This document shows, piece after piece, positions 1 through 64,000 of a stretch of 64,000 nucleotides of DNA. Position 1 is the first letter of the stretch. Every line of letters starts with the position of its first letter. A program made the position numbers and the translations under genes. Source of the stretch: Microbacterium forte (GTDB lineage Bacteria > Actinomycetota > Actinomycetes > Actinomycetales > Microbacteriaceae); NCBI RefSeq assembly GCF_031885415.1, contig NZ_CP116871.1, forward strand, positions 1,984,001 to 2,048,000, given 5' to 3'. Below the pieces are notes generated by a model. The model did not search any database. It saw nothing but the letters and a program-made list of their open reading frames with translations, and had not been told where the DNA came from.

Positions 1-56
1 CGGAGTAGCTCGACCCTTCGTCGTTTTCCTGCCGACTCGCGCAGGTACTCCGCCAT
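1..56 (-). CDS. possible 5' end of a divergent gene (partial)
   Basis: An ATG at base 56 on the minus strand opens a frame that stays open for 18 codons to the window edge, beginning M-A-E-Y-L-R-E-S-A-G-K. HxlR regulators are often transcribed away from their target gene, which is the only contextual support. Too little is visible to recognise a family, and the upstream ribosome-binding site is weak. Confidence 0.25.
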   Translation of the reverse strand, partial: MAEYLRESAGKRRRVELL

Positions 57-71
57 TCCGGACGTGGACTC

Positions 72-100
72 TTGACACCGAGAACTTTCTTCAAGAAAGT
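72..100. promoter_or_regulatory. -35-like box and palindromic operator upstream of hxlR-type gene
   Basis: Bases 72-77 read TTGACA. Bases 84-100 form a perfect inverted repeat ACTTTCTT-C-AAGAAAGT whose right arm ends 6 bases before the ATG at 107. The position between a -35-like box and the start codon suggests autoregulation by the HxlR protein, which binds as a dimer. No clear -10 box is seen. Confidence 0.6.
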
Positions 101-106
101 GACTGG

Positions 107-574
107 ATGCCGCTCCGCTCCGACTGGTCGACAGCCACGTGTCCGATCGCCCGCTCCGCCGATGTGCTCGCCGACCCGTGGGTGCTTCTGATCCTGCGCG
201 AGCTGTTCTCGGGTCGCACCCGCTTCGATGAGCTGCGCGACGCCACGGGAGCCGCCGACTCCGTGCTCGCCCGGCGCCTCGCCTTGATGACCGAGGCGGG
301 CCTCGTGCGGCGCGACGACGAACGGGGGTATCTCCTGACGGAGGTCGGCCGAGAGACCCTCCCGATCCTCCACGCCTACGCGCGATTCACGCGCGTCACC
401 GATCCCGACGGCCCCTGGGGGCTGACCGTCGGCTGCGGGCGCTGCGGCGGGCTCGCGGCATCCGCAGACTGGTGCACGACCTGCGCCGCCCCGCTCGACG
501 CAGACACCACCCGGTGGTCGCGTCGCAGCATGGGCGGCGAGCCGTTCGCGCTCGCATCAGGCACCGCCGCATGA
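107..574 (+). CDS. HxlR-family winged-helix regulator with C-terminal zinc-ribbon-like Cys pairs
   Basis: This 155-residue protein has the HxlR signature: a Cys at residue 12 (TCPIARS), then W-V-L-L-I-L-R-E-L and the wing region with R-F-x-E-L. HxlR proteins are small dimeric DNA-binding regulators, some sensing electrophiles through the N-terminal Cys. Unusually, the C-terminal third carries two CxxC pairs (C-G-R-C and C-T-T-C, 14 residues apart) that look like a small zinc ribbon. The stop codon overlaps the start of the following transporter (ATGA at 571-574), so the two are translationally coupled and the regulator probably controls that transporter. The inverted repeat at 84-100 is its likely operator. 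Confidence 0.85.
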   Translation: MPLRSDWSTATCPIARSADVLADPWVLLILRELFSGRTRFDELRDATGAADSVLARRLALMTEAGLVRRDDERGYLLTEVGRETLPILHAYARFTRVTDPDGPWGLTVGCGRCGGLAASADWCTTCAAPLDADTTRWSRRSMGGEPFALASGTAA

Positions 575-1893
575 CCGCCGAATCGGTCGAGGAGCCGACC
601 GACCTTCCGACACCCACGCCGCCCGCGATGCCGCAGCGCCGCATCCATCCCGCATGGATCGTCGCACTCGTCGCGCTGATCGCACTGATCGGAGCCGCCG
701 GGTTCCGTGCTGCACCAGGGGTGCTGATGCTGCCTCTGCAGGACGAGTTCGGCTGGACCACGGCCGAGCTCTCTCTCGCCGTCACGGTCAACCTGCTGCT
801 GTTCGGCCTCACAGCGCCGTTCGCCGCCGCCCTCATGCAGCGCTTCGGCATCCGCGCCGTCACCGTGACCGCTCTGTTCGTGATCGGAGCGGGTGCTGCG
901 CTGAGCGTCTTCGTCGCCACCCCGGCGCAGCTCATCCTGACGTGGGGCGTGCTCATCGGACTCGGCACCGGGTCGATGGCGCTGGTGTTCGCGGCCACGA
1001 TCACCGATACCTGGTTCGCGACCAGGCGCGGCCTGGTGTCGGGCGTGCTCACGGCCGGAAGCGCCACCGGGCAGCTGATCTTCCTGCCGGTGATCGCCGC
1101 GGCGGCCGAGGACATCGGCTGGCGAGGGGCATCGCTGATCATCGCCGGGGGTGCGCTCGCGGTCGTCCCCCTGGTCTGGATCTTCGTGCGCAACCGTCCG
1201 AGCGATCTCGGCGTCAACCGCTACGGCGACAGCGGACCCGTCACCGTGACCGCCCGACCGAAGGGCAGCGCGTGGGGAGCCGCTCGACTCGCGATCACCA
1301 CACTCCGCGACGCTGCGCGCACCAAGACGTTCTGGGCGCTCGCGATCGGATTCGCGATCTGCGGCGCCACGACCAACGGCCTGATCGGCACCCACTTCAT
1401 CCCCAGCGCGCACGACCACGGGATGCCGACGACGACCGCAGCCGGGCTGCTCGCCGTGGTCGGGATCTTCGACATCGCCGGCACGGTGTTCTCGGGCTGG
1501 CTGACCGACCGGGTGAACCCTCGCATTCTGTTGGCCGCGTACTACGCGCTGCGCGGCGTGAGCCTGCTGTTCCTGCCGAGCCTGCTGTCGGCCGACGTGC
1601 AGCCGAGCATCGTCGTGTTCATCGTGATCTACGGCCTCGACTGGGTGGCGACGGTTCCGCCGACCATCGCACTGTGCCGTGAGGTCTTCGGCGATCGGGG
1701 TCCCCTCGTGTTCGGCTGGGTGTTCGCCTCGCACCAGATCGGCGCCGGCATCGCCTCGTTCCTCGCGGGCATGGTGCGCGACCACACGGGCCAGTACACC
1801 GTCGCCTGGTTCGCCGCCGCCGGCCTCTGCGCCGTCGCCGCGCTGGTGAGCGCCACGATCCGCCGGCATCCGGCCGCGGTCACGTCGCCCTGA
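571..1893 (+). CDS. MFS transporter
   Basis: A 440-residue major facilitator with about 12 hydrophobic segments. The start is the ATG at 571, inside the stop codon of the HxlR gene; the longer frame to 472 lies inside that gene and is unlikely. After a polar 20-residue N-terminus the first membrane segment begins near residue 27. The F-R-A-A-P-G-V-L-M-L-P-L stretch and the D-E-F-G-W motif between helices 1 and 2 resemble the anion/monocarboxylate (OFA-like) MFS branch. The substrate is unknown. It is the terminal gene of the pair, followed by a strong hairpin at 1905-1940. Confidence 0.85.
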   Translation: MTAESVEEPTDLPTPTPPAMPQRRIHPAWIVALVALIALIGAAGFRAAPGVLMLPLQDEFGWTTAELSLAVTVNLLLFGLTAPFAAALMQRFGIRAVTVTALFVIGAGAALSVFVATPAQLILTWGVLIGLGTGSMALVFAATITDTWFATRRGLVSGVLTAGSATGQLIFLPVIAAAAEDIGWRGASLIIAGGALAVVPLVWIFVRNRPSDLGVNRYGDSGPVTVTARPKGSAWGAARLAITTLRDAARTKTFWALAIGFAICGATTNGLIGTHFIPSAHDHGMPTTTAAGLLAVVGIFDIAGTVFSGWLTDRVNPRILLAAYYALRGVSLLFLPSLLSADVQPSIVVFIVIYGLDWVATVPPTIALCREVFGDRGPLVFGWVFASHQIGAGIASFLAGMVRDHTGQYTVAWFAAAGLCAVAALVSATIRRHPAAVTSP

Positions 1894-1904
1894 TCGCCCG
1901 ACGA

Positions 1905-1940
1905 CGAAGGCCCCCACCCGGAATCGGGTGGGGGCCTTCG
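1905..1940. terminator. bidirectional terminator hairpin
   Basis: Perfect 16-bp inverted repeat (arms 1905-1920 and 1925-1940, CGAAGGCCCCCACCCG and its complement) with a GAAT loop. It sits between the convergent MFS (+) and ABC ATPase (-) genes, so it can terminate both. Confidence 0.85.
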
Positions 1941-1954
1941 ACACCGGAAGACGC

Positions 1955-2683
1955 TCAGAGGACCTTCGAGAGGAAGTCCTTCAGGCGCTCGTTCTTCGGC
2001 GCGCCGAACAGCTCGGCGGGCGGCGCCTCTTCGACGACGACTCCGCCGTCCATGAACACCGTGCGGCCCGAGACCTCGCGGGCGAAGCCCATCTCGTGCG
2101 TCACGAGCACCATCGTCATGCCGCCGGACGCGAGGTCACGGATCACCTGCAGCACCTCACCGACCATCTCGGGGTCGAGCGCGCTGGTGGCCTCATCGAA
2201 GAGCATGATCTCGGGGTCCATCGCGAGCGCGCGGGCGATCGCCACGCGCTGCTTCTGACCGCCCGAGAGCGATGCCGGCTTGGCATCCGCCTTCTCGGCC
2301 AGGCCCACGCGATCGAGCAGAGCGAGCGCCCGCTCCTTCGCCTCGGCCTTCGACAGCTTGCCGAGCTCGACCGGCGCGAGAGTGATGTTCTCGAGCACGG
2401 TCATGTGCGGGAACAGGTTGAAGTGCTGGAACACCATGCCGATGCGCTGGCGCACCTCGTCGAGCTTCACGCTCTTGTCGGTCAGGTCGACGCCGTCGAC
2501 GATGACATGACCCGACGTCGGCTCCTCGAGCTTGTTGAGGCAGCGCAGCAGGGTGGACTTTCCCGACCCCGACGGACCGATGACCGCGATGACCTCGCCG
2601 TCTTCGACCGTCAGGTCGATGCCCTTGAGCACGTGGTTGTCGCCGAACGACTTGTGCAGGTCTCTGACCTCGATCTTGCTCAT
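1955..2683 (-). CDS. polar amino acid ABC transporter, ATP-binding protein (GlnQ-like)
   Basis: The 242-residue ATPase starts [13 protein letters not shown]. It has Walker A (GPSGSGKST), the C-loop [15 protein letters not shown] and Walker B with EATSALD, where most GlnQ/HisP proteins have DEPTSALD. The [10 protein letters not shown] run after Walker A and the [11 protein letters not shown]-loop are typical of the GlnQ/HisP family (amino acid import, cytoplasmic face). Its ATG overlaps the stop of the fused binding protein-permease gene by 4 bases, so both subunits of the importer are made from one transcript. Confidence 0.92.
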
Positions 2684-4158
2684 GCGTTGAACTTCCTCTC
2701 CAGGCGGTTCGCGAGCAGCGTGAGAAGCGTGATCACGACGAAGTAGATGATGGCGACGATGGTCAGCACCTGGGCCGACAGGTACGTCGAGGCGATGATC
2801 TGGCGCGACACGAACGTGAGCTCGGCGAGCCCGATCACGCTGATCAGCGAGGTGTCCTTGAGGGTGATGATGCCCTGGTTCACGAACGACGGGATCATGA
2901 TGCGGAAGGCCTGCGGCAGCACGACCTTCCGCATGGTCTTCCAGTGGCCGAGGCCCAGGGAACGCGACGCCTCGGACTGACCGGGGTCGACGGCCTGGAT
3001 GCCGCCGCGGATGATCTCGGTCATGTACGCACCGGTGTTCAACGAGAGCGTGATGGCGCCCGCGACGAACGGGTTGAACGTGAGCCCGGGGAACAGCTGC
3101 GGGATGGCGAAGAACACGAAGAACGCCTGCACCAGGATCGGGGTGCCGCGGAACACGTAGACGTACGCGGTGGCCACCCAGCGGAACGGCGCGAAGGCCG
3201 ACACCCGGCCGAAGCCGAAGATGAGCCCGAGGATGAACGCCGCCACGATCGCGACCAGCGTCGCGAGGATCGTGAGCCACAGGCCCTCCATCAGAGCGGG
3301 CCAGTACTTCACCGCCACGGAGAAGATGTCGGTCGCCTGCGTGCTCTCCTCGCCGCCTGCGAGGTAGCTGTCGACGATCTCGTCGTACTCCCCCGAGGCC
3401 TTGAGGTTCTCGAGACCCGCGTTGAACATCTCCACGAGTTCGGGGTTCTGGCCCTTGTTGACCGCGAATCCGTATTCGCCGCCGAGCTCCGGCTCGCCGA
3501 TCAGGCGGAAGCCGGACCCCTGCTGGATGCCGTAGGCGAGCACCGGGAAGTCCTCGAAGTAGCCGACGGCCTGGCCGGCCTTGACGGCATCCACCATGTC
3601 GGTCGTGTCCTGGTACGGCGTGATGCGGAAGCCGAATTCGTCCTGGTTCTCCTCGGCGAACGTCTGCCCCTGGGTGCCGGTCTTGACCGCCACCGCTTCG
3701 CCGTCGAGGTCGTCGAGCGACTGGATGTCGCTGGACTCGAGCACTCCGAGCTGGATGCCGCTGGTGAAGTACGGCTCGCTGAAGTCGAACGTCTTCTCGC
3801 GCTCTTCCGTGATCGACATGCCCGCCATGACGGCGTCGACCTGGTTGGCCTGCAGAGCCTGCACCGCGGCGTCGAACCCGAGCTGGCGGATCTCGACCTC
3901 GAAGCCCTGGTCGTCTGCGATCGCGCGCAGCAGATCCATGTCGATGCCGACGAGCTCGCCCTCGGGAGAGGTGAACTCGAACGGCGCGAACGTCGTGTCG
4001 GTGCCGATGACATAGGTCTCGGAGTCGTCGGCCGCGGTGGCCGCGGACGCGCCGCCGAGCAGCGCACCGGCCGCGATGAACGCCGTGAGCGCCATCGCCC
4101 CGACGGTGCGTCCGAACGCGCGCAGGCGCGCGGAAGCAGGAGAGGGATGTGGGATCAC
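2680..4158 (-). CDS. fused amino acid-binding protein / ABC permease (GlnH-GlnP type)
   Basis: I take the GTG at 4158 as the start: a GAGGAG sits 8 bases upstream and it directly precedes a signal peptide (hydrophobic [14 protein letters not shown], then A-T-A-A-D-D). The 492-residue product has an extracytoplasmic solute-binding domain (about 45-265, beginning [14 protein letters not shown], typical of the SBP_bac_3 fold). A HisM/GlnP-type permease domain with the N-terminal W-L-T-I-L-A-T motif follows (about 275-490). One chain therefore carries both receptor and channel, a known arrangement in Gram-positive GlnP proteins. Likely substrates are glutamine, glutamate or another polar amino acid; which one is not visible. 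Confidence 0.9.
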
Positions 4159-4278
4159 GACGGGTGCTCCTCGGATCGGATGGGCGACAGGATGCTGCCA
4201 CCGGGATGGTCGTCGACCATCCACCCTAACCGGCGACGGCGTGTCGCCGTGATCCGAGGGCGGTCCGCGCGCTCGCCT

Positions 4279-4809
4279 CTAGAGGGTGATCCAGTATCGG
4301 CGGAGCATCGCGTGTCCCCGCGCGGACTGGTCGCTGACGTCCTGCAGCACGCCTCCGGCACCCTCGATCGTGCGATACGAGCCGACGTTGTCGTCGTCGC
4401 AGGTGACGAGCACGCGCTCGAGGCCGATCTCGCGAGCACGTTCGAGCCCGAGACGCAGCGCCGCAGAGGCGTAGCCCTGTCGGCGGCGAGAGGCGCGCAC
4501 CGAGTAGCCGATGTGGCCGCCCGCCTCACGGAGCCATTCGTTCAACTCGTGCCGGAAGGAGAGGAAACCGACGACCTCGCCGTCGTCGACGATCCAGTAC
4601 AGATCGTTGTGCACGGCGTCGTCGGGCAGGTCGGCCGTGGTGTCGGCGAGCAGCGTCGACTTCTCGATCAGGGCCTCGAGCGTCGCGAGATCCGGGGTGA
4701 CGGGTGCCTGCAGACCTGAACCGTCGACATGACCGTCGCCGAATTCGGCGACGGCAGCCGCCCAGGAGTCGAACAGGTCGGTGGTGGGCCTCGTGAGCTC
4801 GATCGTCAT
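4279..4809 (-). CDS. GNAT-family N-acetyltransferase
   Basis: 176 residues. The acetyl-CoA loop appears as I-G-Y-S-V-R-A-S-R-R-R-Q-G-Y-A-S (motif A, R/Q-x-x-G-x-G/A) near residues 100-115, followed by A-L-E-R-A-R-E-I-G-L and the N-x-x-S/x-Y-R-T-I-E pattern near the C-terminus. The N-terminal 70 residues are more divergent. It stands alone, 90 bases downstream (in the minus direction) of the DHA2 transporter gene. The substrate cannot be predicted. Confidence 0.85.
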   Translation of the reverse strand: MTIELTRPTTDLFDSWAAAVAEFGDGHVDGSGLQAPVTPDLATLEALIEKSTLLADTTADLPDDAVHNDLYWIVDDGEVVGFLSFRHELNEWLREAGGHIGYSVRASRRRQGYASAALRLGLERAREIGLERVLVTCDDDNVGSYRTIEGAGGVLQDVSDQSARGHAMLRRYWITL

Positions 4810-4898
4810 CGCCCGATGACATCACAGGGGGGTTCCCGGCCGCAAACCGGGCATTCCCCACGCGTGTGCGAAAGGCCCGGCTCGCAGGCAGGAGCGGG

Positions 4899-6476
4899 TC
4901 ACGCCGCAGGCGCGGGCGCCTCCGTGGGAGCCGACGCGGCAGCATCCGCCCTGTCGTAGCGTCCGAGGAACAGCGAGGCGACGAGGGCGACGACCATCAC
5001 GCACGCGGGAAGCAGGATCGCCTGCGACATGCCTGCGGCGAACCCCTCGGCGACCTCGGGCGGCAGCGAGCCGCCGCCGCTGGTGCCCGACGGGGCATCC
5101 GCGAGACCGGGCAGGTTCGCCTCGAGACGAGACTGCATGAACGTGGCGATGGATGCCGAGCCGATCACCGATCCGATGGTCCGGGTCGTGTTGTAGATGC
5201 CCGCGCCGGCGCCCGCCTGGCGCGGCGGCAGCTTGCGGGTCGCGGTGGTCGCGAGCGGCCCCCACATGCCCGCGTTGCCGATGCCCATGAGCGCCGACGG
5301 CAGCAGGAACATCCAGATCTCGGTGCCCATGTTGATCAGCGTCGAGTACCAGACGAGGGCGACGACGACGCAGAGGAGACCCGGGATCAGGATGATGCGC
5401 GGGTCGACGCGGTCGAGCAGCTTGCCCGCGAACGGAGCGAGCACGCCCGAGAGCACGGCCATCGGGATCAGCAGCAGAGCGGCCTCGGTCGGGGTGAGCC
5501 CGCGAGCGGTCTGCAGGAAGAACATCATCGGCAGCGACATGCTCGTCACCGTGAACCCGACCGCGGCTATGGCGACGTTCGCGCCCGAGAAGTTGCGGTC
5601 GCGGAAGAGGGCGAGCGGCACGAGGGCCTCACTGCGCGTGCGCGCCTGCTGCACGATGAACAGCCCGAGCACGATGAGGCCGGTGATGATCAGGCTCCAC
5701 ACCGAGATCGGGCCCCAGATCACACCCCAGTCGAACTTCTCGCCTTCCTGAAGACCGAAGACGATGAGGAACAGCGCGACCGCGCTCAGGATGACACCGA
5801 GGACGTCGAAGCGGTGCGGACTCGTCTGCAGCTTGGGCACGAGCCGCCAGGCGAGCACGAAGGCGACGATGCCGACGGGGATGTTCACGAAGAAGATCCA
5901 TTCCCAGCCGAAGCCGTCGACGAGCAGTCCGCCGACGAGGGGTCCGACGAGCGTGGCGACACCGGCGGTCGCACCCCACAGGCCCATGGCCGCACCGCGG
6001 CGCTCGGGCGGGAACGTGCGGGTGATCACTGCCATGGTCTGCGGCGTCATGAAGGCGGCGCCGAGCCCCTGCACGGCGCGCGCCGCGATGAGCATCTCGA
6101 GCGAGCCCGAGAGTCCGCACCAGAGCGATGCGAGCGTGAAGATCGCGAGGCCGATGAGGTAGATGTTCTTGGGACCGAAACGGTCGCCGAGGCGTCCGGT
6201 GATCAGCAGCGGCACGGCGTATGCGAGCAGGTAGGCGCTGGTGACCCACACCACGTTGTCGAGGTTGTTCGTGGTGGGGTCGAGGGCGGCCTTGATCGCC
6301 GGGTTCGCCACCGAGACGATCGTCGTGTCGACGAGGATCATGAAGAAGCCGATGACCAGCGCCCACAGGGCGGGCCACGGGCTGGCGGGACGGTGGCCCG
6401 CCGCGAAGGTGCCGGTCGAGGGACCGGATGACGAGGATGCCACGGGCGTGCGTCCCGTCGAGGGAGAGTCGGTCAT
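4899..6476 (-). CDS. DHA2-family MFS multidrug efflux transporter (EmrB/QacA type)
   Basis: A 525-residue transporter with about 14 membrane segments, the length and topology of DHA2 drug:proton antiporters. After a polar N-terminus comes W-A-L-V-I-G-F-F-M-I-L-V-D-T-T-I-V (helix 1 with the D-x-T-I-V motif), then L-I-T-G-R-L-G-D-R-F-G-P-K (motif A) and the antiporter motif C-like G-P-L-V-G-G-L-L-V-D-G. Its ATG overlaps the stop of the upstream padR-type gene by 4 bases (6473-6476), so a PadR repressor and its pump form a coupled operon. Confidence 0.92.
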   Translation of the reverse strand: MTDSPSTGRTPVASSSSGPSTGTFAAGHRPASPWPALWALVIGFFMILVDTTIVSVANPAIKAALDPTTNNLDNVVWVTSAYLLAYAVPLLITGRLGDRFGPKNIYLIGLAIFTLASLWCGLSGSLEMLIAARAVQGLGAAFMTPQTMAVITRTFPPERRGAAMGLWGATAGVATLVGPLVGGLLVDGFGWEWIFFVNIPVGIVAFVLAWRLVPKLQTSPHRFDVLGVILSAVALFLIVFGLQEGEKFDWGVIWGPISVWSLIITGLIVLGLFIVQQARTRSEALVPLALFRDRNFSGANVAIAAVGFTVTSMSLPMMFFLQTARGLTPTEAALLLIPMAVLSGVLAPFAGKLLDRVDPRIILIPGLLCVVVALVWYSTLINMGTEIWMFLLPSALMGIGNAGMWGPLATTATRKLPPRQAGAGAGIYNTTRTIGSVIGSASIATFMQSRLEANLPGLADAPSGTSGGGSLPPEVAEGFAAGMSQAILLPACVMVVALVASLFLGRYDRADAAASAPTEAPAPAA

Positions 6477-7099
6477 TGCTGTGCAGCCTTTCGCTGAGCG
6501 AGGTAGCGGTCGGTGTTCTCGAAAGCCGTGGGCCCCCAGGGGAACGCCTCGGCCTCGAGACGATCGAGGAGCGAGTCGAGCCAGCGCAGCTCGGCGTCGA
6601 GCAGCACCTCCTGACGCTCGAATTCGACGAGCACCTGCTCGGGGGCGCCCTTGCGGCGGGCGCCGGTCAGTCCGTCGCGGTGCAGAGCATGCCCTTCCGC
6701 GAGTGCGACGCGACGGACGCGGAGGCAGTCGACGACGTCGGGGCGCTCGAGGTTGTGCGCTTCCGCGAGTGCGATCCGGAACTCGGCGGGGCGGTCGATG
6801 ATCGACAGCTCACGGCGGAGCCAGCCGATGAGCGCGTCACGACCGGCATCCGTGAGCGTGTAGGTGGTGCGCTCGGGGCGATTGCCCTCTCGATCGGTGC
6901 CCACCTCGTCGATGAGTCCGCCACGCTGCAGACGACCGACCGTGTGATAGAGCGTCCCGTTGGTGACGGCGAGCAGACGCTCGTCGCGGCGAGCGCGCAT
7001 CAGACGCACCATCTCATAGGGGTGCATGTCGCCCTCGCGCAGCAGCGCGAGCACCATCACCCCCATCGGGGTCAACCGCTCCGCAGGTTCCTTCGACAC
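6473..7099 (-). CDS. PadR-family transcriptional regulator
   Basis: 208 residues from the GTG at 7099, chosen because GAGGTGGAG lies just upstream and the PadR fold starts at once (M-G-V-M-V-L-A-L-L-R-E-G-D-M-H-P-Y-E-M). The winged helix (residues 14-90: N-G-T-L-Y-H-T-V-G-R-L-Q-R-G-G-L-I) is followed by a Vir_act_alpha_C-type helical dimerisation region. PadR repressors release DNA on binding phenolic or drug-like ligands. The perfect palindrome at 7114-7131 lies 14 bases upstream of the start and is the probable operator. Confidence 0.9.
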   Translation of the reverse strand: MSKEPAERLTPMGVMVLALLREGDMHPYEMVRLMRARRDERLLAVTNGTLYHTVGRLQRGGLIDEVGTDREGNRPERTTYTLTDAGRDALIGWLRRELSIIDRPAEFRIALAEAHNLERPDVVDCLRVRRVALAEGHALHRDGLTGARRKGAPEQVLVEFERQEVLLDAELRWLDSLLDRLEAEAFPWGPTAFENTDRYLAQRKAAQQ

Positions 7100-7113
7100 G
7101 TGCTCCACCTCAA

Positions 7114-7131
7114 ATAGTCCACGTGGACTAT
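7114..7131. promoter_or_regulatory. probable PadR operator (perfect palindrome)
   Basis: ATAGTCCAC followed directly by GTGGACTAT: an 18-bp perfect palindrome just upstream of the PadR start codon. The ATAGTCCACGTGGACTAT word is not found elsewhere in the window by eye. Its position fits autorepression of the padR-DHA2 pump operon. Confidence 0.75.
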
Positions 7132-7178
7132 ACGCCCCTTCAGGCCGGTCGACAAGACGGATGCCGACTGCGGCCGAT

Positions 7179-7727
7179 CTACGCCAAGGCGGCCGCGAGC
7201 TGTTCCGGCGTGAGCGGCCGATCCGCGTACACAAGCCGCACCACCCCGGGGTCGGGGTTGCCCGCGTCGGGCGCACGATGCACGAGGTCGAGTCCCAGCT
7301 TCCCGGCGACGCGAGCAGAGGCATGGTTGTGCTCGACGAGGTAGGCGATCACGGGCCGATCCGGCGCGATCGCCCTCGCCCTCTCGACTCCGGCCTGCGC
7401 CAGCTCGGTCGCCAGCCCCTGACCGTGGTGGTCGCCGGCGATGCGATAGCCGATGTTCCACACCGCTCCGCCCAGCAGGGTGCACCCGCCGTTGCCGACG
7501 ACCTCTCCGGTGTCGCGCAGACGGGCGACCCACGATCCGAGACCGGCTTCCGACCAGCTGCGCTCCCACCGCTCCATCATCCGGATCGTCGTCTCGGGGT
7601 CGGTGTGACGCAGGCTCGGATAGTGCGTCCACACCCGCGGATCGCTCTGGATCGCGAAGACCGCGTCGAGGTCGGCGGCGACGGGGCGCGACAGGCGCAG
7701 GCGTGGGGTGAAGGTGTCGTCGGTCAC
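7179..7727 (-). CDS. GNAT-family N-acetyltransferase (RimJ/RimL-like)
   Basis: 182 residues beginning T-P-R-L-R-L-S-R-P-V-A-A-D-L, the usual opening of RimJ/RimL-type acetyltransferases. The CoA-binding motif is I-G-Y-R-I-A-G-D-H-H-G-Q-G-L-A-T-E (about 95-110), followed by the H-N-H-A-S-A-R-V-A-G-K-L-G segment that usually contacts substrate. Start is GTG at 7727, with TAGCCT at 7734-7739 (minus strand) ending 6 bases before it, so the mRNA is probably leaderless. Such enzymes acetylate protein N-termini or small amines; the substrate is unknown. Confidence 0.85.
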   Translation of the reverse strand: MTDDTFTPRLRLSRPVAADLDAVFAIQSDPRVWTHYPSLRHTDPETTIRMMERWERSWSEAGLGSWVARLRDTGEVVGNGGCTLLGGAVWNIGYRIAGDHHGQGLATELAQAGVERARAIAPDRPVIAYLVEHNHASARVAGKLGLDLVHRAPDAGNPDPGVVRLVYADRPLTPEQLAAALA

Positions 7728-7779
7728 GAGTCCAGGCTAGGCACCCCCGCAGACACCGGGCGCCGCCCTCCGGGGCCGC

Positions 7780-7995
7780 TCAGCTGCTCAGCCTCCGCAG
7801 CGCCGAGCCCTTGTGCGCGGCCTTCTCGCCGCTCTTCTCGGACTTCACGATGTACGCCGGCTCATCGTCCGAAGCCGTGAAGCTCTGGCCGGCGAATCGG
7901 AAGTCCTTCGTCCGCTTCTCCTCCACCGTGCCGTGCGTTCGTCCTTGGGGCGTGTTCCAGCTCACCCGGTCACCCGTCGACAGGTCCTTCGTCAT
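7780..7995 (-). CDS. DUF2945 / HVA1-type TUDOR-domain small protein
   Basis: 71 residues from an ATG preceded by GGAGGAG. The sequence has the D-R-V-S-W-N-T-P-Q-G-R-T-H-G-T-V start and the A-Y-I-V-K-S-E-K-S-G-x-x-A-A-H-K-G-S-A-L-R ending that define DUF2945, a small SH3/TUDOR-like fold also found in fungal hypervirulence-associated proteins. Function in bacteria is unknown. It is a single gene between the acetyltransferase and purC. Confidence 0.85.
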   Translation of the reverse strand: MTKDLSTGDRVSWNTPQGRTHGTVEEKRTKDFRFAGQSFTASDDEPAYIVKSEKSGEKAAHKGSALRRLSS

Positions 7996-8080
7996 GACTC
8001 CTCCGCTCCGTCGATTCGAGCGTCGCCGATGCCGCGCCGTTCGCAACAGCCCTTGACACGACACCGGCGCCGTCTACCGG

Positions 8081-8095
8081 GATAATGGGCGGGTG
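8081..8095 (+). promoter_or_regulatory. leaderless-type -10 box for purC
   Basis: GATAAT (8081-8086) ends 6 bases before the GTG start of purC and no ribosome-binding site is present, so the transcript probably begins at or next to the start codon. Confidence 0.5.
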
Positions 8096-8971
8096 AGCAC
8101 TCCTTCGGACAGCACCGCGCAGACCATCCCCGGCTGGCGCCACATCTACTCGGGCAAGGTCCGCGACCTCTACGCCTCGGATGACGCCGCCGACACCCGC
8201 ATCCTCGTGGTCGCCTCCGACCGCGTGAGCGCGTTCGACTCCGTGCTCTCGCCGGGCATCCCCGAGAAGGGTGCGCTGCTGACGCGCCTGAGCCGCTGGT
8301 GGTTCAGCCAGCTGAGCGACGTTCCGAACCACCTCGCCGAGGGCGACATCCCGGCGAGCGTCGCCGACCGGGCCATGCTCGCGCAGTCGCTCGAGATGCT
8401 GCCGGTCGAGTGCGTCGTGCGCGGCTACATCACCGGCTCCGGCTGGGCCGAATATACCGAGAGCGGCACCGTGTGCGGCATCCCGCTGCCCGCCGGTCTG
8501 GAGAACGGCGACCGCCTGCCCGAGCCGCTGTTCACACCGGCCTACAAGGCGCCGATGGGCGAGCACGACGAGAACATCACCTTCGAGCAGACCGTCGAGC
8601 TCGTCGGCGCCGACCGCGCGGCCGAGCTGCGCGACGTCTCACTCGCCCTCTACACGCGGGCCGCTGCGATCGCCGAGGAGAAGGGTCTGATCCTCGCCGA
8701 CACCAAGTTCGAGTTCGGGACGGATGCCGACGGCGTGCTGCACCTGGCCGACGAGGTGCTGACGAGCGACTCGTCGCGCTACTGGGATGCCGAGGCCTGG
8801 CGCACCGGTGCGACCCCGAGCGAGCGCATGGCGAGTTTCGACAAGCAGATCGTGCGCGACTGGCTGGCCTCGAACTGGGACAAGCAGGGCGAGCCGCCCG
8901 TGCTTCCCGAGGACATCGTCGAGCGCACCGCCGCGCGCTACCGCGAGCTGATCGAGCGCCTCGGGGCCTGA
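8093..8971 (+). CDS. purC: phosphoribosylaminoimidazole-succinocarboxamide synthase (SAICAR synthetase)
   Basis: 292 residues, the long actinobacterial form. It joins CAIR and aspartate with ATP hydrolysis to give SAICAR in purine synthesis. Diagnostic stretches are Y-S-G-K-V-R-D-L-Y at the start, the SAICAR signatures L-P-V-E-C-V-V-R-G-Y-I-T-G-S and L-I-L-A-D-T-K-F-E-F-G, and the D-E-V-L-T-S-D-S-S-R-Y-W motif. Start GTG at 8093. purS and purQ lie 17 kb away in the same orientation, so purine genes are scattered here rather than in one operon. Confidence 0.96.
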   Translation: MSTPSDSTAQTIPGWRHIYSGKVRDLYASDDAADTRILVVASDRVSAFDSVLSPGIPEKGALLTRLSRWWFSQLSDVPNHLAEGDIPASVADRAMLAQSLEMLPVECVVRGYITGSGWAEYTESGTVCGIPLPAGLENGDRLPEPLFTPAYKAPMGEHDENITFEQTVELVGADRAAELRDVSLALYTRAAAIAEEKGLILADTKFEFGTDADGVLHLADEVLTSDSSRYWDAEAWRTGATPSERMASFDKQIVRDWLASNWDKQGEPPVLPEDIVERTAARYRELIERLGA

Positions 8972-8983
8972 CGCGCGCACCCT

Positions 8984-9060
8984 CTCGGGAGGGAAACTGC
9001 GCCTCGGGAGGAGAGATTCTCGGGAATTCCCCTCCCGAGGCGCAGAAGTCCGCCCGAAGG
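8984..9060. repeat. palindromic intergenic repeat, family A, copy 1
   Basis: Arms 8997-9011 (CTGCGCCTCGGGAGG) and 9031-9045 are perfectly complementary over 15 bases around a 19-base loop; further CTCGGGAGG/CCCGAAGG half-sites flank it. An 18-base stretch (8997-9014) is identical to 36208-36225. It lies after purC and may act as its terminator, but lacks a T-run. Confidence 0.8.
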
Positions 9061-9144
9061 AGCGACCGCGCGCACCCAGGGAACACTCAGGAATCGGTAG
9101 TGTTGCTCCAGCACTCCCACTCCCCCCGATCCTGAGGAGCCCGC

Positions 9145-10500
9145 ATGCCCCTGTGGAAGACCCACGGAAACGGCCGCACGGTCGAACCCGGCGCCGTCGT
9201 CAAGCCCGAAGAGCGCCTGAACTGGCCGGCCACGATCGCGATCGGCGCCCAGCACGTCGTCGCGATGTTCGGCGCCACGTTCCTGGTGCCGACGCTGACC
9301 GGCTTCCCGGTCTCGACCACGCTGCTGTTCAGCGGTCTCGGCACTCTCATCTTCCTGCTCATCACCAAGAACCAGCTGCCCAGCTACCTCGGATCGTCGT
9401 TCGCGTTCATCGCGCCGATCACGGCCGCGGTCGCCGCCGGCGGCACCGGATCCGCCCTGGCGGGAGTCGTCGCGGTCGGCATCCTGCTCACCGTCGTGGG
9501 CCTGGTCGTGCAGTACGCCGGCCTGCGCTGGGTCGACGCGCTGATGCCTCCGGTGGTCGCCGGTGCGATCGTCGCGCTCATCGGCTTCAACCTCGCCCCC
9601 ACCGCGTGGAACAACTTCCAGCTCGACCCCGTGACCGCGACCATCACCCTCGTCGCGATCATCCTGTTCGCAGTGCTCTTCCGCGGATTCCTCGGGCGCA
9701 TCTCGATCTTCCTCGGCGTCGCCGTGGGCTTCATCTACGCCGCCTTCACCGGGTCGTTCGACGTGCCCAACGCGCTGCGCGGAGGCAAGACGCCCGCAGA
9801 GCTCATCGCCGACGCGCCGTGGGTGGGCCTGCCCGAGTTCCAGCTCCCCGACTTCGTCGCGCCCGGCACGTGGTCGACCATCGCCATGTTCCTGCCGGTC
9901 GTGCTGGTGCTCGTCGCCGAGAACGTCGGCCACGTGCGCGGTGTCGCCACGATGACGGAAGACCCCGCGATCAACAGGCACACCGGCCGCGCCCTGATCG
10001 CCGACGGCGTCGCGACGACGATCGCCGGCGGCTTCGGCGGGTCGGGCACGACGACGTACGGCGAGAACATCGGCGTCATGGCCGCGACCCGCGTCTACTC
10101 GACCGCCGTCTACTGGGTCGCCGGCCTCTTCGCGATCCTGCTGGCGTTCTCGCCCAAGGTCGGCGAGGTGTTCAACTCGATCCCCGCGGGCGTGCTCGGC
10201 GGCGCGACGACCGCGCTCTACGGCCTGATCGGCATCATCGGCATCAAGATCTGGGTCGACAGCAAAGTCGACTTCTCGCGTCCGGTGAACCAGTACACCG
10301 CCGCGGTGTCACTCGTGATCGGCATCGCCGGGTTCTCGATGCAGCTCGGCGACTTCGCGTTCGGCGGCATCGTGCTCGGAACGGTCGCCGCTCTCCTGAT
10401 CTACCACGTGGGCAACGCGATCGCTCGCGCGCGCAAGACCGGTGCCGACGACCCGAGGCCGCTCGAGGCCGTGGGTCCGCTGGGCGGCGACCCCGCGTAA
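9145..10500 (+). CDS. uraA: uracil/xanthine permease, NCS2 family
   Basis: A 451-residue nucleobase:proton symporter with about 14 membrane segments. It begins with the family's H-G-N-G-R-T-V-E-P-G and G-A-Q-H-V-V-A-M-F-G-A-T segments, has S-S-F-A-F-I-A-P-I in helix 3, and carries the NCS2 signature region L-V-L-V-A-E-N-V-G-H-V-R-G followed by G-G-S-G-T-T-T-Y-G-E-N-I-G with the substrate-binding Glu. GAGGAG lies 8 bases before the ATG. Uracil is the most likely substrate; xanthine cannot be excluded. A hairpin at 10521-10562 ends the unit. Confidence 0.92.
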   Translation: MPLWKTHGNGRTVEPGAVVKPEERLNWPATIAIGAQHVVAMFGATFLVPTLTGFPVSTTLLFSGLGTLIFLLITKNQLPSYLGSSFAFIAPITAAVAAGGTGSALAGVVAVGILLTVVGLVVQYAGLRWVDALMPPVVAGAIVALIGFNLAPTAWNNFQLDPVTATITLVAIILFAVLFRGFLGRISIFLGVAVGFIYAAFTGSFDVPNALRGGKTPAELIADAPWVGLPEFQLPDFVAPGTWSTIAMFLPVVLVLVAENVGHVRGVATMTEDPAINRHTGRALIADGVATTIAGGFGGSGTTTYGENIGVMAATRVYSTAVYWVAGLFAILLAFSPKVGEVFNSIPAGVLGGATTALYGLIGIIGIKIWVDSKVDFSRPVNQYTAAVSLVIGIAGFSMQLGDFAFGGIVLGTVAALLIYHVGNAIARARKTGADDPRPLEAVGPLGGDPA

Positions 10501-10520
10501 CCACGCTCGACCCGCGAACC

Positions 10521-10562
10521 CGAAGATCCCGGATGCTGCAGCTGCGGCGTCCGGGATCTTCG
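10521..10562. terminator. terminator hairpin after uraA
   Basis: Arms CGAAGATCCCGGA (10521-10533) and TCCGGGATCTTCG (10550-10562) pair perfectly over 13 bp around a 16-base loop. It lies between convergent genes and may serve both strands. Confidence 0.7.
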
Positions 10563-10570
10563 CGTCCGGC

Positions 10571-10621
10571 GGCGATCGCGATCAGGCGGCGATCGCGCTC
10601 AGTCGGCGATCGCGCTCAGTC
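10571..10621. repeat. 17-bp tandem repeat, three units
   Basis: Units at 10571-10587, 10588-10604 and 10605-10621. The last two are identical (GGCGATCGCGCTCAGTC) and the first differs at two or three positions. The third unit runs into the last codons and stop of the biotin carboxylase gene on the minus strand, so copy-number change would act at that gene's 3' end. Confidence 0.8.
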
Positions 10622-12328
10622 GATGACGGCGATGACTCCGTCCGGCGCGATCGCCGCTGAGAGCTCGGCGCGGTGCGACAGGATGCCGGCGCGATGAGCG
10701 GCGACCGTGGTCTCCATCTTCATCGCGTCGAGCACGGCGACCGGATCGCCCTCGACGACGTGCGCGCCGTCATCAGCGAGCCAGCGCACGAGTGTGCCGG
10801 GCGCCGGCGAGCGCAGTTCGGTCGGGTCGGATGCGGAGGGCGCGGGCCCGGAAACCGCCAGCCCGCCGAGCCCCGCGAGCAGGGCGATCGGCAGCCCGAG
10901 CACGACCCGACGTCCGTCGATCTCGACGGGGAAGCGCTGGAGTGCGGCATCCGGGGCGGGAGCCGGGCGCAGCTGAGGTTCGAGCCTCGGCAGCAATGTG
11001 CTCTCGATCCACTGCGTGTGCACCGCGAAGGTGTCGGTGGCGAACGCCGCGTCGTCGAGCGCGAGCAGATCGAACGGGATGACGGTGGCCGGCCCCTCGA
11101 CCACGAGCTCGCGCAGCGCCCGTCGGGCCCGCACGAGTGCCGCATCTCGGCTGTCGGCGTGCACGATGAGCTTCGCGATCATCGAGTCGAACGCGGGCTG
11201 AACGGCATCGCCCGCCTCGATCCCGCTGTCCCAGCGCACACCGGGTCCGCCGGGGATCCGCAGCGACTCCACACGACCGGGACTCGGAAGGAACCCGCGA
11301 CCAGGGTCTTCCGCGTTGATGCGGAACTCGAAGGCGTGCCCTGTCGGCGTCGGGGTCTCGGTGAACGAGATGCCCTCTCCGAACGCGATGCGGAACTGCT
11401 CTCGCACGAGATCCGTGCCGGTGACCTCTTCGGTGACCGGGTGCTCCACCTGCAGACGGGTGTTCACCTCGAGGAAGGAGATCGTGCCGTCTGCGGCGAG
11501 CAGGAACTCGACGGTTCCCGCACCGCGGTACTGCACCTCGGCGCAGATCGCCCTGGCCGCGTCGTGGAATCGCGTGCGCTGGTCACTCGACAGCCCCGGC
11601 GCCGGGGCCTCCTCGATGAGCTTCTGATTGCGCCGCTGCATCGAGCAGTCCCGGTCGCCGACGACCACGATGCCGCCGAGTCCGTCGCCGAGCACCTGCA
11701 CCTCGATGTGACGCGGGCTCTCGAGGAACCGCTCGACGAAGCACTCGCCGCGGCCGAAGGCGGCGATGGCCTCCCGGGTCGCGGCGTCGAAGGCGTCGGC
11801 GACATCCGACAGCTCCCGCACCACCTTCAGGCCTCGCCCGCCACCGCCGAATGCCGCCTTGATGGCGATCGGAAGCCCGTGCTGCTCGGCGAAGGACACG
11901 GCCTCTGCAGGGCCGGCGAGGGGCTGGTCGGTGCCGGCCGCCAACGGTGCTCCGACGCGCTGCGCGATCCGGCGCGCGGTCATCTTGTCACCGAGCGCGT
12001 CGATGCTGTCGGGCGATGGTCCGATCCAGACGAGCCCTGCGCCTTCCACGGCTCGCGCGAACTCCGCGCTCTCCGAGAGGAATCCGTAGCCGGGGTGCAC
12101 GGCATGCGCCCCGCTCTTCCGCGCCGCAGCGAGTAGCGCCTCGATGGAGAGGTACGTGGCGGCAGCGGTGTCTCCCCCCAGACCCAGCGCCTCGTCGGCG
12201 AGTCGCACGTGCAGGGCGTCGGCGTCCTGATCGGCGTAGACCGCGATCGACGTGTATCCGGCTTCGGCGCAGGCGCGGATGACGCGCACGGCGATCTCTC
12301 CGCGATTCGCGATCAGCACCTTGGTCAT
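10616..12328 (-). CDS. biotin carboxylase / biotin carrier fusion (acyl-CoA or urea-carboxylase-type alpha subunit)
   Basis: 570 residues. An N-terminal biotin carboxylase module (about 1-445) opens K-V-L-I-A-N-R-G-E-I-A-V-R and has the ATP-grasp glycine loop F-G-G-G-G-R-G-L-K and the H-I-E-V-Q-V-L-G-D motif. A linker and a C-terminal biotinyl domain follow, with the biotinylated lysine at K537 (A-M-K-M). The module carboxylates its own biotin with ATP and bicarbonate. There is no acyl-CoA carboxyltransferase beta subunit nearby. Instead its ATG overlaps by 4 bases the fused PxpB-PxpC gene, whose domains resemble the carboxyltransferase part of urea carboxylase. This suggests a multi-subunit biotin enzyme acting on a lactam; that is inference. 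Confidence 0.9.
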   Translation of the reverse strand: MTKVLIANRGEIAVRVIRACAEAGYTSIAVYADQDADALHVRLADEALGLGGDTAAATYLSIEALLAAARKSGAHAVHPGYGFLSESAEFARAVEGAGLVWIGPSPDSIDALGDKMTARRIAQRVGAPLAAGTDQPLAGPAEAVSFAEQHGLPIAIKAAFGGGGRGLKVVRELSDVADAFDAATREAIAAFGRGECFVERFLESPRHIEVQVLGDGLGGIVVVGDRDCSMQRRNQKLIEEAPAPGLSSDQRTRFHDAARAICAEVQYRGAGTVEFLLAADGTISFLEVNTRLQVEHPVTEEVTGTDLVREQFRIAFGEGISFTETPTPTGHAFEFRINAEDPGRGFLPSPGRVESLRIPGGPGVRWDSGIEAGDAVQPAFDSMIAKLIVHADSRDAALVRARRALRELVVEGPATVIPFDLLALDDAAFATDTFAVHTQWIESTLLPRLEPQLRPAPAPDAALQRFPVEIDGRRVVLGLPIALLAGLGGLAVSGPAPSASDPTELRSPAPGTLVRWLADDGAHVVEGDPVAVLDAMKMETTVAAHRAGILSHRAELSAAIAPDGVIAVID

Positions 12329-13914
12329 GAGGTCTCCTTGACGATGAAACGAACTCGCGCACCGGGCGGCAGCTGCCCGGCGAGGTCGAGGCTGCGATCG
12401 GTGAGGGCGCCGATGATCGGATACCCGCCGGTGAGCGGATGGTCGGGCAGGAACAGCACGGGCTGACCGTCCGGAGGCACCTGGATCGCCCCGGTGACGG
12501 CGCCCTCGCTGGGCAGCTCACCGCCGACCGACCGTTCCAGGGGCACGGCTCCCTCGAGCCTGATGCCGACCCGATCCGAGCGCGGGGTCGCAGTCCACTC
12601 CTGGGCGGTGAGGGTGGCGAGCGCTGCCGCCGTGAACCAGTCGTCGCGAGGACCGAGGGTGATCTCGAGCTCGACCAGCTCGCCGGGTGCGGGGAGGGCC
12701 CGCGGCATCGCATCGGGCTCGACGGGATGCGGTGCGCGATCGCCGACACGGAGCACGTCGCCTGCGGCGAGCGCCGCCGGGCCGAGACCGGCGAGGGTGT
12801 CGCTCGCGCGGCTGTCCAGCGCCGGTTCCGCCGCCACACCGCCGCGGACGGCGATGACGTAGCGCAGCCCGCTCGCGGGGTGCCCGAGAGTGAGCTCGTC
12901 ACCGTCGACGGTGGCGAAGGGCACTCCATGGGCGATCTGACGCGCCACGCCACCGGCATCGATCAGCTCGAGGGATCCGACGGCACCCGCGACGGCGGCG
13001 ACCCCGGCACCCCGGAAGCGCAGCACCGCGCCCCCGACGCTCTCGAGCACGGCGGCACCGGTCTCGTTGCCCACGGCACGGTTCGCGTCTCGCATCGCAC
13101 GACGATCGGCGACGCCTGACGCCGAGACGCCGAGTGCCGCGAAACCCGGGCGACCGGCATCCTGCACCAGCAGCTGCAGTGACGGCCGCACGATCTCGAC
13201 TGCGGCCGGCATGGGAGAACCCGGGTCCGGCGCACCGGCGACGGCGGGTCGATCGGCGACACCTCGCTCGTCGGCCCGTTCGTCTGCGTCGCCCGACGTC
13301 ACGACCTGCTCGCGCACGCGTTCGAACCGCACGGTCGTGCCCGGCGACAGCAGCGCAGGCGGGTCGCGGTCGATGTCCCACATCAGGGCATCCGTGCGAC
13401 CGATGAGCTGCCACCCACCGGGACTCTCACGCGGGTACACCCCGGTGAACTGCCCGGCGAGCGCCACGGACCCTGCGGGCACACGCGTGCGGGGCGACGA
13501 GCGGCGCGGCACGTCGAACAGGGGATCGCTGCTCACCACATAGCCGAAACCGGGAGCGAAGCCCGAGAAGGCCACCTTCCAATCGGCACCGAGATGACGA
13601 TTCACGAGCTCTGCCGCCGACACGCCCAGCAGGGCTGCGGCCTCGTGGAGGTCTTCGCCGTCGTACCGCACCGGCACCGTGACCTCGCCGGTGACCGGCA
13701 GGTGAGCGGTGTCGATGTCCGTCGCCGCGAGCGCCTCTGCGAGATCGCCGGCCGAGACGACGAGCGGATCGAAGCGCACGAGCACGGTGCGAGCGCCCGG
13801 GATGCGCTCGACCACACCGCGCACTCCGTCCCAGGCGAGGTTCAGGCGCATCGCCTCGTCGAGGTCGGCCGCCTCGACGAGAAGCGCGTGATCGGATGCG
13901 GTGAGGATGCGCAT
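12325..13914 (-). CDS. fused PxpB-PxpC (5-oxoprolinase subunits; KipI-KipA / allophanate hydrolase subunit 1+2 family)
   Basis: 529 residues. The N-terminal half (1 to about 210) is the PxpB/KipI domain with the F-A-P-G-F-G-Y-V motif and P-R-R-S-S-P-R-T-R-V-P-A-G-S-V-A. The C-terminal half (about 245-525) is PxpC/KipA with L-L-V-Q-D-A-G-R-P-G-F-A-A-L-G-V and ending in the G-G-Y-P-I-I-G-A-L-T and P-G-A-R-V-R-F motifs. In Escherichia coli PxpB and PxpC are separate and, with PxpA, hydrolyse 5-oxoproline to glutamate with ATP. Both domains share their fold with the carboxyltransferase region of urea carboxylase. Start ATG at 13914 shares one base with the upstream stop. Confidence 0.9.
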   Translation of the reverse strand: MRILTASDHALLVEAADLDEAMRLNLAWDGVRGVVERIPGARTVLVRFDPLVVSAGDLAEALAATDIDTAHLPVTGEVTVPVRYDGEDLHEAAALLGVSAAELVNRHLGADWKVAFSGFAPGFGYVVSSDPLFDVPRRSSPRTRVPAGSVALAGQFTGVYPRESPGGWQLIGRTDALMWDIDRDPPALLSPGTTVRFERVREQVVTSGDADERADERGVADRPAVAGAPDPGSPMPAAVEIVRPSLQLLVQDAGRPGFAALGVSASGVADRRAMRDANRAVGNETGAAVLESVGGAVLRFRGAGVAAVAGAVGSLELIDAGGVARQIAHGVPFATVDGDELTLGHPASGLRYVIAVRGGVAAEPALDSRASDTLAGLGPAALAAGDVLRVGDRAPHPVEPDAMPRALPAPGELVELEITLGPRDDWFTAAALATLTAQEWTATPRSDRVGIRLEGAVPLERSVGGELPSEGAVTGAIQVPPDGQPVLFLPDHPLTGGYPIIGALTDRSLDLAGQLPPGARVRFIVKETS

Positions 13915-14714
13915 CAGACGAGGTACTCGGCATCCGGCACGTCGGTGATGAACATGTACCCCGGTGCGTGGGTGATGGCGAACGGCGGCTTCGAGGCCAT
14001 GATCGCGGCCTGAGGGGTGACGCCGCAGGCCCAGAACACCGGCACTTCGCCGTCGCGCACCTCGGGGGCATCCCCGAAGTCGGGGCGGGCGAGGTCGAGG
14101 ACTCCGAGGGATACGGGGTCGCCGACGTGCACCGGAGCACCGTGCACAGCGGGGGTTCGGCCGGAGATCTGCACGGCATCCGCCACTCGGTCCGCCGCGA
14201 TCGGCCTCATCGACACGACCATCTCACCGCTCAGGCGACCCGCCGGTGCGCAGGGCACCGAGGTGCGGTACATCGGCACATTGCGACCGAGCTCCTGATG
14301 ACGGATCGGGATGCCGGCCTCGACGAGTCCGGACTCGAACGTGAAGCTGCATCCGATGAGGAACGAGACGAGGTCCGGATGCTCCGCCCAGGCCGCCGTC
14401 GCGTCGGTGATCTCTTCGGCCAGTTCGCCGTCGCGCCAGATGCGATACCGGCCGATGTCCGTGCGGATGTCGCTGCCCGGCGCGAGCCGTGACTCCACCT
14501 CTCCCTGCTCGATGACCTCGAGCACCGGGCACGGCTTCGGGTTGCGCTGTGCGAAGAGCAGGGTCTCGAAGGCCCAGTCCGCGGGCACGGAGATGAGATT
14601 GGCCTGTGTCAGCCCGACCGCGACCCCGCTGGTCGGCTCGGCGTGCCCTGCCCGGATGGCGGCACGGGCCGCGCGCGCGTCGGCGAGCTGGGCTGCGGTG
14701 GCGAGGACGGTCAT
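13914..14714 (-). CDS. DUF1445 family protein (YcsI / D-glutamate cyclase-like hydro-lyase)
   Basis: 266 residues typical of DUF1445: R-A-A-I-R-A-G-H at the start, then [11 protein letters not shown], the [11 protein letters not shown] segment, and the [13 protein letters not shown] and [10 protein letters not shown] motifs. The family is often annotated as putative hydro-lyase. The mammalian homologue DGLUCY is a D-glutamate cyclase giving 5-oxo-D-proline, which would fit the 5-oxoprolinase genes on either side. The cyclase role here is inferred from homology and context. In Bacillus subtilis the equivalent ycsI also lies beside ycsF and kipIA. Confidence 0.85.
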
Positions 14715-14715
14715 G

Positions 14716-15480
14716 TCAGACGCCCGCGAACGGTGCGATCGTGATGCCCGCTTGCTGCAGCATCCGCTTCGTCTCTGCCGCCATGGCCACCGAACCAGGG
14801 CTGTCTCCGTGCACGCAGATCGACTGCGCGCTGACGGGCACGTCGGTGCCGTCGATCGCGCGGATCACTCCTTCGCCGGCCAGGCGCACCATGCGCTCGG
14901 CGACCGCCGCGGGATCGTGCAGCACAGACCCGGGCTCGGTGCGCGAGACGAGCTGCCCGTCGGGCTGATACGCCCGATCGGCGAAGGCCTCTGCCGCAGT
15001 CTGCAGCCCCGCGCGCTCGGCGACGTCGAGCACGACACCTCCGGCCAGGCCCAGCAGCACGAGGCTCGGATCGATCGCGCGGATGGCCGCCACCACGTCC
15101 TGCGACTGCCGCTCATCGCGGGCGATCGTGTTGTAGAGCGCTCCGTGCGGCTTGACGTAGGCGACCTTTCCGCCCACCGCGGCGGCGAGACCGATCAGCG
15201 CCCCGAGCTGGTACTCGACGTGGGCCTGCAGCGTGGCCGAATCGATGTCGACCTTCGTACGGCCGAAGTTCTCGTAGTCGCGGTAGCCGGGGTGCGCGCC
15301 GATCACGACACCTCCGGCCACCGCGCTGGCGAGGGTCGCGCGGATGCCCTCGGGGCTGCCCGCGTGGAAGCCGCACGCCACGTTCGCACTCGTCACGAGG
15401 TCGAGCATGCTCTGGTCGTCGCTGACGATCCGGTCGGCGACGTTCTCGCCGAGGTCCGAGTTCAGGTCGATCGATGCCAT
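14716..15480 (-). CDS. pxpA: 5-oxoprolinase subunit A (LamB/YcsF family)
   Basis: 254 residues. The start [10 protein letters not shown] with [14 protein letters not shown] carries the metal-binding/catalytic residues of the LamB/YcsF family. [20 protein letters not shown] and the C-V-H-G-D-S-P-G motif near the end are also diagnostic. PxpA acts with PxpB-PxpC in ATP-dependent ring opening of 5-oxoproline. One base separates its stop from the DUF1445 start, so the cluster is a single operon. Confidence 0.93.
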
Positions 15481-15484
15481 GGGG

Positions 15485-16762
15485 TCACGCTCCGGTTCCG
15501 AGGAAGGCGAAGATCGGGCCGACTGAGACGATGCCCATGTACCAGGTGAGCAGCGTCACGACCGTGCCCGCGATGAGCAGCCACAGCGGGTACTTCTTCG
15601 AGCCGAGCAGGTCACGACGGAACCAGCCGATGTACATGAAGACCGTGAGGCCGATGGGGAGGATGAGGCCGTTGAAGCCGCCGACGAACACGAGGATCGC
15701 AGCAGGCGCCGTGCCGATCGACAGGTAGACGATCAGCGACACGACGATGAAGGCGACGGTGGCCAGCTGCAGCGGCCAGCCGCCCCTGAGCTTCTTCGTG
15801 AAGGTCGAGAGGAAGGTCGCCGACGTGTACGCGGCGCCGATCACCGAGCTGATGGCCGCGGCCCAGAAGATCGCACCGAAGATGCGCAGCCCCGCGTCGC
15901 CGAGCACGGCGCCGAAGGCCTGTCCTGCGGGGTTCGCAGCCTGGCTCGACAGGTCGAGCGAGACGCCGGAGGCGACCACACCGAGGATCGCGAGGAACAG
16001 CACGTAGCGCATGATGCCGGTGACGAGGATGCCGTTCGCCGCGGCGCGCATCACCGGGCCGGCCTGCTCCGGACCGGTGTGTCCGGAGTCGAGGTAGCGG
16101 TGGGCGCCCGAGTAGGTGATGTATCCGCCGACCGTTCCGCCGACGATCGTGGTGATCGTGGCGAAGTTCAGTTCGTCGGGCACGAACGTCTGTCGCAGGG
16201 CCTCGCCGATCGGCGGCTGGGCGATCACCGCGACGATCACGGTCATCACGATCATGCCCACGCCGAGCACGATCAGCACGACGTCCATCACCGGGCCCGC
16301 CTTCTTGACGAGGAAGATGATGATCGCGAGGGCCGCGGTGAGTGCGCCGCCGAGCTTGGGATCGATGCCGAGCAGGGCGTTGAGGCCCAGTCCGCCACCC
16401 GCGATGTTGCCGATGTTGAAGGCCAGGCCGCCGATCACGACGAGCACGGCGATCAGGTGTCCGGAGAACGGGATGGCGCTGTTGGCGAGCTCTCCGGCGC
16501 GCTTGCCCGATGAGGTGATCATGCGCCAGACGTTCAGCTGCACTGCGATGTCGATGAGGATCGAGACGAGGATCGCGAACGCGAAGGCGGCCCCCATCGT
16601 CGCGGTGAACGTGGCCGTCTGGGTGATGAATCCTGGGCCGATGGCGCTGGTGGCCATCAGGAAGATCGCGCCGATCACGGCGCTGCGGCCTGCCCGCCTC
16701 TTGGCTCCGGCGAGGCGGACTTCGTCTTCTGCGGACAGCGGGGCTGCGGTGTTCTCTGACAT
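15485..16762 (-). CDS. NRAMP-family transporter (YcsG-like)
   Basis: 425 residues from the ATG at 16762; a longer frame to 16828 starts inside the promoter region. About 11 hydrophobic segments. The [12 protein letters not shown] stretch in helix 1 sits where metal-transporting NRAMPs have D-P-G-N, so the metal-binding Asp and Asn are absent. This is typical of YcsG-type members found with pxpABC genes, which are probably organic-substrate rather than metal carriers. The operon context points to import of 5-oxoproline or a related lactam. It is the first gene of the operon. Confidence 0.82.
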
Positions 16763-16830
16763 TGCGGGGGATTTCCCATCGTCGTTGGTGGGTGTCGAGT
16801 GACACCCAGTGTAGAACGGATCGAGCAATA

Positions 16831-16841
16831 TTGTTCAACAA
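16831..16841. promoter_or_regulatory. probable GntR operator in the divergent lactam-cluster promoter
   Basis: TTGTT-C-AACAA is a perfect 5+1+5 inverted repeat in an A/T-rich patch unlike its GC-rich surroundings. It lies between the NRAMP start (16762, minus) and the GntR start (16937, plus). FadR/FCD-type GntR proteins bind short inverted repeats containing GT-N(x)-AC, so this is the likely operator for the divergent operon. Confidence 0.65.
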
Positions 16842-16924
16842 CTTTGTTTCGGCTGTGCTACGACCGAGTTGCGTTCGCGTGATGCCGCGGTCGCCTCCTC
16901 GAACGATCCGCCGCGCCTGCCGCC

Positions 16925-16939
16925 TACGATGAAGGCATG
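16925..16939 (+). promoter_or_regulatory. leaderless-type promoter of the gntR-type gene
   Basis: TACGAT (16925-16930) ends 6 bases before the ATG at 16937 with no ribosome-binding site, the pattern of a leaderless actinobacterial transcript. Confidence 0.55.
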
Positions 16940-17593
16940 AACCAGCAGGGCATGCTCGCCGATGCGCTCCGTCAGCAGATCATCGACGGCGCCTTCGCCC
17001 CCGGTTCACGGCTGTCGGAATCGGCCCTCGCCGAGCACTTCGGCGTCGCGCGCAACACGCTGCGAGAGGCGTTCCGCGCGCTCTCCGAGCAGGGTCTTCT
17101 CGAGCACGTGCCGCACCGGGGTGTCTCCGTCGCGTCGCCCTCGATAGCCGACGTCATCGACATCTACCGAGCACGCCGCGTCATCGAGTGCACGGCGCTC
17201 CTGCACTCCGAGCCCGAGCACCCCTCGGTGCAGCGGATGCAGCAGGCGGTGCTCGCCGCCGAGAAGGCCGCCCGGGATGCCGTCCACGACGACGCGGGCG
17301 CCTGGCGCGAGGTGGGCAGCGCCAACATGGCATTCCACGTCGCCCTGGTCGATCTCGCCGACAGCCCCCGCCTGGCCCGCACCTATCGCGACCTGGCGGC
17401 CGAGCTGCGGCTGGCGTTCCTGAAGATCGACGATCCGCGATCGCTCCACGAGCCGTTCGTGCGCAAGAACCGCGCGGTGCTCGACACCTTCCTCACGCAG
17501 GGCGCGCAGGAAGGCGCGGCCGAGCTCGAGCGCTACCTCGTGCAGTCGGAACGCGTCGTGCTCGGTGCGTTCGCCCGGATGCAGCTGGGCTGA
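16937..17593 (+). CDS. GntR-family (FCD/FadR-type) transcriptional regulator
   Basis: 218 residues. N-terminal winged helix: I-I-D-G-A-F-A-P-G-S-R-L-S-E-S-A-L-A-E-H-F-G-V and R-N-T-L-R-E-A-F-R-A-L. It is followed by an all-helical FCD ligand domain (about 75-215) with the metal/effector residues of the family in the E-x-x-N-M-A-F-H-V-A-L region. It is transcribed away from the pxp/biotin operon and is the obvious candidate regulator, with a carboxylate such as 5-oxoproline or glutamate as possible effector (inference). Confidence 0.9.
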   Translation: MNQQGMLADALRQQIIDGAFAPGSRLSESALAEHFGVARNTLREAFRALSEQGLLEHVPHRGVSVASPSIADVIDIYRARRVIECTALLHSEPEHPSVQRMQQAVLAAEKAARDAVHDDAGAWREVGSANMAFHVALVDLADSPRLARTYRDLAAELRLAFLKIDDPRSLHEPFVRKNRAVLDTFLTQGAQEGAAELERYLVQSERVVLGAFARMQLG

Positions 17594-17597
17594 TCCC

Positions 17598-17629
17598 GAC
17601 CCTCGCCGATCGATGTCGGTGCCGGGGTC
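17598..17629. terminator. possible terminator between gntR-type and tetR-type genes
   Basis: GACCC and CCGA at 17598-17609 can pair with TCGG and GGGTC at 17615-17629, giving an imperfect hairpin in the 34-base gap between two converging stop codons. No T-run follows. Confidence 0.35.
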
Positions 17630-18293
17630 ATTCCTCCGCGCGCAGCGCGCCGGACGCTCTGGTCCTCGCGTCGGGGTCCCGCGGGGCGAGCTGGAGAGGA
17701 AGCGGCGCCTGCGGCTCGGGGAGCCCGTAGAGCCGGTGCATCCAGCGGCGAGCGTCTTCGAGAGGATACGTGTCGCCGTAGACGGCGTACTTCATGAAGA
17801 TGCCCTCGAGCGTGCTGCGCAGCATGATCTCCTCGAGCGCCGGATCCGCGGCGCCGCGTTCGCGGAAGACCCCGCGAACGATGTCCTCCGACGCCCTCGC
17901 CTCCTCCGCGTGCCGCTCTTCGGCCTCCGCATACAGGCGGTGGGTGGTCGGCTGCTGCTGCATCGCGAAGACCGCGCGCTGCACCGGAAGGGCGTAGCCC
18001 GTGGCGGTGAGGGCGCCGTCGATGATGCCGGCGAGACGGTCGTCGGCCGACCCCTCGGCTTGGGGGATCCCGAACAGCGTCTCGAACCACCGGTCGAGCA
18101 CTGCGGCGATCAGCCGCTCCTTGTTTCCGAAGTGATAGTTCGCGAGGCCCTGAGCGACTCCGGCTCGCCGAGTGATCTCAGCGATGCTCGCGCCCGAGAC
18201 GCCGCGCTCGGCGAACAGATCGACCGCTGCCCGCAGGATGGCTTCGCGGGATCGTTCACGCGCCGCCCGGTTGTGTTCGTCTGAACGTGCCAT
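17628..18293 (-). CDS. TetR-family transcriptional regulator
   Basis: 221 residues from ATG 18293 (a second ATG 7 codons upstream is possible). The DNA-binding domain is clear: R-E-A-I-L-R-A-A-V-D-L-F-A-E-R-G-V-S-G-A-S-I-A-E-I-T-R followed by G-L-A-N-Y-H-F-G-N-K-E-R-L. The helical C-terminal ligand domain is not recognisable. It is divergent from the DUF1266 gene, and the inverted repeat at 18361-18377 overlapping that gene's start is a likely binding site. Confidence 0.88.
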   Translation of the reverse strand: MARSDEHNRAARERSREAILRAAVDLFAERGVSGASIAEITRRAGVAQGLANYHFGNKERLIAAVLDRWFETLFGIPQAEGSADDRLAGIIDGALTATGYALPVQRAVFAMQQQPTTHRLYAEAEERHAEEARASEDIVRGVFRERGAADPALEEIMLRSTLEGIFMKYAVYGDTYPLEDARRWMHRLYGLPEPQAPLPLQLAPRDPDARTRASGALRAEE

Positions 18294-18340
18294 TCGTGTC
18301 CCGCTCCCCAGCATCGGACGACTTCGATTTCTCCCCCGGA

Positions 18341-18377
18341 CGCTATATATTAGCGACTGAATAGCTGTTCAAGCTAT
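18341..18377. promoter_or_regulatory. AT-rich promoter with two inverted repeats, overlapping the DUF1266 start
   Basis: CGCTA-TATAT-TAGCG (18341-18355) and ATAGCT-GTTCA-AGCTAT (18361-18377) lie 5 bases apart. The second covers the ATG at 18376. A repressor bound here would block both transcription and the start region; the divergent TetR protein is the natural candidate. Confidence 0.6.
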
Positions 18378-19224
18378 GAGCGATGCCAGGCCTCACCCTC
18401 AGGAGTGTGATGAGCGCGACAGGATGGTTCATGCGACCCAGAGGCTCGCACCGTCCGAGCTGTACTCCACGGATGACACCGAGGCGAACGAGATCGCCCT
18501 GGGCCTGCTGCAGATCAGCAGCCTGCCGTCCGGCCCGTGGAACGATCCGACGGCCCCCGGCCTCGGAACCGAGGAGAAGGCGCTGCTCGCCGAGCAGTGG
18601 GGCATCCACGATCGCGCGGACTGGCTCGGCATGATCGACCACCTGACCACGGTGCGACGACGACGGCATGGCTGGATGCTCCATCTCGCCGTGCGCAACG
18701 ACCTGCACACAGCCCTCGGGCGGGTGCCGACGACGAAGGAGTGGCTCACCGCGATCGCCGATGAGGGCGGGGACCGACGCGACGCACGACCTTTCGTCCG
18801 CGGCATCGAGCACATCGAGCAGGAGGTGCGCAGGCGAGTCGGCAAAGACGTCGTGACGCCCGACCTCTACGTCCGCACCCTCGACGCGTACGCACTCGGC
18901 CAGGCCGTGGCGATGACGACCTGGGGTGTGGCGCTCGGATACGCCGACGTCGCCGAGGCGCGTCGCATCATCCACCGGATCGGCGTCGACACCCGCCCGT
19001 CGTTCGTGTCGTGGGCCGATTTCGGCCTGAGCTACATCGCCGGACGCGTCATGCACTGGAGCGACGGCGATCTCGACGAGGACTCGTTCGAGAAGTACGG
19101 CGATTCGTCGCCCGTCTTCGCGAGTGCATCCACCGCGAAGCGGAACGGCCCGTGGGCGACGATGCCGTGGCCCGCGGTCATCGATCAGCGGTCTCGGCGC
19201 CGTCACCAGTACCGGATCACCTGA
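18376..19224 (+). CDS. DUF1266 family protein
   Basis: 282 residues. The C-terminal half has the DUF1266 pattern: an invariant W-G-V-A-L-G-Y-x-D-x-x-E-A-R followed by S-x-x-S-W-A-D-F-G-L-S-Y-I-A-G-R and a W-S-D-G region. The family (E. coli YbeU/YbeR) has no known function. N-terminal residues 20-120 are charged and helical, with no signal peptide or membrane segment, so it should be cytoplasmic. It is a single gene under an AT-rich promoter shared with the TetR gene. Confidence 0.8.
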   Translation: MSDARPHPQECDERDRMVHATQRLAPSELYSTDDTEANEIALGLLQISSLPSGPWNDPTAPGLGTEEKALLAEQWGIHDRADWLGMIDHLTTVRRRRHGWMLHLAVRNDLHTALGRVPTTKEWLTAIADEGGDRRDARPFVRGIEHIEQEVRRRVGKDVVTPDLYVRTLDAYALGQAVAMTTWGVALGYADVAEARRIIHRIGVDTRPSFVSWADFGLSYIAGRVMHWSDGDLDEDSFEKYGDSSPVFASASTAKRNGPWATMPWPAVIDQRSRRRHQYRIT

Positions 19225-19236
19225 CCGACCCAGACC

Positions 19237-19281
19237 CACGGATGCGGGCCGACCTGGAGGGGCGTATGGTCCGCATCCGTG
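19237..19281. terminator. hairpin between converging DUF1266 and cebR genes
   Basis: CACGGATGCGG (19237-19247) and CCGCATCCGTG (19271-19281) are perfectly complementary over 11 bp with a 23-base loop, placed 13 bases after the DUF1266 stop. Confidence 0.5.
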
Positions 19282-19322
19282 TTCACTTCCGCGCCGGCGG
19301 AGACGCGGATCGCGTGGAGCGG

Positions 19323-20318
19323 CTACGACGAGGCGCGCACCACGAGCTCTGTCGGGAGGATCGTCGTGTGCGCGGGGTCGCGACCCGCGAGGCGCGAGAG
19401 CAGCACTCCGGCCATCGCCTCCCCCTGCGCATACATCGGCTGTCGCATCGTGGTCAGCTGCGGTTCGGTGCTCAGCGCGACGGACGAGTCGTCGAATCCG
19501 ACGAGCGCGACGTCTTCGGGAACACGGATGCCGGCGGAGCGCAGCGCCGTCAGGGCGCCACGGGCCATGAGGTCGCTGGCGACGAAGATCGCGTCGGGGC
19601 GGCCCTCGGCGAGGATGCGGCGCGCGGCATCCGCTCCGCTGGCCTCGCTGTAGTCACCCGCCTCTTCGGCGAACGGCGAGAGCCCGGCGTCCGCCAGTGC
19701 GCCGCGGAAGCCCTGCACGCGGTCGACCGACGAGACCATCGTCATGGGTCCCGAGATCGTCGCGATGCGTGTGCGGCCGGTCTCGATCAGATGCCGGGTG
19801 GCCGTGCGAGCTCCGGCGACGTTGTCGACGTCGACCACGTAGTCACCCTCGCGGATCCGCACCGGTCGGCCGCCCCAGACCACGGGCACGGCGTCGGCGA
19901 CCCGGTCGATGAAGGCGTCGCTGGTGTGGTGAGACACGATGAGCGCACCGTCGACACCGCCGTTGCGCACGAAGCTGGTCATCTTGTCGCCGGGATCATC
20001 GCTCGCGATGAGCAGGTTGAGCAGGTAGTCCGACCCCCGGAGCGCACCCGTGATGCCCGCGACGATCGAGGCGAAGAACGGGTCGCCGAAGAAGCGCGTG
20101 GTGTCTTCGGGCACGATCAGCGCGATCGCGTGAGTCTGCCTCGACGCGAGCGAGCGAGCCGCGCGATTGGGCACGTAGCTGAGCTCCTCGATCGCGCGCT
20201 TCACCGACTCGAGGGCCTCAGGGCTCACCGCCGTCGAGCCGTTGACGACCCGCGACACCGTCGATCTCGACACCCCTGCGGCCGATGCCACCTCTTCGAT
20301 GGTCGCTCGTGACGACAC
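19323..20318 (-). CDS. cebR: LacI-family repressor of cellobiose utilisation (CebR-like)
   Basis: 331 residues from the GTG at 20318, preceded by GAGGGGAGA. The HTH T-I-E-E-V-A-S-A-A-G-V-S-R-S-T-V-S-R-V and hinge helix (N-R-A-A-R-S-L-A-S) lead into a periplasmic-binding-protein-like effector domain with the D-A-I-F-V-A-S-D-L-M-A and V-G-F-D-D-S motifs. It is the last gene of the cebE-cebF-cebG-bglC cluster, 56 bases after bglC. The two operators upstream of cebE contain TGGGAGCGCTCCCA, the known CebR box of Streptomyces, and this is the strongest reason for the name. Confidence 0.88.
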   Translation of the reverse strand: MSSRATIEEVASAAGVSRSTVSRVVNGSTAVSPEALESVKRAIEELSYVPNRAARSLASRQTHAIALIVPEDTTRFFGDPFFASIVAGITGALRGSDYLLNLLIASDDPGDKMTSFVRNGGVDGALIVSHHTSDAFIDRVADAVPVVWGGRPVRIREGDYVVDVDNVAGARTATRHLIETGRTRIATISGPMTMVSSVDRVQGFRGALADAGLSPFAEEAGDYSEASGADAARRILAEGRPDAIFVASDLMARGALTALRSAGIRVPEDVALVGFDDSSVALSTEPQLTTMRQPMYAQGEAMAGVLLSRLAGRDPAHTTILPTELVVRASS

Positions 20319-20374
20319 GGCTCTCCCCTCTGTCCGGCCGCGAGACCGGATGCTCTCGACTGTCGCTGCCGGCG

Positions 20375-21805
20375 TCAGAGAGCGCGGGCGGCGATGATGC
20401 GAGCGTACTCCCGACCGGAGTCCTTCAGACTCCGCTCCTGGGTGTCGTAGTCGACGCGCACGATGCCGAAGCGCTTGTCGTAGCCCCATGCCCATTCGAA
20501 GTTGTCGAACATCGACCAGTAGAAGTAGCCGCGCACATCGACGCCGGCATCTGCCGCGTCGAGCACGGCCGCGAGGTGCAGCCGCAGGAACTCGGTGCGG
20601 TCGGCGTCGTGCACACGGGTCTCGCCGTCTTCGACCACGGCGACGTCGTCGTAGGCAGCACCGTTCTCGGTCATGTAGAGCACGGTTCCTGCGGGCTCGG
20701 CGTAGTCGGTCCACACGCGCTGCAGCAGACGGGTCAGCCCCTCGGGCTGCACCTCCCAGTTCTGGGCGGTGCGCGGCAGTCCGCGTTCGACCGCGTAGAT
20801 GCCATCGCTCGACGGGTAGGGGCTGCGTGCGGGGCGATCCGTCGCGGGCCCGCCGCTGACCGGCATCTCCGCCGGCGCCGTGCCCGACACGAAGTCGCCG
20901 TGGTAGTAGTTGACGCCCTGCGTGTCGATGGGCTGCGAGATCACGTCGAGATCGCCGTCATGGACGGCATCCGTGAAGCGCGACACCGCGTCGGCATCCA
21001 CCGCCCTGATGTCCCTGATGATGTCGTCGGGGTACACGCCGCGGTAGATCGGGTCGAGGAACCAGCGGTTGAACTGGCCGTCGACCCGACGAGCCGCGTC
21101 GACGTCGGCGGGATTCGCCGGATCCGCCGGGTCTGCGACGGTGTGGTTCAGGGTGATGCCGAGGTTGAGGCTCGCATCCCGACCGCGCAGCTCGCGCACC
21201 GTCTCGCCGTGGGCGAGCAGCAGGTGGTGGGCCGAGAGCAGCCCCTCGGCGACGCTCGTGTGCCCGGGAGCGTGCTCGCCGCCCGTGTAGGAGAGGAACG
21301 ACGAGCACCAGGGCTCGTTCAGCGTCGTCCACACGTTCACACGGTCGCCCAGTGCGTCGTGCATCGTGCCCGCGTACTCGAGGAAGCGTCCGACGGTGTC
21401 GCGGTTCGTCCAGCCGCCGGTCTCCTGCAGCGCCTGCGGCATGTCCCAGTGATACAGGGTCAGCCACGGCAGGATGTCGTTCGCGAGCAGCTCGTCGACG
21501 AGGCGCTCGTAGAAGTCGACGCCCTTCGCGTTGACCGCGCCGCCGTCAGGACGCACCCGCGACCACGAGGTCGAGAAGCGGTAGGTCTGCAGCCCGAGCT
21601 CCTTCATGAGCGCGACGTCCTGCGGGTAGCGGTGATAGTGGTCGCACGCCACGTCGCCGTTGTCCCCGCCGATGACCGCACCCGGCTCGCGGCTGAAGGC
21701 ATCCCAGATCGACGCGGTGCGCCCGTCTTCGAAAGCGGCCCCCTCGATCTGGTACGCCGCTGTCGCGGCGCCGAACAGGAACTTCTCGGGGAAGGCGCGG
21801 GTCAT
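20375..21805 (-). CDS. bglC: GH1 beta-glucosidase (BglC-like, intracellular)
   Basis: 476 residues from ATG 21805, chosen because AAAGGA lies 8 bases upstream; an ATG three codons earlier overlaps the cebG stop and is the alternative. A complete GH1 barrel: F-L-F-G-A-A-T-A-A-Y-Q-I-E-G at the start, acid/base Glu164 in T-L-N-E-P, nucleophile Glu380 in M-T-E-N-G, and the W-S-M-F-D-N-F-E-W aglycone-site motif near the end. No signal peptide, so it cleaves imported cellobiose and cello-oligosaccharides to glucose in the cytoplasm, as BglC does in Streptomyces. Confidence 0.95.
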   Translation of the reverse strand: MTRAFPEKFLFGAATAAYQIEGAAFEDGRTASIWDAFSREPGAVIGGDNGDVACDHYHRYPQDVALMKELGLQTYRFSTSWSRVRPDGGAVNAKGVDFYERLVDELLANDILPWLTLYHWDMPQALQETGGWTNRDTVGRFLEYAGTMHDALGDRVNVWTTLNEPWCSSFLSYTGGEHAPGHTSVAEGLLSAHHLLLAHGETVRELRGRDASLNLGITLNHTVADPADPANPADVDAARRVDGQFNRWFLDPIYRGVYPDDIIRDIRAVDADAVSRFTDAVHDGDLDVISQPIDTQGVNYYHGDFVSGTAPAEMPVSGGPATDRPARSPYPSSDGIYAVERGLPRTAQNWEVQPEGLTRLLQRVWTDYAEPAGTVLYMTENGAAYDDVAVVEDGETRVHDADRTEFLRLHLAAVLDAADAGVDVRGYFYWSMFDNFEWAWGYDKRFGIVRVDYDTQERSLKDSGREYARIIAARAL

Positions 21806-21810
21806 AGGGG

Positions 21811-22701
21811 TCATCCTTTCACCGCGCCCGCCATGATGCCACTGACCAGCTGCCGGCCCGCCACCACGAAGAGGACGAGCAGCGGAAGGGTCGCGAGCAC
21901 CGCACCGGCGAGCACGATCGAGTAGTCGATGTAATAGCCGGACTGCAGCTGGCTGAGCGCCGTCTGCAGAGTCGGGTTCTGCGGGGAGAGCACGATCAGC
22001 GGCCACAGGTAGTCGGTCCACGCGGTCATGAAGGTGAAGAGCCCGAGGATCGCCATGGCGGGCCGAGCCGCCGGGAGGCCGACGGTGAGGAACGTGCGGA
22101 ACTGGTTGGCGCCGTCCATGCGCGCGGCCTCGATCAGCTCGTCGGGGATCACGTCGACCAGGTACTGCCGCATGAAGAAGACGCCGAAGGCGGTGACCAG
22201 GGTCGGCACGATGACCGCGCCGATCGACCCCGTCCAGCCGAGCTCGCGCATCAGCATGAACAGGGGGATGATGCCGAGCTGCGTCGGGATCGCCATGGTC
22301 GCGATCACGAAGATCATCAGTCCGTCGCGTCCCTTGAAGCGGAGCTTGGCGAACGCGTATCCGGCGAGCGTCGAGAACGTCACGACCGACAGCGTGATGA
22401 TGCCGGAGATGAGGAACGAGTTCCCGAGCGCCAGCCAGAACGGGATCGCGTCGAACACCTTGGCGGCGTTGGCGAGGAAGTTGCCGCCGGGGATCAACGG
22501 CAGGGTCTCGCCGCGCGTCGAGTTGGTGCCGCTCGCCACGACGACCGACCACCACAGCGGGTAGACGCTGCCGATGATGAATGCGGCGAGCAGGCCGTAG
22601 GTGAGGAATCCGGGGCGGCTGCCGATTCCGGCGTTTCCGCCGACGGTGCCTCGGCGCCTGCGGATCTTCTCGGGGACGCTCAGCGCCTGTGTGGCGGTCA
22701 T
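21811..22701 (-). CDS. cebG: carbohydrate ABC transporter permease (CUT1, MalG-like; CebG)
   Basis: 296 residues with six membrane segments. The EAA loop reads E-L-I-E-A-A-R-M-D-G-A-N-Q-F-R-T-F, typical of CUT1 permeases, and the F-F-M-R-Q-Y-L motif marks the MalG side. Its ATG overlaps the cebF stop by 4 bases. No ATPase is encoded in the operon; Streptomyces sugar importers of this class share the MsiK ATPase, so a shared ATPase elsewhere is expected. Confidence 0.92.
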   Translation of the reverse strand: MTATQALSVPEKIRRRRGTVGGNAGIGSRPGFLTYGLLAAFIIGSVYPLWWSVVVASGTNSTRGETLPLIPGGNFLANAAKVFDAIPFWLALGNSFLISGIITLSVVTFSTLAGYAFAKLRFKGRDGLMIFVIATMAIPTQLGIIPLFMLMRELGWTGSIGAVIVPTLVTAFGVFFMRQYLVDVIPDELIEAARMDGANQFRTFLTVGLPAARPAMAILGLFTFMTAWTDYLWPLIVLSPQNPTLQTALSQLQSGYYIDYSIVLAGAVLATLPLLVLFVVAGRQLVSGIMAGAVKG

Positions 22702-23786
22702 CGCGCGTTCTCCTCGGTAGTGGTGGCGATCGTCGAGCCTGCGGCTGCGGCCGTCGCGGCCGCGGCCGCGGCGGTGCGTGCGCGCCGTCGCGCGGCACGG
22801 TTCTGGGGAGCATCGCCTGTCGAGATCCGCCTCGAGATGAGGAAGTTGATCACTCCGATGCCCACGATGAGCAGGAACAGCAGGATCGCGACGGCGGATG
22901 CCTCGCCGAGGTCTCGACGGAAGAAGGCGAGCTCCCACAGGAACAGCACCGTGGTCTGGAACTGTCGGTCGCTGCCGCCGATGCCGCCCGCGGTCGAGAC
23001 GTCGAACAGACGGGGCTCGGCGAAGATCTGCAGACCGCCGATCGTGGCCGTGATGATCACGAAGATGAGGGTCGGGCGGATCGTGGGGATCGTGATCGAG
23101 AAGAAGCGACGCGCGGCTCCTGCGCCGTCGAGCGCGGCCGACTCGTAGAGGTCGCGAGGCACCGCCTGCATGGCGGCGAGCAGGATGAGGGCGTTGTAGC
23201 CGGTCCAGCGGAAGTTCACCATCACGGCGATCGCCAGGTGCGAGAGCGCGGTGTCGTGCTTCCACTGCTGGTCGGCGATGCCGATCAGGTTGAGCAGGTT
23301 GTTGGCGAGGCCGTCGGCCTCGTTGAAGATGCTCGAGAAGATGATGGCGACGGCGACGGGCGTGACCACGAACGGGATGAGGATGCTCATGCGCCAGAAG
23401 GTGGGGGCACGGAGGCCGCGATCGAGCAGGTACGCGATCACCAGGGCGACCGCGAGCTGCGGGATCGCCGACAGCAGGAAGATGCTCAGGGTGTTGAAGA
23501 TCGAGTTCCAGAACATCGCGTCGCCGAGGATCTCGATGAAGTTCCCTGCGCCGATGAACTCACCCTGCCCCTTGAGCAGGTCCCACTCGTGCACGGCCAC
23601 CCACACCGTGTAGAGCAGAGGGAAGAGTCCGACCAGCCCGAACAGCAGGAAGAACGGCGAGATGTAGAAGTACGGGGACGCGTTCTGGTCGAACCGCGAG
23701 AGGCGGTGCCGCCAGGGACGCCGGCCAGCGGCATCCGCCTTCGGCGCATCGGATGCCGTCTCGCGGCGCTCCGCTGTGAGGGTCAT
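22698..23786 (-). CDS. cebF: carbohydrate ABC transporter permease (CUT1, MalF-like; CebF)
   Basis: 362 residues. A 40-residue charged N-terminal tail precedes six membrane segments (first: Y-I-S-P-F-F-L-L-F-G-L-V-G-L-F-P-L). The EAA loop is L-Y-E-S-A-A-L-D-G-A-G-A. The C-terminal 40 residues form an alanine/arginine-rich tail. It partners CebG to form the membrane channel and receives cellobiose from CebE. Confidence 0.92.
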   Translation of the reverse strand: MTLTAERRETASDAPKADAAGRRPWRHRLSRFDQNASPYFYISPFFLLFGLVGLFPLLYTVWVAVHEWDLLKGQGEFIGAGNFIEILGDAMFWNSIFNTLSIFLLSAIPQLAVALVIAYLLDRGLRAPTFWRMSILIPFVVTPVAVAIIFSSIFNEADGLANNLLNLIGIADQQWKHDTALSHLAIAVMVNFRWTGYNALILLAAMQAVPRDLYESAALDGAGAARRFFSITIPTIRPTLIFVIITATIGGLQIFAEPRLFDVSTAGGIGGSDRQFQTTVLFLWELAFFRRDLGEASAVAILLFLLIVGIGVINFLISRRISTGDAPQNRAARRRARTAAAAAATAAAAGSTIATTTEENAR

Positions 23787-23809
23787 GAGGGGTTCCTTCG
23801 TCTGAGTGG

Positions 23810-23950
23810 CGCGTGTCGTCTCGCTCGGCTCCGCCGCGCTCGCTCAACGCCCGGAGAGTCGTCGGTCGTTGAGCGAGGAGCGAAGCCCCGAGACGAGACG
23901 CGGTGAGCGTTTCGTCTCGGGCGGCTCCGCTGCGCTCGCTCAACGACCGG
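23810..23950. repeat. palindromic intergenic repeat, family C, three units
   Basis: Units at about 23810-23856, 23861-23901 (inverted) and 23907-23950 share the words GTCTCG, GCTCGCTCAACG and its complement CGTTGAGCGAG. They fill the cebE-cebF gap on the minus strand. Related copies lie at 26021-26060 and 44498-44592. Confidence 0.85.
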
Positions 23951-23954
23951 AGGG

Positions 23955-25262
23955 TCAGTCGACCAGCTCGTTCAGGAGCTTGACCGCGGCATCCCAGGCG
24001 CCCTGGGTGTCGGTCTCGCCGCGGTCGAGGCCGCTGAGGGCCGGACCGAAGACGTTCTCCTGGATCACCGAGTCGTCGGCGCCCTTGAACTGCGCCACGA
24101 CACCCTTCGCACGCTCGGCGAGGATGGCGCCGGTGGGCGCGTCGTTGAAGAACGCGTTCGGCGTCGCCTCTGCGGAGAGCGTCTCCTGCGCCTCGACGGT
24201 GGAGGGGAAGTTGCCCGCGGCGGCGGACTGCTTGACCTGCTGCTCGGGCTGCGTCAGCCAGTCGGCCAGGTCGGCCGCGGCTTCCTTGTGCTCGGAGCTC
24301 TCGGGGATCGACAGGAAGGCGCCGCCCCAGTTGGCTGCTCCGCCGGGGAACACGTCGGCGAAGTCCCAGCCGGTCGATGCGTCGCCGCCTCCGGCCTCGA
24401 CCTGACCCTGCACGACTCCGAGCATCCAGCCGGGGCAGACGAACGTGGCGAAGGTGCCGTCGACGAACGACTTGCCGCCGTTCCAGTCCCATGCGGTCTG
24501 CGCGGCGGACTGGCCGCCCTCGGTCGCGGAGCCGAGCAGTTCGAAGCGCTCCTTGAGCTCGGCGTTGTCCTCGACGTTGAGCTCGCCATCGGAGGTGTAG
24601 TAGCCCTCGTCGAGCTGGTTGACCATCGCGTTCCAGACGAAGCCGGAGTGGTCGTACCAGGCCTTGCCGGTCTTCGCCGTGTACTCGGCACCCACCGCGA
24701 AGTAGTTCTCCCAGTCGCCGTTCAGCAGCTCGGCCACCGACTCGCGGTCGCTCGGGAGTCCTGCTGCCTCGAAGGCTGCGCCGTTGTAGCAGATGCCGCT
24801 CGGGCCGATGTCGGTGCCGTAGCCGATCACGCGGCCCTCGGCATCGGTCGCCTGTCCGTACTTCCAGTCGACCCAGTCGGCCTTGCGGTCTTCGATGCCG
24901 TAGTCGCGCAGGTCGACGAAGGTGTCGGAGACGTCCATGATGGCGCCGAGCCAGCCCTCCTCGATCGCCACGACGTCGCTCAGGCCCGAGCCTGCCGCGA
25001 TCTTCGTGAACGCGTCGGTGCGGGCGTTGCCGCCGGTGTCGATGTTGGTCGCCTCGATCGTGACGTTCGGGTTCGCCTTCTCGTACTCGTCGTAGAGGTC
25101 GTCGTATCCGAAGGTGCCGAACGTCGTGACGGTCAGCGTGACCTTCTCGTCACCGGTGGCGCTGTCTCCCGAGTCGGCAGAGGCGCAGCCGGCGAGGGCC
25201 AGGGCAGAGACGGATGCGACGGCTGCTGCCGTCAGGATCCGCTTGCGGGCACGTGTGTTCAC
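23955..25262 (-). CDS. cebE: cellobiose/cello-oligosaccharide-binding lipoprotein (CebE-like)
   Basis: 435 residues from a GTG start with AAAGGAG upstream. A lipoprotein signal peptide ends L-A-L-A-G-C, so the mature protein is tethered to the outer face of the membrane by Cys26. It is an SBP_bac_1-type sugar-binding protein (V-T-L-T-V-T-T-F-G-T-F-G-Y-D at the start; the A-A-D-L-A-D-W-L segment near the end). It delivers sugar to CebF-CebG. The substrate is inferred from the CebR boxes and from bglC. A long repeat element separates it from cebF. Confidence 0.9.
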   Translation of the reverse strand: MNTRARKRILTAAAVASVSALALAGCASADSGDSATGDEKVTLTVTTFGTFGYDDLYDEYEKANPNVTIEATNIDTGGNARTDAFTKIAAGSGLSDVVAIEEGWLGAIMDVSDTFVDLRDYGIEDRKADWVDWKYGQATDAEGRVIGYGTDIGPSGICYNGAAFEAAGLPSDRESVAELLNGDWENYFAVGAEYTAKTGKAWYDHSGFVWNAMVNQLDEGYYTSDGELNVEDNAELKERFELLGSATEGGQSAAQTAWDWNGGKSFVDGTFATFVCPGWMLGVVQGQVEAGGGDASTGWDFADVFPGGAANWGGAFLSIPESSEHKEAAADLADWLTQPEQQVKQSAAAGNFPSTVEAQETLSAEATPNAFFNDAPTGAILAERAKGVVAQFKGADDSVIQENVFGPALSGLDRGETDTQGAWDAAVKLLNELVD

Positions 25263-25332
25263 AGTTCACTCCTTTGTGGTGGGTCGTGCGGTGGTGGTGC
25301 GTGTGGTGCGTCGGGGCAATGCGCGGAACCCT

Positions 25333-25382
25333 CGTGGGAGCGCTCCCACGCATTGATGAGAGACTCTATGGGAGCGCTCCCA
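25333..25382 (-). promoter_or_regulatory. two CebR operators upstream of cebE
   Basis: CGTGGGAGCGCTCCCACG (25333-25350) is a perfect palindrome and TGGGAGCGCTCCCA recurs at 25369-25382; centres are 34 bp apart, close to three helical turns. TGGGAGCGCTCCCA is the established CebR/CelR box of Streptomyces and Thermobifida. The pair lies 70-120 bases upstream of cebE and also just upstream of the divergent apt promoter. Confidence 0.93.
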
Positions 25383-25407
25383 CGAATGTCAAGCCCTCGC
25401 GTTGGCG

Positions 25408-25422
25408 TACCCTTGACCGGTG
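25408..25422 (+). promoter_or_regulatory. leaderless-type promoter of apt
   Basis: TACCCT (25408-25413) ends 6 bases before the GTG start with no ribosome-binding site. Confidence 0.55.
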
Positions 25423-25950
25423 CCCGACACCGAACTCTCCCCCGCCCTCGTCCGCGCCGAATCGCTGATCCGCAGCATCCCGGACTACCCGGAGGCGGGG
25501 ATCATCTTCCGCGACATCACGCCGCTGCTCGCCGACGCCGAGGCGCTTCAGGCCACGACCGACGCGATCATCGCGCCGTTCGCAGGGCAGTTCGACGTGG
25601 TCGCGGGCATCGAGGCGCGGGGGTTCATCCTCGCCGGGGCGGCCGCCATCGCCGCCGGCGTGGGACTCATCCCGATCCGCAAGGCCGGCAAGCTGCCCCG
25701 GCCCGCGGCATCCGTCGACTACGCGCTCGAGTACGGCACGGCGACGATCGAGATGCACGACGACCTGCCCGCAGGATCCCGAGTGCTCCTGATCGACGAC
25801 GTGCTCGCCACGGGTGGCACGCTCGCCGCAGGACGCGAGCTCGTGGAGCGCCTCGGCAGCCACGTCGTCGGGATCTCGGTGCTGTTCGAGATCGACGGCC
25901 TGGGCGGCCGCGAGGCCATCGGAGACCTGCACACCGTCTTCCACGCCTGA
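25420..25950 (+). CDS. apt: adenine phosphoribosyltransferase
   Basis: 176 residues. It converts adenine and PRPP to AMP in purine salvage. The opening S-I-P-D-Y-P-E-A-G-I-I-F-R-D-I-T-P-L-L is characteristic of Apt, and the PRPP-binding motif is L-L-I-D-D-V-L-A-T-G-G-T (about 125-136). The E-A-R-G-F-I-L-A adenine-site loop is present. Start GTG with a leaderless-type -10 box. It is separated from purS by a family C repeat. Confidence 0.95.
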   Translation: MPDTELSPALVRAESLIRSIPDYPEAGIIFRDITPLLADAEALQATTDAIIAPFAGQFDVVAGIEARGFILAGAAAIAAGVGLIPIRKAGKLPRPAASVDYALEYGTATIEMHDDLPAGSRVLLIDDVLATGGTLAAGRELVERLGSHVVGISVLFEIDGLGGREAIGDLHTVFHA

Positions 25951-26020
25951 CGCTCGCGCTCTCGCTCAAGGCGCCTTCCGCGAGCCGGTAGACTGGTCGC
26001 GCCCGTCCGCCCGCGACTCC

Positions 26021-26060
26021 CGCGTTTCGACTCCTCGCTGCGCTCGTCGCTCAACGACCG
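26021..26060. repeat. family C repeat, single unit
   Basis: Bases 26021-26060 match the family C unit (CGTTTCGACTC, then CTCGCTGCGCTCGTCGCTCAACGACCG) between apt and purS, with no second arm. Confidence 0.75.
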
Positions 26061-26094
26061 ATAGCTGCGGCCTGCGGCCGCCAGGAGGATCCAC

Positions 26095-26343
26095 ATGCCC
26101 ACCATCGTCGTCGACGTCATGCCCAAGCCCGAACTGCTCGACCCGCAGGGGAAGGCCGTCTCTGGCGCATTCTCCCGTCTGGGCGTCGAGGGCTTCACCG
26201 ATGTCCGCATCGGCAAGCGCTTCGAGCTCACCGTCGAGGGCGAGGTCACCGACGAGATCCTCGCCGAGGCCCGTCGCATCGCCGACGAGGTGCTCTCCAA
26301 CTCCGTGATCGAAGACGTCGTGGGCATCGAGGTCGCTGAGTGA
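26095..26343 (+). CDS. purS: phosphoribosylformylglycinamidine synthase subunit PurS
   Basis: 82 residues, the normal PurS length. [18 protein letters not shown] and the R-I-G-K-R-F-E-L motif are typical. PurS bridges PurL and the PurQ glutaminase in the FGAM synthase complex. AGGAGGAT precedes the ATG, and the stop overlaps the purQ GTG by 4 bases. Confidence 0.95.
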
Positions 26344-27047
26344 GCGTCCGCATCGGCGTCATCACCTTCCCCGGCTCGCTCGACGACCGCGACGCTCAGC
26401 GCGCCGTGCGCATCGCCGGCGCCGAGCCCGTCGCCCTCTGGCACGGTTCGCACGACCTCGAAGGCGTCGATGCCCTGGTGCTGCCCGGTGGCTTCAGCTA
26501 CGGCGACTACCTGCGCGCCGGAGCGATCGCCGCGCTGTCGCCGATCATGAGCGAGGTCAAGGACGCAGCCGCCAAGGGCATGCCGATCCTCGGCATCTGC
26601 AACGGCTTCCAGATGCTCGTCGAGGCGCACCTGCTGCCCGGCGGCCTGATCCGCAACGACCACCAGCACTTCGTGCGTCGCGACCAGAAGCTCATCGTCG
26701 AGAACTCCGACACGGCGTGGACGAACCGCTTCCGCACCGGCCAGGAGATCACGATCCCGCTGAAGAACGCCGACGGCGGCTACATCGCCGACGAAGAGAC
26801 GCTCGACCGTCTCGAGGGCGAGGGTCTCGTGGCCTTCCGCTATGCGGGCGTCAACCCCAACGGATCGCTGCGCGACATCGCCGGACTCACCAACGAGGCG
26901 GGCAACGTCGTGGGGCTCATGCCGCACCCCGAGCACGCCACCGAGGCCGGCTTCGGTCCCGACACCTCGGCCGCCATGCGCTCGGGCCTCGACGGACTCG
27001 ACTTCTTCACGAGCGCGGTCGCCGCGGTCGTGCGCGTCGCCGCGTAA
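26340..27047 (+). CDS. purQ: phosphoribosylformylglycinamidine synthase glutaminase subunit PurQ
   Basis: 235 residues. A class I glutamine amidotransferase: nucleophile Cys in G-I-C-N-G-F-Q-M-L and the His-Glu pair in [18 protein letters not shown] is the PurQ signature. It supplies ammonia to PurL in purine synthesis. purL is not next to it: a gene on the opposite strand follows. Confidence 0.96.
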
Positions 27048-27138
27048 GCACCGCCTGAGCACCGAGGGGCACGCGGGCGCGCCGGTCAGCAGCCCGCCAG
27101 GGCCGGGGCCGGTCGACGCGGCATCCGCACCCCTACCC

Positions 27139-27264
27139 GGGGTCGATTCCGCACCCCGCACACAGCCGGGGTCGATTCCGCATCGGAAACGACCGAATCG
27201 GATGCCTTTTTGACTCCGCATCGGTCTGGAAAAGCGAAACTGACCTCGCAATCGCAATCGCAAT
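27139..27264. repeat. short repeats and weak hairpin after purQ
   Basis: The 239-base gap after purQ holds two copies of CCGGGGTCGATTCCGCA (about 27138 and 27167), an imperfect hairpin around 27177-27203 followed by CCTTTTT that could terminate purQ, and three TCGCAA units at 27246-27263. I see no gene here. Confidence 0.5.
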
Positions 27265-27286
27265 CGCGTCCGGCGGGAGTCGCCGA

Positions 27287-28549
27287 TCAGTCGGCGGGAA
27301 GGCTGAAGGGGTTGTCCCCCGCGGCCGCGAGCAGGTACCAGGCCGTCGCGCCGGTGTGCAGGCTGGCGTAGTAGAGGTCGCCGAAGCCGGAATCCAGGCC
27401 GTCGGTCGACGTCGCCACGATGCCCTTGCCGTCTCCGTTCGCCGCGTCGCGCTGGCCGAGTCGGATGCTGCTCAGCAGCGCCTCCGCGCGGTCGGCGTCG
27501 CCCGCTCCGTCCCTCAGCTTCAGGGCCAGTGCCAGGTGTCCGCTGCCCTCGAACCACACCTTGGAGGTGTCGACGTGGCTGATGGACGGGCCGGTGTACG
27601 GCCCGTCGGTGGCCATGAGGTTCGCGAGCGCCCAGTCGACAGCCGCACCGTACCGCGGGTCACCCGTGCCGAGCAGCGTCCAGGTCTGGGCGTCGAGCGG
27701 CACCGGATAGACGTTCGTGGTCGACCCGTCGAGCAGCGTGCCGGTGTCGACGTGACCGTCTGCGCTCTGCATCGCGGCGACGAATGCCGTGGCCACCGCC
27801 GCTCTGTCGGCCCACACGGGGTCGCCGGTCAGCTGGGCCAGCTGCGTGAAGAAGCCGGCGATATCGGTGTTGTGCTCGGTGGACTTCCACTCCAGCGAAG
27901 AGCCGTTCTCGAGCTGACCCCCCGTATAGCCGAAGGGGGCCCGCGCCATGTCGGCGGTGTTGGTCTGGATCCAGTCGGCGATCCGCACGGCTCCGTCGAG
28001 GTACTTCGACTCGCCGGTCGCGTGGAAGAGACGCGCGAGCGCCATGCCCGCCCACGCCTGATTGCCCGTGAAGGTGCCCGGGCCGGTGATCTCGACGCGC
28101 CCCTGTCGGATGCCGTGGGGTTCGTACGACGTGCGGACTCGCCCGTCGCCGATCGGATCGTTCGCCTGCACGAAGAGCAGGGTGTCGCCGATGGTCTGCG
28201 CCCGGCGGATGTCGTCCGGCAGGCCCCTGGCGGTGTACGCGATCACGACGAGTGCGTCGTCGTAGACGAAGGACGGAGTGAAGTCCCACGTCGGCAGGTC
28301 GGTGAAGAACCCTCCCTCGTAGCTGCGAGGGAGGCACTGCCCGGCACCGTCGCAGAACTCGTCGACACGGGCATCGAGGAACTCGTAGGCCAGGGCGACG
28401 GAGAGCGTGGGGTCGGAGGCGACGTCGGCGGTCGGAGCGTCGGCGGGGCCATCACCCGAGGCTGCGGTCGTCGCGCCCGCGACCAGGGCGGCGGCGATGA
28501 GCGCGGCGGCGATCATCCACGGAGCCGATCGACGCGACGAACCCGACAT
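27287..28549 (-). CDS. secreted alpha-helical-barrel protein of unknown function
   Basis: 420 residues from ATG 28549; the longer frame lies in the promoter region of the VOC gene. A signal peptide or anchor (W-M-I-A-A-A-L-I-A-A-A-L-V-A-G-A) is followed by a low-complexity stretch. The main domain has repeated helical pairs with aromatic and Gly residues, such as N-Q-A-W-A-G-M-A-L-A-R-L-F and W-A-D-R-A-A-V-A-T-A-F-V. This is the look of (alpha/alpha)6 toroid glycoside hydrolases or lyases. The family is not identified and no catalytic residue can be named. It converges on purQ. Confidence 0.7.
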   Translation of the reverse strand: MSGSSRRSAPWMIAAALIAAALVAGATTAASGDGPADAPTADVASDPTLSVALAYEFLDARVDEFCDGAGQCLPRSYEGGFFTDLPTWDFTPSFVYDDALVVIAYTARGLPDDIRRAQTIGDTLLFVQANDPIGDGRVRTSYEPHGIRQGRVEITGPGTFTGNQAWAGMALARLFHATGESKYLDGAVRIADWIQTNTADMARAPFGYTGGQLENGSSLEWKSTEHNTDIAGFFTQLAQLTGDPVWADRAAVATAFVAAMQSADGHVDTGTLLDGSTTNVYPVPLDAQTWTLLGTGDPRYGAAVDWALANLMATDGPYTGPSISHVDTSKVWFEGSGHLALALKLRDGAGDADRAEALLSSIRLGQRDAANGDGKGIVATSTDGLDSGFGDLYYASLHTGATAWYLLAAAGDNPFSLPAD

Positions 28550-28696
28550 CAAGACCCCCTCGGTGTGGACCGCGGTTCGAGTGCACGACCCGCGAGCGAC
28601 CAGGAGGCCACGTGCAAAATGCTGGCATACCAAGAAGTCCGAGCGGAAGGGGCGAAGGTCTAGTCTTCGCCTCATCCGGCGTGTCGCGCTCGCGAG

Positions 28697-28712
28697 TAGC
28701 ATCCGACGCATG
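28697..28712 (+). promoter_or_regulatory. leaderless-type promoter of the VOC gene
   Basis: TAGCAT (28697-28702) ends 7 bases before the ATG at 28710; no ribosome-binding site. Confidence 0.5.
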
Positions 28713-29159
28713 CCCATCACACTGGAGAACGTCGGCATCGCCGTGCGCGACCTCGACGCGACCATCGACTTCTTCACCGATCTCGGCCTCACCGTGCTCG
28801 GCCGCGACGAGGTCAGCGGAGAGTGGGCCGACACCGCAGTCGGCCTCGACGGCAATCATGCGAAGATCGCCGTGCTGCAGACACCGGACGGCCACGGTCA
28901 GCTCGAGCTGTTCGAGTACATCCACCCCGACGCGATCGAGACCGAGCCCACGCTGCCGAACGAGATCGGGATGCACCGGGTGGCGTTCTCGGTGGACGAC
29001 ATCGACGAGTCCCTGGCCATCGCCGCCCGGCATGGATTCCGGCCCCTGCGGGGAGTCGCGAACTACCAGGACGTCTACAAGCTCACCTACCTGCGTGGCC
29101 CGAGCGGGATCCTCGTGATGCTCGCGCAGGACCTCACGAAGGATGCCCCAGCGGGCTAG
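28710..29159 (+). CDS. VOC-superfamily (glyoxalase-like) protein
   Basis: 149 residues. Two beta-alpha-beta-beta-beta modules: L-E-N-V-G-I-A-V-R-D-L-D at the start and M-H-R-V-A-F-S-V-D-D-I-D in the middle, with likely metal ligands His (residue 92 region), Glu (L-E-L-F-E) and Glu/Tyr at the end. VOC proteins include glyoxalases, dioxygenases and resistance proteins; the substrate is unknown. Its stop shares the tetranucleotide CTAG (29156-29159) with the stop of the converging DUF1761 gene. Confidence 0.85.
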   Translation: MPITLENVGIAVRDLDATIDFFTDLGLTVLGRDEVSGEWADTAVGLDGNHAKIAVLQTPDGHGQLELFEYIHPDAIETEPTLPNEIGMHRVAFSVDDIDESLAIAARHGFRPLRGVANYQDVYKLTYLRGPSGILVMLAQDLTKDAPAG

Positions 29160-29584
29160 CCGAGCGCAGGCGGCCAGACGCCGATGATCAGCGCCATGAC
29201 CACGATCGTGACGAGCTCGTGGGCGATGTTCATGGTGGTCAGCGCTGTCGGGCGCCCCTCGAACGCATCGTGGGTGATGAACCGCGCGGCGGTGAATCCG
29301 GCCCACAGCAGCACACCGGTGACGACGGCCGCCCAGAAGAACGACCCGTCGTAGAAGTGCCACGCGATGGCGGAGGCTCCGGCCAGCACCCAGGCCGTCG
29401 CGAAGCTCACGAACACGGTGGTGATGATCGCCATCGTCGCGCTCGAGCCCGGGCGATCCATGTCGACGTTCGCGAGCTTCGACCAGCGCGTGCCGAACAC
29501 CTTCGGGGAGTACCAGATCGTGCCGACGACCATGCTCGACGCGGTCGCGAGCAGAACCGCCCAGTAGTTGATCTCGGGAACCAT
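29156..29584 (-). CDS. DUF1761 family membrane protein
   Basis: 142 residues with four hydrophobic segments. The start N-Y-W-A-V-L-L-A-T-A-S-S-M-V-V-G-T-I-W-Y and following S-P-K-V-F-G-T-R-W are diagnostic of DUF1761. Function is unknown. Three-prime ends of this gene and the VOC gene overlap by four bases. Confidence 0.85.
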   Translation of the reverse strand: MVPEINYWAVLLATASSMVVGTIWYSPKVFGTRWSKLANVDMDRPGSSATMAIITTVFVSFATAWVLAGASAIAWHFYDGSFFWAAVVTGVLLWAGFTAARFITHDAFEGRPTALTTMNIAHELVTIVVMALIIGVWPPALG

Positions 29585-29695
29585 GACAGCCTCCAGTCGT
29601 CGGATGCCCGAAGCCTACTCCCGGGCTGCAAGTCGCTGTGGAGCGGCGTGGAATATCGCGTTGCCGAAACGATTCGATCGCAATGGTGGCAGACC

Positions 29696-29722
29696 TGCAA
29701 GCGTTTGCACTAATCTGATCCC
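29696..29722 (+). promoter_or_regulatory. LacI-type operator and leaderless promoter of the GH13 gene
   Basis: TGCAAGCGTTTGCA (29696-29709) is an inverted repeat with TGCAA/TTGCA arms, as in MalR-type operators. TAATCT (29711-29716) follows one base later and ends 6 bases before the ATG. A bound LacI protein would cover the -10 box. The regulator gene at 31454 is the likely partner. Confidence 0.75.
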
Positions 29723-31384
29723 ATGGCACAGCTTGAGCAGATCGCAGCCCCCGGTTCCGAGTGGTGGCGCAGCGCGGTCATCTACCAGATCTACCCTCGT
29801 TCGTTCGCCGACGCCTCTGGTGACGGCATCGGCGACCTGCCCGGCATCACCAGCCGGCTCGACTCCCTGAAGGAGCTCGGCGTCGACGCGATCTGGCTGA
29901 GCCCGTTCATGACGAGCCCGCAGCGTGACGCGGGATACGACGTGGCCGACTACCGCGACGTCGACCCGCTCTTCGGCACGCTCGACGACTTCGACACCAT
30001 GCTCGACGAGGCGCACGCCCGCGGCATCCGCGTCGTCGTCGACCTGGTCCCGAACCACTCGTCTGCTCAGCACGCCTGGTTCCAGGAGGCGCTGAAGGCG
30101 GCTCCCGGCAGCCCCGAGCGAGCACGGTACATCTTCCGCGACGGCAAGGGCGAGAACGGCGAGCTGCCCCCCAACAACTGGGAATCCGTCTTCGGCGGCG
30201 GCATGTGGGAGCGCATCACCGAGGCCGACGGCACTCCCGGCCAGTGGTATCTGCACATCTTCGACCCCACGCAGCCCGACTTCGACTGGAACAACGAAGA
30301 GGTGCGCGAGGAGTTCCGCTCCATCCTCCGCTTCTGGCTCGACCGCGGCGTCGACGGCTTCCGCGTCGACGTGGCTCACGGCATGATCAAGGCCGAGGGC
30401 CTGCCCGACTACACCCCGCCGGCCGACGCCGACTCGATGGGCGGCGGCGAGGACGACGTGCCGTACTGGGGGCAGGACGGCGTGCACGAGATCTACCGCG
30501 ACTGGCACAAGGTGCTCGCCGAGTACGACGGCGATCGCGCACTGTGCGGCGAGGCCTGGATGCCGACGCTGAAGCAGACTGCTCTGTGGGTGCGCCCCGA
30601 CGAGATGCACCAGACGTTCAACTTCCCGTACCTGATGACCGAGTGGGACGCGAAGGCTCTCGGCGACGTCATCCGCGAATCCCTCGACGCGTTCGGTGCG
30701 GTCGGTGCTCCGAGCACCTGGGTGCTGTCGAACCACGATGTCGTGCGCCACGCCTCGCGCCTCGCACTGACCGCCGAGAACCCGCAGGGTGAGGGCATCG
30801 GTCCGAACACCCCGCACAAGCCCGACACCGCGATCGGACTCGCCCGCGCCCGCGCGGCGACGACCGTGATGCTCGCCCTCCCCGGCTCCGCCTACCTCTA
30901 TCAGGGCGAAGAGCTCGGCCTGCCCGAGGCGATGGAGATCCCCGACGCGTTCCGTCAGGACCCGACGTGGTTCCGCACGAACGGCGAGCGCTACGGACGA
31001 GACGGATGCCGCGTGCCGCTGCCGTGGGAGGCGGATGCTCCGGCGTTCGGCTTCAACGAGACCGGCGCGTCGTGGCTGCCGCAGCCGGCCGACTGGGCAT
31101 CGTACTCGCGGGATGTCGAGGAGGTCGACCCCTCGTCGACGCTCGCGCTCTACAAGCGCCTGCTCGCCGGACGCCGGGAGTACGGCTTCGGCAGCGGCTC
31201 GCTGGTGTGGGCGGACGCCGGAGCGGATGCGGTGGCATTCCGCCGCGGCGACGTGCACGTGCTCGCGAACCTGGGCACCGAGCCGATCCCGCTGCCCGCC
31301 GACGCGTTCGTGATCCTGCAGAGCCAGCTGTTCGACGGCGGCGCTGTGCCGGTCGACACGGCCGTCTGGTACACCACGGCGTAA
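29723..31384 (+). CDS. GH13 alpha-glucosidase (oligo-1,6-glucosidase/maltase type)
   Basis: 553 residues without signal peptide, so cytoplasmic. The (beta/alpha)8 GH13 domain has W-W-R-S-A-V-I-Y-Q-I-Y-P-R-S-F near the start and region I D-L-V-P-N-H. The nucleophile is Asp216 in F-R-V-D-V-A-H, the acid/base Glu277 in C-G-E-A-W, and the transition-state Asp339 in S-N-H-D-V. These match subfamilies that hydrolyse maltose, isomaltose or related oligosaccharides from the non-reducing end. It is followed by a strong terminator and a LacI gene. Confidence 0.94.
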   Translation: MAQLEQIAAPGSEWWRSAVIYQIYPRSFADASGDGIGDLPGITSRLDSLKELGVDAIWLSPFMTSPQRDAGYDVADYRDVDPLFGTLDDFDTMLDEAHARGIRVVVDLVPNHSSAQHAWFQEALKAAPGSPERARYIFRDGKGENGELPPNNWESVFGGGMWERITEADGTPGQWYLHIFDPTQPDFDWNNEEVREEFRSILRFWLDRGVDGFRVDVAHGMIKAEGLPDYTPPADADSMGGGEDDVPYWGQDGVHEIYRDWHKVLAEYDGDRALCGEAWMPTLKQTALWVRPDEMHQTFNFPYLMTEWDAKALGDVIRESLDAFGAVGAPSTWVLSNHDVVRHASRLALTAENPQGEGIGPNTPHKPDTAIGLARARAATTVMLALPGSAYLYQGEELGLPEAMEIPDAFRQDPTWFRTNGERYGRDGCRVPLPWEADAPAFGFNETGASWLPQPADWASYSRDVEEVDPSSTLALYKRLLAGRREYGFGSGSLVWADAGADAVAFRRGDVHVLANLGTEPIPLPADAFVILQSQLFDGGAVPVDTAVWYTTA

Positions 31385-31392
31385 GCCGGACA

Positions 31393-31435
31393 CGGTGGGG
31401 CCGCGGCATCCGATGGGGATGCCGCGGCCCCACCG
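31393..31435. terminator. strong terminator after the GH13 gene
   Basis: A perfect 19-bp stem (31393-31411 with 31417-31435) and a 5-base loop, very GC-rich. It ends 18 bases before the next ATG, so the LacI gene is either read through or has its own promoter near the hairpin. Confidence 0.85.
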
Positions 31436-31453
31436 ACTCAGAGAGGAATCCCC

Positions 31454-32461
31454 ATGGCGAGCATCGATGAGGTCGCCCGGCTCGCCGGCGTCTCGACCGC
31501 GACGGTCTCGCGCGCTCTGAGCGGCCGAGGCCACGTGTCGGAGTCTGCTCGCCAACGCGTGCAGGAGGCGGCGGCGACGCTCGGATACGTGGTCTCGTCT
31601 CGAGCCTCGAGCCTGGCGTCGGGTCGCACCCGCAACATCGGCGTGGTGGTGCCCTTTCTCGACCGCTGGTTCTTCAGCACCGTGCTGTCGGGGGTGTCGT
31701 CGGCGCTGATGCGCGAGGGCTACGACATCACCCTCTACAACATCACCGCCGACAAGGACGTGCGCCGCCACGTGTTCGACACGTTCCTGCGGCGGCAGCG
31801 GGTCGACGCCGTGATCGCGGTGTCGATCGAGCTCGACGCCGACGAGACGCAGCACCTGCTCGACCTCGGGCTGCCGGTGATCGCGATCGGCGGCCCGAAT
31901 CCGAAGCTCGACACGCTGACGGTCGACGACGTGGCCGTCGCGCAGCTCGCCACAGAGCACCTGATCGGTCTCGGGCACCATGACATCGCCCACATCGGCG
32001 CGAACCCCGAGTTCGACATCGACTTCCACATCCCGACGAACCGTCGCCTGGGGTTCGAGAAGGCACTGGCGAAGGCCGGAATCCCCCTGAACCCCGCCTT
32101 CCTCGAACCGGCCGACTTCACCGTCGAGGGCGGATACCGCGCGGCGAAGCAGCTGCTCGGCCGCCCGGGCCCCCGGCCCACCGCCGTGTTCGCGGCATCC
32201 GACGAGATGGCCATCGGTGCGATCCTCGCCGCCCGCGACCTCGGCTTCGCCGTGCCGGACGACCTCTCGATCGTGGGCATCGACGGCCATGAGCTCGGCG
32301 AGTTCTTCCGGCTCAGCACGGTCGACCAGTTCCCGCTGGGTCAGGGTGAGCGCGCGGCGGATGCCGTGCTCGCCAAGCTCGCCGACGGAGAGGCCGCGGG
32401 CATACCCGCAGAGCTCCCCTATGAGCTGAACGTCCGAGGAACGACCGCGCGCCTGGTCTGA
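31454..32461 (+). CDS. LacI-family regulator of the GH13 gene (MalR-like)
   Basis: 335 residues. HTH I-D-E-V-A-R-L-A-G-V-S-T-A-T-V-S-R-A-L and hinge helix R-A-S-S-L-A-S-G, then the sugar-binding core with A-V-F-A-A-S-D-E-M-A-I-G and V-G-I-D-G-H-E-L. GAGAGGAA lies 7 bases before the ATG. Position directly behind the alpha-glucosidase and the TGCAAGCGTTTGCA box in front of that gene make it the likely repressor, released by maltose or a similar sugar. Confidence 0.9.
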   Translation: MASIDEVARLAGVSTATVSRALSGRGHVSESARQRVQEAAATLGYVVSSRASSLASGRTRNIGVVVPFLDRWFFSTVLSGVSSALMREGYDITLYNITADKDVRRHVFDTFLRRQRVDAVIAVSIELDADETQHLLDLGLPVIAIGGPNPKLDTLTVDDVAVAQLATEHLIGLGHHDIAHIGANPEFDIDFHIPTNRRLGFEKALAKAGIPLNPAFLEPADFTVEGGYRAAKQLLGRPGPRPTAVFAASDEMAIGAILAARDLGFAVPDDLSIVGIDGHELGEFFRLSTVDQFPLGQGERAADAVLAKLADGEAAGIPAELPYELNVRGTTARLV

Positions 32462-32495
32462 TCGCGCTGGCCCCGCGACGGGCATACTCTCGTCG

Positions 32496-33761
32496 TCATC
32501 GCGCGCGTCGCGCCACGGCATTCCGCCGCGCGAGGATGCTGCCGCCGATGACCGCCGCGATGAGGGACCCCAGCAGCACGCCGATCTTGACGTGCTCGTC
32601 GGCGATCGAACTCGACCCGTAGGCGAGCTCGCCGACCAGCAGGGAGACGGTGAATCCGATCCCCGCGAGGAAGGCCATGCCGGTCAGGTCGGGCCAGCGC
32701 AGCGTCTCGTCGAGGCGCAGCGCCGGCACGCGGCTGAGCAGGAAGGTGGTCGCGAGGATCCCGATCGGTTTGCCCAAGACGAGTCCGACGATGATTCCGA
32801 TCGCGATCGGGTCGGTGAGAGCCGACCGCAGCCCCTCGACACCGCCGATGGTGACTCCGGCCGCGAAGAAGGCGAAGACCGGCACGGCGAACAGCGTCGC
32901 CACGACGCCCCACCGATCGGCGAAGTGCGGGGCCAGACCGTCGTACACCGGCTCGCCGTCGGCATCCACTCCCCGTGGGACCCTGGCACGCTCGGTCGGC
33001 ACGACGGGCACGACGAAGCCCAGCAGCACGCCGGCGACCGTGGCGTGGATCCCTGCGGCGTGGATGCAGACCCAGACCGCTACGGCGAGGGGCAGCAGGA
33101 TCCACCACGCTCGAACACCCTTCTGCACGAGGAGGGCGAATCCGGCGAGCGGAAGCAGGGCGAGCGTGAGCCACGGGAAGCTGATCGTGTCGGTGTAGAA
33201 CGTGGCGATGATCGTGATGGCGATGAGGTCGTCGATGATGGCGAGAGTCAGCAGGAAGACGCGCAGAGCGGGCGGCAGGAACCTGCCCACCACGGCGATC
33301 ACGGCCACGGCGAACGCGATGTCCGTCGCGGTCGGGATGGCCCAGCCGCGCAGGGCGTCACCGTCGCCGGCGTTGATGACGGCGAAGATGACCGCGGGCA
33401 CGATCACTCCGCCGACGGCCGCGGCGATCGGCAGCGCGGCCTGGCGGGGGTCGCGCAGGCGACCGGTGACGAACTCCTCCTTCAGCTCGAGACCGACGAC
33501 GAAGAAGAAGATCGCCAGCAGGCCGTCGGCCGCCCAGGCGCCGATGCTGAGGTCGAGGTGCAGCGCGGGGATGCCGAAGGTGAAGTCGCGCACGGACTCG
33601 TACCACGACACCGCGGAGGTGTTGGCGAGGATCAGCGCGGCGACGGTGGCGGCGAGCAGGAGCGAGCCACCGAGGACGTCGCTGCGGGCGTTGTTCCGGA
33701 TGCCGCGCCACAGCTCGTGCGGAGCCAGGCGGAGACGGGGACGGGAAGGAGAAGTGGACAC
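32496..33761 (-). CDS. nhaA: Na+/H+ antiporter NhaA
   Basis: 421 residues with about 12 membrane segments. The paired aspartates of the ion site appear in L-A-I-I-D-D-L-I-A-I, and P-T-A-T-D-I-A-F-A precedes them as in E. coli NhaA. G-L-E-L-K-E-E-F is the conserved loop after helix 2. It exchanges sodium for protons across the membrane. Compared with E. coli NhaA (388 residues) there is an insertion in the middle (residues about 255-275). Confidence 0.95.
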   Translation of the reverse strand: MSTSPSRPRLRLAPHELWRGIRNNARSDVLGGSLLLAATVAALILANTSAVSWYESVRDFTFGIPALHLDLSIGAWAADGLLAIFFFVVGLELKEEFVTGRLRDPRQAALPIAAAVGGVIVPAVIFAVINAGDGDALRGWAIPTATDIAFAVAVIAVVGRFLPPALRVFLLTLAIIDDLIAITIIATFYTDTISFPWLTLALLPLAGFALLVQKGVRAWWILLPLAVAVWVCIHAAGIHATVAGVLLGFVVPVVPTERARVPRGVDADGEPVYDGLAPHFADRWGVVATLFAVPVFAFFAAGVTIGGVEGLRSALTDPIAIGIIVGLVLGKPIGILATTFLLSRVPALRLDETLRWPDLTGMAFLAGIGFTVSLLVGELAYGSSSIADEHVKIGVLLGSLIAAVIGGSILARRNAVARRAR

Positions 33762-33825
33762 GAAGAGACCTCACGCGAGAGAAGGGGTGAACGGCGCGGA
33801 AGACCACACCCCATCGAGGCGTGGT

Positions 33826-33999
33826 CTAGTCGCGTGGCGGCGGGCAGCCCGCGATCTCACCGTGCGAGAGTGTGCCCCAGACGCTGGTCCAGCCATTCGT
33901 GCCCGGGTGCATGACGACGCGCATCGACTTCCTCATCGGGGTCGCCGAACGCAGCTCATGCGGAGCGCGCGTCGAGCCGGCGATCGAGAGAAGGGCCAT
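33826..33999 (-). CDS. small hypothetical ORF
   Basis: A 57-residue frame (M-A-L-L-S-I-A-G-S-T...G-C-P-P-P-R-D) in the 270-base gap between nhaA and arsR. No family is recognised and the ribosome-binding site is weak (AGG 8 bases upstream). It may be real, since it is the only open frame here with ordinary composition, or chance. Confidence 0.3.
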   Translation of the reverse strand: MALLSIAGSTRAPHELRSATPMRKSMRVVMHPGTNGWTSVWGTLSHGEIAGCPPPRD

Positions 34000-34031
34000 G
34001 GAGCAAGCCTATCGGGGTGTGCCTGACCGAC

Positions 34032-34373
34032 TCAGACGCGTCGCAGCGCTTCTCCGGCCGCGTCGAGCGCGCCGTCGGCGAGAGAGAAATACGCCCACTT
34101 GCCGCGCTGCTCGCGAGTGACGAGTCCGGCGTCGGCCAGGAGCTTCATGTGGTGCGAGACGGTGCCCTGCGAGAGGCCGACCGGGGCGGTGAGATCGCAG
34201 ATGCAGGCCTCGCCGCCCTCCGCCGACGAGATGAGCGAGAGCAGGCGGATGCGCGTGGGGTCTCCGAGTGCTTTGAAGAGGTGCGCGATGCGCTCGGCCT
34301 CGGCGACCGGCAGCCCGGCTGCGGTGCCCGGGGTGCAGCAGGCGGTCTGCTCGATCGTCACCGGAAGCGTCAT
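34032..34373 (-). CDS. arsR: ArsR/SmtB-family arsenic-responsive repressor
   Basis: 113 residues. Winged helix: L-F-K-A-L-G-D-P-T-R-I-R-L-L-S-L and recognition helix G-L-S-Q-G-T-V-S-H-H-M-K-L-L. Metal-site Cys residues are C12-C13 at the N-terminus and C57/C59 in A-C-I-C-D-L; this arrangement resembles the Corynebacterium ArsR arsenite site (adjacent N-terminal Cys plus one near 55). Divergent from the flavoprotein-arsC operon, with a long inverted repeat between them. Confidence 0.92.
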   Translation of the reverse strand: MTLPVTIEQTACCTPGTAAGLPVAEAERIAHLFKALGDPTRIRLLSLISSAEGGEACICDLTAPVGLSQGTVSHHMKLLADAGLVTREQRGKWAYFSLADGALDAAGEALRRV

Positions 34374-34384
34374 GCGACCATCCT

Positions 34385-34414
34385 CTCACGTATTGACATT
34401 CTTCGATACGTGAG
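34385..34414. promoter_or_regulatory. ArsR operator between arsR and the ars operon
   Basis: CTCACGTAT (34385-34393) and ATACGTGAG (34406-34414) are perfect 9-bp arms, extendable to 12 with one mismatch. The site lies 12 bases upstream of arsR and 43 upstream of the flavoprotein gene, placing both under one repressor. Confidence 0.8.
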
Positions 34415-34456
34415 CGACGCTTTTCATATCGATGATTTTCAATCTGAGGGGATGCG

Positions 34457-35794
34457 ATGTCTGAACTGCCCGTCGTGGTGATCGGAGCGGGGCCGCAGGG
34501 CCTCGCCGCAGCGGCACATCTGGTCGAACGCGGTGAAGACGTCGTGGTGGTCGAACGAGGGCAGGGGGCTGCGAGCGCCGTCTCGGAGTGGGGGCATGTG
34601 CGCCTGTTCTCGGCATGGCCGGAACTGACCGACTCGGCCGCCCGTCGCCTGCTCGAGCCGACGGGGTGGAGCGCTCCTGCGTCGGGCTACCCGACCGGGG
34701 CGGAGTGGGTGAGCGACTACCTGGCGCCGCTCGCGGGCGCCCTGGGAGGCCGCATCCGCTACGCGACGACCGTCACGGGAGTCGCACGCCAGGGGCGCGA
34801 CAAGGTCGTCGACGCCGGGCGCAGGAGTTCGCCGTTCGTCGTGCACACCGTCGACGTCGACGGTGTCGAGTCCCGCATCCTCGCCCGTGCCGTCGTCGAT
34901 GCGAGCGGCACGTGGGGCATGCCGAATCCGGCAGGCGCCGACGGCTTCCCGGCGGTCGGCGAGCGGGCGGCATCCGATCTCATCTCGTATCGCGTCCCGG
35001 CCGACGTGGCGGAGCTCGCCGGCGAGCACGTCGTCGTCGTCGGAGCGGGGCACTCCGCCACCCATGCGGTGCTGCGCCTGAGCGAGCTGGCTCGCCGCGC
35101 ACCGGGAACCCGGGTGACCTGGCTGCTGCGCCGCGGCAGCGCCGCGAACGTCTTCGGCGGCGGCAGTGGCGACGAGCTGCCGGAGCGCGCCGCACTGGGC
35201 GCTCGCGCCCGCAAGGTCATCGACACGGGCGTGGTCGAGCTGGTCACGGGGTTCCGCGTCGCGGAGTTCCGCGCCGGGGGCGACGGCATGACGATCGTCG
35301 CCGAGGACGGACGCGAGGTGGCGGCTGTCGGACGGGTCTTCGCGCTGACCGGCTTCCGTCCGGACACCGGCATCCTGCGGGAGCTGCGCATCGACCTCGA
35401 CACCTCCCTCGAGGCCGTCGCCGGCATCGCCGCAGAGATCGATCCGAACATCCACTCGTGCGGATCGGTGTCGGCGACCGGCGCACGCGAGCTCGCACAA
35501 CCGGAGCCCGGGCTCTTCATCGTCGGCGCGAAGTCGTACGGCCGCGCACCGACGTTCCTCGCGCTGACGGGGTACGAGCAGGTGCGCAGCGTCGCCGCAC
35601 ACCTGGCCGGAGATCACGAGGCCGCGGCCCGCACTGAGCTCGTCCTCCCTGACACCGGCGTCTGCGGCGGATCGGGAGACTTCGGTGAAGCGGATGGTGC
35701 AAGCTGCTGCGCCGCACCGAGTGTGCTCCAGATCGGCAGGATTCCGTCGCCGTCGCCCGAGCCCGCACGCTCGCTTACCCTGGAGACATCATGA
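34457..35794 (+). CDS. arsenic-associated FAD-dependent oxidoreductase (ArsO-like)
   Basis: 445 residues. Two Rossmann motifs: V-V-V-I-G-A-G-P-Q-G-L-A (FAD, residues 6-17) and V-V-V-V-G-A-G-H-S-A-T-H (NAD(P)H, about residue 190), the layout of flavin monooxygenase-like and thioredoxin-reductase-like proteins. The C-terminal tail is Cys-rich (V-C-G-G-S-G-D-F, then C-C-A-A-P), a feature of flavoproteins found in ars operons and possibly an arsenic-binding site. Reaction unknown; oxidation of an arsenic species is a guess. ATG follows GAGGGGATGCG; the stop overlaps arsC by 4 bases. Confidence 0.82.
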   Translation: MSELPVVVIGAGPQGLAAAAHLVERGEDVVVVERGQGAASAVSEWGHVRLFSAWPELTDSAARRLLEPTGWSAPASGYPTGAEWVSDYLAPLAGALGGRIRYATTVTGVARQGRDKVVDAGRRSSPFVVHTVDVDGVESRILARAVVDASGTWGMPNPAGADGFPAVGERAASDLISYRVPADVAELAGEHVVVVGAGHSATHAVLRLSELARRAPGTRVTWLLRRGSAANVFGGGSGDELPERAALGARARKVIDTGVVELVTGFRVAEFRAGGDGMTIVAEDGREVAAVGRVFALTGFRPDTGILRELRIDLDTSLEAVAGIAAEIDPNIHSCGSVSATGARELAQPEPGLFIVGAKSYGRAPTFLALTGYEQVRSVAAHLAGDHEAAARTELVLPDTGVCGGSGDFGEADGASCCAAPSVLQIGRIPSPSPEPARSLTLETS

Positions 35795-36198
35795 CGACCA
35801 CCACCAAGCCCTCCGTCCTGTTCGTGTGCGTGCACAACGCCGGACGCTCGCAGATGGCCGCAGGCTTCCTGCGCGAGTTCGCCGGAGACCGCATCGAGGT
35901 GCGATCCGCCGGTTCCATGCCCGCCGAGCAGATCAACCCGGTCGCGGTCGAGGCGATGGGCGAGCTCGGCATCGACATCACCGCCGAGCAGCCCAAGGTG
36001 CTCACGACCGAGGCCGTACAGGCATCCGACGTCGTCATCACGATGGGATGCGGCGACGCCTGCCCGTTCTTCCCGGGCAAGCGCTACGAGGACTGGAAGC
36101 TCGACGACCCGGCCGGCCGGGGCATCGACTCCGTGCGTCCGATCCGTGACGAGATCCGCCGCCGCATCGAGACGCTCGCGGGCGAACTGCTGGCCTGA
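35791..36198 (+). CDS. arsC: arsenate reductase, LMW-phosphatase type
   Basis: 135 residues. P-loop C13-V-H-N-A-G-R-S with the nucleophilic Cys13, then Cys87 and Cys91 in M-G-C-G-D-A-C-P, which form the redox relay in this class. D-D-P-A-G-R-G carries the general acid Asp. It reduces arsenate to arsenite, using thioredoxin or mycothiol (the latter is common in actinobacteria). Arsenite must then be exported, but no ArsB or Acr3 gene is in the window. Confidence 0.93.
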   Translation: MTTTTKPSVLFVCVHNAGRSQMAAGFLREFAGDRIEVRSAGSMPAEQINPVAVEAMGELGIDITAEQPKVLTTEAVQASDVVITMGCGDACPFFPGKRYEDWKLDDPAGRGIDSVRPIRDEIRRRIETLAGELLA

Positions 36199-36205
36199 CC
36201 CCGAC

Positions 36206-36300
36206 CCCTGCGCCTCGGGAGGAGAACTGCGCTTCGGGAGGACGGACGCTGCGACATCCTCCTCCCGAAGACGAGATCTCCTCCCGAAGGCAGGGACGGG
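36206..36300. repeat. palindromic intergenic repeat, family A, copy 2
   Basis: Nested hairpins: inner arms 36232-36242 and 36260-36270 (CTTCGGGAGGA, perfect 11 bp) and outer arms 36208-36225 and 36277-36293 (one bulge). Bases 36208-36225 equal 8997-9014 exactly. It lies between converging arsC and sodA and may terminate both. Confidence 0.8.
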
Positions 36301-36318
36301 GACGGATCAGCAGGCGAC

Positions 36319-36948
36319 TCAGCGGGCGACGATGAGGCCCTGCGTCTTCTCCTGCACGGCCTGGAACCGACGCTGCACGTCGGACCAGTTGACGAGCTCC
36401 CAGAACGCCTTGACGTAGTCGGCGCGCACGTTGAGGTAGTCGAGGTAGTAGGCGTGCTCCCAGACGTCGAGCTGCAGCAGCGGGGTGACGCCGAGCGGGG
36501 CGTTGCCCTGCTGGTCGAACAGCTGGAAGATGACAGGTCGCGCTCCGACGCTGTCCCACGCGAGCACGGCCCAGCCCGAGCCCTGCACGCCGAGTGCGGT
36601 CGCCGTGAAGTGCGCGCGGAAGGCGTCGATCGAGCCGAACGCGTCGGTCAGTGCCGCCTCGAGCTCGCCCTCGGGGTTGCCGCCGCCGTCGGGCGAGAGG
36701 TTCTCCCAGAACACCGAGTGGTTGATGTGACCGCCGAGGTTGAAGGCGAGGTCCTTCTCGAGCTTGTTGACCGCGGCGAAGTCGTTCGAGTCGCGGGCTG
36801 CGGCCAGCTGCTCGAGCGCGGTGTTGGCACCGGTCACGTAGGCCTGGTGGTGCTTCGAGTGGTGCAGCTCCATGATCTTGCCCGAGATGTGCGGGGCGAG
36901 AGCCGAGTAGTCGTACGGCAGCTCGGGGAGGGTGTACGCAGAGGTCAT
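36319..36948 (-). CDS. sodA: superoxide dismutase, Fe/Mn type
   Basis: 209 residues. Metal ligands by alignment with E. coli SodA: His29 (L-H-H-S-K-H-H), His77 (G-G-H-I-N-H-S), Asp161 and His165 (L-D-V-W-E-H-A-Y-Y). It disproportionates superoxide. Fe or Mn specificity is not resolved by eye. AAAGGAA precedes the ATG. Only 21 bases separate it from the flavin reductase upstream, so it should be the third gene of a SoxR-controlled fdxA-flavin reductase-sodA operon. Confidence 0.96.
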   Translation of the reverse strand: MTSAYTLPELPYDYSALAPHISGKIMELHHSKHHQAYVTGANTALEQLAAARDSNDFAAVNKLEKDLAFNLGGHINHSVFWENLSPDGGGNPEGELEAALTDAFGSIDAFRAHFTATALGVQGSGWAVLAWDSVGARPVIFQLFDQQGNAPLGVTPLLQLDVWEHAYYLDYLNVRADYVKAFWELVNWSDVQRRFQAVQEKTQGLIVAR

Positions 36949-36969
36949 GCTGTTCCTTTCGGTGGGGTT

Positions 36970-37491
36970 TCAGTGCTGGTCGTTCGGCAGCGAGTGGAAT
37001 CGGCGGTCGAGATACACGAGCGGGCGGCCGGGCCTTCCGAGCAGCACCTCGTCGATCTCGGCGACCACGACGGTCGATGAGCCGACCGCCACGGTCGACA
37101 TGGTGTGACCGCGCATCGCCGCTCGCGCCTCAGCCAGATAGGGCTCGCCGGTGGGGAGCGAGCTCCAGCCCTGCTCGGGGGTGAACCGATCAGCGCCGCT
37201 CACGGCGAAGCTCTGCGCCAGCGCGGAGTGCTCGTCGTCGATCAGGTGCACGACGAACGTGTCGGCCGAGAGGATCGACCCGGCACTGCCGGTCGCCCTG
37301 GTGACCGAGAAGACGATCGCGGCGGGATCGACCGCCACGGACGCGACGCTGGATGCCGTGAGGCCGACCGGCCCCGCGGGGGTCATCGCCGTGATGATCG
37401 CGACTCCCGCCGGATGCGCGCGGAACGCGGCCTTGAGCCCTTCACCGACCTCTGAGGGAACCGGCGCTGCGGGGTGCTGCTGACTGCTCAT
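36970..37491 (-). CDS. flavin reductase-like protein
   Basis: 173 residues of the DIM6/NTAB flavin reductase fold: A-F-R-A-H-P-A-G-V-A-I-I-T at the start, G-L-T-A-S-S-V-A-S-V-A-V-D-P for the FMN site, and the C-terminal P-L-V-Y-L-D-R-R-F-H motif. These proteins use NAD(P)H to reduce free FMN or FAD. Placed between fdxA and sodA (4-base overlap with fdxA), it may supply reduced flavin in redox repair, or be induced by redox-cycling agents as a detoxifier; the role is inferred from context. Confidence 0.87.
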   Translation of the reverse strand: MSSQQHPAAPVPSEVGEGLKAAFRAHPAGVAIITAMTPAGPVGLTASSVASVAVDPAAIVFSVTRATGSAGSILSADTFVVHLIDDEHSALAQSFAVSGADRFTPEQGWSSLPTGEPYLAEARAAMRGHTMSTVAVGSSTVVVAEIDEVLLGRPGRPLVYLDRRFHSLPNDQH

Positions 37492-37814
37492 TCGGGTGCC
37501 TCCTGAGGCGGAAGTGCGGAGATGATCGGGTGGTCGCGCTCGATGATGCCCAGCTTCGCGGCGCCACCGGGTGACCCCAGCTCATCGAAGAACTCGACGT
37601 TGGCCTTGTAGTAGTCCTGCCATTCTTCCGGCAGGTCGTCTTCGTAGTAGATCGCCTCGACGGGGCAGACGGGTTCGCACGCACCGCAGTCGACGCATTC
37701 GTCGGGGTGGATGTACAGCGAGCGCTCGCCCTCATAGATGCAGTCAACCGGGCATTCGTCGATGCACGCACGATCCTTGACATCGACGCAGGGAAGGGCG
37801 ATCACGTAGGTCAT
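37488..37814 (-). CDS. fdxA: seven-iron ferredoxin FdxA
   Basis: 108 residues, almost identical in layout to mycobacterial FdxA. The first half has C-V-D-V-K-D-R-A-C and D-E-C-P-V-D-C-I-Y-E-G, and the second has D-E-C-V-D-C-G-A-C-E-P-V-C-P-V-E-A-I-Y-Y, giving one [3Fe-4S] and one [4Fe-4S] cluster. It transfers electrons in the cytoplasm. As first gene of the operon downstream of a SoxR box, it may help keep SoxR reduced or feed repair enzymes (inference). Confidence 0.95.
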   Translation of the reverse strand: MTYVIALPCVDVKDRACIDECPVDCIYEGERSLYIHPDECVDCGACEPVCPVEAIYYEDDLPEEWQDYYKANVEFFDELGSPGGAAKLGIIERDHPIISALPPQEAPE

Positions 37815-37847
37815 AGGGTGGCGGTCTCCGTTCGGGTCACGGTTGCA

Positions 37848-37878
37848 ACCGTATGACCTCAAGTACACTTGAGGTCAA
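37848..37878 (-). promoter_or_regulatory. SoxR-controlled promoter of the fdxA operon
   Basis: On the minus strand, -35 TTGACC (37873-37878) and -10 TACGGT (37848-37853) are 19 bases apart, the over-long spacing that SoxR and other MerR-family activators correct. The spacer contains the palindrome of arms GACCTCAAGT (37855-37864) and ACTTGAGGTC (37867-37876), which matches the E. coli SoxR box CCTCAAGT...ACTTGAGG. Confidence 0.93.
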
Positions 37879-37893
37879 ATCGAGGAGGTCGGG

Positions 37894-38376
37894 ATGAGCG
37901 CAGACACCGACACGGACCGCACCGTCCACGGTCCTGACGAGCCGTTGACGATCGGCGAGATGAGCAGGCGCACCGGGGTCGCCCCCTCGGCACTGCACTT
38001 CTACGAGAGTCTCGGCCTCATCGCCTCTACGCGCACGGCGGGCAACCAGCGGCGCTATGCCAGACACATGCTGCGCCGGGTGTCACTCATCACCGTGGCG
38101 AAACGCCTCGGCATCCCCCTCGCCGACGTGCAGCACGCATTCGCCGATGTTCCGCTGACGCAGACGCCGAGTCACGAGGACTGGCAGCGCGCATCGCGAC
38201 GCTGGAAGCGCGAGCTCGAGAAGCGCCGCGAGGGCATCGAGCGCCTGGAACGCGAGCTGACCGGGTGCATCGGCTGCGGTTGTCTGTCTATGAAGGCGTG
38301 CGGCCTGCTGAACCCGGGTGACGCGCTCAGCAGCCAGGGCGCGGGCCCGCAGCGCCTCCGCGACGAGGACGCCTGA
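37894..38376 (+). CDS. soxR: redox-sensitive transcriptional activator SoxR
   Basis: 160 residues, MerR family. HTH L-T-I-G-E-M-S-R-R-T-G-V-A-P-S-A-L-H-F-Y-E; the [2Fe-2S] cluster is bound by Cys125, Cys128, Cys130 and Cys136 (C-I-G-C-G-C-L-S-M-K-A-C), the SoxR signature. Oxidation of the cluster by redox-cycling compounds or superoxide activates transcription. GGAGG lies before the ATG. It is divergent from fdxA with the SoxR box between, only 18 bases from the box edge, so it probably represses itself. Confidence 0.96.
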   Translation: MSADTDTDRTVHGPDEPLTIGEMSRRTGVAPSALHFYESLGLIASTRTAGNQRRYARHMLRRVSLITVAKRLGIPLADVQHAFADVPLTQTPSHEDWQRASRRWKRELEKRREGIERLERELTGCIGCGCLSMKACGLLNPGDALSSQGAGPQRLRDEDA

Positions 38377-38395
38377 GCGCCCCCGTCGCAGACGA

Positions 38396-40642
38396 TCAGG
38401 CCACGGTGAACGCAGCGCTCAACAGCACCTCGTCGCGCGAGCTCGGACCCACGAGCAGTTCGAACGCACCGGATTCGACGCGACGGATGCCGGCGGCGTC
38501 GACGATCGAGCACTCCGCCACCGCGAGCTCGAGACGCACTCGCGCCGACTCCCCCGGCGCGAGGTCGACCTGACGGTAGCCCTTGAGCTCCCGGTCGGCC
38601 CAGCTCACGCTCGTGATGGAGTCGCGCACGTAGACCTGCACGGTCTCGCGCACCGGACGCTCGCCCGTGTTCGTCACCGTCACCTCGGCGATGATCGTGT
38701 CGTCGCGACCCAGCGTCGTCGAGGCGAGCGACAGCTCGCCGTACGACACCGTCGAGTACGACAGCCCCTCCCCGAACGCCCAGGCCGGGGACTGCGTGAG
38801 GTCGGCGTAGCGGTCGCCGTGCTGGCCGCGGATCTGGTTGTAGTACGTGGGCTGCTGACCGACGTGACGCGCGAACGAGATCGGCAGTCGCCCTGACGGC
38901 TCGACCGCACCCGAGATGATCTCGGCGAGCGCGCGCCCGCCCTGCATGCCCGGGTTCGCCGCCCAGATCACGGCGGCTGCCTGCGAAGCGGATGCCGGAA
39001 GCACCAGCGGCTTGGATGCGAGCAGCACGATCACCACGGGCTTCCCCGTCGCGATCAGCGCGTCGAGCAGGGCGTTCTGCCCACCGATCAGCTCTAGGGT
39101 CGCGGTCGAGCGCCCCTCGCCGACGAGCTCGATGCGGTCGCCCACGACGGCGACCACGACTTCGGATTCCGCCGCCGCAGCCACGGCCTCGGCGATCAGC
39201 GTCTCGTCCGGTGCGCTCGGCACGACGACCGAGGGCCGGGGCTGGCCGTCGGGGAACTTCGCGCCCCGAGGGTCTTCCTCGAGGGTGAGGATGTCGGCGC
39301 CGCGCGCATGCGTGACCGACCACCCCTCGACGCCTGCGAGGCCGTCGAGCACGGTGGTGATCATCTCGCGCGGCTGACCGTCGAGCCATCCGGCCTGGCC
39401 GGACCCACCGGCCCAGTCGCCGAGCTGCGTCTGGGCGTCGTCGGCCAGCGGCCCGACGACGGCGACCTTCAGCGCTGTCGCGGCATCCAGGGGCAGCACG
39501 CCGTCGTTCTCGAGCAGCACGATCGAGCGACGCGCGGTCTCGAGGTTGAGTTCGGCGTGCGCGGCGCTGCCGACCACGGCATCCAGGTCGTCCTGCGGAA
39601 GCCGCGGGTCTTCGAACAGCCCGAGCTCGAACTTGAGGGTGAGGATGCGGGCCACGGCGTCGTCGAACGCGTCTTCGGCGAGCAACCCGTTCGACACCGC
39701 CTCGAGTGCGCCCTCGAAGAAGCCCGGAGTGTTCATGACCATGTCGTTGCCGGCGCTCACGGCGGCGGCCGAGGCGTGGGCGTAGTCGGGCTGCACGTGC
39801 TGCTCCCACACCATGCGGCCGACGTTGTCCCAGTCGGTGATGAGTGTGCCTGTGTAGCCCCACTCGCCACGAAGAACGTCGCTGAGCAGCCAGTCGTTGA
39901 CCGTGATCGGCACGCCGTCGGTCGTCTGGTAGCCGAGCATGAACGTGCGGCATCCCTCGCGGGCGACCCGCTCGAACGGCGGCAGGAACCACGACCGCAG
40001 CTTGCGCCGAGAGATGTCGGCCTCGCTCGCGTCGCGTCCGCCCTGCGTCTCGGAGTAGCCGGCGAAGTGCTTGGCCGTCGCGAGGATGGCGGTCGGGTCG
40101 TCGAGGCCGTCGCCCTGATATCCGCGCACCATCGCCGAGGCGAGTTCGCCGATCAGGAACGGGTCTTCGCCGAAGGTCTCGTCGATGCGACCCCAGCGCA
40201 GGTCGCGCGCGATGCACAGCACCGGCGAGAAGGTCCAATGGATGCCGGTCGCCGCGACCTCGACCGCGGTCGCCCTCGCGACCTTCTCGACGAGCTCGGC
40301 ATCCCACGTCGCAGCCATTCCGAGCTGTGTCGGATAGATGGTCGCTCCGGGCCAGAACGAGTGGCCGTGGATGCAGTCCTCTGCGACGAGCAGCGGGATG
40401 CGCAGCCGTGTCTGGGAGGTCAGCTCGTTCGCCCGGATGATGCGCTCGGGCGAGGTGTGCAGGATCGAGCCGACGTGCTTGCCCAGCACGTGGTCGTCGA
40501 GGTCGTCGCGGGCGTCGAGCTGCAGCATCTGCCCGACCTTCTCCTCGACCGTCATGCGGTCGAGGAGGTCGGCGACGCGCGCCGCGATCGTCAGTTCGGG
40601 GTCGAGGTAGGGCAGGGATTCGGTCAGGGTCTGAGAGGTCAT
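38396..40642 (-). CDS. GH3 beta-glucosidase (BglX-like)
   Basis: 748 residues from ATG 40642 (a GTG at 40645 overlapping the permease stop by 4 bases is an alternative). N-terminal (beta/alpha)8 domain with K-H-F-A-G-Y-S and the catalytic Asp in T-D-W-D-N; middle (alpha/beta)6 domain; C-terminal fibronectin III-like domain (V-T-N-T-G-E-R-P-V-R-E-T-V-Q-V-Y-V). There is no signal peptide, so it acts on imported beta-glucosides or beta-gluco-oligosaccharides. It is the last gene of a dipeptide-type ABC transporter operon, which points to that transporter as its sugar source. Confidence 0.94.
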   Translation of the reverse strand: MTSQTLTESLPYLDPELTIAARVADLLDRMTVEEKVGQMLQLDARDDLDDHVLGKHVGSILHTSPERIIRANELTSQTRLRIPLLVAEDCIHGHSFWPGATIYPTQLGMAATWDAELVEKVARATAVEVAATGIHWTFSPVLCIARDLRWGRIDETFGEDPFLIGELASAMVRGYQGDGLDDPTAILATAKHFAGYSETQGGRDASEADISRRKLRSWFLPPFERVAREGCRTFMLGYQTTDGVPITVNDWLLSDVLRGEWGYTGTLITDWDNVGRMVWEQHVQPDYAHASAAAVSAGNDMVMNTPGFFEGALEAVSNGLLAEDAFDDAVARILTLKFELGLFEDPRLPQDDLDAVVGSAAHAELNLETARRSIVLLENDGVLPLDAATALKVAVVGPLADDAQTQLGDWAGGSGQAGWLDGQPREMITTVLDGLAGVEGWSVTHARGADILTLEEDPRGAKFPDGQPRPSVVVPSAPDETLIAEAVAAAAESEVVVAVVGDRIELVGEGRSTATLELIGGQNALLDALIATGKPVVIVLLASKPLVLPASASQAAAVIWAANPGMQGGRALAEIISGAVEPSGRLPISFARHVGQQPTYYNQIRGQHGDRYADLTQSPAWAFGEGLSYSTVSYGELSLASTTLGRDDTIIAEVTVTNTGERPVRETVQVYVRDSITSVSWADRELKGYRQVDLAPGESARVRLELAVAECSIVDAAGIRRVESGAFELLVGPSSRDEVLLSAAFTVA

Positions 40643-41763
40643 CACTTCGTGTTCTGTGTCTTCGTGTCGTGTGTCTGGTTCGTCGTATCGTCCGCGGCGT
40701 TCTGCACGGTACCCGAGTCGGTTGTCGGGATGCTGCGCACCGCCGTCACCGGGTCGTTCACGTTGAGCCCCTTCTTCTTCATCGCGCGGGCGCGCTCACC
40801 CGCCGACCGCAGCCGCGGGTTGACGTACTCGTCGATGCCGAAGTTGATGAGCGACAGGGCGACGCCGATGATCGCGATGCAGAGCCCTGCGGGCACGTAC
40901 CACCACCACAGCCGCGGGAACGCGCCGTTCTGCTGCGCCCAGAAGAGGATCGTGCCCCAGTTGAGGTTGCTCACCGGGATCACGCCGATGAAGGCGAGGG
41001 TCGTGAGGCCGAGGATCGCCGCCGTGACGGTGCCGACGAAGCTCGACGCGATCAGCGCCATGAGGTTCGGCAGCATCTCGACCGTGATGATGCGGTGCAG
41101 CGGTTCGCCGTTGGCGCGGGCGGCCTGGATGAAGTCGCGGTTGCGCAGCGACATGGTCTGCGCGCGCAGCACACGCGCACCCCACGCCCAGCCCGTGAGT
41201 CCGAGCACCGCGGCGATCACGATGAGCGGCGGGTTCTCGAACTGCGACGCCACGATGATGATCAGCGGGATGCCGGGGATCACGAGGAACACGTTGGTGA
41301 GGGCCGAGAGCGACTCGCTCTTCCAGCCGCGCACGTAGCCGGCGATGACGCCGATCGTGATGGCGATGATCGTCGCGATGATGGCCGACAGGAAGCCGAC
41401 CACGACGACGCCGCGCGTGCCGAAGATCAGCTGGCTGAGCACGTCTTCACCCATGTGCGTGGTGCCGAGCCAGTGGTCGAGCGAGGGCGGCTGCCGCAAG
41501 GCCGTGCGGTCTTTCTGCGTGGCCCCGTAGGGGGCGAGCAGCGGGGCGAAGATCGCGATCAGCACGAACACCCCGAGGATGATCAGGCCGGCGATCGACT
41601 TGGGGTTGCGGAACATGGCGAACGAGTGCGCGAGCTGCGACCAGAAGGTCTTGCGGCCGGGCGCGCCGTCGCGCGCGGTGCGGAACGTCGCGGTCTCCGG
41701 CATCCCGGTGGGGACCGTGCTGCCGTCGGGGGCCGTGGTGTCGGTCGAGGTGGGAACGCTCAT
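40642..41763 (-). CDS. ABC transporter permease, dipeptide/oligopeptide family (DppC-like)
   Basis: 373 residues. After a 60-residue polar tail come six membrane segments; T-H-M-G-E-D-V-L-S-Q is the DppC/OppC signature and R-N-R-D-F-I-Q-A-A-R-A-N-G-E the cytoplasmic EAA loop. The C-terminal 40 residues are polar and Thr/Gln-rich. It pairs with the DppB-like permease one base upstream and is coupled to the GH3 gene by overlapping start/stop. Confidence 0.92.
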   Translation of the reverse strand: MSVPTSTDTTAPDGSTVPTGMPETATFRTARDGAPGRKTFWSQLAHSFAMFRNPKSIAGLIILGVFVLIAIFAPLLAPYGATQKDRTALRQPPSLDHWLGTTHMGEDVLSQLIFGTRGVVVVGFLSAIIATIIAITIGVIAGYVRGWKSESLSALTNVFLVIPGIPLIIIVASQFENPPLIVIAAVLGLTGWAWGARVLRAQTMSLRNRDFIQAARANGEPLHRIITVEMLPNLMALIASSFVGTVTAAILGLTTLAFIGVIPVSNLNWGTILFWAQQNGAFPRLWWWYVPAGLCIAIIGVALSLINFGIDEYVNPRLRSAGERARAMKKKGLNVNDPVTAVRSIPTTDSGTVQNAADDTTNQTHDTKTQNTK

Positions 41764-41764
41764 G

Positions 41765-42853
41765 TCAGGCCTCCGTCTGGCGCGTGCGCGGGTCGAGGTA
41801 TGCGTAGACGATGTCGGCGAGGATGTTGGCGACCAGCACCGACAGCGTGATCACCAGGAAGACTCCCTGCATGAGGGCGAAGTCCTTCGCATTGGTGGCG
41901 TCCAGCAGCAGCTTGCCGACGCCCGGGTAGCTGAAGACCATCTCCATGACGATCGTGCCGCCGACGATGAAGCCGATCGACAGCGCGAAGCTCTGGATCT
42001 GCGGCAGCACGGCGTTGCGGGCGGCGTATGCCCACAGCACCCGCCTGTTCGGCATGCCCTTCGCCTGCGCTACCGTGATGTAGTCCTCGTCGAGCACCGT
42101 GAGCATCATGTTGCGCATGCCCAGCATCCATCCGCCGAGCGACGCGATGATGATCGTGACCGCCGGCAGGGTGCCGTGCATGATCACCTGACCGATGAAG
42201 TCGAGGCTCCATTCGGGCGACTGGCCCTTGTCGTAGGCGTGCGACGACGGGAACCATTTGAGCGTCGACGAGAAGATCGCGATCGCGATCAGACCCAGCC
42301 AGAAGTACGGGATCGTGTTGAAGAACGTCGTGATCGGGATGAGCGCGTCGAGCCTGCTGCCGCGCTTCCAGCCGACGATCGCGCCGCCGACCGTTCCGAG
42401 CGCGAAAGAGATGATCGTCGCGATTCCGACGAGGCCGAGCGTCCACGGAAGAGCGGATGCCAGCACCTCGGTCACCGGACGAAGACCGTGCAGCGTGGAG
42501 ATGCCGAGGTCGCCGCGGAACAGCATCGCCCAGTAGTCGAGGTACTGCTGCCACATCGACTTGTCGGTGTCGACGCCGAGCAGGATGCGCAGCGACTCCG
42601 CAGCCTCGGGGCTGACGTTGCGGTTGCGGGCGAGGTACGAGCTGACCGCGTCGCCCTTCATGAACCGGGGCAGGAAGAAGTTGATCGTGATGGCCGCCCA
42701 CAGCGTGAACAGGTAGAACCCTGCGCGTCCGGCGAAGAACCGCCAGGGTACGAGCTTCCTCCCCTTCTGCGCGGTGGTCGCCGTCGTGCCGACCTCGAGC
42801 GCGTCGCGGTTCTCCTGTTCGATCTGACCCAGATCGGGGGATGCGGTGGTCAC
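41765..42853 (-). CDS. ABC transporter permease, dipeptide/oligopeptide family (DppB-like)
   Basis: 362 residues with six membrane segments and a 40-residue charged N-terminus. W-Q-Q-Y-L-D-Y, L-G-I-S and the loop E-D-Y-I-T-V-A-Q-A-K-G-M-P follow the DppB pattern; F-S-Y-P-G-V-G-K-L-L is the conserved end motif. The ATG overlaps the stop of the next ATPase gene by 4 bases. Confidence 0.92.
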   Translation of the reverse strand: MTTASPDLGQIEQENRDALEVGTTATTAQKGRKLVPWRFFAGRAGFYLFTLWAAITINFFLPRFMKGDAVSSYLARNRNVSPEAAESLRILLGVDTDKSMWQQYLDYWAMLFRGDLGISTLHGLRPVTEVLASALPWTLGLVGIATIISFALGTVGGAIVGWKRGSRLDALIPITTFFNTIPYFWLGLIAIAIFSSTLKWFPSSHAYDKGQSPEWSLDFIGQVIMHGTLPAVTIIIASLGGWMLGMRNMMLTVLDEDYITVAQAKGMPNRRVLWAYAARNAVLPQIQSFALSIGFIVGGTIVMEMVFSYPGVGKLLLDATNAKDFALMQGVFLVITLSVLVANILADIVYAYLDPRTRQTEA

Positions 42854-43652
42854 AGTGCACCTCCGTGCGAGCCGGTCGTCGCGAAATGCTTGTCGGGGTC
42901 GGGAGACGCCGCCCGCAGCTCGCGCGTGTAGGGGTCCTGCGGGTTGAGGATCACGTCGTCGGCATCGCCGTACTCGACGACGCGACCCTGGTTGAGCACC
43001 ATGATCTTGTCGCTGAAGTGCCGCGCGGTCGCGAGGTCGTGGGTGATGTAGAGCACTCCGAGGCCCTCTTCTCGCTGCAGATCGGCGAGCAGATTCAGCA
43101 CCCCGAGACGGATCGACACGTCGAGCATCGACACGGGCTCGTCGGCGACGAGCAGTGACGGACGCGAGGCGAGCGCGCGGGCGATGGCGACGCGCTGACG
43201 CTGGCCACCGGAGAGCTCGTGCGGACGGCGGTCGATCACGGCATCCGCATCGAGGCGCACGCGCTCGAGCAGTCGGCGCACCTCTGCCTCGGTCTCGTTC
43301 TTGGGCACGACGTCGTCGAGCCGGATGGGGCGCTCGAGGTGGTACCTGATCGAGTGGTACGGGTTGAGCGACGCGAACGGGTCTTGGAAGACCATGCGCA
43401 GCTGCTGACGGTACCTCCTCAGGCCCTTGCCGCGCCGGGGAATGGGCGTGCCGTCGAGCCGCACCTCGCCCGACGTGGGCGTCTCGAGCTGGGTGAGGAT
43501 CTTCGCGATGGTCGACTTGCCGCTGCCCGACTGACCGACGAGACCGATGGTCTGGCCGGAGTTCAGGGTGAAGCTGACGTTGTCGAGAGCCTTGAGCTGA
43601 CCGGCTCCTCTGACGTTGTAGACCTTGGTGACATCGGCGAACTCGAGAGTCG

Positions 43653-43656
<4 letters not shown>
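42850..43656 (-). CDS. ABC transporter ATP-binding protein (DppF-like)
   Basis: 268 residues. Walker A L-V-G-Q-S-G-S-G-K-S-T, Q-loop M-V-F-Q-D-P-F-A-S-L-N-P, signature [17 protein letters not shown] and Walker B L-L-V-A-D-E-P-V-S-M-L-D, all as in OppF/DppF. It ends shortly after the signature domain without the usual zinc-type extension. Four-base overlaps on both sides place it inside the operon. Confidence 0.92.
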
Positions 43657-44477
<821 letters not shown>

Positions 44478-44497
44478 GGGATGTCCTTCGTCGGGGG

Positions 44498-44592
44498 GGC
44501 GCGTTTCGTCTCGGTCCTTCGGTCCTCGCTCAACGACCGGGGGGGGTGGCCTCCCCCGGTCGTTGAGCGAGCGAAGCGAGACGAAACGCGCC
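44498..44592. repeat. palindromic intergenic repeat, family C, full inverted copy
   Basis: Outer arms 44498-44513 and 44577-44592 (GGCGCGTTTCGTCTCG) pair perfectly, and inner arms 44526-44543 and 44553-44570 (TCGCTCAACGACCGGGGG) pair perfectly over 18 bp. It separates the binding-protein gene from the ATPase gene, as the family C copy separates cebE from cebF, and could attenuate downstream expression. Confidence 0.88.
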
Positions 44593-44616
44593 GAATCTGC
44601 GTACGACGCCTCGTGC

Positions 44617-46284
44617 TTACTCGGCCGGCTTCAGCTTCGTGAGGATCTGCACGATGTTCTGCTGAGTCGGGTCGCCCGAGGCATACGGGTCCTCCTCCGA
44701 AGGCCACCCGACGTAGTTGCGGGTGTTGTACTCGCCGAGCAGCGGGTGCGCGCCGAGCGGGATCGCCGGGACCTGCTCGACGAAGATCTGCTCGAGCGTC
44801 GTGATGGCCGCGGTGCGCTCGTCATCGGACGACGCGTTGGCGTAGGTGTTCAGCGCGTCAGTCGCAGCGGGGTCTTCGAAGCGTCCGAAGTTGAATCCGG
44901 CGATGCCCTCGGGCGAGATCCAGCGCGGGTCCATCGTCGACGTGTAGAGACCGTAGGCCGTGCCGCTGTCTTCGAGCCAGTGGATGATGGCCGAGAACGA
45001 TCCGTCGTCGCGGGGTCCTGCCCAGCCGCCCCAGTCGGGCATGTCGATCTTGACCTCGGCGCCGATGGCCTCGGTGACGTCTTCGGCGATGAGCTCCTGC
45101 GCGGTGTTCCAGTCGCTCCACCCCGAGGGCACCGAGAGCGTGAACGAGACGGGCGTGCCGTCGGGGTCGATCAGCGCGTCGTCCTTCCAGGTGTATCCGG
45201 CTCCCTCGAGCAGGTCGCGCGCCTTCTCGGCATCGACGGAGTACTCCTCGCCCTGGAACTCGGGCTGGATCTCGTCTTCGAGGATCGACGAGAGTCCGGT
45301 CACAGACCACACCGGCTCGCTCGCCCCTTCACGGGCGATGTCGACGTACGCGTCGCGATCGATGACCCAGGCGAGGGCCTGGCGGAACGCCACGTCGTCG
45401 AACGGCTTCTGCTGCAGGTTCATGAACAGCGTCGCAGAGCCGGTCGTCGGGGCCACGAAGAACTTGTTGTGCTCGGGGTCGGCGTCGAGGAACTGCTCCT
45501 GGATCTGCGGGATGAACGCCTGCGCCCAGTCGGCCTCGCCCTGTGCGAGAGCGGTGGTCAGTGCCGTGTTGTCGCCGTAGGAGACGTAGTGCAGTTCGGG
45601 AACCGCGAGGTCGCCGCCCCAGTAGTCGTCGCGCGCCTCGAGGGTGACCGACTCGGTCGACCAGTTCGACAGCGCGTAGGGGCCGGTGCCGACCAGGTCG
45701 TCGCCCTTGACGGGGTCGGTGGCAGGCTCGTCGAGGTTCTCCCAGATGTGCTTCGGCACGATCGGCACGTGCAGCACGCGGGCCTGGTTCACGTACTTCG
45801 ACTCGCCGAAGTTCAGCGTCACAGCGTCGCCGTCGATGGTCGCGCCCTCGAACTTGAGGCCCGCGGTGTCGAGCGCAGGGGTCGAGACGAGCTCGTAGGT
45901 GAAGACGATGTCGTCGGCGGTGAAGGGCTCGCCATCGCTCCAGGTGACGTCCTTGCGAGGCACGACGGTGAGGGCCGTGTAGTCGTCGTTCCACTCGATG
46001 CTCTCGGCGAGCCAGGGGGTGACCCCCCGATCGCCGGTCTGGTTCACGAGGGCGAGGGTCTCGAAGATGACCTTGCCGTAGCCGTACTTCGAGGCCGACG
46101 AGTCGCCGACGTAGGGGTTGTTCGACTCGGTGGTGATCGCACCGTCGGGCTTGGCGATCGTCAGGGCTGCGCCGCCTGCTCCGGCGTCTCCGTCGTTCGA
46201 TCCGCCGGCTGCGCAGCCGGCGAGGGCCGAGACGCCGAGGGCGGAGATCGCCGCGACAGCGATCATGGACTTTCTGAGCTTCAT
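44617..46284 (-). CDS. SBP_bac_5 substrate-binding lipoprotein
   Basis: 555 residues from ATG 46284 (GGAGAAGCA upstream). Lipoprotein signal peptide ending S-A-L-A-G-C, then the DppA/OppA-type fold with W-L-A-E-S-I-E-W, V-T-W-S-D-G-E-P-F-T-A-D-D-I-V-F-T-Y and Q-A-L-A-W-V-I-D-R-D. This family takes peptides, nickel or, in several thermophiles and actinobacteria, beta-gluco-oligosaccharides. The GH3 gene in the operon favours the last (inference). Confidence 0.9.
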   Translation of the reverse strand: MKLRKSMIAVAAISALGVSALAGCAAGGSNDGDAGAGGAALTIAKPDGAITTESNNPYVGDSSASKYGYGKVIFETLALVNQTGDRGVTPWLAESIEWNDDYTALTVVPRKDVTWSDGEPFTADDIVFTYELVSTPALDTAGLKFEGATIDGDAVTLNFGESKYVNQARVLHVPIVPKHIWENLDEPATDPVKGDDLVGTGPYALSNWSTESVTLEARDDYWGGDLAVPELHYVSYGDNTALTTALAQGEADWAQAFIPQIQEQFLDADPEHNKFFVAPTTGSATLFMNLQQKPFDDVAFRQALAWVIDRDAYVDIAREGASEPVWSVTGLSSILEDEIQPEFQGEEYSVDAEKARDLLEGAGYTWKDDALIDPDGTPVSFTLSVPSGWSDWNTAQELIAEDVTEAIGAEVKIDMPDWGGWAGPRDDGSFSAIIHWLEDSGTAYGLYTSTMDPRWISPEGIAGFNFGRFEDPAATDALNTYANASSDDERTAAITTLEQIFVEQVPAIPLGAHPLLGEYNTRNYVGWPSEEDPYASGDPTQQNIVQILTKLKPAE

Positions 46285-46351
46285 TGCTTCTCCTTGGGCA
46301 CGGGTCGTTGTGCTGTGTGGCTGTCGGTGCACGGGCATCCGACCTCATTCG

Positions 46352-46397
46352 CTTACTGGCGAGAAAGTAAGCTGGTGCGAGGTTACCCGCCAGTAAG
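46352..46397. promoter_or_regulatory. TetR operator region upstream of the ABC/GH3 operon
   Basis: CTTACTGGCG (46352-46361) and CGCCAGTAAG (46388-46397) are perfect complements. A third half-site AAGTAAG sits at 46365-46371, forming CTTACT-8-AGTAAG with the first, and TTAC-6-GTAA lies at 46383-46396. Two nested TetR-like operators are thus possible between the binding-protein gene and the divergent TetR gene. Confidence 0.75.
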
Positions 46398-46450
46398 TAG
46401 AGTTGGCAAGTACGATCCAGTGCAGGATTCGGTGCAGAAGAGGATGGACC

Positions 46451-47098
46451 ATGTCGAAGGATGCTGTCGCCCACACGTCCGTCCGGCCTGCCACCCGCGA
46501 GAAGCGCGAGCAGATCCTCAAAGCCGCCGTCGAGATCTTCGGCAACAAGGGCTCGACCAATGGCACGCTCGCCGACGTCGCCGAGCAGGTGGGCATCACC
46601 CACGCCGGCGTGCTGCACCACTTCGGGTCGAAGCAGAAGCTGCTCCTCGAGGTGCTCGCCTACCGCGACCAGGCCGACGTCGCCGAGCTCGCCGAGAAGC
46701 ACATCCCCGGCGGACCGGAGCTCTTCCTGCACCTCGTGCGCACCGCGATCGCCAACGAACGGCGCCCCGGAATCGTGCAGGCGTACACCGTGCTGTCGTC
46801 GGAGTCCGTCACCGACAATCACCCCGGTCGCGACTACTTCGAAGACCGCTACACGACCCTCCGGCGCGAGGTCACAGACGCGTTCCACCTGCTGTGCGCG
46901 CAGGAGGGTGTGACAGAGCCCGACACCGTGGCCACCGCCGCGGCCAGCATCCTCGCCGTGATGGACGGGCTGCAGCTGCAGTGGCTGCTGCACCGCGACG
47001 TCTTCGACCTGGGCGAGGCGAGCGAGTTCGCGATCCGCTCGATCGTCAACGGTGTGCTGCACCCCGGACCGGCACTGGAGTCGTACCGCCGCGACTAG
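46451..47098 (+). CDS. TetR-family transcriptional regulator
   Basis: 215 residues from ATG 46451, with AAGAGGA just upstream. HTH: I-L-K-A-A-V-E-I-F-G-N-K-G, A-D-V-A-E-Q-V-G-I-T-H-A-G-V-L-H-H-F-G-S-K. The C-terminal ligand domain is not assigned. It is divergent from the dipeptide-type ABC/GH3 operon and 23 bases upstream of the M20 gene; the inverted repeats at 46352-46397 are likely binding sites. Confidence 0.9.
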   Translation: MSKDAVAHTSVRPATREKREQILKAAVEIFGNKGSTNGTLADVAEQVGITHAGVLHHFGSKQKLLLEVLAYRDQADVAELAEKHIPGGPELFLHLVRTAIANERRPGIVQAYTVLSSESVTDNHPGRDYFEDRYTTLRREVTDAFHLLCAQEGVTEPDTVATAAASILAVMDGLQLQWLLHRDVFDLGEASEFAIRSIVNGVLHPGPALESYRRD

Positions 47099-47121
47099 GT
47101 GCCACGACTAGGCTCGGGGCC

Positions 47122-48336
47122 ATGACGATCGACCTCGAAGCGCTCTACACAGACCTGCACCAGCACCCTGAACTGTCGTTCCAGGAGACGCGCACCGCCG
47201 GCATCGCGGCCGGTCACCTGCGGGATCTCGGCCTCGAGGTGCACGAGGGCATCGGCGTCACCGGGGTGGTCGGCATCCTGCGCAACGGCGAAGGTCCGGT
47301 CGTCTGGGCGCGCGCCGACATGGATGCACTGCCCGTAGGTGAAGAGACCGGCCTCGCCTATGCCAGCACCGCGACCGGCATCGACCCCGCCGGCAACACC
47401 GTGCCCGTCATGCACGCCTGCGGTCACGACATGCACGTCACCGCCATGATCGGTGCGGTCGAGAAGCTCGTCGCCGAGAAGGACGACTGGTCGGGAACCG
47501 TGGTCGTGCTGATCCAGCCCGCCGAGGAGTACGGAGCAGGCTCCCGCGCCATGCTCGACGCCGGCCTCCGTGACCTCGTGCCGCACCCCGATGTCGTCCT
47601 GGGCCAGCACGTCACTCCCCTGCCCGCCGGCACGATCGGCGTACGCCCAGGCACCCAGATGGCGGCATCCGACGGCCTCACCGTCGTGCTGCACGGACGC
47701 GGCGGACACGGCTCGCGGCCGCACTCGACCATCGACCCCGTGGTCATGGCCGCGGCGACCGTCATGCGACTGCAGACCATCGCCTCGCGAGAGGTCGACC
47801 CCCGCGACGTCGCCGTGGTCACGGTCGGCTCGATCCACGCGGGTCTGAAGAACAACATCATCCCCGCCGAGGCGAAGCTCGAGCTCAGCCTGCGCTACCC
47901 GAACGACGAGATGCGCGACAAGGTGCTCGCGAGCGTCGAGCGCATCGTGCGCGCCGAGGCCGCGGCATCGGGAGCAGAGCGCGAGCCCGAGATCCGCACA
48001 GACCACACCCTGCCGCCGACTATCAACGATGCGGATGCCACGGCACGCGTCACGTCGGCGCTGCAGCGCGCGCTCGGTGAGGCGTCGGTGATCGACCCCG
48101 GCATGTTCACCGGCAGCGAGGACGTGTCGTGGTTCGCCCGCGACACCGGAGCGCCGCTCGTCTTCTGGTTCTGGGGCGGCGTCGATGCGGCGAAGTTCGC
48201 CGCGGCATCGGCGGCCGGGACCCTCGACAAGGACATCCCGACGAACCACTCGCCCTTCTTCGCACCGGAGATCCACCCGACCATCGAGGTCGGCGTCACG
48301 GCGCTGTTGGCGGCTGCGCGCGAGTTCCTCGACTGA
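47122..48336 (+). CDS. M20-family amidohydrolase (N-acyl amino acid/hippurate hydrolase type)
   Basis: 404 residues from ATG 47122; longer open frames upstream run through the TetR gene and are not credible. L-H-Q-H-P-E-L-S-F-Q-E-T at the start, metal ligands in H-A-C-G-H-D-M-H and I-Q-P-A-E-E, the second metal/dimer segment L-H-G-R-G-G-H-G-S-R-P-H, and the last ligand His in N-H-S-P-F-F are all in place. Such enzymes remove acyl groups from N-acyl amino acids or amides. TAGGCT at 47109-47114 ends 7 bases before the ATG, so it may have its own leaderless promoter. Confidence 0.92.
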   Translation: MTIDLEALYTDLHQHPELSFQETRTAGIAAGHLRDLGLEVHEGIGVTGVVGILRNGEGPVVWARADMDALPVGEETGLAYASTATGIDPAGNTVPVMHACGHDMHVTAMIGAVEKLVAEKDDWSGTVVVLIQPAEEYGAGSRAMLDAGLRDLVPHPDVVLGQHVTPLPAGTIGVRPGTQMAASDGLTVVLHGRGGHGSRPHSTIDPVVMAAATVMRLQTIASREVDPRDVAVVTVGSIHAGLKNNIIPAEAKLELSLRYPNDEMRDKVLASVERIVRAEAAASGAEREPEIRTDHTLPPTINDADATARVTSALQRALGEASVIDPGMFTGSEDVSWFARDTGAPLVFWFWGGVDAAKFAAASAAGTLDKDIPTNHSPFFAPEIHPTIEVGVTALLAAAREFLD

Positions 48337-48350
48337 GGCTGTTCCCTCGC

Positions 48351-48438
48351 CGTTCACAATTCAGCATGGACGGCCGGAACCGGGCCGCAACCCTGCCCTG
48401 AGCCCGTGGAACGCGCGTTCTCTGCTGAATTGTGAACG
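48351..48438. repeat. 88-bp palindromic repeat, family B, copy 1
   Basis: Terminal arms CGTTCACAATTCAGCA (48351-48366) and its exact complement (48423-48438) enclose 56 bases. A second copy of the same length lies at 60803-60890. It separates the converging M20 and moaA genes. Confidence 0.85.
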
Positions 48439-48453
48439 CGAAGCGGGGCTGAC

Positions 48454-49539
48454 TCAGCCGCCGATGGCGTTCATGCCGCGGGCGGGCTGCAGGAATGACG
48501 GGTCGTTGATCGCGTGCCCCGGCAGCTTGCCGTGCACGCAGGAGCGGAGCATGGCGCCGATCCCCTCTGCACGGTGACCCGCATCGGGGGCCTCGTCCCC
48601 GCGCAGCACACCGATCAGGTCGTATTCGGCGTTGGAGAACAGGCAGTTGCGCAGCTGACCGTCGGCCGTCAGGCGCAGCCGGTCGCACGCGCCGCAGAAG
48701 GGGGCGGTGACCGAGGCGATCACGCCGACCTCGTGCGGGCCGCCATCGATGCGCCACTTCTCGGCCGGTGCTCCGCCGCGTCCGGGAACGGGCTCGAGAC
48801 TCCACCGCGCGCCGAGCTTCTCGAGGATCTCCTCGCGCGTGACCATAGAGTCGCGATCCCACGTATGCCCGGCGTCGAGCGGCATCTGCTCGATGAAGCG
48901 CAGCTGCGCGCCGACCTCCATCGCGAACGCGACCAGGTCAGGCAGCTCATCGTCGTTCACACCGCGCATCGCGACGGTGTTGAGCTTGAGCGGGCGGAGC
49001 TCGGATGCCGCCGCTGCCGCGATGCCCTCGAACACGTCGTCGATGCGGTCGCGGCGGGTGAGGTCGGTGAAGCGCTGACGGTCGACCGTGTCGATGCTGA
49101 TGTTCAGGCGTGTGAGCCCGGCGTCGATCAGCGCGGGCAGGTGCTTCGCGAGCGTGATGCCGTTGGTGGTCATGGCGACCTCGACGGGGCCCTCGTCGCC
49201 CTGGATCGCCGAGACGCGGCGAACGACCTCGACGATGTCGGCGCGCAGCAGCGGTTCACCGCCCGTGAGCCGGAAGGTGCGGATGCCGAACGAGGCCGCG
49301 ACCTGCGCCACCTCGACGATCTCGTCGGTCGACAGGATGCTGGTGCGCGCGAGCCATTCGTTGCCCTGCTCGGGCATGCAGTAGGTGCAGCGCAGCGAGC
49401 AGCGGTCGGTCAGCGAGATGCGCAGGTCGCGGTGCACGCGACCGTGCGTGTCGACGAGGCCCTGCGGCGCGGGCGCCGAGTCAGCGGCGATCACGGGGTT
49501 CGGCGAGCGCACACCGATCACGACCGGCACGGCCGTCAT
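48454..49539 (-). CDS. moaA: GTP 3',8-cyclase (molybdenum cofactor synthesis)
   Basis: 361 residues from ATG 49539, with GGGGAGAGGGAG upstream. A radical SAM enzyme: N-terminal [4Fe-4S] cluster Cys47, Cys51, Cys54 (C-S-L-R-C-T-Y-C), C-terminal cluster in F-C-G-A-C-D-R-L-R-L and R-N-C-L-F, and the required terminal Gly-Gly. With MoaC it makes cyclic pyranopterin from GTP. It is separated from the rest of the Moco genes by a regulator and an aldo-keto reductase. Confidence 0.96.
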   Translation of the reverse strand: MTAVPVVIGVRSPNPVIAADSAPAPQGLVDTHGRVHRDLRISLTDRCSLRCTYCMPEQGNEWLARTSILSTDEIVEVAQVAASFGIRTFRLTGGEPLLRADIVEVVRRVSAIQGDEGPVEVAMTTNGITLAKHLPALIDAGLTRLNISIDTVDRQRFTDLTRRDRIDDVFEGIAAAAASELRPLKLNTVAMRGVNDDELPDLVAFAMEVGAQLRFIEQMPLDAGHTWDRDSMVTREEILEKLGARWSLEPVPGRGGAPAEKWRIDGGPHEVGVIASVTAPFCGACDRLRLTADGQLRNCLFSNAEYDLIGVLRGDEAPDAGHRAEGIGAMLRSCVHGKLPGHAINDPSFLQPARGMNAIGG

Positions 49540-49693
49540 CGCAGTCTCCCTCTCCCCGACATGTTCCGAGACTACCCGCGCGTTCGGTGTCGGGGCCCGT
49601 CTGGCGCGACGACCGGCATATTGCCAGGTCGCGGAGCCGGTCGGCTCGGACGGGACCGCATGGCTGCTGTTCCCCCACCTGGCGGCATTCACG

Positions 49694-49723
49694 GCCGCAT
49701 CCGATCAGCCATTCGGGATACCG
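49694..49723 (+). repeat. 30-base direct repeat, left copy
   Basis: Bases 49694-49723 match 51812-51841 at 27 of 30 positions in the same orientation (shared core ATCCGATCAGCCAT). Together they flank the HTH regulator and aldo-keto reductase genes. Confidence 0.75.
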
Positions 49724-49746
49724 CCGACACCCGGAGCCGCGGCGAA

Positions 49747-50634
49747 TCAGGCTCGACCGTTCTCCTTCGCGGCTTCGCGCACCGCCGTGTGCTCCAGGTT
49801 GGCGAGCAGTTGGAGGCGCTCATGGGTGGCCGAGCCCGGCTCAGCAGAGAAGACGATCATCGAGAGCCCCCGGTCGGACGCGAGGTCCATGGCCTGGAAT
49901 GTGAGGTCCAGGTCTCCGACCACGGGGTGGTGCACCTTCTTCACCCCCGTGCGGTGCTCCCGCACATCGTGGGCTCCCCACAGCGTACGGAAGAGATCGC
50001 TGCGGGTGGAGAGCTCACCGACGAGATCGCTGAGCTTCCGGTCGTACGGCGACCGACCTGCCTCGGCACGGAGCACAGCGACGATCTGACGCGTCTGCGC
50101 GTCCCACTCCCGGTAGAAGGACTGGGCGCGTGGATCGAGGAACATGAACCGTGCCGCATTGGCCGGGGGATGCGCGTCATCGAGCATCTCGGAGAACAGC
50201 GCCCGACCGAGGGCGTTGGTCGCGACCGCGTCGAGACGACCGTTCTGCACGTAGACGGGAACGGTGGAGATCGCATCGATCGTCTGCCGCAAGCCCGGCG
50301 TGAGCTGCTGCGCCCGTACGGGACGACGACGCGGCTGTCGATGCGCTCCGGCGTTCGCCGCCCTGATGAGGTCGTGCAGATGCGCGTGTTCGGCATCGTC
50401 GAGCTGCAGGGCCCGGCTGACTCCGTCGATGACCTGCTCCGATACCCCGGCCGCGTTGCCGCGCTCGAGGCGCTTGTAGTACTCGGCACTCATTCCGGCG
50501 ACGAGGGCGACCTCTTCTCGGCGCAGCCCCGGCACTCGACGACGACCGCCGAAGTCGGGCAGCCCGACTTGCTCGGGGGTGAGCTTGGCACGCCTCGTCG
50601 TGAGGAACTCGCTGATGGCGTCGTGGGTCTCCAT
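49747..50634 (-). CDS. MmyB-type helix-turn-helix regulator
   Basis: 295 residues. N-terminal XRE-type HTH with the family's R-R-V-P-G-L-R-R-E-E-V-A-L-V-A-G-M-S and Y-Y-K-R-L-E-R-G, then the MmyB ligand domain (about 105-285) with W-D-A-Q-T-R-Q and H-P-V-V-G-D-L-D-L. This domain resembles PAS folds and binds a lipid-like ligand in studied members. TACCGT (50642-50647, minus) ends 7 bases before the ATG, giving a leaderless promoter. Divergent from the aldo-keto reductase, its probable target. Confidence 0.9.
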   Translation of the reverse strand: METHDAISEFLTTRRAKLTPEQVGLPDFGGRRRVPGLRREEVALVAGMSAEYYKRLERGNAAGVSEQVIDGVSRALQLDDAEHAHLHDLIRAANAGAHRQPRRRPVRAQQLTPGLRQTIDAISTVPVYVQNGRLDAVATNALGRALFSEMLDDAHPPANAARFMFLDPRAQSFYREWDAQTRQIVAVLRAEAGRSPYDRKLSDLVGELSTRSDLFRTLWGAHDVREHRTGVKKVHHPVVGDLDLTFQAMDLASDRGLSMIVFSAEPGSATHERLQLLANLEHTAVREAAKENGRA

Positions 50635-50758
50635 GCCAACGACGGTACGCCGATCCGCTCGGTCGAGAGGGGTCCTGTCGGTGCACCCATAGCCGGGGCC
50701 ACGCTAACTCGGGCCGAAGAGCGTTGACTCGAATCATCATCCGACAGAAGGAACAGTC

Positions 50759-51739
<981 letters not shown>

Positions 51740-51811
51740 ATCGGCTGTGCGGATGAACCATCGATGCTGGTGGCTTTCCGGCTGACGAGTCCCCGGGTGG
51801 CCGACGGAGAG

Positions 51812-51841
51812 GCCGAATCCGATCAGCCATCCGGGATGCCG
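51812..51841 (+). repeat. 30-base direct repeat, right copy
   Basis: Partner of 49694-49723 (27 of 30 identical). It lies in the 130-base gap between the aldo-keto reductase and modC. Confidence 0.75.
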
Positions 51842-51869
51842 TGAGCAATCCGGCGCAGCGGAGGCGGAC

Positions 51870-52925
51870 TCAGGTGACGGCGACGAATCCCACGAGCGCC
51901 GGGTCGATGCGCAGCCGCAGCCTGTCCCCGACCGTGAGGCCCCCGGCAGCATCCAGCGACAGGTCGACCGCACCCGCATCGGTGTGCACGCGCACACCTC
52001 CCAGCGTGGGCTCGAGGCGCGTCACCACGGCCGTCCACGACTCCGGGCCAGCCTCGGTGACCTGCACATCTCCCGGACGGAACACCGCGGCGAGCGCGGC
52101 ACCGTCCGCCGCAGCGAGCGCACGCGACGCCGGATCGGCGCTGGTCAGCAGCACATCGCCGCCGCGCCACGCACCCTGGCTCGCGACGCCCACCAGGCGA
52201 TTGAGCCCGGCGATCGAGGCGACGAAGCCGGATGCCGGGGCGGCGAGCACGTCTCGCACCAGCCCTGACTGGGTGACACGGCCAGACTCGACGACGATCA
52301 ATCGGTCGGCGAGCGCGACGGCATCCGCCGCATCGTGCGTGACCGCGACGGTGGTGGTCGAGGCGAGCTGGTCGCGCAGCATCCGCCTGATGTCTCCGGC
52401 CGTCTCGGGATCGAGGGCCACGAGCGGCTCATCGAGCAGCACGACGCGAGGGGATGCGGCGAGCGCACGGGCGACCGCGACGCGCTGCTGCTCGCCTCCG
52501 GACAGCTCGTGCGGCATCCGCTCTCCCGAGCCCGGGAGCCCGACCCGTGCGAGCCAGTCGTCAGCGCCTGCGCGGGCAGCACGATTCTCGATGCCCGCAG
52601 CGCGCGGACCGAAGGCGACGTTCTCGCCGACCGAGAGATGGGGGAACAGCCTCGGCTTCTGCCCGAGCAGCACGACACCTCGGCGCATCGGCTCCGTGCG
52701 CACTCGTGGCTTGGCGACACGATCGACGACGCGCCCCTCGACCGCGATCTCTCCGGCATCGAGCGACTGGAGTCCGGCGATCGCCTGCAGCAAGGTCGAC
52801 TTTCCCGCACCGCTCGGGCCCATCACGGCCACTGTCGCGCCAGCGGGCACCTGCAGCGACACGTCGACGACGAAGTGCTCACGCTGCACGACGACGTGGG
52901 CGCGAAGACCCTCCGCGCTGGTCAT
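51870..52925 (-). CDS. modC: molybdate ABC transporter ATP-binding protein
   Basis: 351 residues from ATG 52925, overlapping the modB stop by 4 bases. Walker A V-M-G-P-S-G-A-G-K-S-T, signature H-E-L-S-G-G-E-Q-Q-R-V-A-V-A-R-A-L, Walker B V-V-L-L-D-E-P-L-V-A-L-D, and a C-terminal TOBE domain (about 290-350) as in ModC, where it senses molybdate. An unusually long region (about 215-290) links the ATPase to the TOBE domain. Confidence 0.93.
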   Translation of the reverse strand: MTSAEGLRAHVVVQREHFVVDVSLQVPAGATVAVMGPSGAGKSTLLQAIAGLQSLDAGEIAVEGRVVDRVAKPRVRTEPMRRGVVLLGQKPRLFPHLSVGENVAFGPRAAGIENRAARAGADDWLARVGLPGSGERMPHELSGGEQQRVAVARALAASPRVVLLDEPLVALDPETAGDIRRMLRDQLASTTTVAVTHDAADAVALADRLIVVESGRVTQSGLVRDVLAAPASGFVASIAGLNRLVGVASQGAWRGGDVLLTSADPASRALAAADGAALAAVFRPGDVQVTEAGPESWTAVVTRLEPTLGGVRVHTDAGAVDLSLDAAGGLTVGDRLRLRIDPALVGFVAVT

Positions 52926-53710
52926 CGCGCAGCCCCCGGCCGCCAGCCACGCACGAGCAGCAGCACGATGATCGCGGTGGCGAGCAGCAGCAGCGCCAAC
53001 GCGACGGCGGCCCCCTGCGTCACTCCCGCACCGTTGAACGCGGTGTAGATCGCGAGCGGCATGGTCTGTGTGACCCCGGGGCGATTGCCGGCGAAGAGCG
53101 CAGTGGCTCCGAACTCGCCGATGGCCCGGGCGAAGCACAGCACCACTCCGGCGACGATGCCGGGCGCGGCGAGCGGCAGCGTGATGCGGCGGAGGATCGT
53201 CCAGCGTCCGGCGCCGAGAGCCGCCGCCGTGCGCTCGTACTCGACCCCGGAGGTGCGCACGGCACCCTCGACCGCCAGCACCAGGAACGGCAGCGCCACG
53301 AAGGTCTGCGCGAGGATGACCGCCGGAGTGCTGAACGAGAGGCCGAGGCCGCCGAACCACCCCGCTCGTCCGAACAGATAGAGCAGCGCGACGCCGCCGA
53401 CCATGGGCGGCAGCACGAGCGGAACGGTGACGGCGGCCCTCAGCACGGCGGCGAGACGAGGGCCGGAACGGGCGATCGTCAGAGCCAGCGGCACTCCGAT
53501 CACGATGCAGAGCACGGTGGCGATGAGACCTGTGCCGAGCGAGAGCAGCAGCGCCGAGCGTGCGGCCTCCGACGTCACGTCGGCGATGAACGTCGACCAC
53601 TCGACGCGGGCGACGAGAGCCGCGAGCGGCAGGATGAGGAACGCCAAGCCGATCAGAGCCGGGATCGCCAACGTGCGTGGAGCGTATCCGTGCGAGACCG
53701 CGGCGCTCAC
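52922..53710 (-). CDS. modB: molybdate ABC transporter permease
   Basis: 262 residues with about six membrane segments. The ModB-type motifs are L-P-P-M-V-G-G-V-A-L-L-Y-L-F-G and the cytoplasmic loop E-R-T-A-A-A-L-G-A-G-R-W-T. Starts within the stop of modA and ends within the start of modC. Confidence 0.93.
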   Translation of the reverse strand: MSAAVSHGYAPRTLAIPALIGLAFLILPLAALVARVEWSTFIADVTSEAARSALLLSLGTGLIATVLCIVIGVPLALTIARSGPRLAAVLRAAVTVPLVLPPMVGGVALLYLFGRAGWFGGLGLSFSTPAVILAQTFVALPFLVLAVEGAVRTSGVEYERTAAALGAGRWTILRRITLPLAAPGIVAGVVLCFARAIGEFGATALFAGNRPGVTQTMPLAIYTAFNGAGVTQGAAVALALLLLATAIIVLLLVRGWRPGAAR

Positions 53711-54486
53711 GGCGCCCCGAAACCGTGGTCGGCGAGGATCCGCTGGCCCTCGTCCGAGAGCACGAAGGCGACGAACTCCTCAGCCCCCGCCGAGTTCGAT
53801 GCCTCGGACAACGCTGCGATCGGATAGTGGTTGACGACCTCGTCGGCACCGTCGGGCACGATCGCCTCGACATCGTCGCGGCCGACCACGTCGGTCGCGT
53901 AGACGAGCCCGGCGTCCGCCTCCCCTGCTGCGACCTTGGTGAGCACCGCTGTGACGTTCTGCTCGAGGCTCGCCGCATCGACTTCGACTCCGGCAGACGA
54001 CAGCAGGGTCGTGGATGCCGCGCCGCACGGCACCTCGGGCGCGCAGAGCACCGTCGTGACGTCGGCCAGGTCATCGAGGGTCTCCACCCCGCCGGGGTTG
54101 CCCGCAGGAACGGCGATCACCAACGTGTTGGAGGCGAACAGGGTGGGGTCGACCGCAGCATCCTCGAGCTTGCGCATGTTGGCCTCGTCTGCAGAGGCGA
54201 ACACATCGGCGGGGGCACCCTCGAGCAGCTGGGTGACCAGCGTCGACGAGCCGTCGTACACGCCGGTGAACCGCACCTCGGGATTCTCCTGCTCGAACGC
54301 ATCGCCGATCTCGTCGAAGGCGCCGGACAGCGACGCGGCAGCGTACACCGTGAGCTCGCCGCTCACCGCGCCCCCGGACGCCCCCTCAGTGCCAGCGGGT
54401 GTCGGCGACTCGACGGCACACCCGGTCAGCACGAGGGCGGCGGCAGCCAGTGCGATCGCGACGGTTCGGCGCGGTGTGCGGCGCAT
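53707..54486 (-). CDS. modA: molybdate-binding lipoprotein
   Basis: 259 residues. Lipoprotein signal peptide ending L-V-L-T-G-C. The ModA oxyanion fold shows V-Y-A-A-A-S-L-S-G-A-F, with anion-binding Ser residues; Y-D-G-S-S-T-L-V-T-Q-L; A-P-A-D-V-F-A-S-A-D; and the Y-A-T-D-V motif near the end. It captures molybdate or tungstate outside the membrane. Confidence 0.94.
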   Translation of the reverse strand: MRRTPRRTVAIALAAAALVLTGCAVESPTPAGTEGASGGAVSGELTVYAAASLSGAFDEIGDAFEQENPEVRFTGVYDGSSTLVTQLLEGAPADVFASADEANMRKLEDAAVDPTLFASNTLVIAVPAGNPGGVETLDDLADVTTVLCAPEVPCGAASTTLLSSAGVEVDAASLEQNVTAVLTKVAAGEADAGLVYATDVVGRDDVEAIVPDGADEVVNHYPIAALSEASNSAGAEEFVAFVLSDEGQRILADHGFGAP

Positions 54487-54487
54487 G

Positions 54488-54880
54488 TCAGGCCTTCGGC
54501 ACTTCGACGACGACCTGCGTCGCCTTGACGGATGCCGTGGCCAGAGAACCCACCTCGAGGTGCAGATCGCGTGCCGCCTCGGCCGACATGAGGGAGACGA
54601 CGCGATGCGGACCGGACTGCAGGTCGACCTGGGCCATCAGCCCGTCGATCTGCACACGGGTCACGATGCCGACGAAGCGGTTGCGGGCGCTCGAGTGGGC
54701 GTCGCTGGATTCGTGCGCCTCATCGGCCAGCTCGACTGCCCGCGCTGCGAGGGCATCGCCGGGGATCTCGGCGGGCACTGCATCGGTCGTCGGCAGCAGG
54801 CCCTGATCGACCCAGCGCCGCACGGTGTCATCGCTCACGCCGAGCAGCTGCGCGGCCCGGGCGATTCGAAAGGTCTGCAT
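54488..54880 (-). CDS. HTH-TOBE molybdate-responsive protein (ModE/Mop-like)
   Basis: 130 residues combining an N-terminal MerR-type helix (R-I-A-R-A-A-Q-L-L-G-V-S-D-D-T-V-R-R-W, residues 5-23) with a C-terminal single TOBE/Mop domain (about 65-130: N-R-F-V-G-I-V-T-R-V, S-L-M-S-A-E-A-A). TOBE domains bind molybdate, so this is a probable molybdate-sensing regulator of the mod operon. One base separates its stop from modA. TAATGT (54887-54892, minus) ends 6 bases before its ATG: a leaderless promoter for the whole mod operon. Confidence 0.85.
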   Translation of the reverse strand: MQTFRIARAAQLLGVSDDTVRRWVDQGLLPTTDAVPAEIPGDALAARAVELADEAHESSDAHSSARNRFVGIVTRVQIDGLMAQVDLQSGPHRVVSLMSAEAARDLHLEVGSLATASVKATQVVVEVPKA

Positions 54881-54886
54881 GCGTGA

Positions 54887-54892
54887 ACATTA
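54887..54892 (-). promoter_or_regulatory. leaderless-type -10 box of the mod operon
   Basis: TAATGT on the minus strand, 6 bases before the ATG of the TOBE gene, in an AT-rich patch (54881-54900). Confidence 0.55.
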
Positions 54893-55018
54893 CCGCGAAT
54901 GCGGATGCTGCGGGCCTAATCGACCGCATATGCGGAGCGCGACACCCTGGCGCGCTCTCGTCCGCTCTCCGACGACGACGAATCTGTCTGAGTTCACCGC
55001 GACGTCGCACGCCGGGCA

Positions 55019-55033
55019 TAGCCTGGTGCCATG
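55019..55033 (+). promoter_or_regulatory. leaderless-type promoter of the moeB operon
   Basis: TAGCCT (55019-55024) ends 6 bases before the ATG at 55031; no ribosome-binding site is seen. Confidence 0.55.
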
Positions 55034-55798
55034 CAGCCGCTCGTCGCACCCGCACCCGCCCTCGATCCGGCGGAGCTCGTTCGCACCGCCCGGCACGCCG
55101 TGCTCGCCGGCATCGGCGAGGAGGGGCAGCGTCGCCTGGCGGCGGCCCACGTCGCGGTCGTCGGTGCCGGCGGCGTCGGCTCCCCCGTGCTGCTCGCGCT
55201 GGCAGCCGCCGGCATCGGCACCATCACCGTGATCGACGACGACGTGGTCGAACTGACGAATCTGCAGCGCCAGCTCGCGCACCGCGTCGAAGACATCGGC
55301 CGCCCCAAGACCGCCTCCGCCGCCCGCGCGATCACGGCCCTGTCGCCCGACGCCGACGTGCTGCTCGCCACTGAGCGACTCGACTCCGAGAATGCCGAGC
55401 GCCTGTTCGCCGGCGCCGACATCGTGGTCGACACGAGCGACTCCTTCGACACCCGCCGCGACGTCGCGGCCGCGACCGAGGCCCTCGGCATCCCTCTCGT
55501 CTGGGGAGCCGTGCAGGAGTGGCACGCGCAGGCCACCGTGTTCTGGTCGAACCCGCCCGAGAGCGATCCGGTCGTGCTGACCGACCTCTTCCCACTCGGC
55601 ACCGAGGGCGAGCCGCCGAGCTGCGCGCAAGTGGGCGTGCTGGGTGCGCTGTGCGTGCAGGTCGGAGGGATGCTGGCGACCGAGGTCGTGAAGCTCATCA
55701 CCGGCGCGGGCGAGCCGCTGCTCGGACGCCTCGCCATGATCGACGCCCTCACCTCGAGGCAGCACGAGATCGCGATCCGCCCGGCGGTGTCGGCATGA
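55031..55798 (+). CDS. moeB: MoeB/ThiF-family adenylyltransferase
   Basis: 255 residues. Nucleotide-binding V-G-A-G-G-V-G-S-P-V, the Arg finger and N-L-Q-R-Q motif, and V-D-T-S-D-S-F-D-T-R substrate loop place it with MoeB, which adenylates the C-terminal Gly of MoaD. Where E. coli MoeB has zinc-binding Cys pairs, including a C-Y-R-C-type loop, this protein reads F-P-L-G-T-E-G-E-P-P-S-C, so the zinc site appears lost. No rhodanese domain. First gene of moeB-moeA-moaC-moaD, all joined by 4-base overlaps. Confidence 0.88.
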   Translation: MQPLVAPAPALDPAELVRTARHAVLAGIGEEGQRRLAAAHVAVVGAGGVGSPVLLALAAAGIGTITVIDDDVVELTNLQRQLAHRVEDIGRPKTASAARAITALSPDADVLLATERLDSENAERLFAGADIVVDTSDSFDTRRDVAAATEALGIPLVWGAVQEWHAQATVFWSNPPESDPVVLTDLFPLGTEGEPPSCAQVGVLGALCVQVGGMLATEVVKLITGAGEPLLGRLAMIDALTSRQHEIAIRPAVSA

Positions 55799-57042
55799 GC
55801 GCCGCAGGAGGCGGCCGCCGATCGGTCGAGGAGCAGCTCGCTCGCGTGCTCGACGCCGTGCGCACCCTGCCCGGTGAGACGCGGGCGATCCGCGACGCCG
55901 CCCATCGCACCCTCGCCGAGCCGGCGACGGCAGCCCACGACATCCCCCTCTTCGACAACTCCGCGATGGACGGCTTCGCGGTGCGAGCGGCCGATGTCGC
56001 CGCGGCATCCGAGGAGAACCCCGTGGTGCTGCGGGTCGTCGCAGACCTGCCCGCCGGGGTGTCGGACGACCCGCCGCTCGCGGCAGGCGAGGCCGCGCGC
56101 ATCATGACCGGCTCCCCTGCCCCGACCGCGGCGGATGCGATCGTGCCCTTCGAGGACACTGCGGGAGGCCTCGCTGACTCTCTGGGCGAGGTGCGGGTGC
56201 TGTGCGCGCCGGCCGCCGCCGGAGCCTTCATCCGTCGCCGCGGCGCGGACCTGAGATCCGGGGATGCAGTGGTGCACGCGGGCGAACGTCTGGGCGCCTT
56301 CCAGCTCTCCGCAGCCGTCGCCGCCGGGGTCGAGAGTGTGACCGTGACCCGGGCGCCGCGGGTGGCCGTCGTCTCGACCGGCAGCGAACTGCTCGAACCT
56401 GGCGAGACTGCGGCCCGCGGCCGCATCCCCGATTCCAACGGCCCCCTGCTCGAGCTGCTCGTCGCGGATGCCGACGCCGAGGTCGTGCTCGTCGCCCGTG
56501 TGGCCGATGACGCCGAGGCCGTGCGCACCGTCACGGCGACGGCGGTCGAGCGCGGTGCCGACGTGATCGTGTTCACGGGCGGTGTGAGCGCCGGTGCCTA
56601 CGAGCCCGTCCGCGGTGCGTTCGACGGCCGCGGCGAGGTCGAGTTCGCGAGCGTCGCGATGCAGCCGGGCAAGCCGCAGGCGTTCGGTGTGCTCGACACC
56701 GGCACCCTCGTGTTCGGACTGCCTGGCAACCCGGTGAGCGTCGCTGTGTCGTTCGAGGTCTTCGTGCGGCCGGCGCTGCTCGCGCTGCAGGGTCGCACCG
56801 AGATCCATCGCCCCCGCGCATCCTTCACCGCAGATGCGTCATGGACGCCCCCTCCCGGCCGCCGTCAGTACCTCCCCGCGGTCGTTGACCTCGCGAACCG
56901 CACAGTGCGCCCGGCGACCGCCGGCGGCTCGGGCTCGCACCTCGCCGGAGGTCTCGCCAGAGCGCGTGCATTCGCGATCGTGCCCGCAGAGGTCGAGGCC
57001 GTCGCCGTGGGCGATGCGATCGATGTCATGCTGGTCGAATGA
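55795..57042 (+). CDS. moeA: molybdopterin molybdotransferase
   Basis: 415 residues from the ATG inside the moeB stop. Key MoeA motifs: D-N-S-A-M-D-G-F-A-V (residues about 55-64), T-G-S-P-A-P for the metal/phosphate loop, F-T-G-G-V-S-A-G and F-G-L-P-G-N-P-V-S. It inserts molybdate into adenylated molybdopterin. Four domains as in E. coli MoeA, C-terminal domain IV included. Confidence 0.95.
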   Translation: MSAAGGGRRSVEEQLARVLDAVRTLPGETRAIRDAAHRTLAEPATAAHDIPLFDNSAMDGFAVRAADVAAASEENPVVLRVVADLPAGVSDDPPLAAGEAARIMTGSPAPTAADAIVPFEDTAGGLADSLGEVRVLCAPAAAGAFIRRRGADLRSGDAVVHAGERLGAFQLSAAVAAGVESVTVTRAPRVAVVSTGSELLEPGETAARGRIPDSNGPLLELLVADADAEVVLVARVADDAEAVRTVTATAVERGADVIVFTGGVSAGAYEPVRGAFDGRGEVEFASVAMQPGKPQAFGVLDTGTLVFGLPGNPVSVAVSFEVFVRPALLALQGRTEIHRPRASFTADASWTPPPGRRQYLPAVVDLANRTVRPATAGGSGSHLAGGLARARAFAIVPAEVEAVAVGDAIDVMLVE

Positions 57043-57518
57043 GCTTCACGCACCTCGACTCGGCCGGCCATGCCCACATGGTCGATGTGACCGGCAAGCA
57101 GCCGACCGTCCGCACCGCCACCGCGCGCGGCTTCGTGCGCTGCAGCACCGACGTGATCGCCGCGCTGCGTGACGGCACCGCTCCCAAGGGCGACGTGCTG
57201 GCGGTCGCCCGCATCGCCGGCATCCAGGCCGCCAAGTCGACGCCGACCCTGCTGCCGCTCGCTCACGTGATCGGCGTGCACCGCGCCAACATCGAGCTCG
57301 ACATCGTCGACGACGGCGTGCACGTCGAGGCGACCGTCGGCACCGCCGACCGCACGGGCGTCGAGATGGAGGCGCTCACGGCCGTGTCGGTGAGCGCTCT
57401 GGCGATCGTCGACATGATCAAGGGCCTCGACCGGTCTGTGGTCATCGAAGACGTGCGCATCGTCGCGAAGTCGGGCGGACGCTCGGGCGACTGGGTGCGC
57501 GAGGGAGAATCGCGATGA
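57039..57518 (+). CDS. moaC: cyclic pyranopterin monophosphate synthase
   Basis: 159 residues. M-V-D-V-T-G-K, K-G-D-V-L-A-V-A-R-I-A-G-I-Q-A-A-K, L-P-L-A-H-V-I (catalytic His region, where most have L-C-H) and G-V-E-M-E-A-L-T-A-V-S are the MoaC markers. It rearranges the MoaA product to cPMP. ATG overlaps the moeA stop. Confidence 0.95.
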   Translation: MSFTHLDSAGHAHMVDVTGKQPTVRTATARGFVRCSTDVIAALRDGTAPKGDVLAVARIAGIQAAKSTPTLLPLAHVIGVHRANIELDIVDDGVHVEATVGTADRTGVEMEALTAVSVSALAIVDMIKGLDRSVVIEDVRIVAKSGGRSGDWVREGESR

Positions 57519-57748
57519 CCCGCGTGCGCTACTTCGCCGCCGCAGCCGAGGCGGCAGGCGTCGATGCGGAAGAACGGCACGAGACGTCGCTCGAAGCCCT
57601 GCGCGCCGCGGTCGTGGCGGAGCATCCGGCTCTCGTCGACATCCTGCCGCGGTGCGCGGTCATGGTCGACGGCGTGCGCAGCGACGACGACCGGCCGCTC
57701 GACGACGCCCAGCTGATCGACGTGCTGCCGCCCTTCGCAGGCGGGTGA
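57515..57748 (+). CDS. moaD: molybdopterin synthase sulfur carrier subunit
   Basis: 77 residues of ubiquitin-like fold ending P-P-F-A-G-G, the diglycine that MoeB adenylates and that carries the thiocarboxylate. R-Y-F-A-A-A-A-E-A-A-G is the usual start. Converges on moaE with a 10-base gap. Confidence 0.93.
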   Translation: MTRVRYFAAAAEAAGVDAEERHETSLEALRAAVVAEHPALVDILPRCAVMVDGVRSDDDRPLDDAQLIDVLPPFAGG

Positions 57749-57758
57749 CGGCCGCGGC

Positions 57759-58199
57759 TCAGCCGCCGATGCCCTTCCACGACGTGGAGCCGTCGGACTC
57801 GACCTGACGCTTCCACACGGGCAGCGACGTCTTGATGTCCTCGATCACCGCGCGGCACACCTCGAAGGCCTCGGCGCGGTGCTCGGCGGCGACCGCGATC
57901 ACGACGGCTGCATCACCCACATCGAGTCGACCGATGCGGTGGCTCACGGCCACCACCACTCTCGCGTCGCCGACGGCATCCGCCGCAGCCTCTTCGGCGA
58001 TGCGTCGCAGCGTCGACTCGGCATCGGGGTGCGAGCTGTATTCGAGGCCGACCACCGCCGTCGTCGCATCGGGGTCGTTGTCGCGCACGCGACCGATGAA
58101 CGTCGTGACCCCACCCAGGGCGGGATCATCGACCGCGGCGAGATGTGCGTCGACGTCGAGACGCTCTTCGGAGATCGCAGCGATCCGCACCTCGTTCAC
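57759..58199 (-). CDS. moaE: molybdopterin synthase catalytic subunit
   Basis: 146 residues. G-G-V-T-T-F-I-G-R-V-R-D-N, H-R-I-G-R-L-D-V-G-D and the active-site K-x-x-x-P-V-W-K-R-Q region with a C-terminal W-K are typical of MoaE. With MoaD it adds two sulfurs to cPMP. It is on the strand opposite moaD and coupled to mogA by a 4-base overlap. Confidence 0.94.
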   Translation of the reverse strand: MNEVRIAAISEERLDVDAHLAAVDDPALGGVTTFIGRVRDNDPDATTAVVGLEYSSHPDAESTLRRIAEEAAADAVGDARVVVAVSHRIGRLDVGDAAVVIAVAAEHRAEAFEVCRAVIEDIKTSLPVWKRQVESDGSTSWKGIGG

Positions 58200-58684
58200 G
58201 AGTGGTCACCGCCCGCGACCTGGTCGACCACGTGTCTCGCGACGGTCAGCACGACGGGAACCCCGGATGCCACGGCACGCGGGGATCCGGGAAGATTCAC
58301 CACGAGGACTCCGGCGGGGTCGACGATGCCGGCGACTCCGCGAGACAGCACCGACAGCGGAGTGTCGGCGAGACCGCTGCGGCGCAGCTCCTCGGCGAGG
58401 CCCGGCACCTCACGGGTGATCGCCCGACGGGTGCCCTCCGGGGTCTCGTCGCGCGGGCCGACGCCAGTGCCCCCGGTGGTCACGATCAGTTTCACGCCGC
58501 GCGCGACCGCCCGGCGCAGCGCGTCAGCGACCGACGAGGCACCATCGGCGATGACCTCGGCATCGGGGCAGTGCCACCCGGCATCTCTCAGCAGGCCGAC
58601 CGCGATGGCGCCGCCCCGATCTTCTCGTTCACCCGCGAAGGATCGGTCGGAGACGGTGATCACACAGGCGGGGAGCGACGTCAT
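58196..58684 (-). CDS. mogA: molybdopterin adenylyltransferase (MogA/MoaB family)
   Basis: 162 residues from ATG 58684. V-I-T-V-S-D-R-S-F-A-G, L-I-V-T-T-G-G-T-G-V-G-P-R-D and the D-E-T-P-E loop are the family signatures, and N-L-P-G-S-P-R-A follows near the end. It adenylates molybdopterin before MoeA inserts the metal. MogA and MoaB types cannot be separated by eye. Confidence 0.92.
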   Translation of the reverse strand: MTSLPACVITVSDRSFAGEREDRGGAIAVGLLRDAGWHCPDAEVIADGASSVADALRRAVARGVKLIVTTGGTGVGPRDETPEGTRRAITREVPGLAEELRRSGLADTPLSVLSRGVAGIVDPAGVLVVNLPGSPRAVASGVPVVLTVARHVVDQVAGGDHS

Positions 58685-58725
58685 GGCTCCCACACTAGGG
58701 CGAGATCCGGCAGGACGCGCCGGCA

Positions 58726-60366
58726 TCACGCGACGCGGATGAGCGAGCGCTGCCAGCCCGACGAACCGTTCGGCGCGATCGGCGCACGCTCTTCGATCTG
58801 CATGTCGCCGTTCTTGTTGATCGCCCGTACGGCCACATAGTGCGTTCCGGGGGTGGCATCCCACTCCATGAACCACTGCACCCAGGTGTTCTCGTTGATC
58901 GGAGCAGAGAGCGTCGCCGGCATCCATTCGCCCTCATCGATGCGCACCTCGACGCGCTCGATGCCGACCGTCTGCGCCCAGGCGACACCCGCGATCGGGA
59001 TGCGCCCGGCGTCGACCGCCTGGCCCACCTTGGGGGTGTCGACGCGCGAGGCGAACTTGATCGGTGCCTCGGCGCTGTATCCGCGAGGTGTCCAGTAGGC
59101 CTCATCCTTGTCGAAGGTCGTGACCTTCAGCTCGGTGAGCCACTTCGTCGCCGACACGTAGCCATACAGGCCGGGCACGACCATGCGCACCGGGAAGCCG
59201 TGCTCGAGGGGCAGCGGCTCGCCGTTCATGCCCACCGCCAGGATCGCGTCGATGTTGTCGTCGGTCAGCGACGACAGAGGCGTGCTCGCCGTGTAGCCGT
59301 CGACGCTCTTCGAGAGCACCATGTCGGCACCCGACTTCACGCCGGCCTTCTTCAGCACATCGCGCAGCGGCACACCGAGCCACTTCGCGTTGCCGACGAG
59401 GTCGCCGCCGACCTCGTTCGAGACGCAGGTGAGGGTGATCGCATACTCGTCGAGTCCCATGTCGAGGATGTCCTGGAAGCTCATCTCGACCCGCTGATCG
59501 ACCATGCCGTCGATCACCAGACGCCAGGTGCTGGGGTCGATCGTGGGCACGGTCAGTGCGGTGTCGACGCGGTAGAAGTCCTTGTTGGGAGTGAAGAGCG
59601 TGCTGAGGCCGGGGATGTCGAGCTCGGCGCCCTTCGGCACGGTGACGGTCGACTTCGGCGCGGGCAGCTTGAGCGCGTCGCGGATCGTCGCGACGGAGGC
59701 GACGGTCATGCTCACGGCACGCGAGGCGATGCCGACGACGACGGCTGAGGCGCTGGCGATGCCCGCGAGGACGAAGAACTGACGGCGCCCCATCGCCTTC
59801 GGGGGCTGCTCGACATCCTGGCCCACCGTCTCGCGATCGGTCACGGCGAGACCCTCGCCCTTGCGGTCGGTCATCGCGACGGGAACGGCCGACGCCTTCC
59901 ACGTTTTCAGACGGCGGATCAGGAGGACGATCAGGATCGACCCTGCGATGGTGCCGAGCACGGGAGGCAGGAAGGCGAGGGCCGTGACACCGGCCCTGGT
60001 CACGATCGCGGCGGTGGAGAGCGCGCCCGCGACCGCCAGGGCGATCACGCCGAGCGGGGGACGGAGCAGCTGCAGGATTCCGGCGATCGCCGACGCGATC
60101 ACCACCGCGAGACCGAGACCGACCAGCAGCGCGATCTTGTCGTACTCGCCGAAGGTCGCGATCGCGAACTCCTTGAACGGCTGGGGCACGATGTCGATCA
60201 CGAACCCGCCGACCGCGAGGATCGGACTCGCTGAGCGCGCGAAGATCAGCGCGAACAGCTCGGCGGTGGCGAGGAAGACGGCCCCGCTGATCACACCCGA
60301 GAGTGCGGCCCAGAAGATGAATCGTCTGCCTGTGCTGCGCTGAGTGTCTTTGCTGCGCTGTGCCAT
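58726..60366 (-). CDS. membrane-anchored molybdopterin-dependent sulfite oxidase-type oxidoreductase
   Basis: 546 residues. Residues 16-150 hold four to five membrane segments. At 193-199 an internal G-R-R-Q-F-F followed by a hydrophobic stretch (L-A-G-I-A-S-A-S-A-V-V-V-G) looks like a Tat signal. Then comes the SUOX-type Moco domain (about 265-430) with the Mo-ligand Cys314 in T-L-T-C-V-S-N-E-V-G-G, and a C-terminal Ig-like dimer domain (about 435-546, ending in A-P-N-G-S-S-G-W-Q). It should face outward, tethered by the N-terminal helices. Substrate unknown (sulfite or an S/N-oxide). It is the only Moco user in the window. Confidence 0.9.
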   Translation of the reverse strand: MAQRSKDTQRSTGRRFIFWAALSGVISGAVFLATAELFALIFARSASPILAVGGFVIDIVPQPFKEFAIATFGEYDKIALLVGLGLAVVIASAIAGILQLLRPPLGVIALAVAGALSTAAIVTRAGVTALAFLPPVLGTIAGSILIVLLIRRLKTWKASAVPVAMTDRKGEGLAVTDRETVGQDVEQPPKAMGRRQFFVLAGIASASAVVVGIASRAVSMTVASVATIRDALKLPAPKSTVTVPKGAELDIPGLSTLFTPNKDFYRVDTALTVPTIDPSTWRLVIDGMVDQRVEMSFQDILDMGLDEYAITLTCVSNEVGGDLVGNAKWLGVPLRDVLKKAGVKSGADMVLSKSVDGYTASTPLSSLTDDNIDAILAVGMNGEPLPLEHGFPVRMVVPGLYGYVSATKWLTELKVTTFDKDEAYWTPRGYSAEAPIKFASRVDTPKVGQAVDAGRIPIAGVAWAQTVGIERVEVRIDEGEWMPATLSAPINENTWVQWFMEWDATPGTHYVAVRAINKNGDMQIEERAPIAPNGSSGWQRSLIRVA

Positions 60367-60450
60367 GGTCTGCTCCTTCGCACCGCCGACGGTGTGGTCA
60401 GCGTTTGTTCGGAGCGGAGACGCGAACGGATGGGCGCGCGGGAGCTGTCG

Positions 60451-60720
60451 CTAGAGGCGGCGCGCGGTGATGGTGTCGCGGTCCTGCAGCTGACGCAGGG
60501 TGCGCAGGCATCGGGAGCACAGGATCTCGACGCGACGAGGGTGGTTCTCGCCGCAGACGCAGTCGACGGTCACGCGCCATTTGGCCTTGCGGCCGCAGGC
60601 GGCGTACGCCTCGTCGTCACCGTGGTCGCACTCGCAGAGCTGGCGTCCGCGATCGTCGAGACCGGGGAGCTCAACGAGGGTTCGCTCGACGTCGGAGACC
60701 GGAGGCTGCTGCGTTTTCAC
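60451..60720 (-). CDS. small Cys-rich, probably zinc-binding protein
   Basis: 89 residues from a GTG at 60720 (a longer frame to 60819 lacks support). Seven Cys in a spaced pattern: C29-E-C31, C42, C54-V-C56 and C68-S-R-C71, with His33 and His60 as further possible ligands. This suggests two zinc sites. Not assigned to a family. It reads toward the sulfite oxidase-type gene 84 bases away and might be co-transcribed with it. Confidence 0.6.
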   Translation of the reverse strand: MKTQQPPVSDVERTLVELPGLDDRGRQLCECDHGDDEAYAACGRKAKWRVTVDCVCGENHPRRVEILCSRCLRTLRQLQDRDTITARRL

Positions 60721-60802
60721 CACCTGCCGATGTTCCCAGGGGTGCGCGGCTGCGCGCAACACGGTAGCGCGGGCACCACACCGCGGTACTCGCGTGCGCC
60801 GC

Positions 60803-60890
60803 CGTGCACGATTCAGCACGAAAGCCGCGCGAACGGCCAGAACACCCCCAGAACCGGCCCATTCGATGCGCTCATGCTGAATTGTGAACG
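60803..60890. repeat. 88-bp palindromic repeat, family B, copy 2
   Basis: Right arm TGCTGAATTGTGAACG (60875-60890) is identical to that of copy 1 (48423-48438). The left arm 60803-60818 differs at two positions. Total length 88 and spacer 56 match copy 1 exactly although the spacer sequences differ. Confidence 0.85.
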
Positions 60891-60923
60891 AACCGCCTGC
60901 GCACCCATCGCGCGGGCGGCGGG

Positions 60924-61622
60924 TCAGACCTGCACGACGTGCGGCGGGGGCGGCGGCGCGAGCTGGCGCTGCGGCACCCCGTGTGCCTCGCGGTGCAGGC
61001 GCTCCATGCGGCTGTCGAGCTCGGCTGCGGCCTCGGCCGCGTCGGTCAGGCTCTCGACGAGGTGCGAGGGCACCTGATTCGAGAACTTGTAATAGATCTT
61101 GTGCTCGAGGCTGGCCCAGAAGTCCATCGCGATCGTGCGGAACTGCACCTCGACCGGCACTGACAGAGCTCCGGTCGACAGGAACACCGGCACCTCGATG
61201 ATGGCGTGCAGGCTCTTGTATCCGTTGTCCTTGGGGTTCGCGATGTAGTCCTTGACCGTGACGACGGTCACGTCGTCCTGAGCAGTCAGCAGGTCGAACA
61301 GGCGATACACGTCGGCGACGAAGCTGCAGGTCACACGCACGCCCGCGATGTCGGTGATCTCCGAGCGGATGCGCGCGAAGTCCGGCTCGGCGATCCCCTT
61401 GCGGGCGATCTTCTCGACGATGCTGTCGGGAGTCTTCAACCGGCTTTTCACGTGCTCGATCGGGTTGTAGGCGTGATGGTGGGTGAACTCGTCGCGCAGG
61501 ATCCCGATCTTCGTCTCGACCTCCCGCATGCCGAACTCGTACTCGCGCAGAAAGCGCTGGAACTCGTCGCGGAGCTCCCGAGTCTGCTGGATCGCGTCGT
61601 CGGTGACCTGAAGAGACGTCAT
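60924..61622 (-). CDS. small alarmone synthetase ((p)ppGpp synthetase, RelQ/YjbM-like)
   Basis: 232 residues from ATG 61622. RelA/SpoT synthetase motifs: H-V-K-S-R-L-K-T-P-D-S-I, D-I-A-G-V-R-V-T-C, P-K-D-N-G-Y-K-S-L-H and the catalytic V-E-V-Q-F-R-T with W-A-S-L-E-H-K-I. No hydrolase or TGS/ACT domain, so a single-domain SAS. It makes (p)ppGpp from ATP and GTP/GDP. C-terminal tail is Pro/Ala-rich. TAACGT (61630-61635, minus) ends 7 bases before the ATG: leaderless-type promoter. Confidence 0.92.
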   Translation of the reverse strand: MTSLQVTDDAIQQTRELRDEFQRFLREYEFGMREVETKIGILRDEFTHHHAYNPIEHVKSRLKTPDSIVEKIARKGIAEPDFARIRSEITDIAGVRVTCSFVADVYRLFDLLTAQDDVTVVTVKDYIANPKDNGYKSLHAIIEVPVFLSTGALSVPVEVQFRTIAMDFWASLEHKIYYKFSNQVPSHLVESLTDAAEAAAELDSRMERLHREAHGVPQRQLAPPPPPHVVQV

Positions 61623-61720
61623 GCCTTCGACGTTATCCGTCCGTGATCGGAAGTGGCTGTGCATCTTCGATGGAGTCGTGAACCTTGACGATGTCGGAGG
61701 CCGGGTCTAGAACGGAGGAC

Positions 61721-62080
61721 ATGACCAGCGCAGGAGAGAAGTGGACCGAGGCGTACGTCGAGGCCTGGAAGTCGAACGATCCCCAGCAGATCTCCGCGCT
61801 CTTCAGTGAAGACGCGATCTACCTCACCAGCCCGGACGCCGAGCCGCGCGTCGGCCGGGCGGACATCGTCGCCGGCTGGCTCGACGACCTGGACGAACCG
61901 GGAACGTGGTCGTTCGACTGGTGGATCGTGCGCGAAGACGACGAGTTCGTCGTGGTCGAGGGGCGCACGAAGTATCCGGCGGAGCGCGACTACGTGAACC
62001 TCTGGATCGTCCGGCTGGATGCGGAGGGGCGGGCGACCGCCTTCACCGAGTGGTACATGCCCCGCCCTCATCAGGATTGA
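61721..62080 (+). CDS. SnoaL/NTF2-like protein
   Basis: 119 residues from the ATG at 61721, which has GGAGG 6 bases upstream; a TTG 12 codons earlier is less likely. W-x-x-A-Y-V-E-A-W-K-S-N-D and L-F-S-E-D-A-I-Y, followed by beta strands with W-W-I-V-R-E-D-D-E-F-V-V-V-E-G, match the cone-shaped SnoaL/DUF4440 fold. Function unknown. It lies upstream of the KimA-like transporter, 114 bases away. Confidence 0.82.
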   Translation: MTSAGEKWTEAYVEAWKSNDPQQISALFSEDAIYLTSPDAEPRVGRADIVAGWLDDLDEPGTWSFDWWIVREDDEFVVVEGRTKYPAERDYVNLWIVRLDAEGRATAFTEWYMPRPHQD

Positions 62081-62103
62081 CCTGACGGGTCTCGACAGTG
62101 GCC

Positions 62104-62175
62104 CGTGAGGATTCCGTTAGGGACGCTCGAGCACCCGTAGGGATTCCGTGAGGAACGCGTGAGGAAGCCGTTTGC
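62104..62175 (+). promoter_or_regulatory. phased CGTNAGG direct-repeat array upstream of kimA-like gene
   Basis: CGTGAGG at 62104, CGTTAGG at 62115, CGTAGGG at 62136, CGTGAGG at 62147 and 62158, and a weak CGTTTGC at 62169: steps of 11, 21, 11, 11 and 11 bases. One-turn spacing of direct repeats is characteristic of OmpR/PhoB-family response-regulator sites. TAATGT (62181-62186) follows, 8 bases before the GTG. Confidence 0.7.
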
Positions 62176-62194
62176 GGGCGTAATGTCGCCCGAC

Positions 62195-64000
62195 GTGTCA
62201 GAAGAAACCCGCGGCAACACCGACGCTCCTCCTCGCGTGAAGCGCATCCTGATCGGCGACCCGCTGACGAGTGCGCAGGTCGACGATCAGCTGCTCCCCA
62301 AGAAGATGGCGTTGCCGATCTTCGCATCGGATGCGCTGAGCTCGGTCGCCTATGCGCCGCAGGAGCTGGTGATGATCCTGCTCATCGGCGGGCTCACCTT
62401 CCTGTCGTTCACGCCGATCGTCGCGGTGGCGGTGGTGGTGCTGCTGATCGTCGTGGTGCTCAGCTACCGGCAGCTCATCAAGGCCTACCCATCGGGTGGC
62501 GGCGACTACGAGGTCGCCTCGAAGAACCTCGGCGAGATCCCCGGCGTCATCGTGGCGGCGGCCCTGCTGGTCGACTACGTGCTGACGGTCGCCGTGTCGG
62601 TCGCTTCCGGTGTCGACAACATCATCTCGGCCGTGCCCGGGCTCGATCCCCTGCGGGTCGAGCTCGCGGTCGGATTCGTGATCCTCATCATCATCGTGAA
62701 CCTGCGCGGGGTGCGCGAGGCGTCGCTCGTCTTCGCCATCCCCACCTACGTGTTCATCGGCTCGGTGGGCTTCATGATCGTGACGGGACTCATCCGCACG
62801 TTCCTCGGCGATGCACCGGTGGCGTCGAGCGCCGAGTTCGCCGTGCACTCCGAAGACCTCGGGCAGGCTGCGGTCATCCTCCTGATTCTGCGCGCGTTCT
62901 CGAGCGGATGCTCGGCCCTCACCGGCGTCGAGGCGGTGTCGAACGGCGTGCCCGCCTTCCGCACGCCCAAGGTGCGCAACGCGCAGACCACGCTCGTGCT
63001 GATGGGCTCGATCGCGGCCTGCCTCTTCGCCGGTCTCACCGCACTCGCGCTGATCACCGGGGTGCACTACGCCGAGAACCCCTGCGACCTGATCGGCTTC
63101 GACTGCTCGAACCCGCAGCCGAGCCTGATGGCGCAGATCGCCTCGGCGACGTTCGGCGGCGGCAGCATCCTGTTCTTCATCATTCAGGCCGCGACGGCGT
63201 GCGTGCTGCTGCTGGCGGCCAACACCGCCTTCAACGGCTTCCCGCTGCTCGGCTCGGTACTGGCCCGCGACGGATACGCGCCCAAGGCGCTGAACACCCG
63301 CGGTGACCGCCTGGTGTTCTCGAACGGCATGATCGTGCTCGGCATCGCCGCGATCGCGGTGCTGGTGGTGTTCCAGGCGAAGCTCACCACGCTGATCCAG
63401 CTGTACATCATCGGCGTCTTCGTGTCGTTCTCGCTCGGGCAGATCGGCATGGTGCGTCACTGGAGGCGCATCCTGCGCGGACCGGCCGAGAAGACGTCAG
63501 GATCGGGAATCGACGGCGCCTCGGCATCCGATCGCCGCTCGGCGAGGATCGGCCTGGTCATCAACTCGGTGGGCGCCGCAATGACCGTCGCCGTGCTGCT
63601 GATCGTGACGATCACGAAGTTCACGCACGGCGCGTACCTGGTGTTCTTCGCGATCCCGGTGTTGGCGTTCCTGATGATGGGCGTGAAGCGGTACTACCGC
63701 GACGTCGAGCACGAGATCGCGATCGACGACACGACGAAGTTCGGCGCGACGGGCGACCTGGCGATCGTGCTCGTCAACCGTCTGCAGAAGCCCGTCATCA
63801 AGGCCATCGACTATGCGGTCGCCGCGAAGCACGGCAAGACGCTGGCGGTGCACGTCGCCGTGGCATCCGACGATGCCGCGCAGCTGCAGAAGGAATGGGC
63901 CGACCACCTCGTGCCGATCCCCCTGGTGATCGTCGAGTCGCCGTTCCGGTCCTTCGCTCAGCCGGTGACCCAGTTCATCACGCAGTACCGCGAGAAGCAC
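62195..64000 (+). CDS. kimA: APC-superfamily transporter, KimA-like potassium importer (3' end outside window)
   Basis: Open from GTG 62195 to the window edge, 602 codons, close to the 607 residues of Bacillus KimA. The start matches KimA closely: K-R-I-L-I-G-D-P-L, S-D-A-L-S-S-V-A-Y, L-S-Y-R-Q-L-I-K-A-Y-P-S-G-G-G-D-Y and A-F-S-S-G-C-S-A-L-T-G-V-E-A. After about 12 membrane segments a C-terminal cytosolic domain begins (about 515: V-I-V-K-P/N-R-L-Q-K region), where KimA binds c-di-AMP. Predicted K+/H+ symport. No ydaO riboswitch is seen; the phased repeats suggest control by a response regulator instead. Confidence 0.85.
   Translation, partial: MSEETRGNTDAPPRVKRILIGDPLTSAQVDDQLLPKKMALPIFASDALSSVAYAPQELVMILLIGGLTFLSFTPIVAVAVVVLLIVVVLSYRQLIKAYPSGGGDYEVASKNLGEIPGVIVAAALLVDYVLTVAVSVASGVDNIISAVPGLDPLRVELAVGFVILIIIVNLRGVREASLVFAIPTYVFIGSVGFMIVTGLIRTFLGDAPVASSAEFAVHSEDLGQAAVILLILRAFSSGCSALTGVEAVSNGVPAFRTPKVRNAQTTLVLMGSIAACLFAGLTALALITGVHYAENPCDLIGFDCSNPQPSLMAQIASATFGGGSILFFIIQAATACVLLLAANTAFNGFPLLGSVLARDGYAPKALNTRGDRLVFSNGMIVLGIAAIAVLVVFQAKLTTLIQLYIIGVFVSFSLGQIGMVRHWRRILRGPAEKTSGSGIDGASASDRRSARIGLVINSVGAAMTVAVLLIVTITKFTHGAYLVFFAIPVLAFLMMGVKRYYRDVEHEIAIDDTTKFGATGDLAIVLVNRLQKPVIKAIDYAVAAKHGKTLAVHVAVASDDAAQLQKEWADHLVPIPLVIVESPFRSFAQPVTQFITQYREKH

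Follow-up and report, generated by a model that had tools for sequence, protein, structure and literature searches.

A biotin carboxylase gene within a predicted 5-oxoproline operon of Microbacterium forte

5-Oxoproline, a ring form of glutamate, arises in all cells. Within a 64,000-nucleotide stretch of the Microbacterium forte genome (hereafter the window), genes for the 5-oxoprolinase proteins PxpA, PxpB and PxpC share an operon with a gene for a biotin carboxylase joined to a biotin carrier (BC-BCCP). What role might a biotin enzyme have here? An initial annotation had proposed a biotin-dependent lactam carboxylase/hydrolase that activates 5-oxoproline or a related lactam. We favor, at a probability of roughly 0.5, a 5-oxoproline-inducible uptake and breakdown operon whose 5-oxoprolinase has its own biotin subunit. 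This enzyme, common in bacteria, may open the ring as certain organisms degrade urea, with CO2 attached first.

Layout and predicted control of the operon

Every operon gene lies where the initial annotation had put it, and Pfam profile searches supported the families over the Pfam cut-offs (Nramp PF01566, LamB_YcsF PF03746, D-Glu_cyclase PF07286, CT_C_D plus CT_A_B, and biotin carboxylase plus Biotin_lipoyl). The features are:

16937..17593, + strand: divergent GntR/FCD regulator, PxpR-like (Pfam GntR 63 bits, FCD 43 bits)
16830..16842, no strand: predicted PxpR operator ATTGTTCAACAAC, one mismatch to the published C. glutamicum core ATTGTTCAACAAT
15485..16762, - strand: NRAMP-family carrier PxpT (PF01566, 75 bits)
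14716..15480, - strand: PxpA (LamB/YcsF), 254 aa (PF03746 302 bits; NF003814 327 bits, cut-off 226)
13914..14714, - strand: DUF1445/D-glutamate-cyclase homologue, 266 aa (PF07286 226 bits; NF003969 398 bits, cut-off 324)
12325..13914, - strand: fused PxpB-PxpC (CT_C_D then CT_A_B), 529 aa (Pfam)
13504..13506, - strand: Arg137 codon in the PxpB part, at the site equivalent to the urea carboxylase general base Lys1605 (alignments)
10616..12328, - strand: BC-BCCP, AccA3-like, 570 aa (Pfam)
10718..10720, - strand: codon of biotin-attachment Lys537, in DAMKM (alignment of pxp-linked copies and AccA3)

The operon is genuine. Its junctions are as first described, with a 4-base overlap of PxpBC and BC-BCCP, a 1-base overlap of DUF1445 and PxpBC and a 1-base gap between PxpA and DUF1445; the PxpT frame opens with TTG at 16828, but translation more likely begins with the ATG at 16762. 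PxpA, PxpB and PxpC are all present over cut-off (PF03746, PF02682 and PF02626). The NCBIfam equivalog cut-offs for PxpB and PxpC were missed by the window protein, which is a fusion (TIGR00370, 118 bits against 145.55; NF045499, 146 bits against 500). BC-BCCP carries Biotin_carb_N, CPSase_L_D2, Biotin_carb_C and Biotin_lipoyl on one chain, and Lys537 indeed lies within its AMKM motif.

The site at 16830..16842 is one of two operator-like sites in the 3.75-Mb genome, and none of 100 shuffles of the window contains one. Of 53 pxpR-pxpT gaps compared across loci, 48 (the window's among them) carry the operator with no more than one mismatch, versus 0.08% of 5,300 shuffles. The window thus has the element predicted for 5-oxoproline-responsive control. 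Because this operator is that of the C. glutamicum 5-oxoproline sensor PxpR, which is described as binding 5-oxoproline with a KD of 726 nM (PMC13274462), the operon has the appearance of a regulated set of catabolic genes for 5-oxoproline, probably induced by this compound. We rejected the operator as a hallmark of every operon with a biotin carboxylase gene: searches did not find it in L036 or L077, which do have BC-BCCP, or in 13 loci belonging to families f25 and f17, and it is present in L119, which has no such gene.

The carrier was said to lack the D-P-G-N motif, and it does; neither of the NRAMP metal-site motifs, DPGN and MPH, occurs in any of 53 PxpT-type sequences (0/53), so that as a group they are without this mark of an NRAMP metal transporter. 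A pyroglutamyl-peptidase gene stands immediately after BC-BCCP in Eleftheria. As a general neighbor this gene was rejected, since among the loci compared only L185 and L119 have it, the latter lacking the biotin carboxylase gene.

Distribution and repeated recruitment of biotin genes

The loci compared were the best 80 matches to the window's PxpBC, less 13 with incomplete flanks. BC-BCCP is found in 55 of the remaining 67. Every locus that has PxpT (50 loci) or PxpR (53 loci) falls among these 55, and neither gene occurs in any of the 12 loci without BC-BCCP. Within the genus, at least 23 of the 132 genomes that have PxpBC carry BC-BCCP next to it, a lower bound obtained at E ≤ 1e-190; in one genome (G249) the two lie on separate contigs. 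With BC-BCCP present in 55/67 complete loci and beside PxpBC in at least 23/132 genomes, the association is not due to chance.

The biotin gene is nevertheless not obligatory beside PxpA-PxpBC, an idea rejected on the basis of eight Microbacterium loci that have pxpA and pxpBC without BC-BCCP (L011, L014, L018, L021, L029, L030, L062 and L073). A protein search of these eight loci found no trace of the other four operon genes, and the operator is absent too. The window's uracil/xanthine permease and purC genes flank seven of them, and in six of these seven its LacI and beta-glucosidase genes are found at the opposite flank. Because their flanking genes match, these seven represent the window's chromosomal site; L062 sits elsewhere, and the upstream genes of L029 are beyond judgement because a contig end cuts the locus. 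PxpB and PxpC without BC-BCCP are also found in one Mycolicibacterium locus (L068). On the PxpBC tree, a quick tree with long-branch warnings in which L043 and L071 were left uncounted, presence of BC-BCCP changes five times, four of them forced by starred branches, and parsimony is silent on gain versus loss.

Biotin carboxylases of differing families adjoin PxpB/PxpC in Actinomycetota, Pseudomonadota and Bacillota. An AccC-like enzyme is part of a seven-gene operon with PxpB/PxpC in the Actinomycetota locus L098, lies beside them in the same gene order on an L. brevis plasmid, and adjoins them in Paracoccus, Bradyrhizobium and R. leguminosarum. The biotin carboxylase tree requires five changes of association with pxp genes, a count that had stood at six until L165 was rejected as an unlinked AccC, PxpB/PxpC being adjacent to it. 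The count falls to four when three f17 rows are dropped, as they were in a stricter count because f17 PxpB keeps the KY..RT motif of urea carboxylase; the same motif led us to reject f17 as a 5-oxoprolinase.

In a phylum sample, CT_A_B occurs in 48 of 197 genomes. Among the 54 stretches compared, several of which end at contig ends, 14 have a separate biotin carboxylase gene (eight of family f17, five of f25, plus L129) and five are fused urea carboxylases; our guess is that f17 and f25 are Coriobacteriia. For plasmids, 14 of 40 listed matches were picked for differing genera before their neighbors were known. Six of these 14 have no biotin gene, and five of the six, E. coli among them, have PxpA with PxpB/PxpC; in the sixth, the Azospirillum plasmid stretch, neither a biotin gene nor PxpA was seen.

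Partner and reaction of the biotin protein

The initial annotation had likened PxpB/PxpC to the carboxyltransferase part of urea carboxylase, and this comparison stands. The fold is shared, and at 47 of the 62 columns conserved in PxpB/PxpC the identical residue is found in at least six of seven urea-carboxylase-type sequences (two of which, L092 and L107, have no biotin carboxylase in the same frame). The site of Lys1605, described as the general base in the CT_C_D domain of urea carboxylase (PMC5770610), is Lys in all seven of these sequences, Arg in 60 of the 68 PxpB examined (Arg137 in the window) and Lys in the other eight, all from f17. We rejected the window enzyme as a plain urea carboxylase on account of this replacement. 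It also fails as a one-protein urea carboxylase: BC, CT_A_B, CT_C_D and BCCP are all present, split over two proteins that score 502 and 144 bits for TIGR02712 against a cut-off of 1303.85. Arg137 is also found in PxpB without a biotin neighbor. Special residues in PxpBC beside biotin genes were rejected, since only Leu58 (28/30 with a biotin neighbor versus 15/30 without) and Gly502 (29/30 versus 17/30) differ, weakly, in a comparison whose with-neighbor group included f17.

In the favored 5-oxoproline reading, 5-oxoproline would release PxpR from its operator and PxpT would import it. BC-BCCP would form carboxybiotin from ATP and bicarbonate, with which PxpB-PxpC, as the counterpart of the urea carboxylase carboxyltransferase, would carboxylate the lactam nitrogen. 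This N-carboxylation would precede hydrolysis of the activated ring by PxpA, and the carbamate would decay to L-glutamate and CO2, making bicarbonate catalytic and the net cost one ATP. DUF1445 may connect D-glutamate and 5-oxo-D-proline to the pathway. Where an operon has no BC-BCCP, PxpBC may borrow housekeeping AccA3 or AccB/AccC. Extended further, and as a tentative proposal, PxpABC, which is widespread among prokaryotes, could in general be a biotin-dependent, urea amidolyase-like N-carboxylating lactamase that takes carboxybiotin from a dedicated subunit or, in trans, from the cell's fatty-acid AccA3 or AccB/AccC; the two-component 5-oxoprolinase of P. putida would then be this complex, and many "spare" acetyl-CoA carboxylase genes would be 5-oxoproline enzymes.

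The initial proposal of a lactam carboxylase/hydrolase is sustained in part. Conserved gene order, the PxpR operator and repeated recruitment support a biotin protein that belongs to the 5-oxoproline operon. Its strict form is weakened by PxpA standing with PxpB/PxpC without a biotin gene in the eight Microbacterium loci and in E. coli, by the growth of C. glutamicum with pxpTABC on 5-oxoproline (PMC13274462), and by the Lys1605 to Arg137 replacement.

One alternative, which we consider unlikely, is a two-substrate enzyme: PxpABC would open 5-oxoproline through direct phosphorylation at the expense of ATP, and BC-BCCP would use the same PxpBC to carboxylate a further compound, be it a different lactam, urea or a relative of urea. 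Counting against the favored reading, phosphorylation is the mechanism assumed in the introduction of one report (PMC13274462), and PxpBC preparations are said, in a source citing others, to hydrolyze ATP on their own (PMC8453981). Two substrates would fit three observations: in several bacteria no biotin gene accompanies PxpABC, PxpBC is almost equally conserved whether or not one is present, and A. baumannii requires mumC for growth on urea (PMC5050338). A single substrate is suggested by the PxpR operator, by the retention of BC-BCCP together with the 5-oxoproline carrier and sensor, and likewise by the pyroglutamyl-peptidase neighbor. Arg in place of Lys1605 in these PxpB, and a genome in which PxpBC is the only CT_A_B gene found, also speak against the second substrate.

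It is quite improbable that BC-BCCP is instead a surplus alpha subunit of acyl-CoA carboxylase with housekeeping AccD as its partner, located in the operon incidentally or for regulatory reasons. BC-BCCP shares 57% identity with the AccA3-like protein encoded in the same genome and 56-60% with those of the genus, and public records annotate the biotin carboxylases of split operons as acetyl-CoA carboxylase. Yet on a quick tree 11 AccA3 rows form one clade (97*) that excludes BC-BCCP, biotin carboxylases of differing families were recruited several times to the same place, and the pxp-linked copies in Pseudomonadota resemble actinobacterial AccA3 in type rather than the AccC of their own hosts. 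The absence of a beta carboxyltransferase nearby, claimed from the outset, extends far: the genome's two PF01039 genes both lie more than 1.4 Mb away, one 69 bases and the other 7 kb from another biotin carboxylase.

BC-BCCP is an AccA3 paralogue that has kept its catalytic residues. Nine of these, with roles assigned from E. coli AccC, and the biotin lysine are conserved in all 59 pxp-linked copies examined (the lysine also in 8/8 AccA3 sequences); the residue before AMKM is Glu in most AccA3 compared and Asp in most actinobacterial pxp copies. Each of the genome's other three biotin carboxylases either has an adjacent or nearby carboxyltransferase gene or is part of a long frame, probably that of a pyruvate carboxylase, and no other unpartnered carboxyltransferase gene was seen in the genome. 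PxpBC is the favored and likely partner of BC-BCCP, a pairing that the title and chain list of PDB 9YX5 also support.

Comparison with known systems

The gene set itself does not appear to be new. A. baumannii mumTLUHC joins a carrier, L, U, the allophanate-hydrolase-like H and the biotin carboxylase C in one operon whose T-L-U-H-C order, by published gene names, appears to match the window's (PMC5050338); from these names we read mumL as LamB/PxpA and mumU as UPF0317/DUF1445. That operon has a LysR regulator, MumR, and was interpreted as a system for manganese uptake and urea carboxylation: mumC deletion abolishes growth on urea, and mumT deletion lowers cell manganese (PMC5050338). B. subtilis YcsG is likewise described as a manganese importer (PMC10448178). 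Applied to the window, with PxpT importing manganese, BC-BCCP as urea carboxylase and PxpBC as allophanate hydrolase, this interpretation is very improbable. BC-BCCP alone has no carboxyltransferase domain, PxpBC is CT_A_B/CT_C_D whereas allophanate hydrolase is described as a serine-type amidase (PMC5770610), the carriers have no NRAMP metal motifs, the regulator and operator are those of the 5-oxoproline system, and C. glutamicum pxpT is required for growth on 5-oxoproline (PMC13274462). Least probable of all is a BC-BCCP that the enzyme could do without and that boosts flux through renewed supply of bicarbonate or carboxyphosphate close to PxpBC, no covalent carboxylated lactam being formed: this would suit the pairing of BC-BCCP with the regulator in 53/55 and the carrier in 50/55 loci and the five changes on the tree, but is disfavored because such a role would not need the biotin attachment lysine, kept in 59/59.

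What is new here is the 5-oxoproline reading, the operator and the repeated recruitment; among the papers listed in our literature searches, we found no statement of biotin dependence for PxpABC. If true, the biotin-dependent version would account for the urea-carboxylase fold of PxpB-PxpC and for a mycobacterial AccA3-PxpBC complex, link the disposal of 5-oxoproline with the pool of fatty-acid carboxylases, and correct the annotation of biotin genes now labeled acetyl-CoA carboxylase. Two published cases may be the same thing: the Acinetobacter urea carboxylase (PMC5050338) and an additional acetyl-CoA carboxylase that, along with pxpB/pxpC, is given as specific to Lactiplantibacillus pentosus (PMC12427679).

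The closest characterized relative, C. glutamicum pxpR-pxpTABC, which supports growth on 5-oxoproline, has the same divergent GntR sensor, NRAMP-family carrier, PxpA, PxpB, PxpC and operator core, whereas the operon as described has neither BC-BCCP nor DUF1445 and encodes PxpB and PxpC separately (PMC13274462). Urea carboxylase/urea amidolyase of K. lactis, as described, has the same BC, CT_A_B, CT_C_D and BCCP domains on a single chain in the order BC-CT-BCCP, in contrast to the window's two proteins, and its product passes to a serine-type allophanate hydrolase, where the window has PxpA as candidate hydrolase (PMC5770610). AccA3, the actinobacterial acyl-CoA carboxylase alpha subunit, likewise joins BC and BCCP on one chain with the same active-site residues but pairs with the AccD beta subunit, whereas BC-BCCP falls in a separate clade with no AccD near. 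By its title and chain list, PDB 9YX5 is an M. smegmatis long-chain acyl-CoA carboxylase complex, containing AccA3, with MSMEG_0435-0436 bound; these are PxpB-PxpC homologues (43-45% identity by alignment). Finally, a secondary source gives the P. putida 5-oxoprolinase as component A, a hexamer of 64 + 51 kDa dimers, and component B of 82 kDa (PMC8453981). Across five operons BC-BCCP is 60-62 kDa, fused PxpBC 55-56 kDa and three PxpA 78-81 kDa, masses that count in favor of the biotin-subunit reading.

Gene content of the operon and its genome

Five near-gapless genes occupy one strand of the window, with a regulator gene diverging from them:

16828 to 10616, reverse strand: NRAMP-family carrier (PxpT), PxpA (LamB/YcsF), DUF1445 protein (D-glutamate-cyclase homologue), fused PxpB-PxpC (PxpBC) and biotin carboxylase-carrier (BC-BCCP)
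start 16937, forward strand: GntR/FCD regulator (PxpR-like), divergent from the five-gene operon

Gene overlaps within the operon and the biotin lysine of BC-BCCP, K537, are as the initial annotation described. Among the best 80 matches in a scan of species genomes, the closest relatives of PxpBC are from Microbacterium (91% identity). The host genome (3.75 Mb, one contig) has a single CT_A_B gene found, two acyl-CoA carboxyltransferases and four full-length biotin carboxylase domains. One carboxyltransferase lies 69 bases from a biotin carboxylase 49% identical to BC-BCCP and the other 7 kb from a biotin carboxylase (57% identical) that resembles AccA3, the actinobacterial acyl-CoA carboxylase alpha subunit; the fourth biotin carboxylase, in a 1,206-codon frame, is probably pyruvate carboxylase. 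PxpBC is the carboxyltransferase left as a neighbour for BC-BCCP.

Distribution and regulation

The initial annotation had proposed that the operon encodes a biotin-dependent lactam carboxylase/hydrolase. BC-BCCP and PxpBC genes recur together: among the best 80 PxpBC-matching loci, 67 had complete flanks and were counted, and 55 of these contain BC-BCCP. All six genes are present in 39 of the 55, and 11 more lack DUF1445 only. These loci come from Microbacterium, Agrococcus, Kocuria, Nocardioides and Leucobacter, and also from Agrobacterium, Rhizobium, Shinella, Allorhizobium and Paracidovorax. The 12 complete loci without BC-BCCP all lack the carrier, regulator and DUF1445 as well (DUF1445 in 41/55 loci with BC-BCCP versus 0/12 without). 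Any role given to DUF1445 (13914-14714) in the operon is conjecture based on what the family is called.

PxpBC is found in 132 of 149 Microbacterium genomes and adjoins BC-BCCP in at least 23 of the 132 (close copies in 21, and also G297 and G329); G249 has the two genes on different contigs. Eight Microbacterium loci contain pxpA and pxpBC without BC-BCCP, and when the six proteins of the operon were used as queries, no trace of the other four genes was found there. Seven of the eight are at the window's chromosomal site, next to the same permease and purC genes; L062 is not, and L029 is too short for its upstream genes to be judged. These eight loci rule out the biotin gene as an obligatory neighbour of PxpA-PxpBC. 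Together with the five changes in biotin carboxylase presence needed on the PxpBC tree, they indicate that keeping the pair does not require the biotin gene beside it.

The palindrome ATTGTT(G/C)AACAAT is located between pxpR and pxpT and is the core of the operator bound by PxpR in Corynebacterium glutamicum, agattgttcaacaatct. Reporter expression is reported to rise 6.5-fold when that operator is mutated or deleted (PMC13274462). Across 53 pxpR-pxpT regions (52 loci and the window), the operator is exact in 40, has one mismatch in 8 (the window's among them) and two in 5; the pattern was written after the palindrome had been noticed in the loci, of which the published C. glutamicum site is independent. 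By comparison, when one mismatch at most is allowed, 0.08% of 5,300 shuffles match, and the whole host genome contains two operator-type sites. The operator is also found in four loci with BC-BCCP that lack PxpT (L041, L044, L066 and L129) and in L119, which lacks a biotin carboxylase gene. It is missing from the eight Microbacterium loci without BC-BCCP, from 13 loci of Actinomycetota families f25 and f17, and from L036 and L077 despite their BC-BCCP. The operator pattern at the window and related loci predicts that the window's biotin gene would belong to a 5-oxoproline regulon, and 5-oxoproline is very probably the operon's substrate.

None of the 53 carriers examined contains the NRAMP metal motifs, which we take to be DPGN and MPH. 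Relatives of the window carrier (15485-16762) include a reported 5-oxoproline carrier, C. glutamicum PxpT (PMC13274462), and two reported manganese importers, Bacillus subtilis YcsG (PMC10448178) and Acinetobacter baumannii MumT (PMC5050338). The pxp operons of L185 (2373-4077) and L119 (9364-11156) contain DUF969-DUF979 genes and a pyroglutamyl-peptidase; in L185 the DUF969-DUF979 genes stand where the NRAMP-like carrier would, and they possibly encode a second kind of 5-oxoproline permease.

Ancestry of the biotin carboxylase and its recurrent association with pxp genes

The best PDB match of BC-BCCP is mycobacterial AccA3. Lys115, Lys157, Lys236, Lys537, His207, Glu274, Glu287, Asn289, Arg291 and Arg336 are conserved in all 59 pxp-linked copies examined, with active-site roles that we assume by reference to the biotin carboxylase AccC of Escherichia coli. 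In a quick tree of 72 biotin carboxylase domains, with some forks open, 11 AccA3 proteins form one clade, outside which fall the AccA3-type pxp-linked copies (a 15-member clade that includes the window's copy, a 6-member Pseudomonadota clade, L129 and L066). The Pseudomonadota pxp-linked copies cluster with these and not with their own genomes' AccC. On a second biotin carboxylase tree, association with pxp changes five times, or four without family f17.

Other arrangements also occur. Five f25 loci have a single-domain biotin carboxylase close to pxpABC, and in one (L098) seven consecutive genes read PxpB-PxpC-BCCP-BC-DUF1445-PxpA-NRAMP. The same seven genes in identical order are found on a Levilactobacillus brevis plasmid (L192, NZ_CP031177.1, 30.5 kb), where they span 1-6275 and adjoin a transposase gene. 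BCCP, AccC-type biotin carboxylase, PxpB, PxpC and PxpA genes are grouped on plasmids of Paracoccus, Bradyrhizobium and Rhizobium leguminosarum. Of 14 annotated plasmid loci examined, 8 show a biotin carboxylase gene next to PxpBC, whereas 6 show none there; in the Eleftheria plasmid locus, a pyroglutamyl-peptidase I gene directly follows the biotin gene. A Klebsiella pneumoniae plasmid (L188, CP143971.1) encodes the complete six-gene operon, and 98 Klebsiella plasmid records have a PxpBC match. In Lactiplantibacillus pentosus, pxpB/pxpC and an extra copy of acetyl-CoA carboxylase (BCCP and BC) are each reported as particular to the species (PMC12427679) and may represent one operon.

Probable partnership, active site and known systems

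PDB entry 9YX5, considered here from its title, chain names and alignments, is titled as a Mycolicibacterium smegmatis long-chain acyl-CoA carboxylase complex with MSMEG_0435-MSMEG_0436 bound. AccA3 is listed among its chains together with the two Pxp subunits, which share 43-45% identity with PxpBC of the window. Our literature search found no publication describing this entry. The one named mycobacterial locus examined (L068, Mycolicibacterium) encodes PxpB and PxpC without BC-BCCP, which would fit the borrowing of AccA3. BC-BCCP and PxpBC are likely partners, and we give about even odds to lactam N-carboxylation as the simplest chemistry employing both.

We compared the PxpBC site with urea carboxylase at columns that are at least 90% conserved across 60 PxpB and PxpC sequences (22 in PxpB, 40 in PxpC). 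Urea-carboxylase-type sequences (at least 6 of 7) share the residue at 13 and 34 of these, respectively. Lys1605 of urea carboxylase, described as probably its general base (PMC5770610), aligns with Arg137 of the window's PxpBC; arginine stands here in 60 of 68 PxpB proteins examined, including that of E. coli, and lysine, as in urea carboxylases, in the remaining eight, all from f17. No position among the aligned sequences separates PxpBC with and without a biotin neighbour, Leu58 and Gly502 differing weakly. With so few site differences, the sequences suggest that either all PxpBC would use carboxybiotin or the site would do something that does not need it.

The eight f17 loci (L094, 5923-9901; L090, L095, L097, L100, L102, L111 and L112) combine a PxpB bearing the urea-carboxylase motif and general-base lysine with a divergent biotin carboxylase. 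The two genes of L094 are separated by one for a BioY biotin transporter. Such loci may encode an enzyme resembling urea carboxylase, in split form, that acts on another substrate.

The current view, presented as assumed, is that PxpB and PxpC phosphorylate 5-oxoproline (PMC13274462). Among the papers that the literature searches listed, Niehaus et al. 2017 aside, none was seen to claim that PxpABC depends on biotin. According to a secondary source (PMC8453981), Pseudomonas putida 5-oxoprolinase comprises an 82-kDa component and a hexamer built from dimers of 64 and 51 kDa, the hexamer having an ATPase activity that depends on 5-oxoproline. By size alone, these components resemble BC-BCCP (60-62 kDa), fused PxpBC (55-56 kDa) and three PxpA (78-81 kDa), unlike the separate E. 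coli PxpB and PxpC (24 and 34 kDa).

In the A. baumannii mumTLUHC operon, as described in PMC5050338, the carrier is accompanied by L, U, a homologue of allophanate hydrolase (H) and a biotin carboxylase (C). Reading L as LamB/PxpA and U as UPF0317/DUF1445, as the names suggest to us, would make this order agree with that of the window's operon. According to the same report, urea use as a nitrogen source requires mumC but not mumH, whereas deleting either gene increases calprotectin sensitivity. These reported phenotypes cut both ways, speaking partly against a shared function and partly for one.
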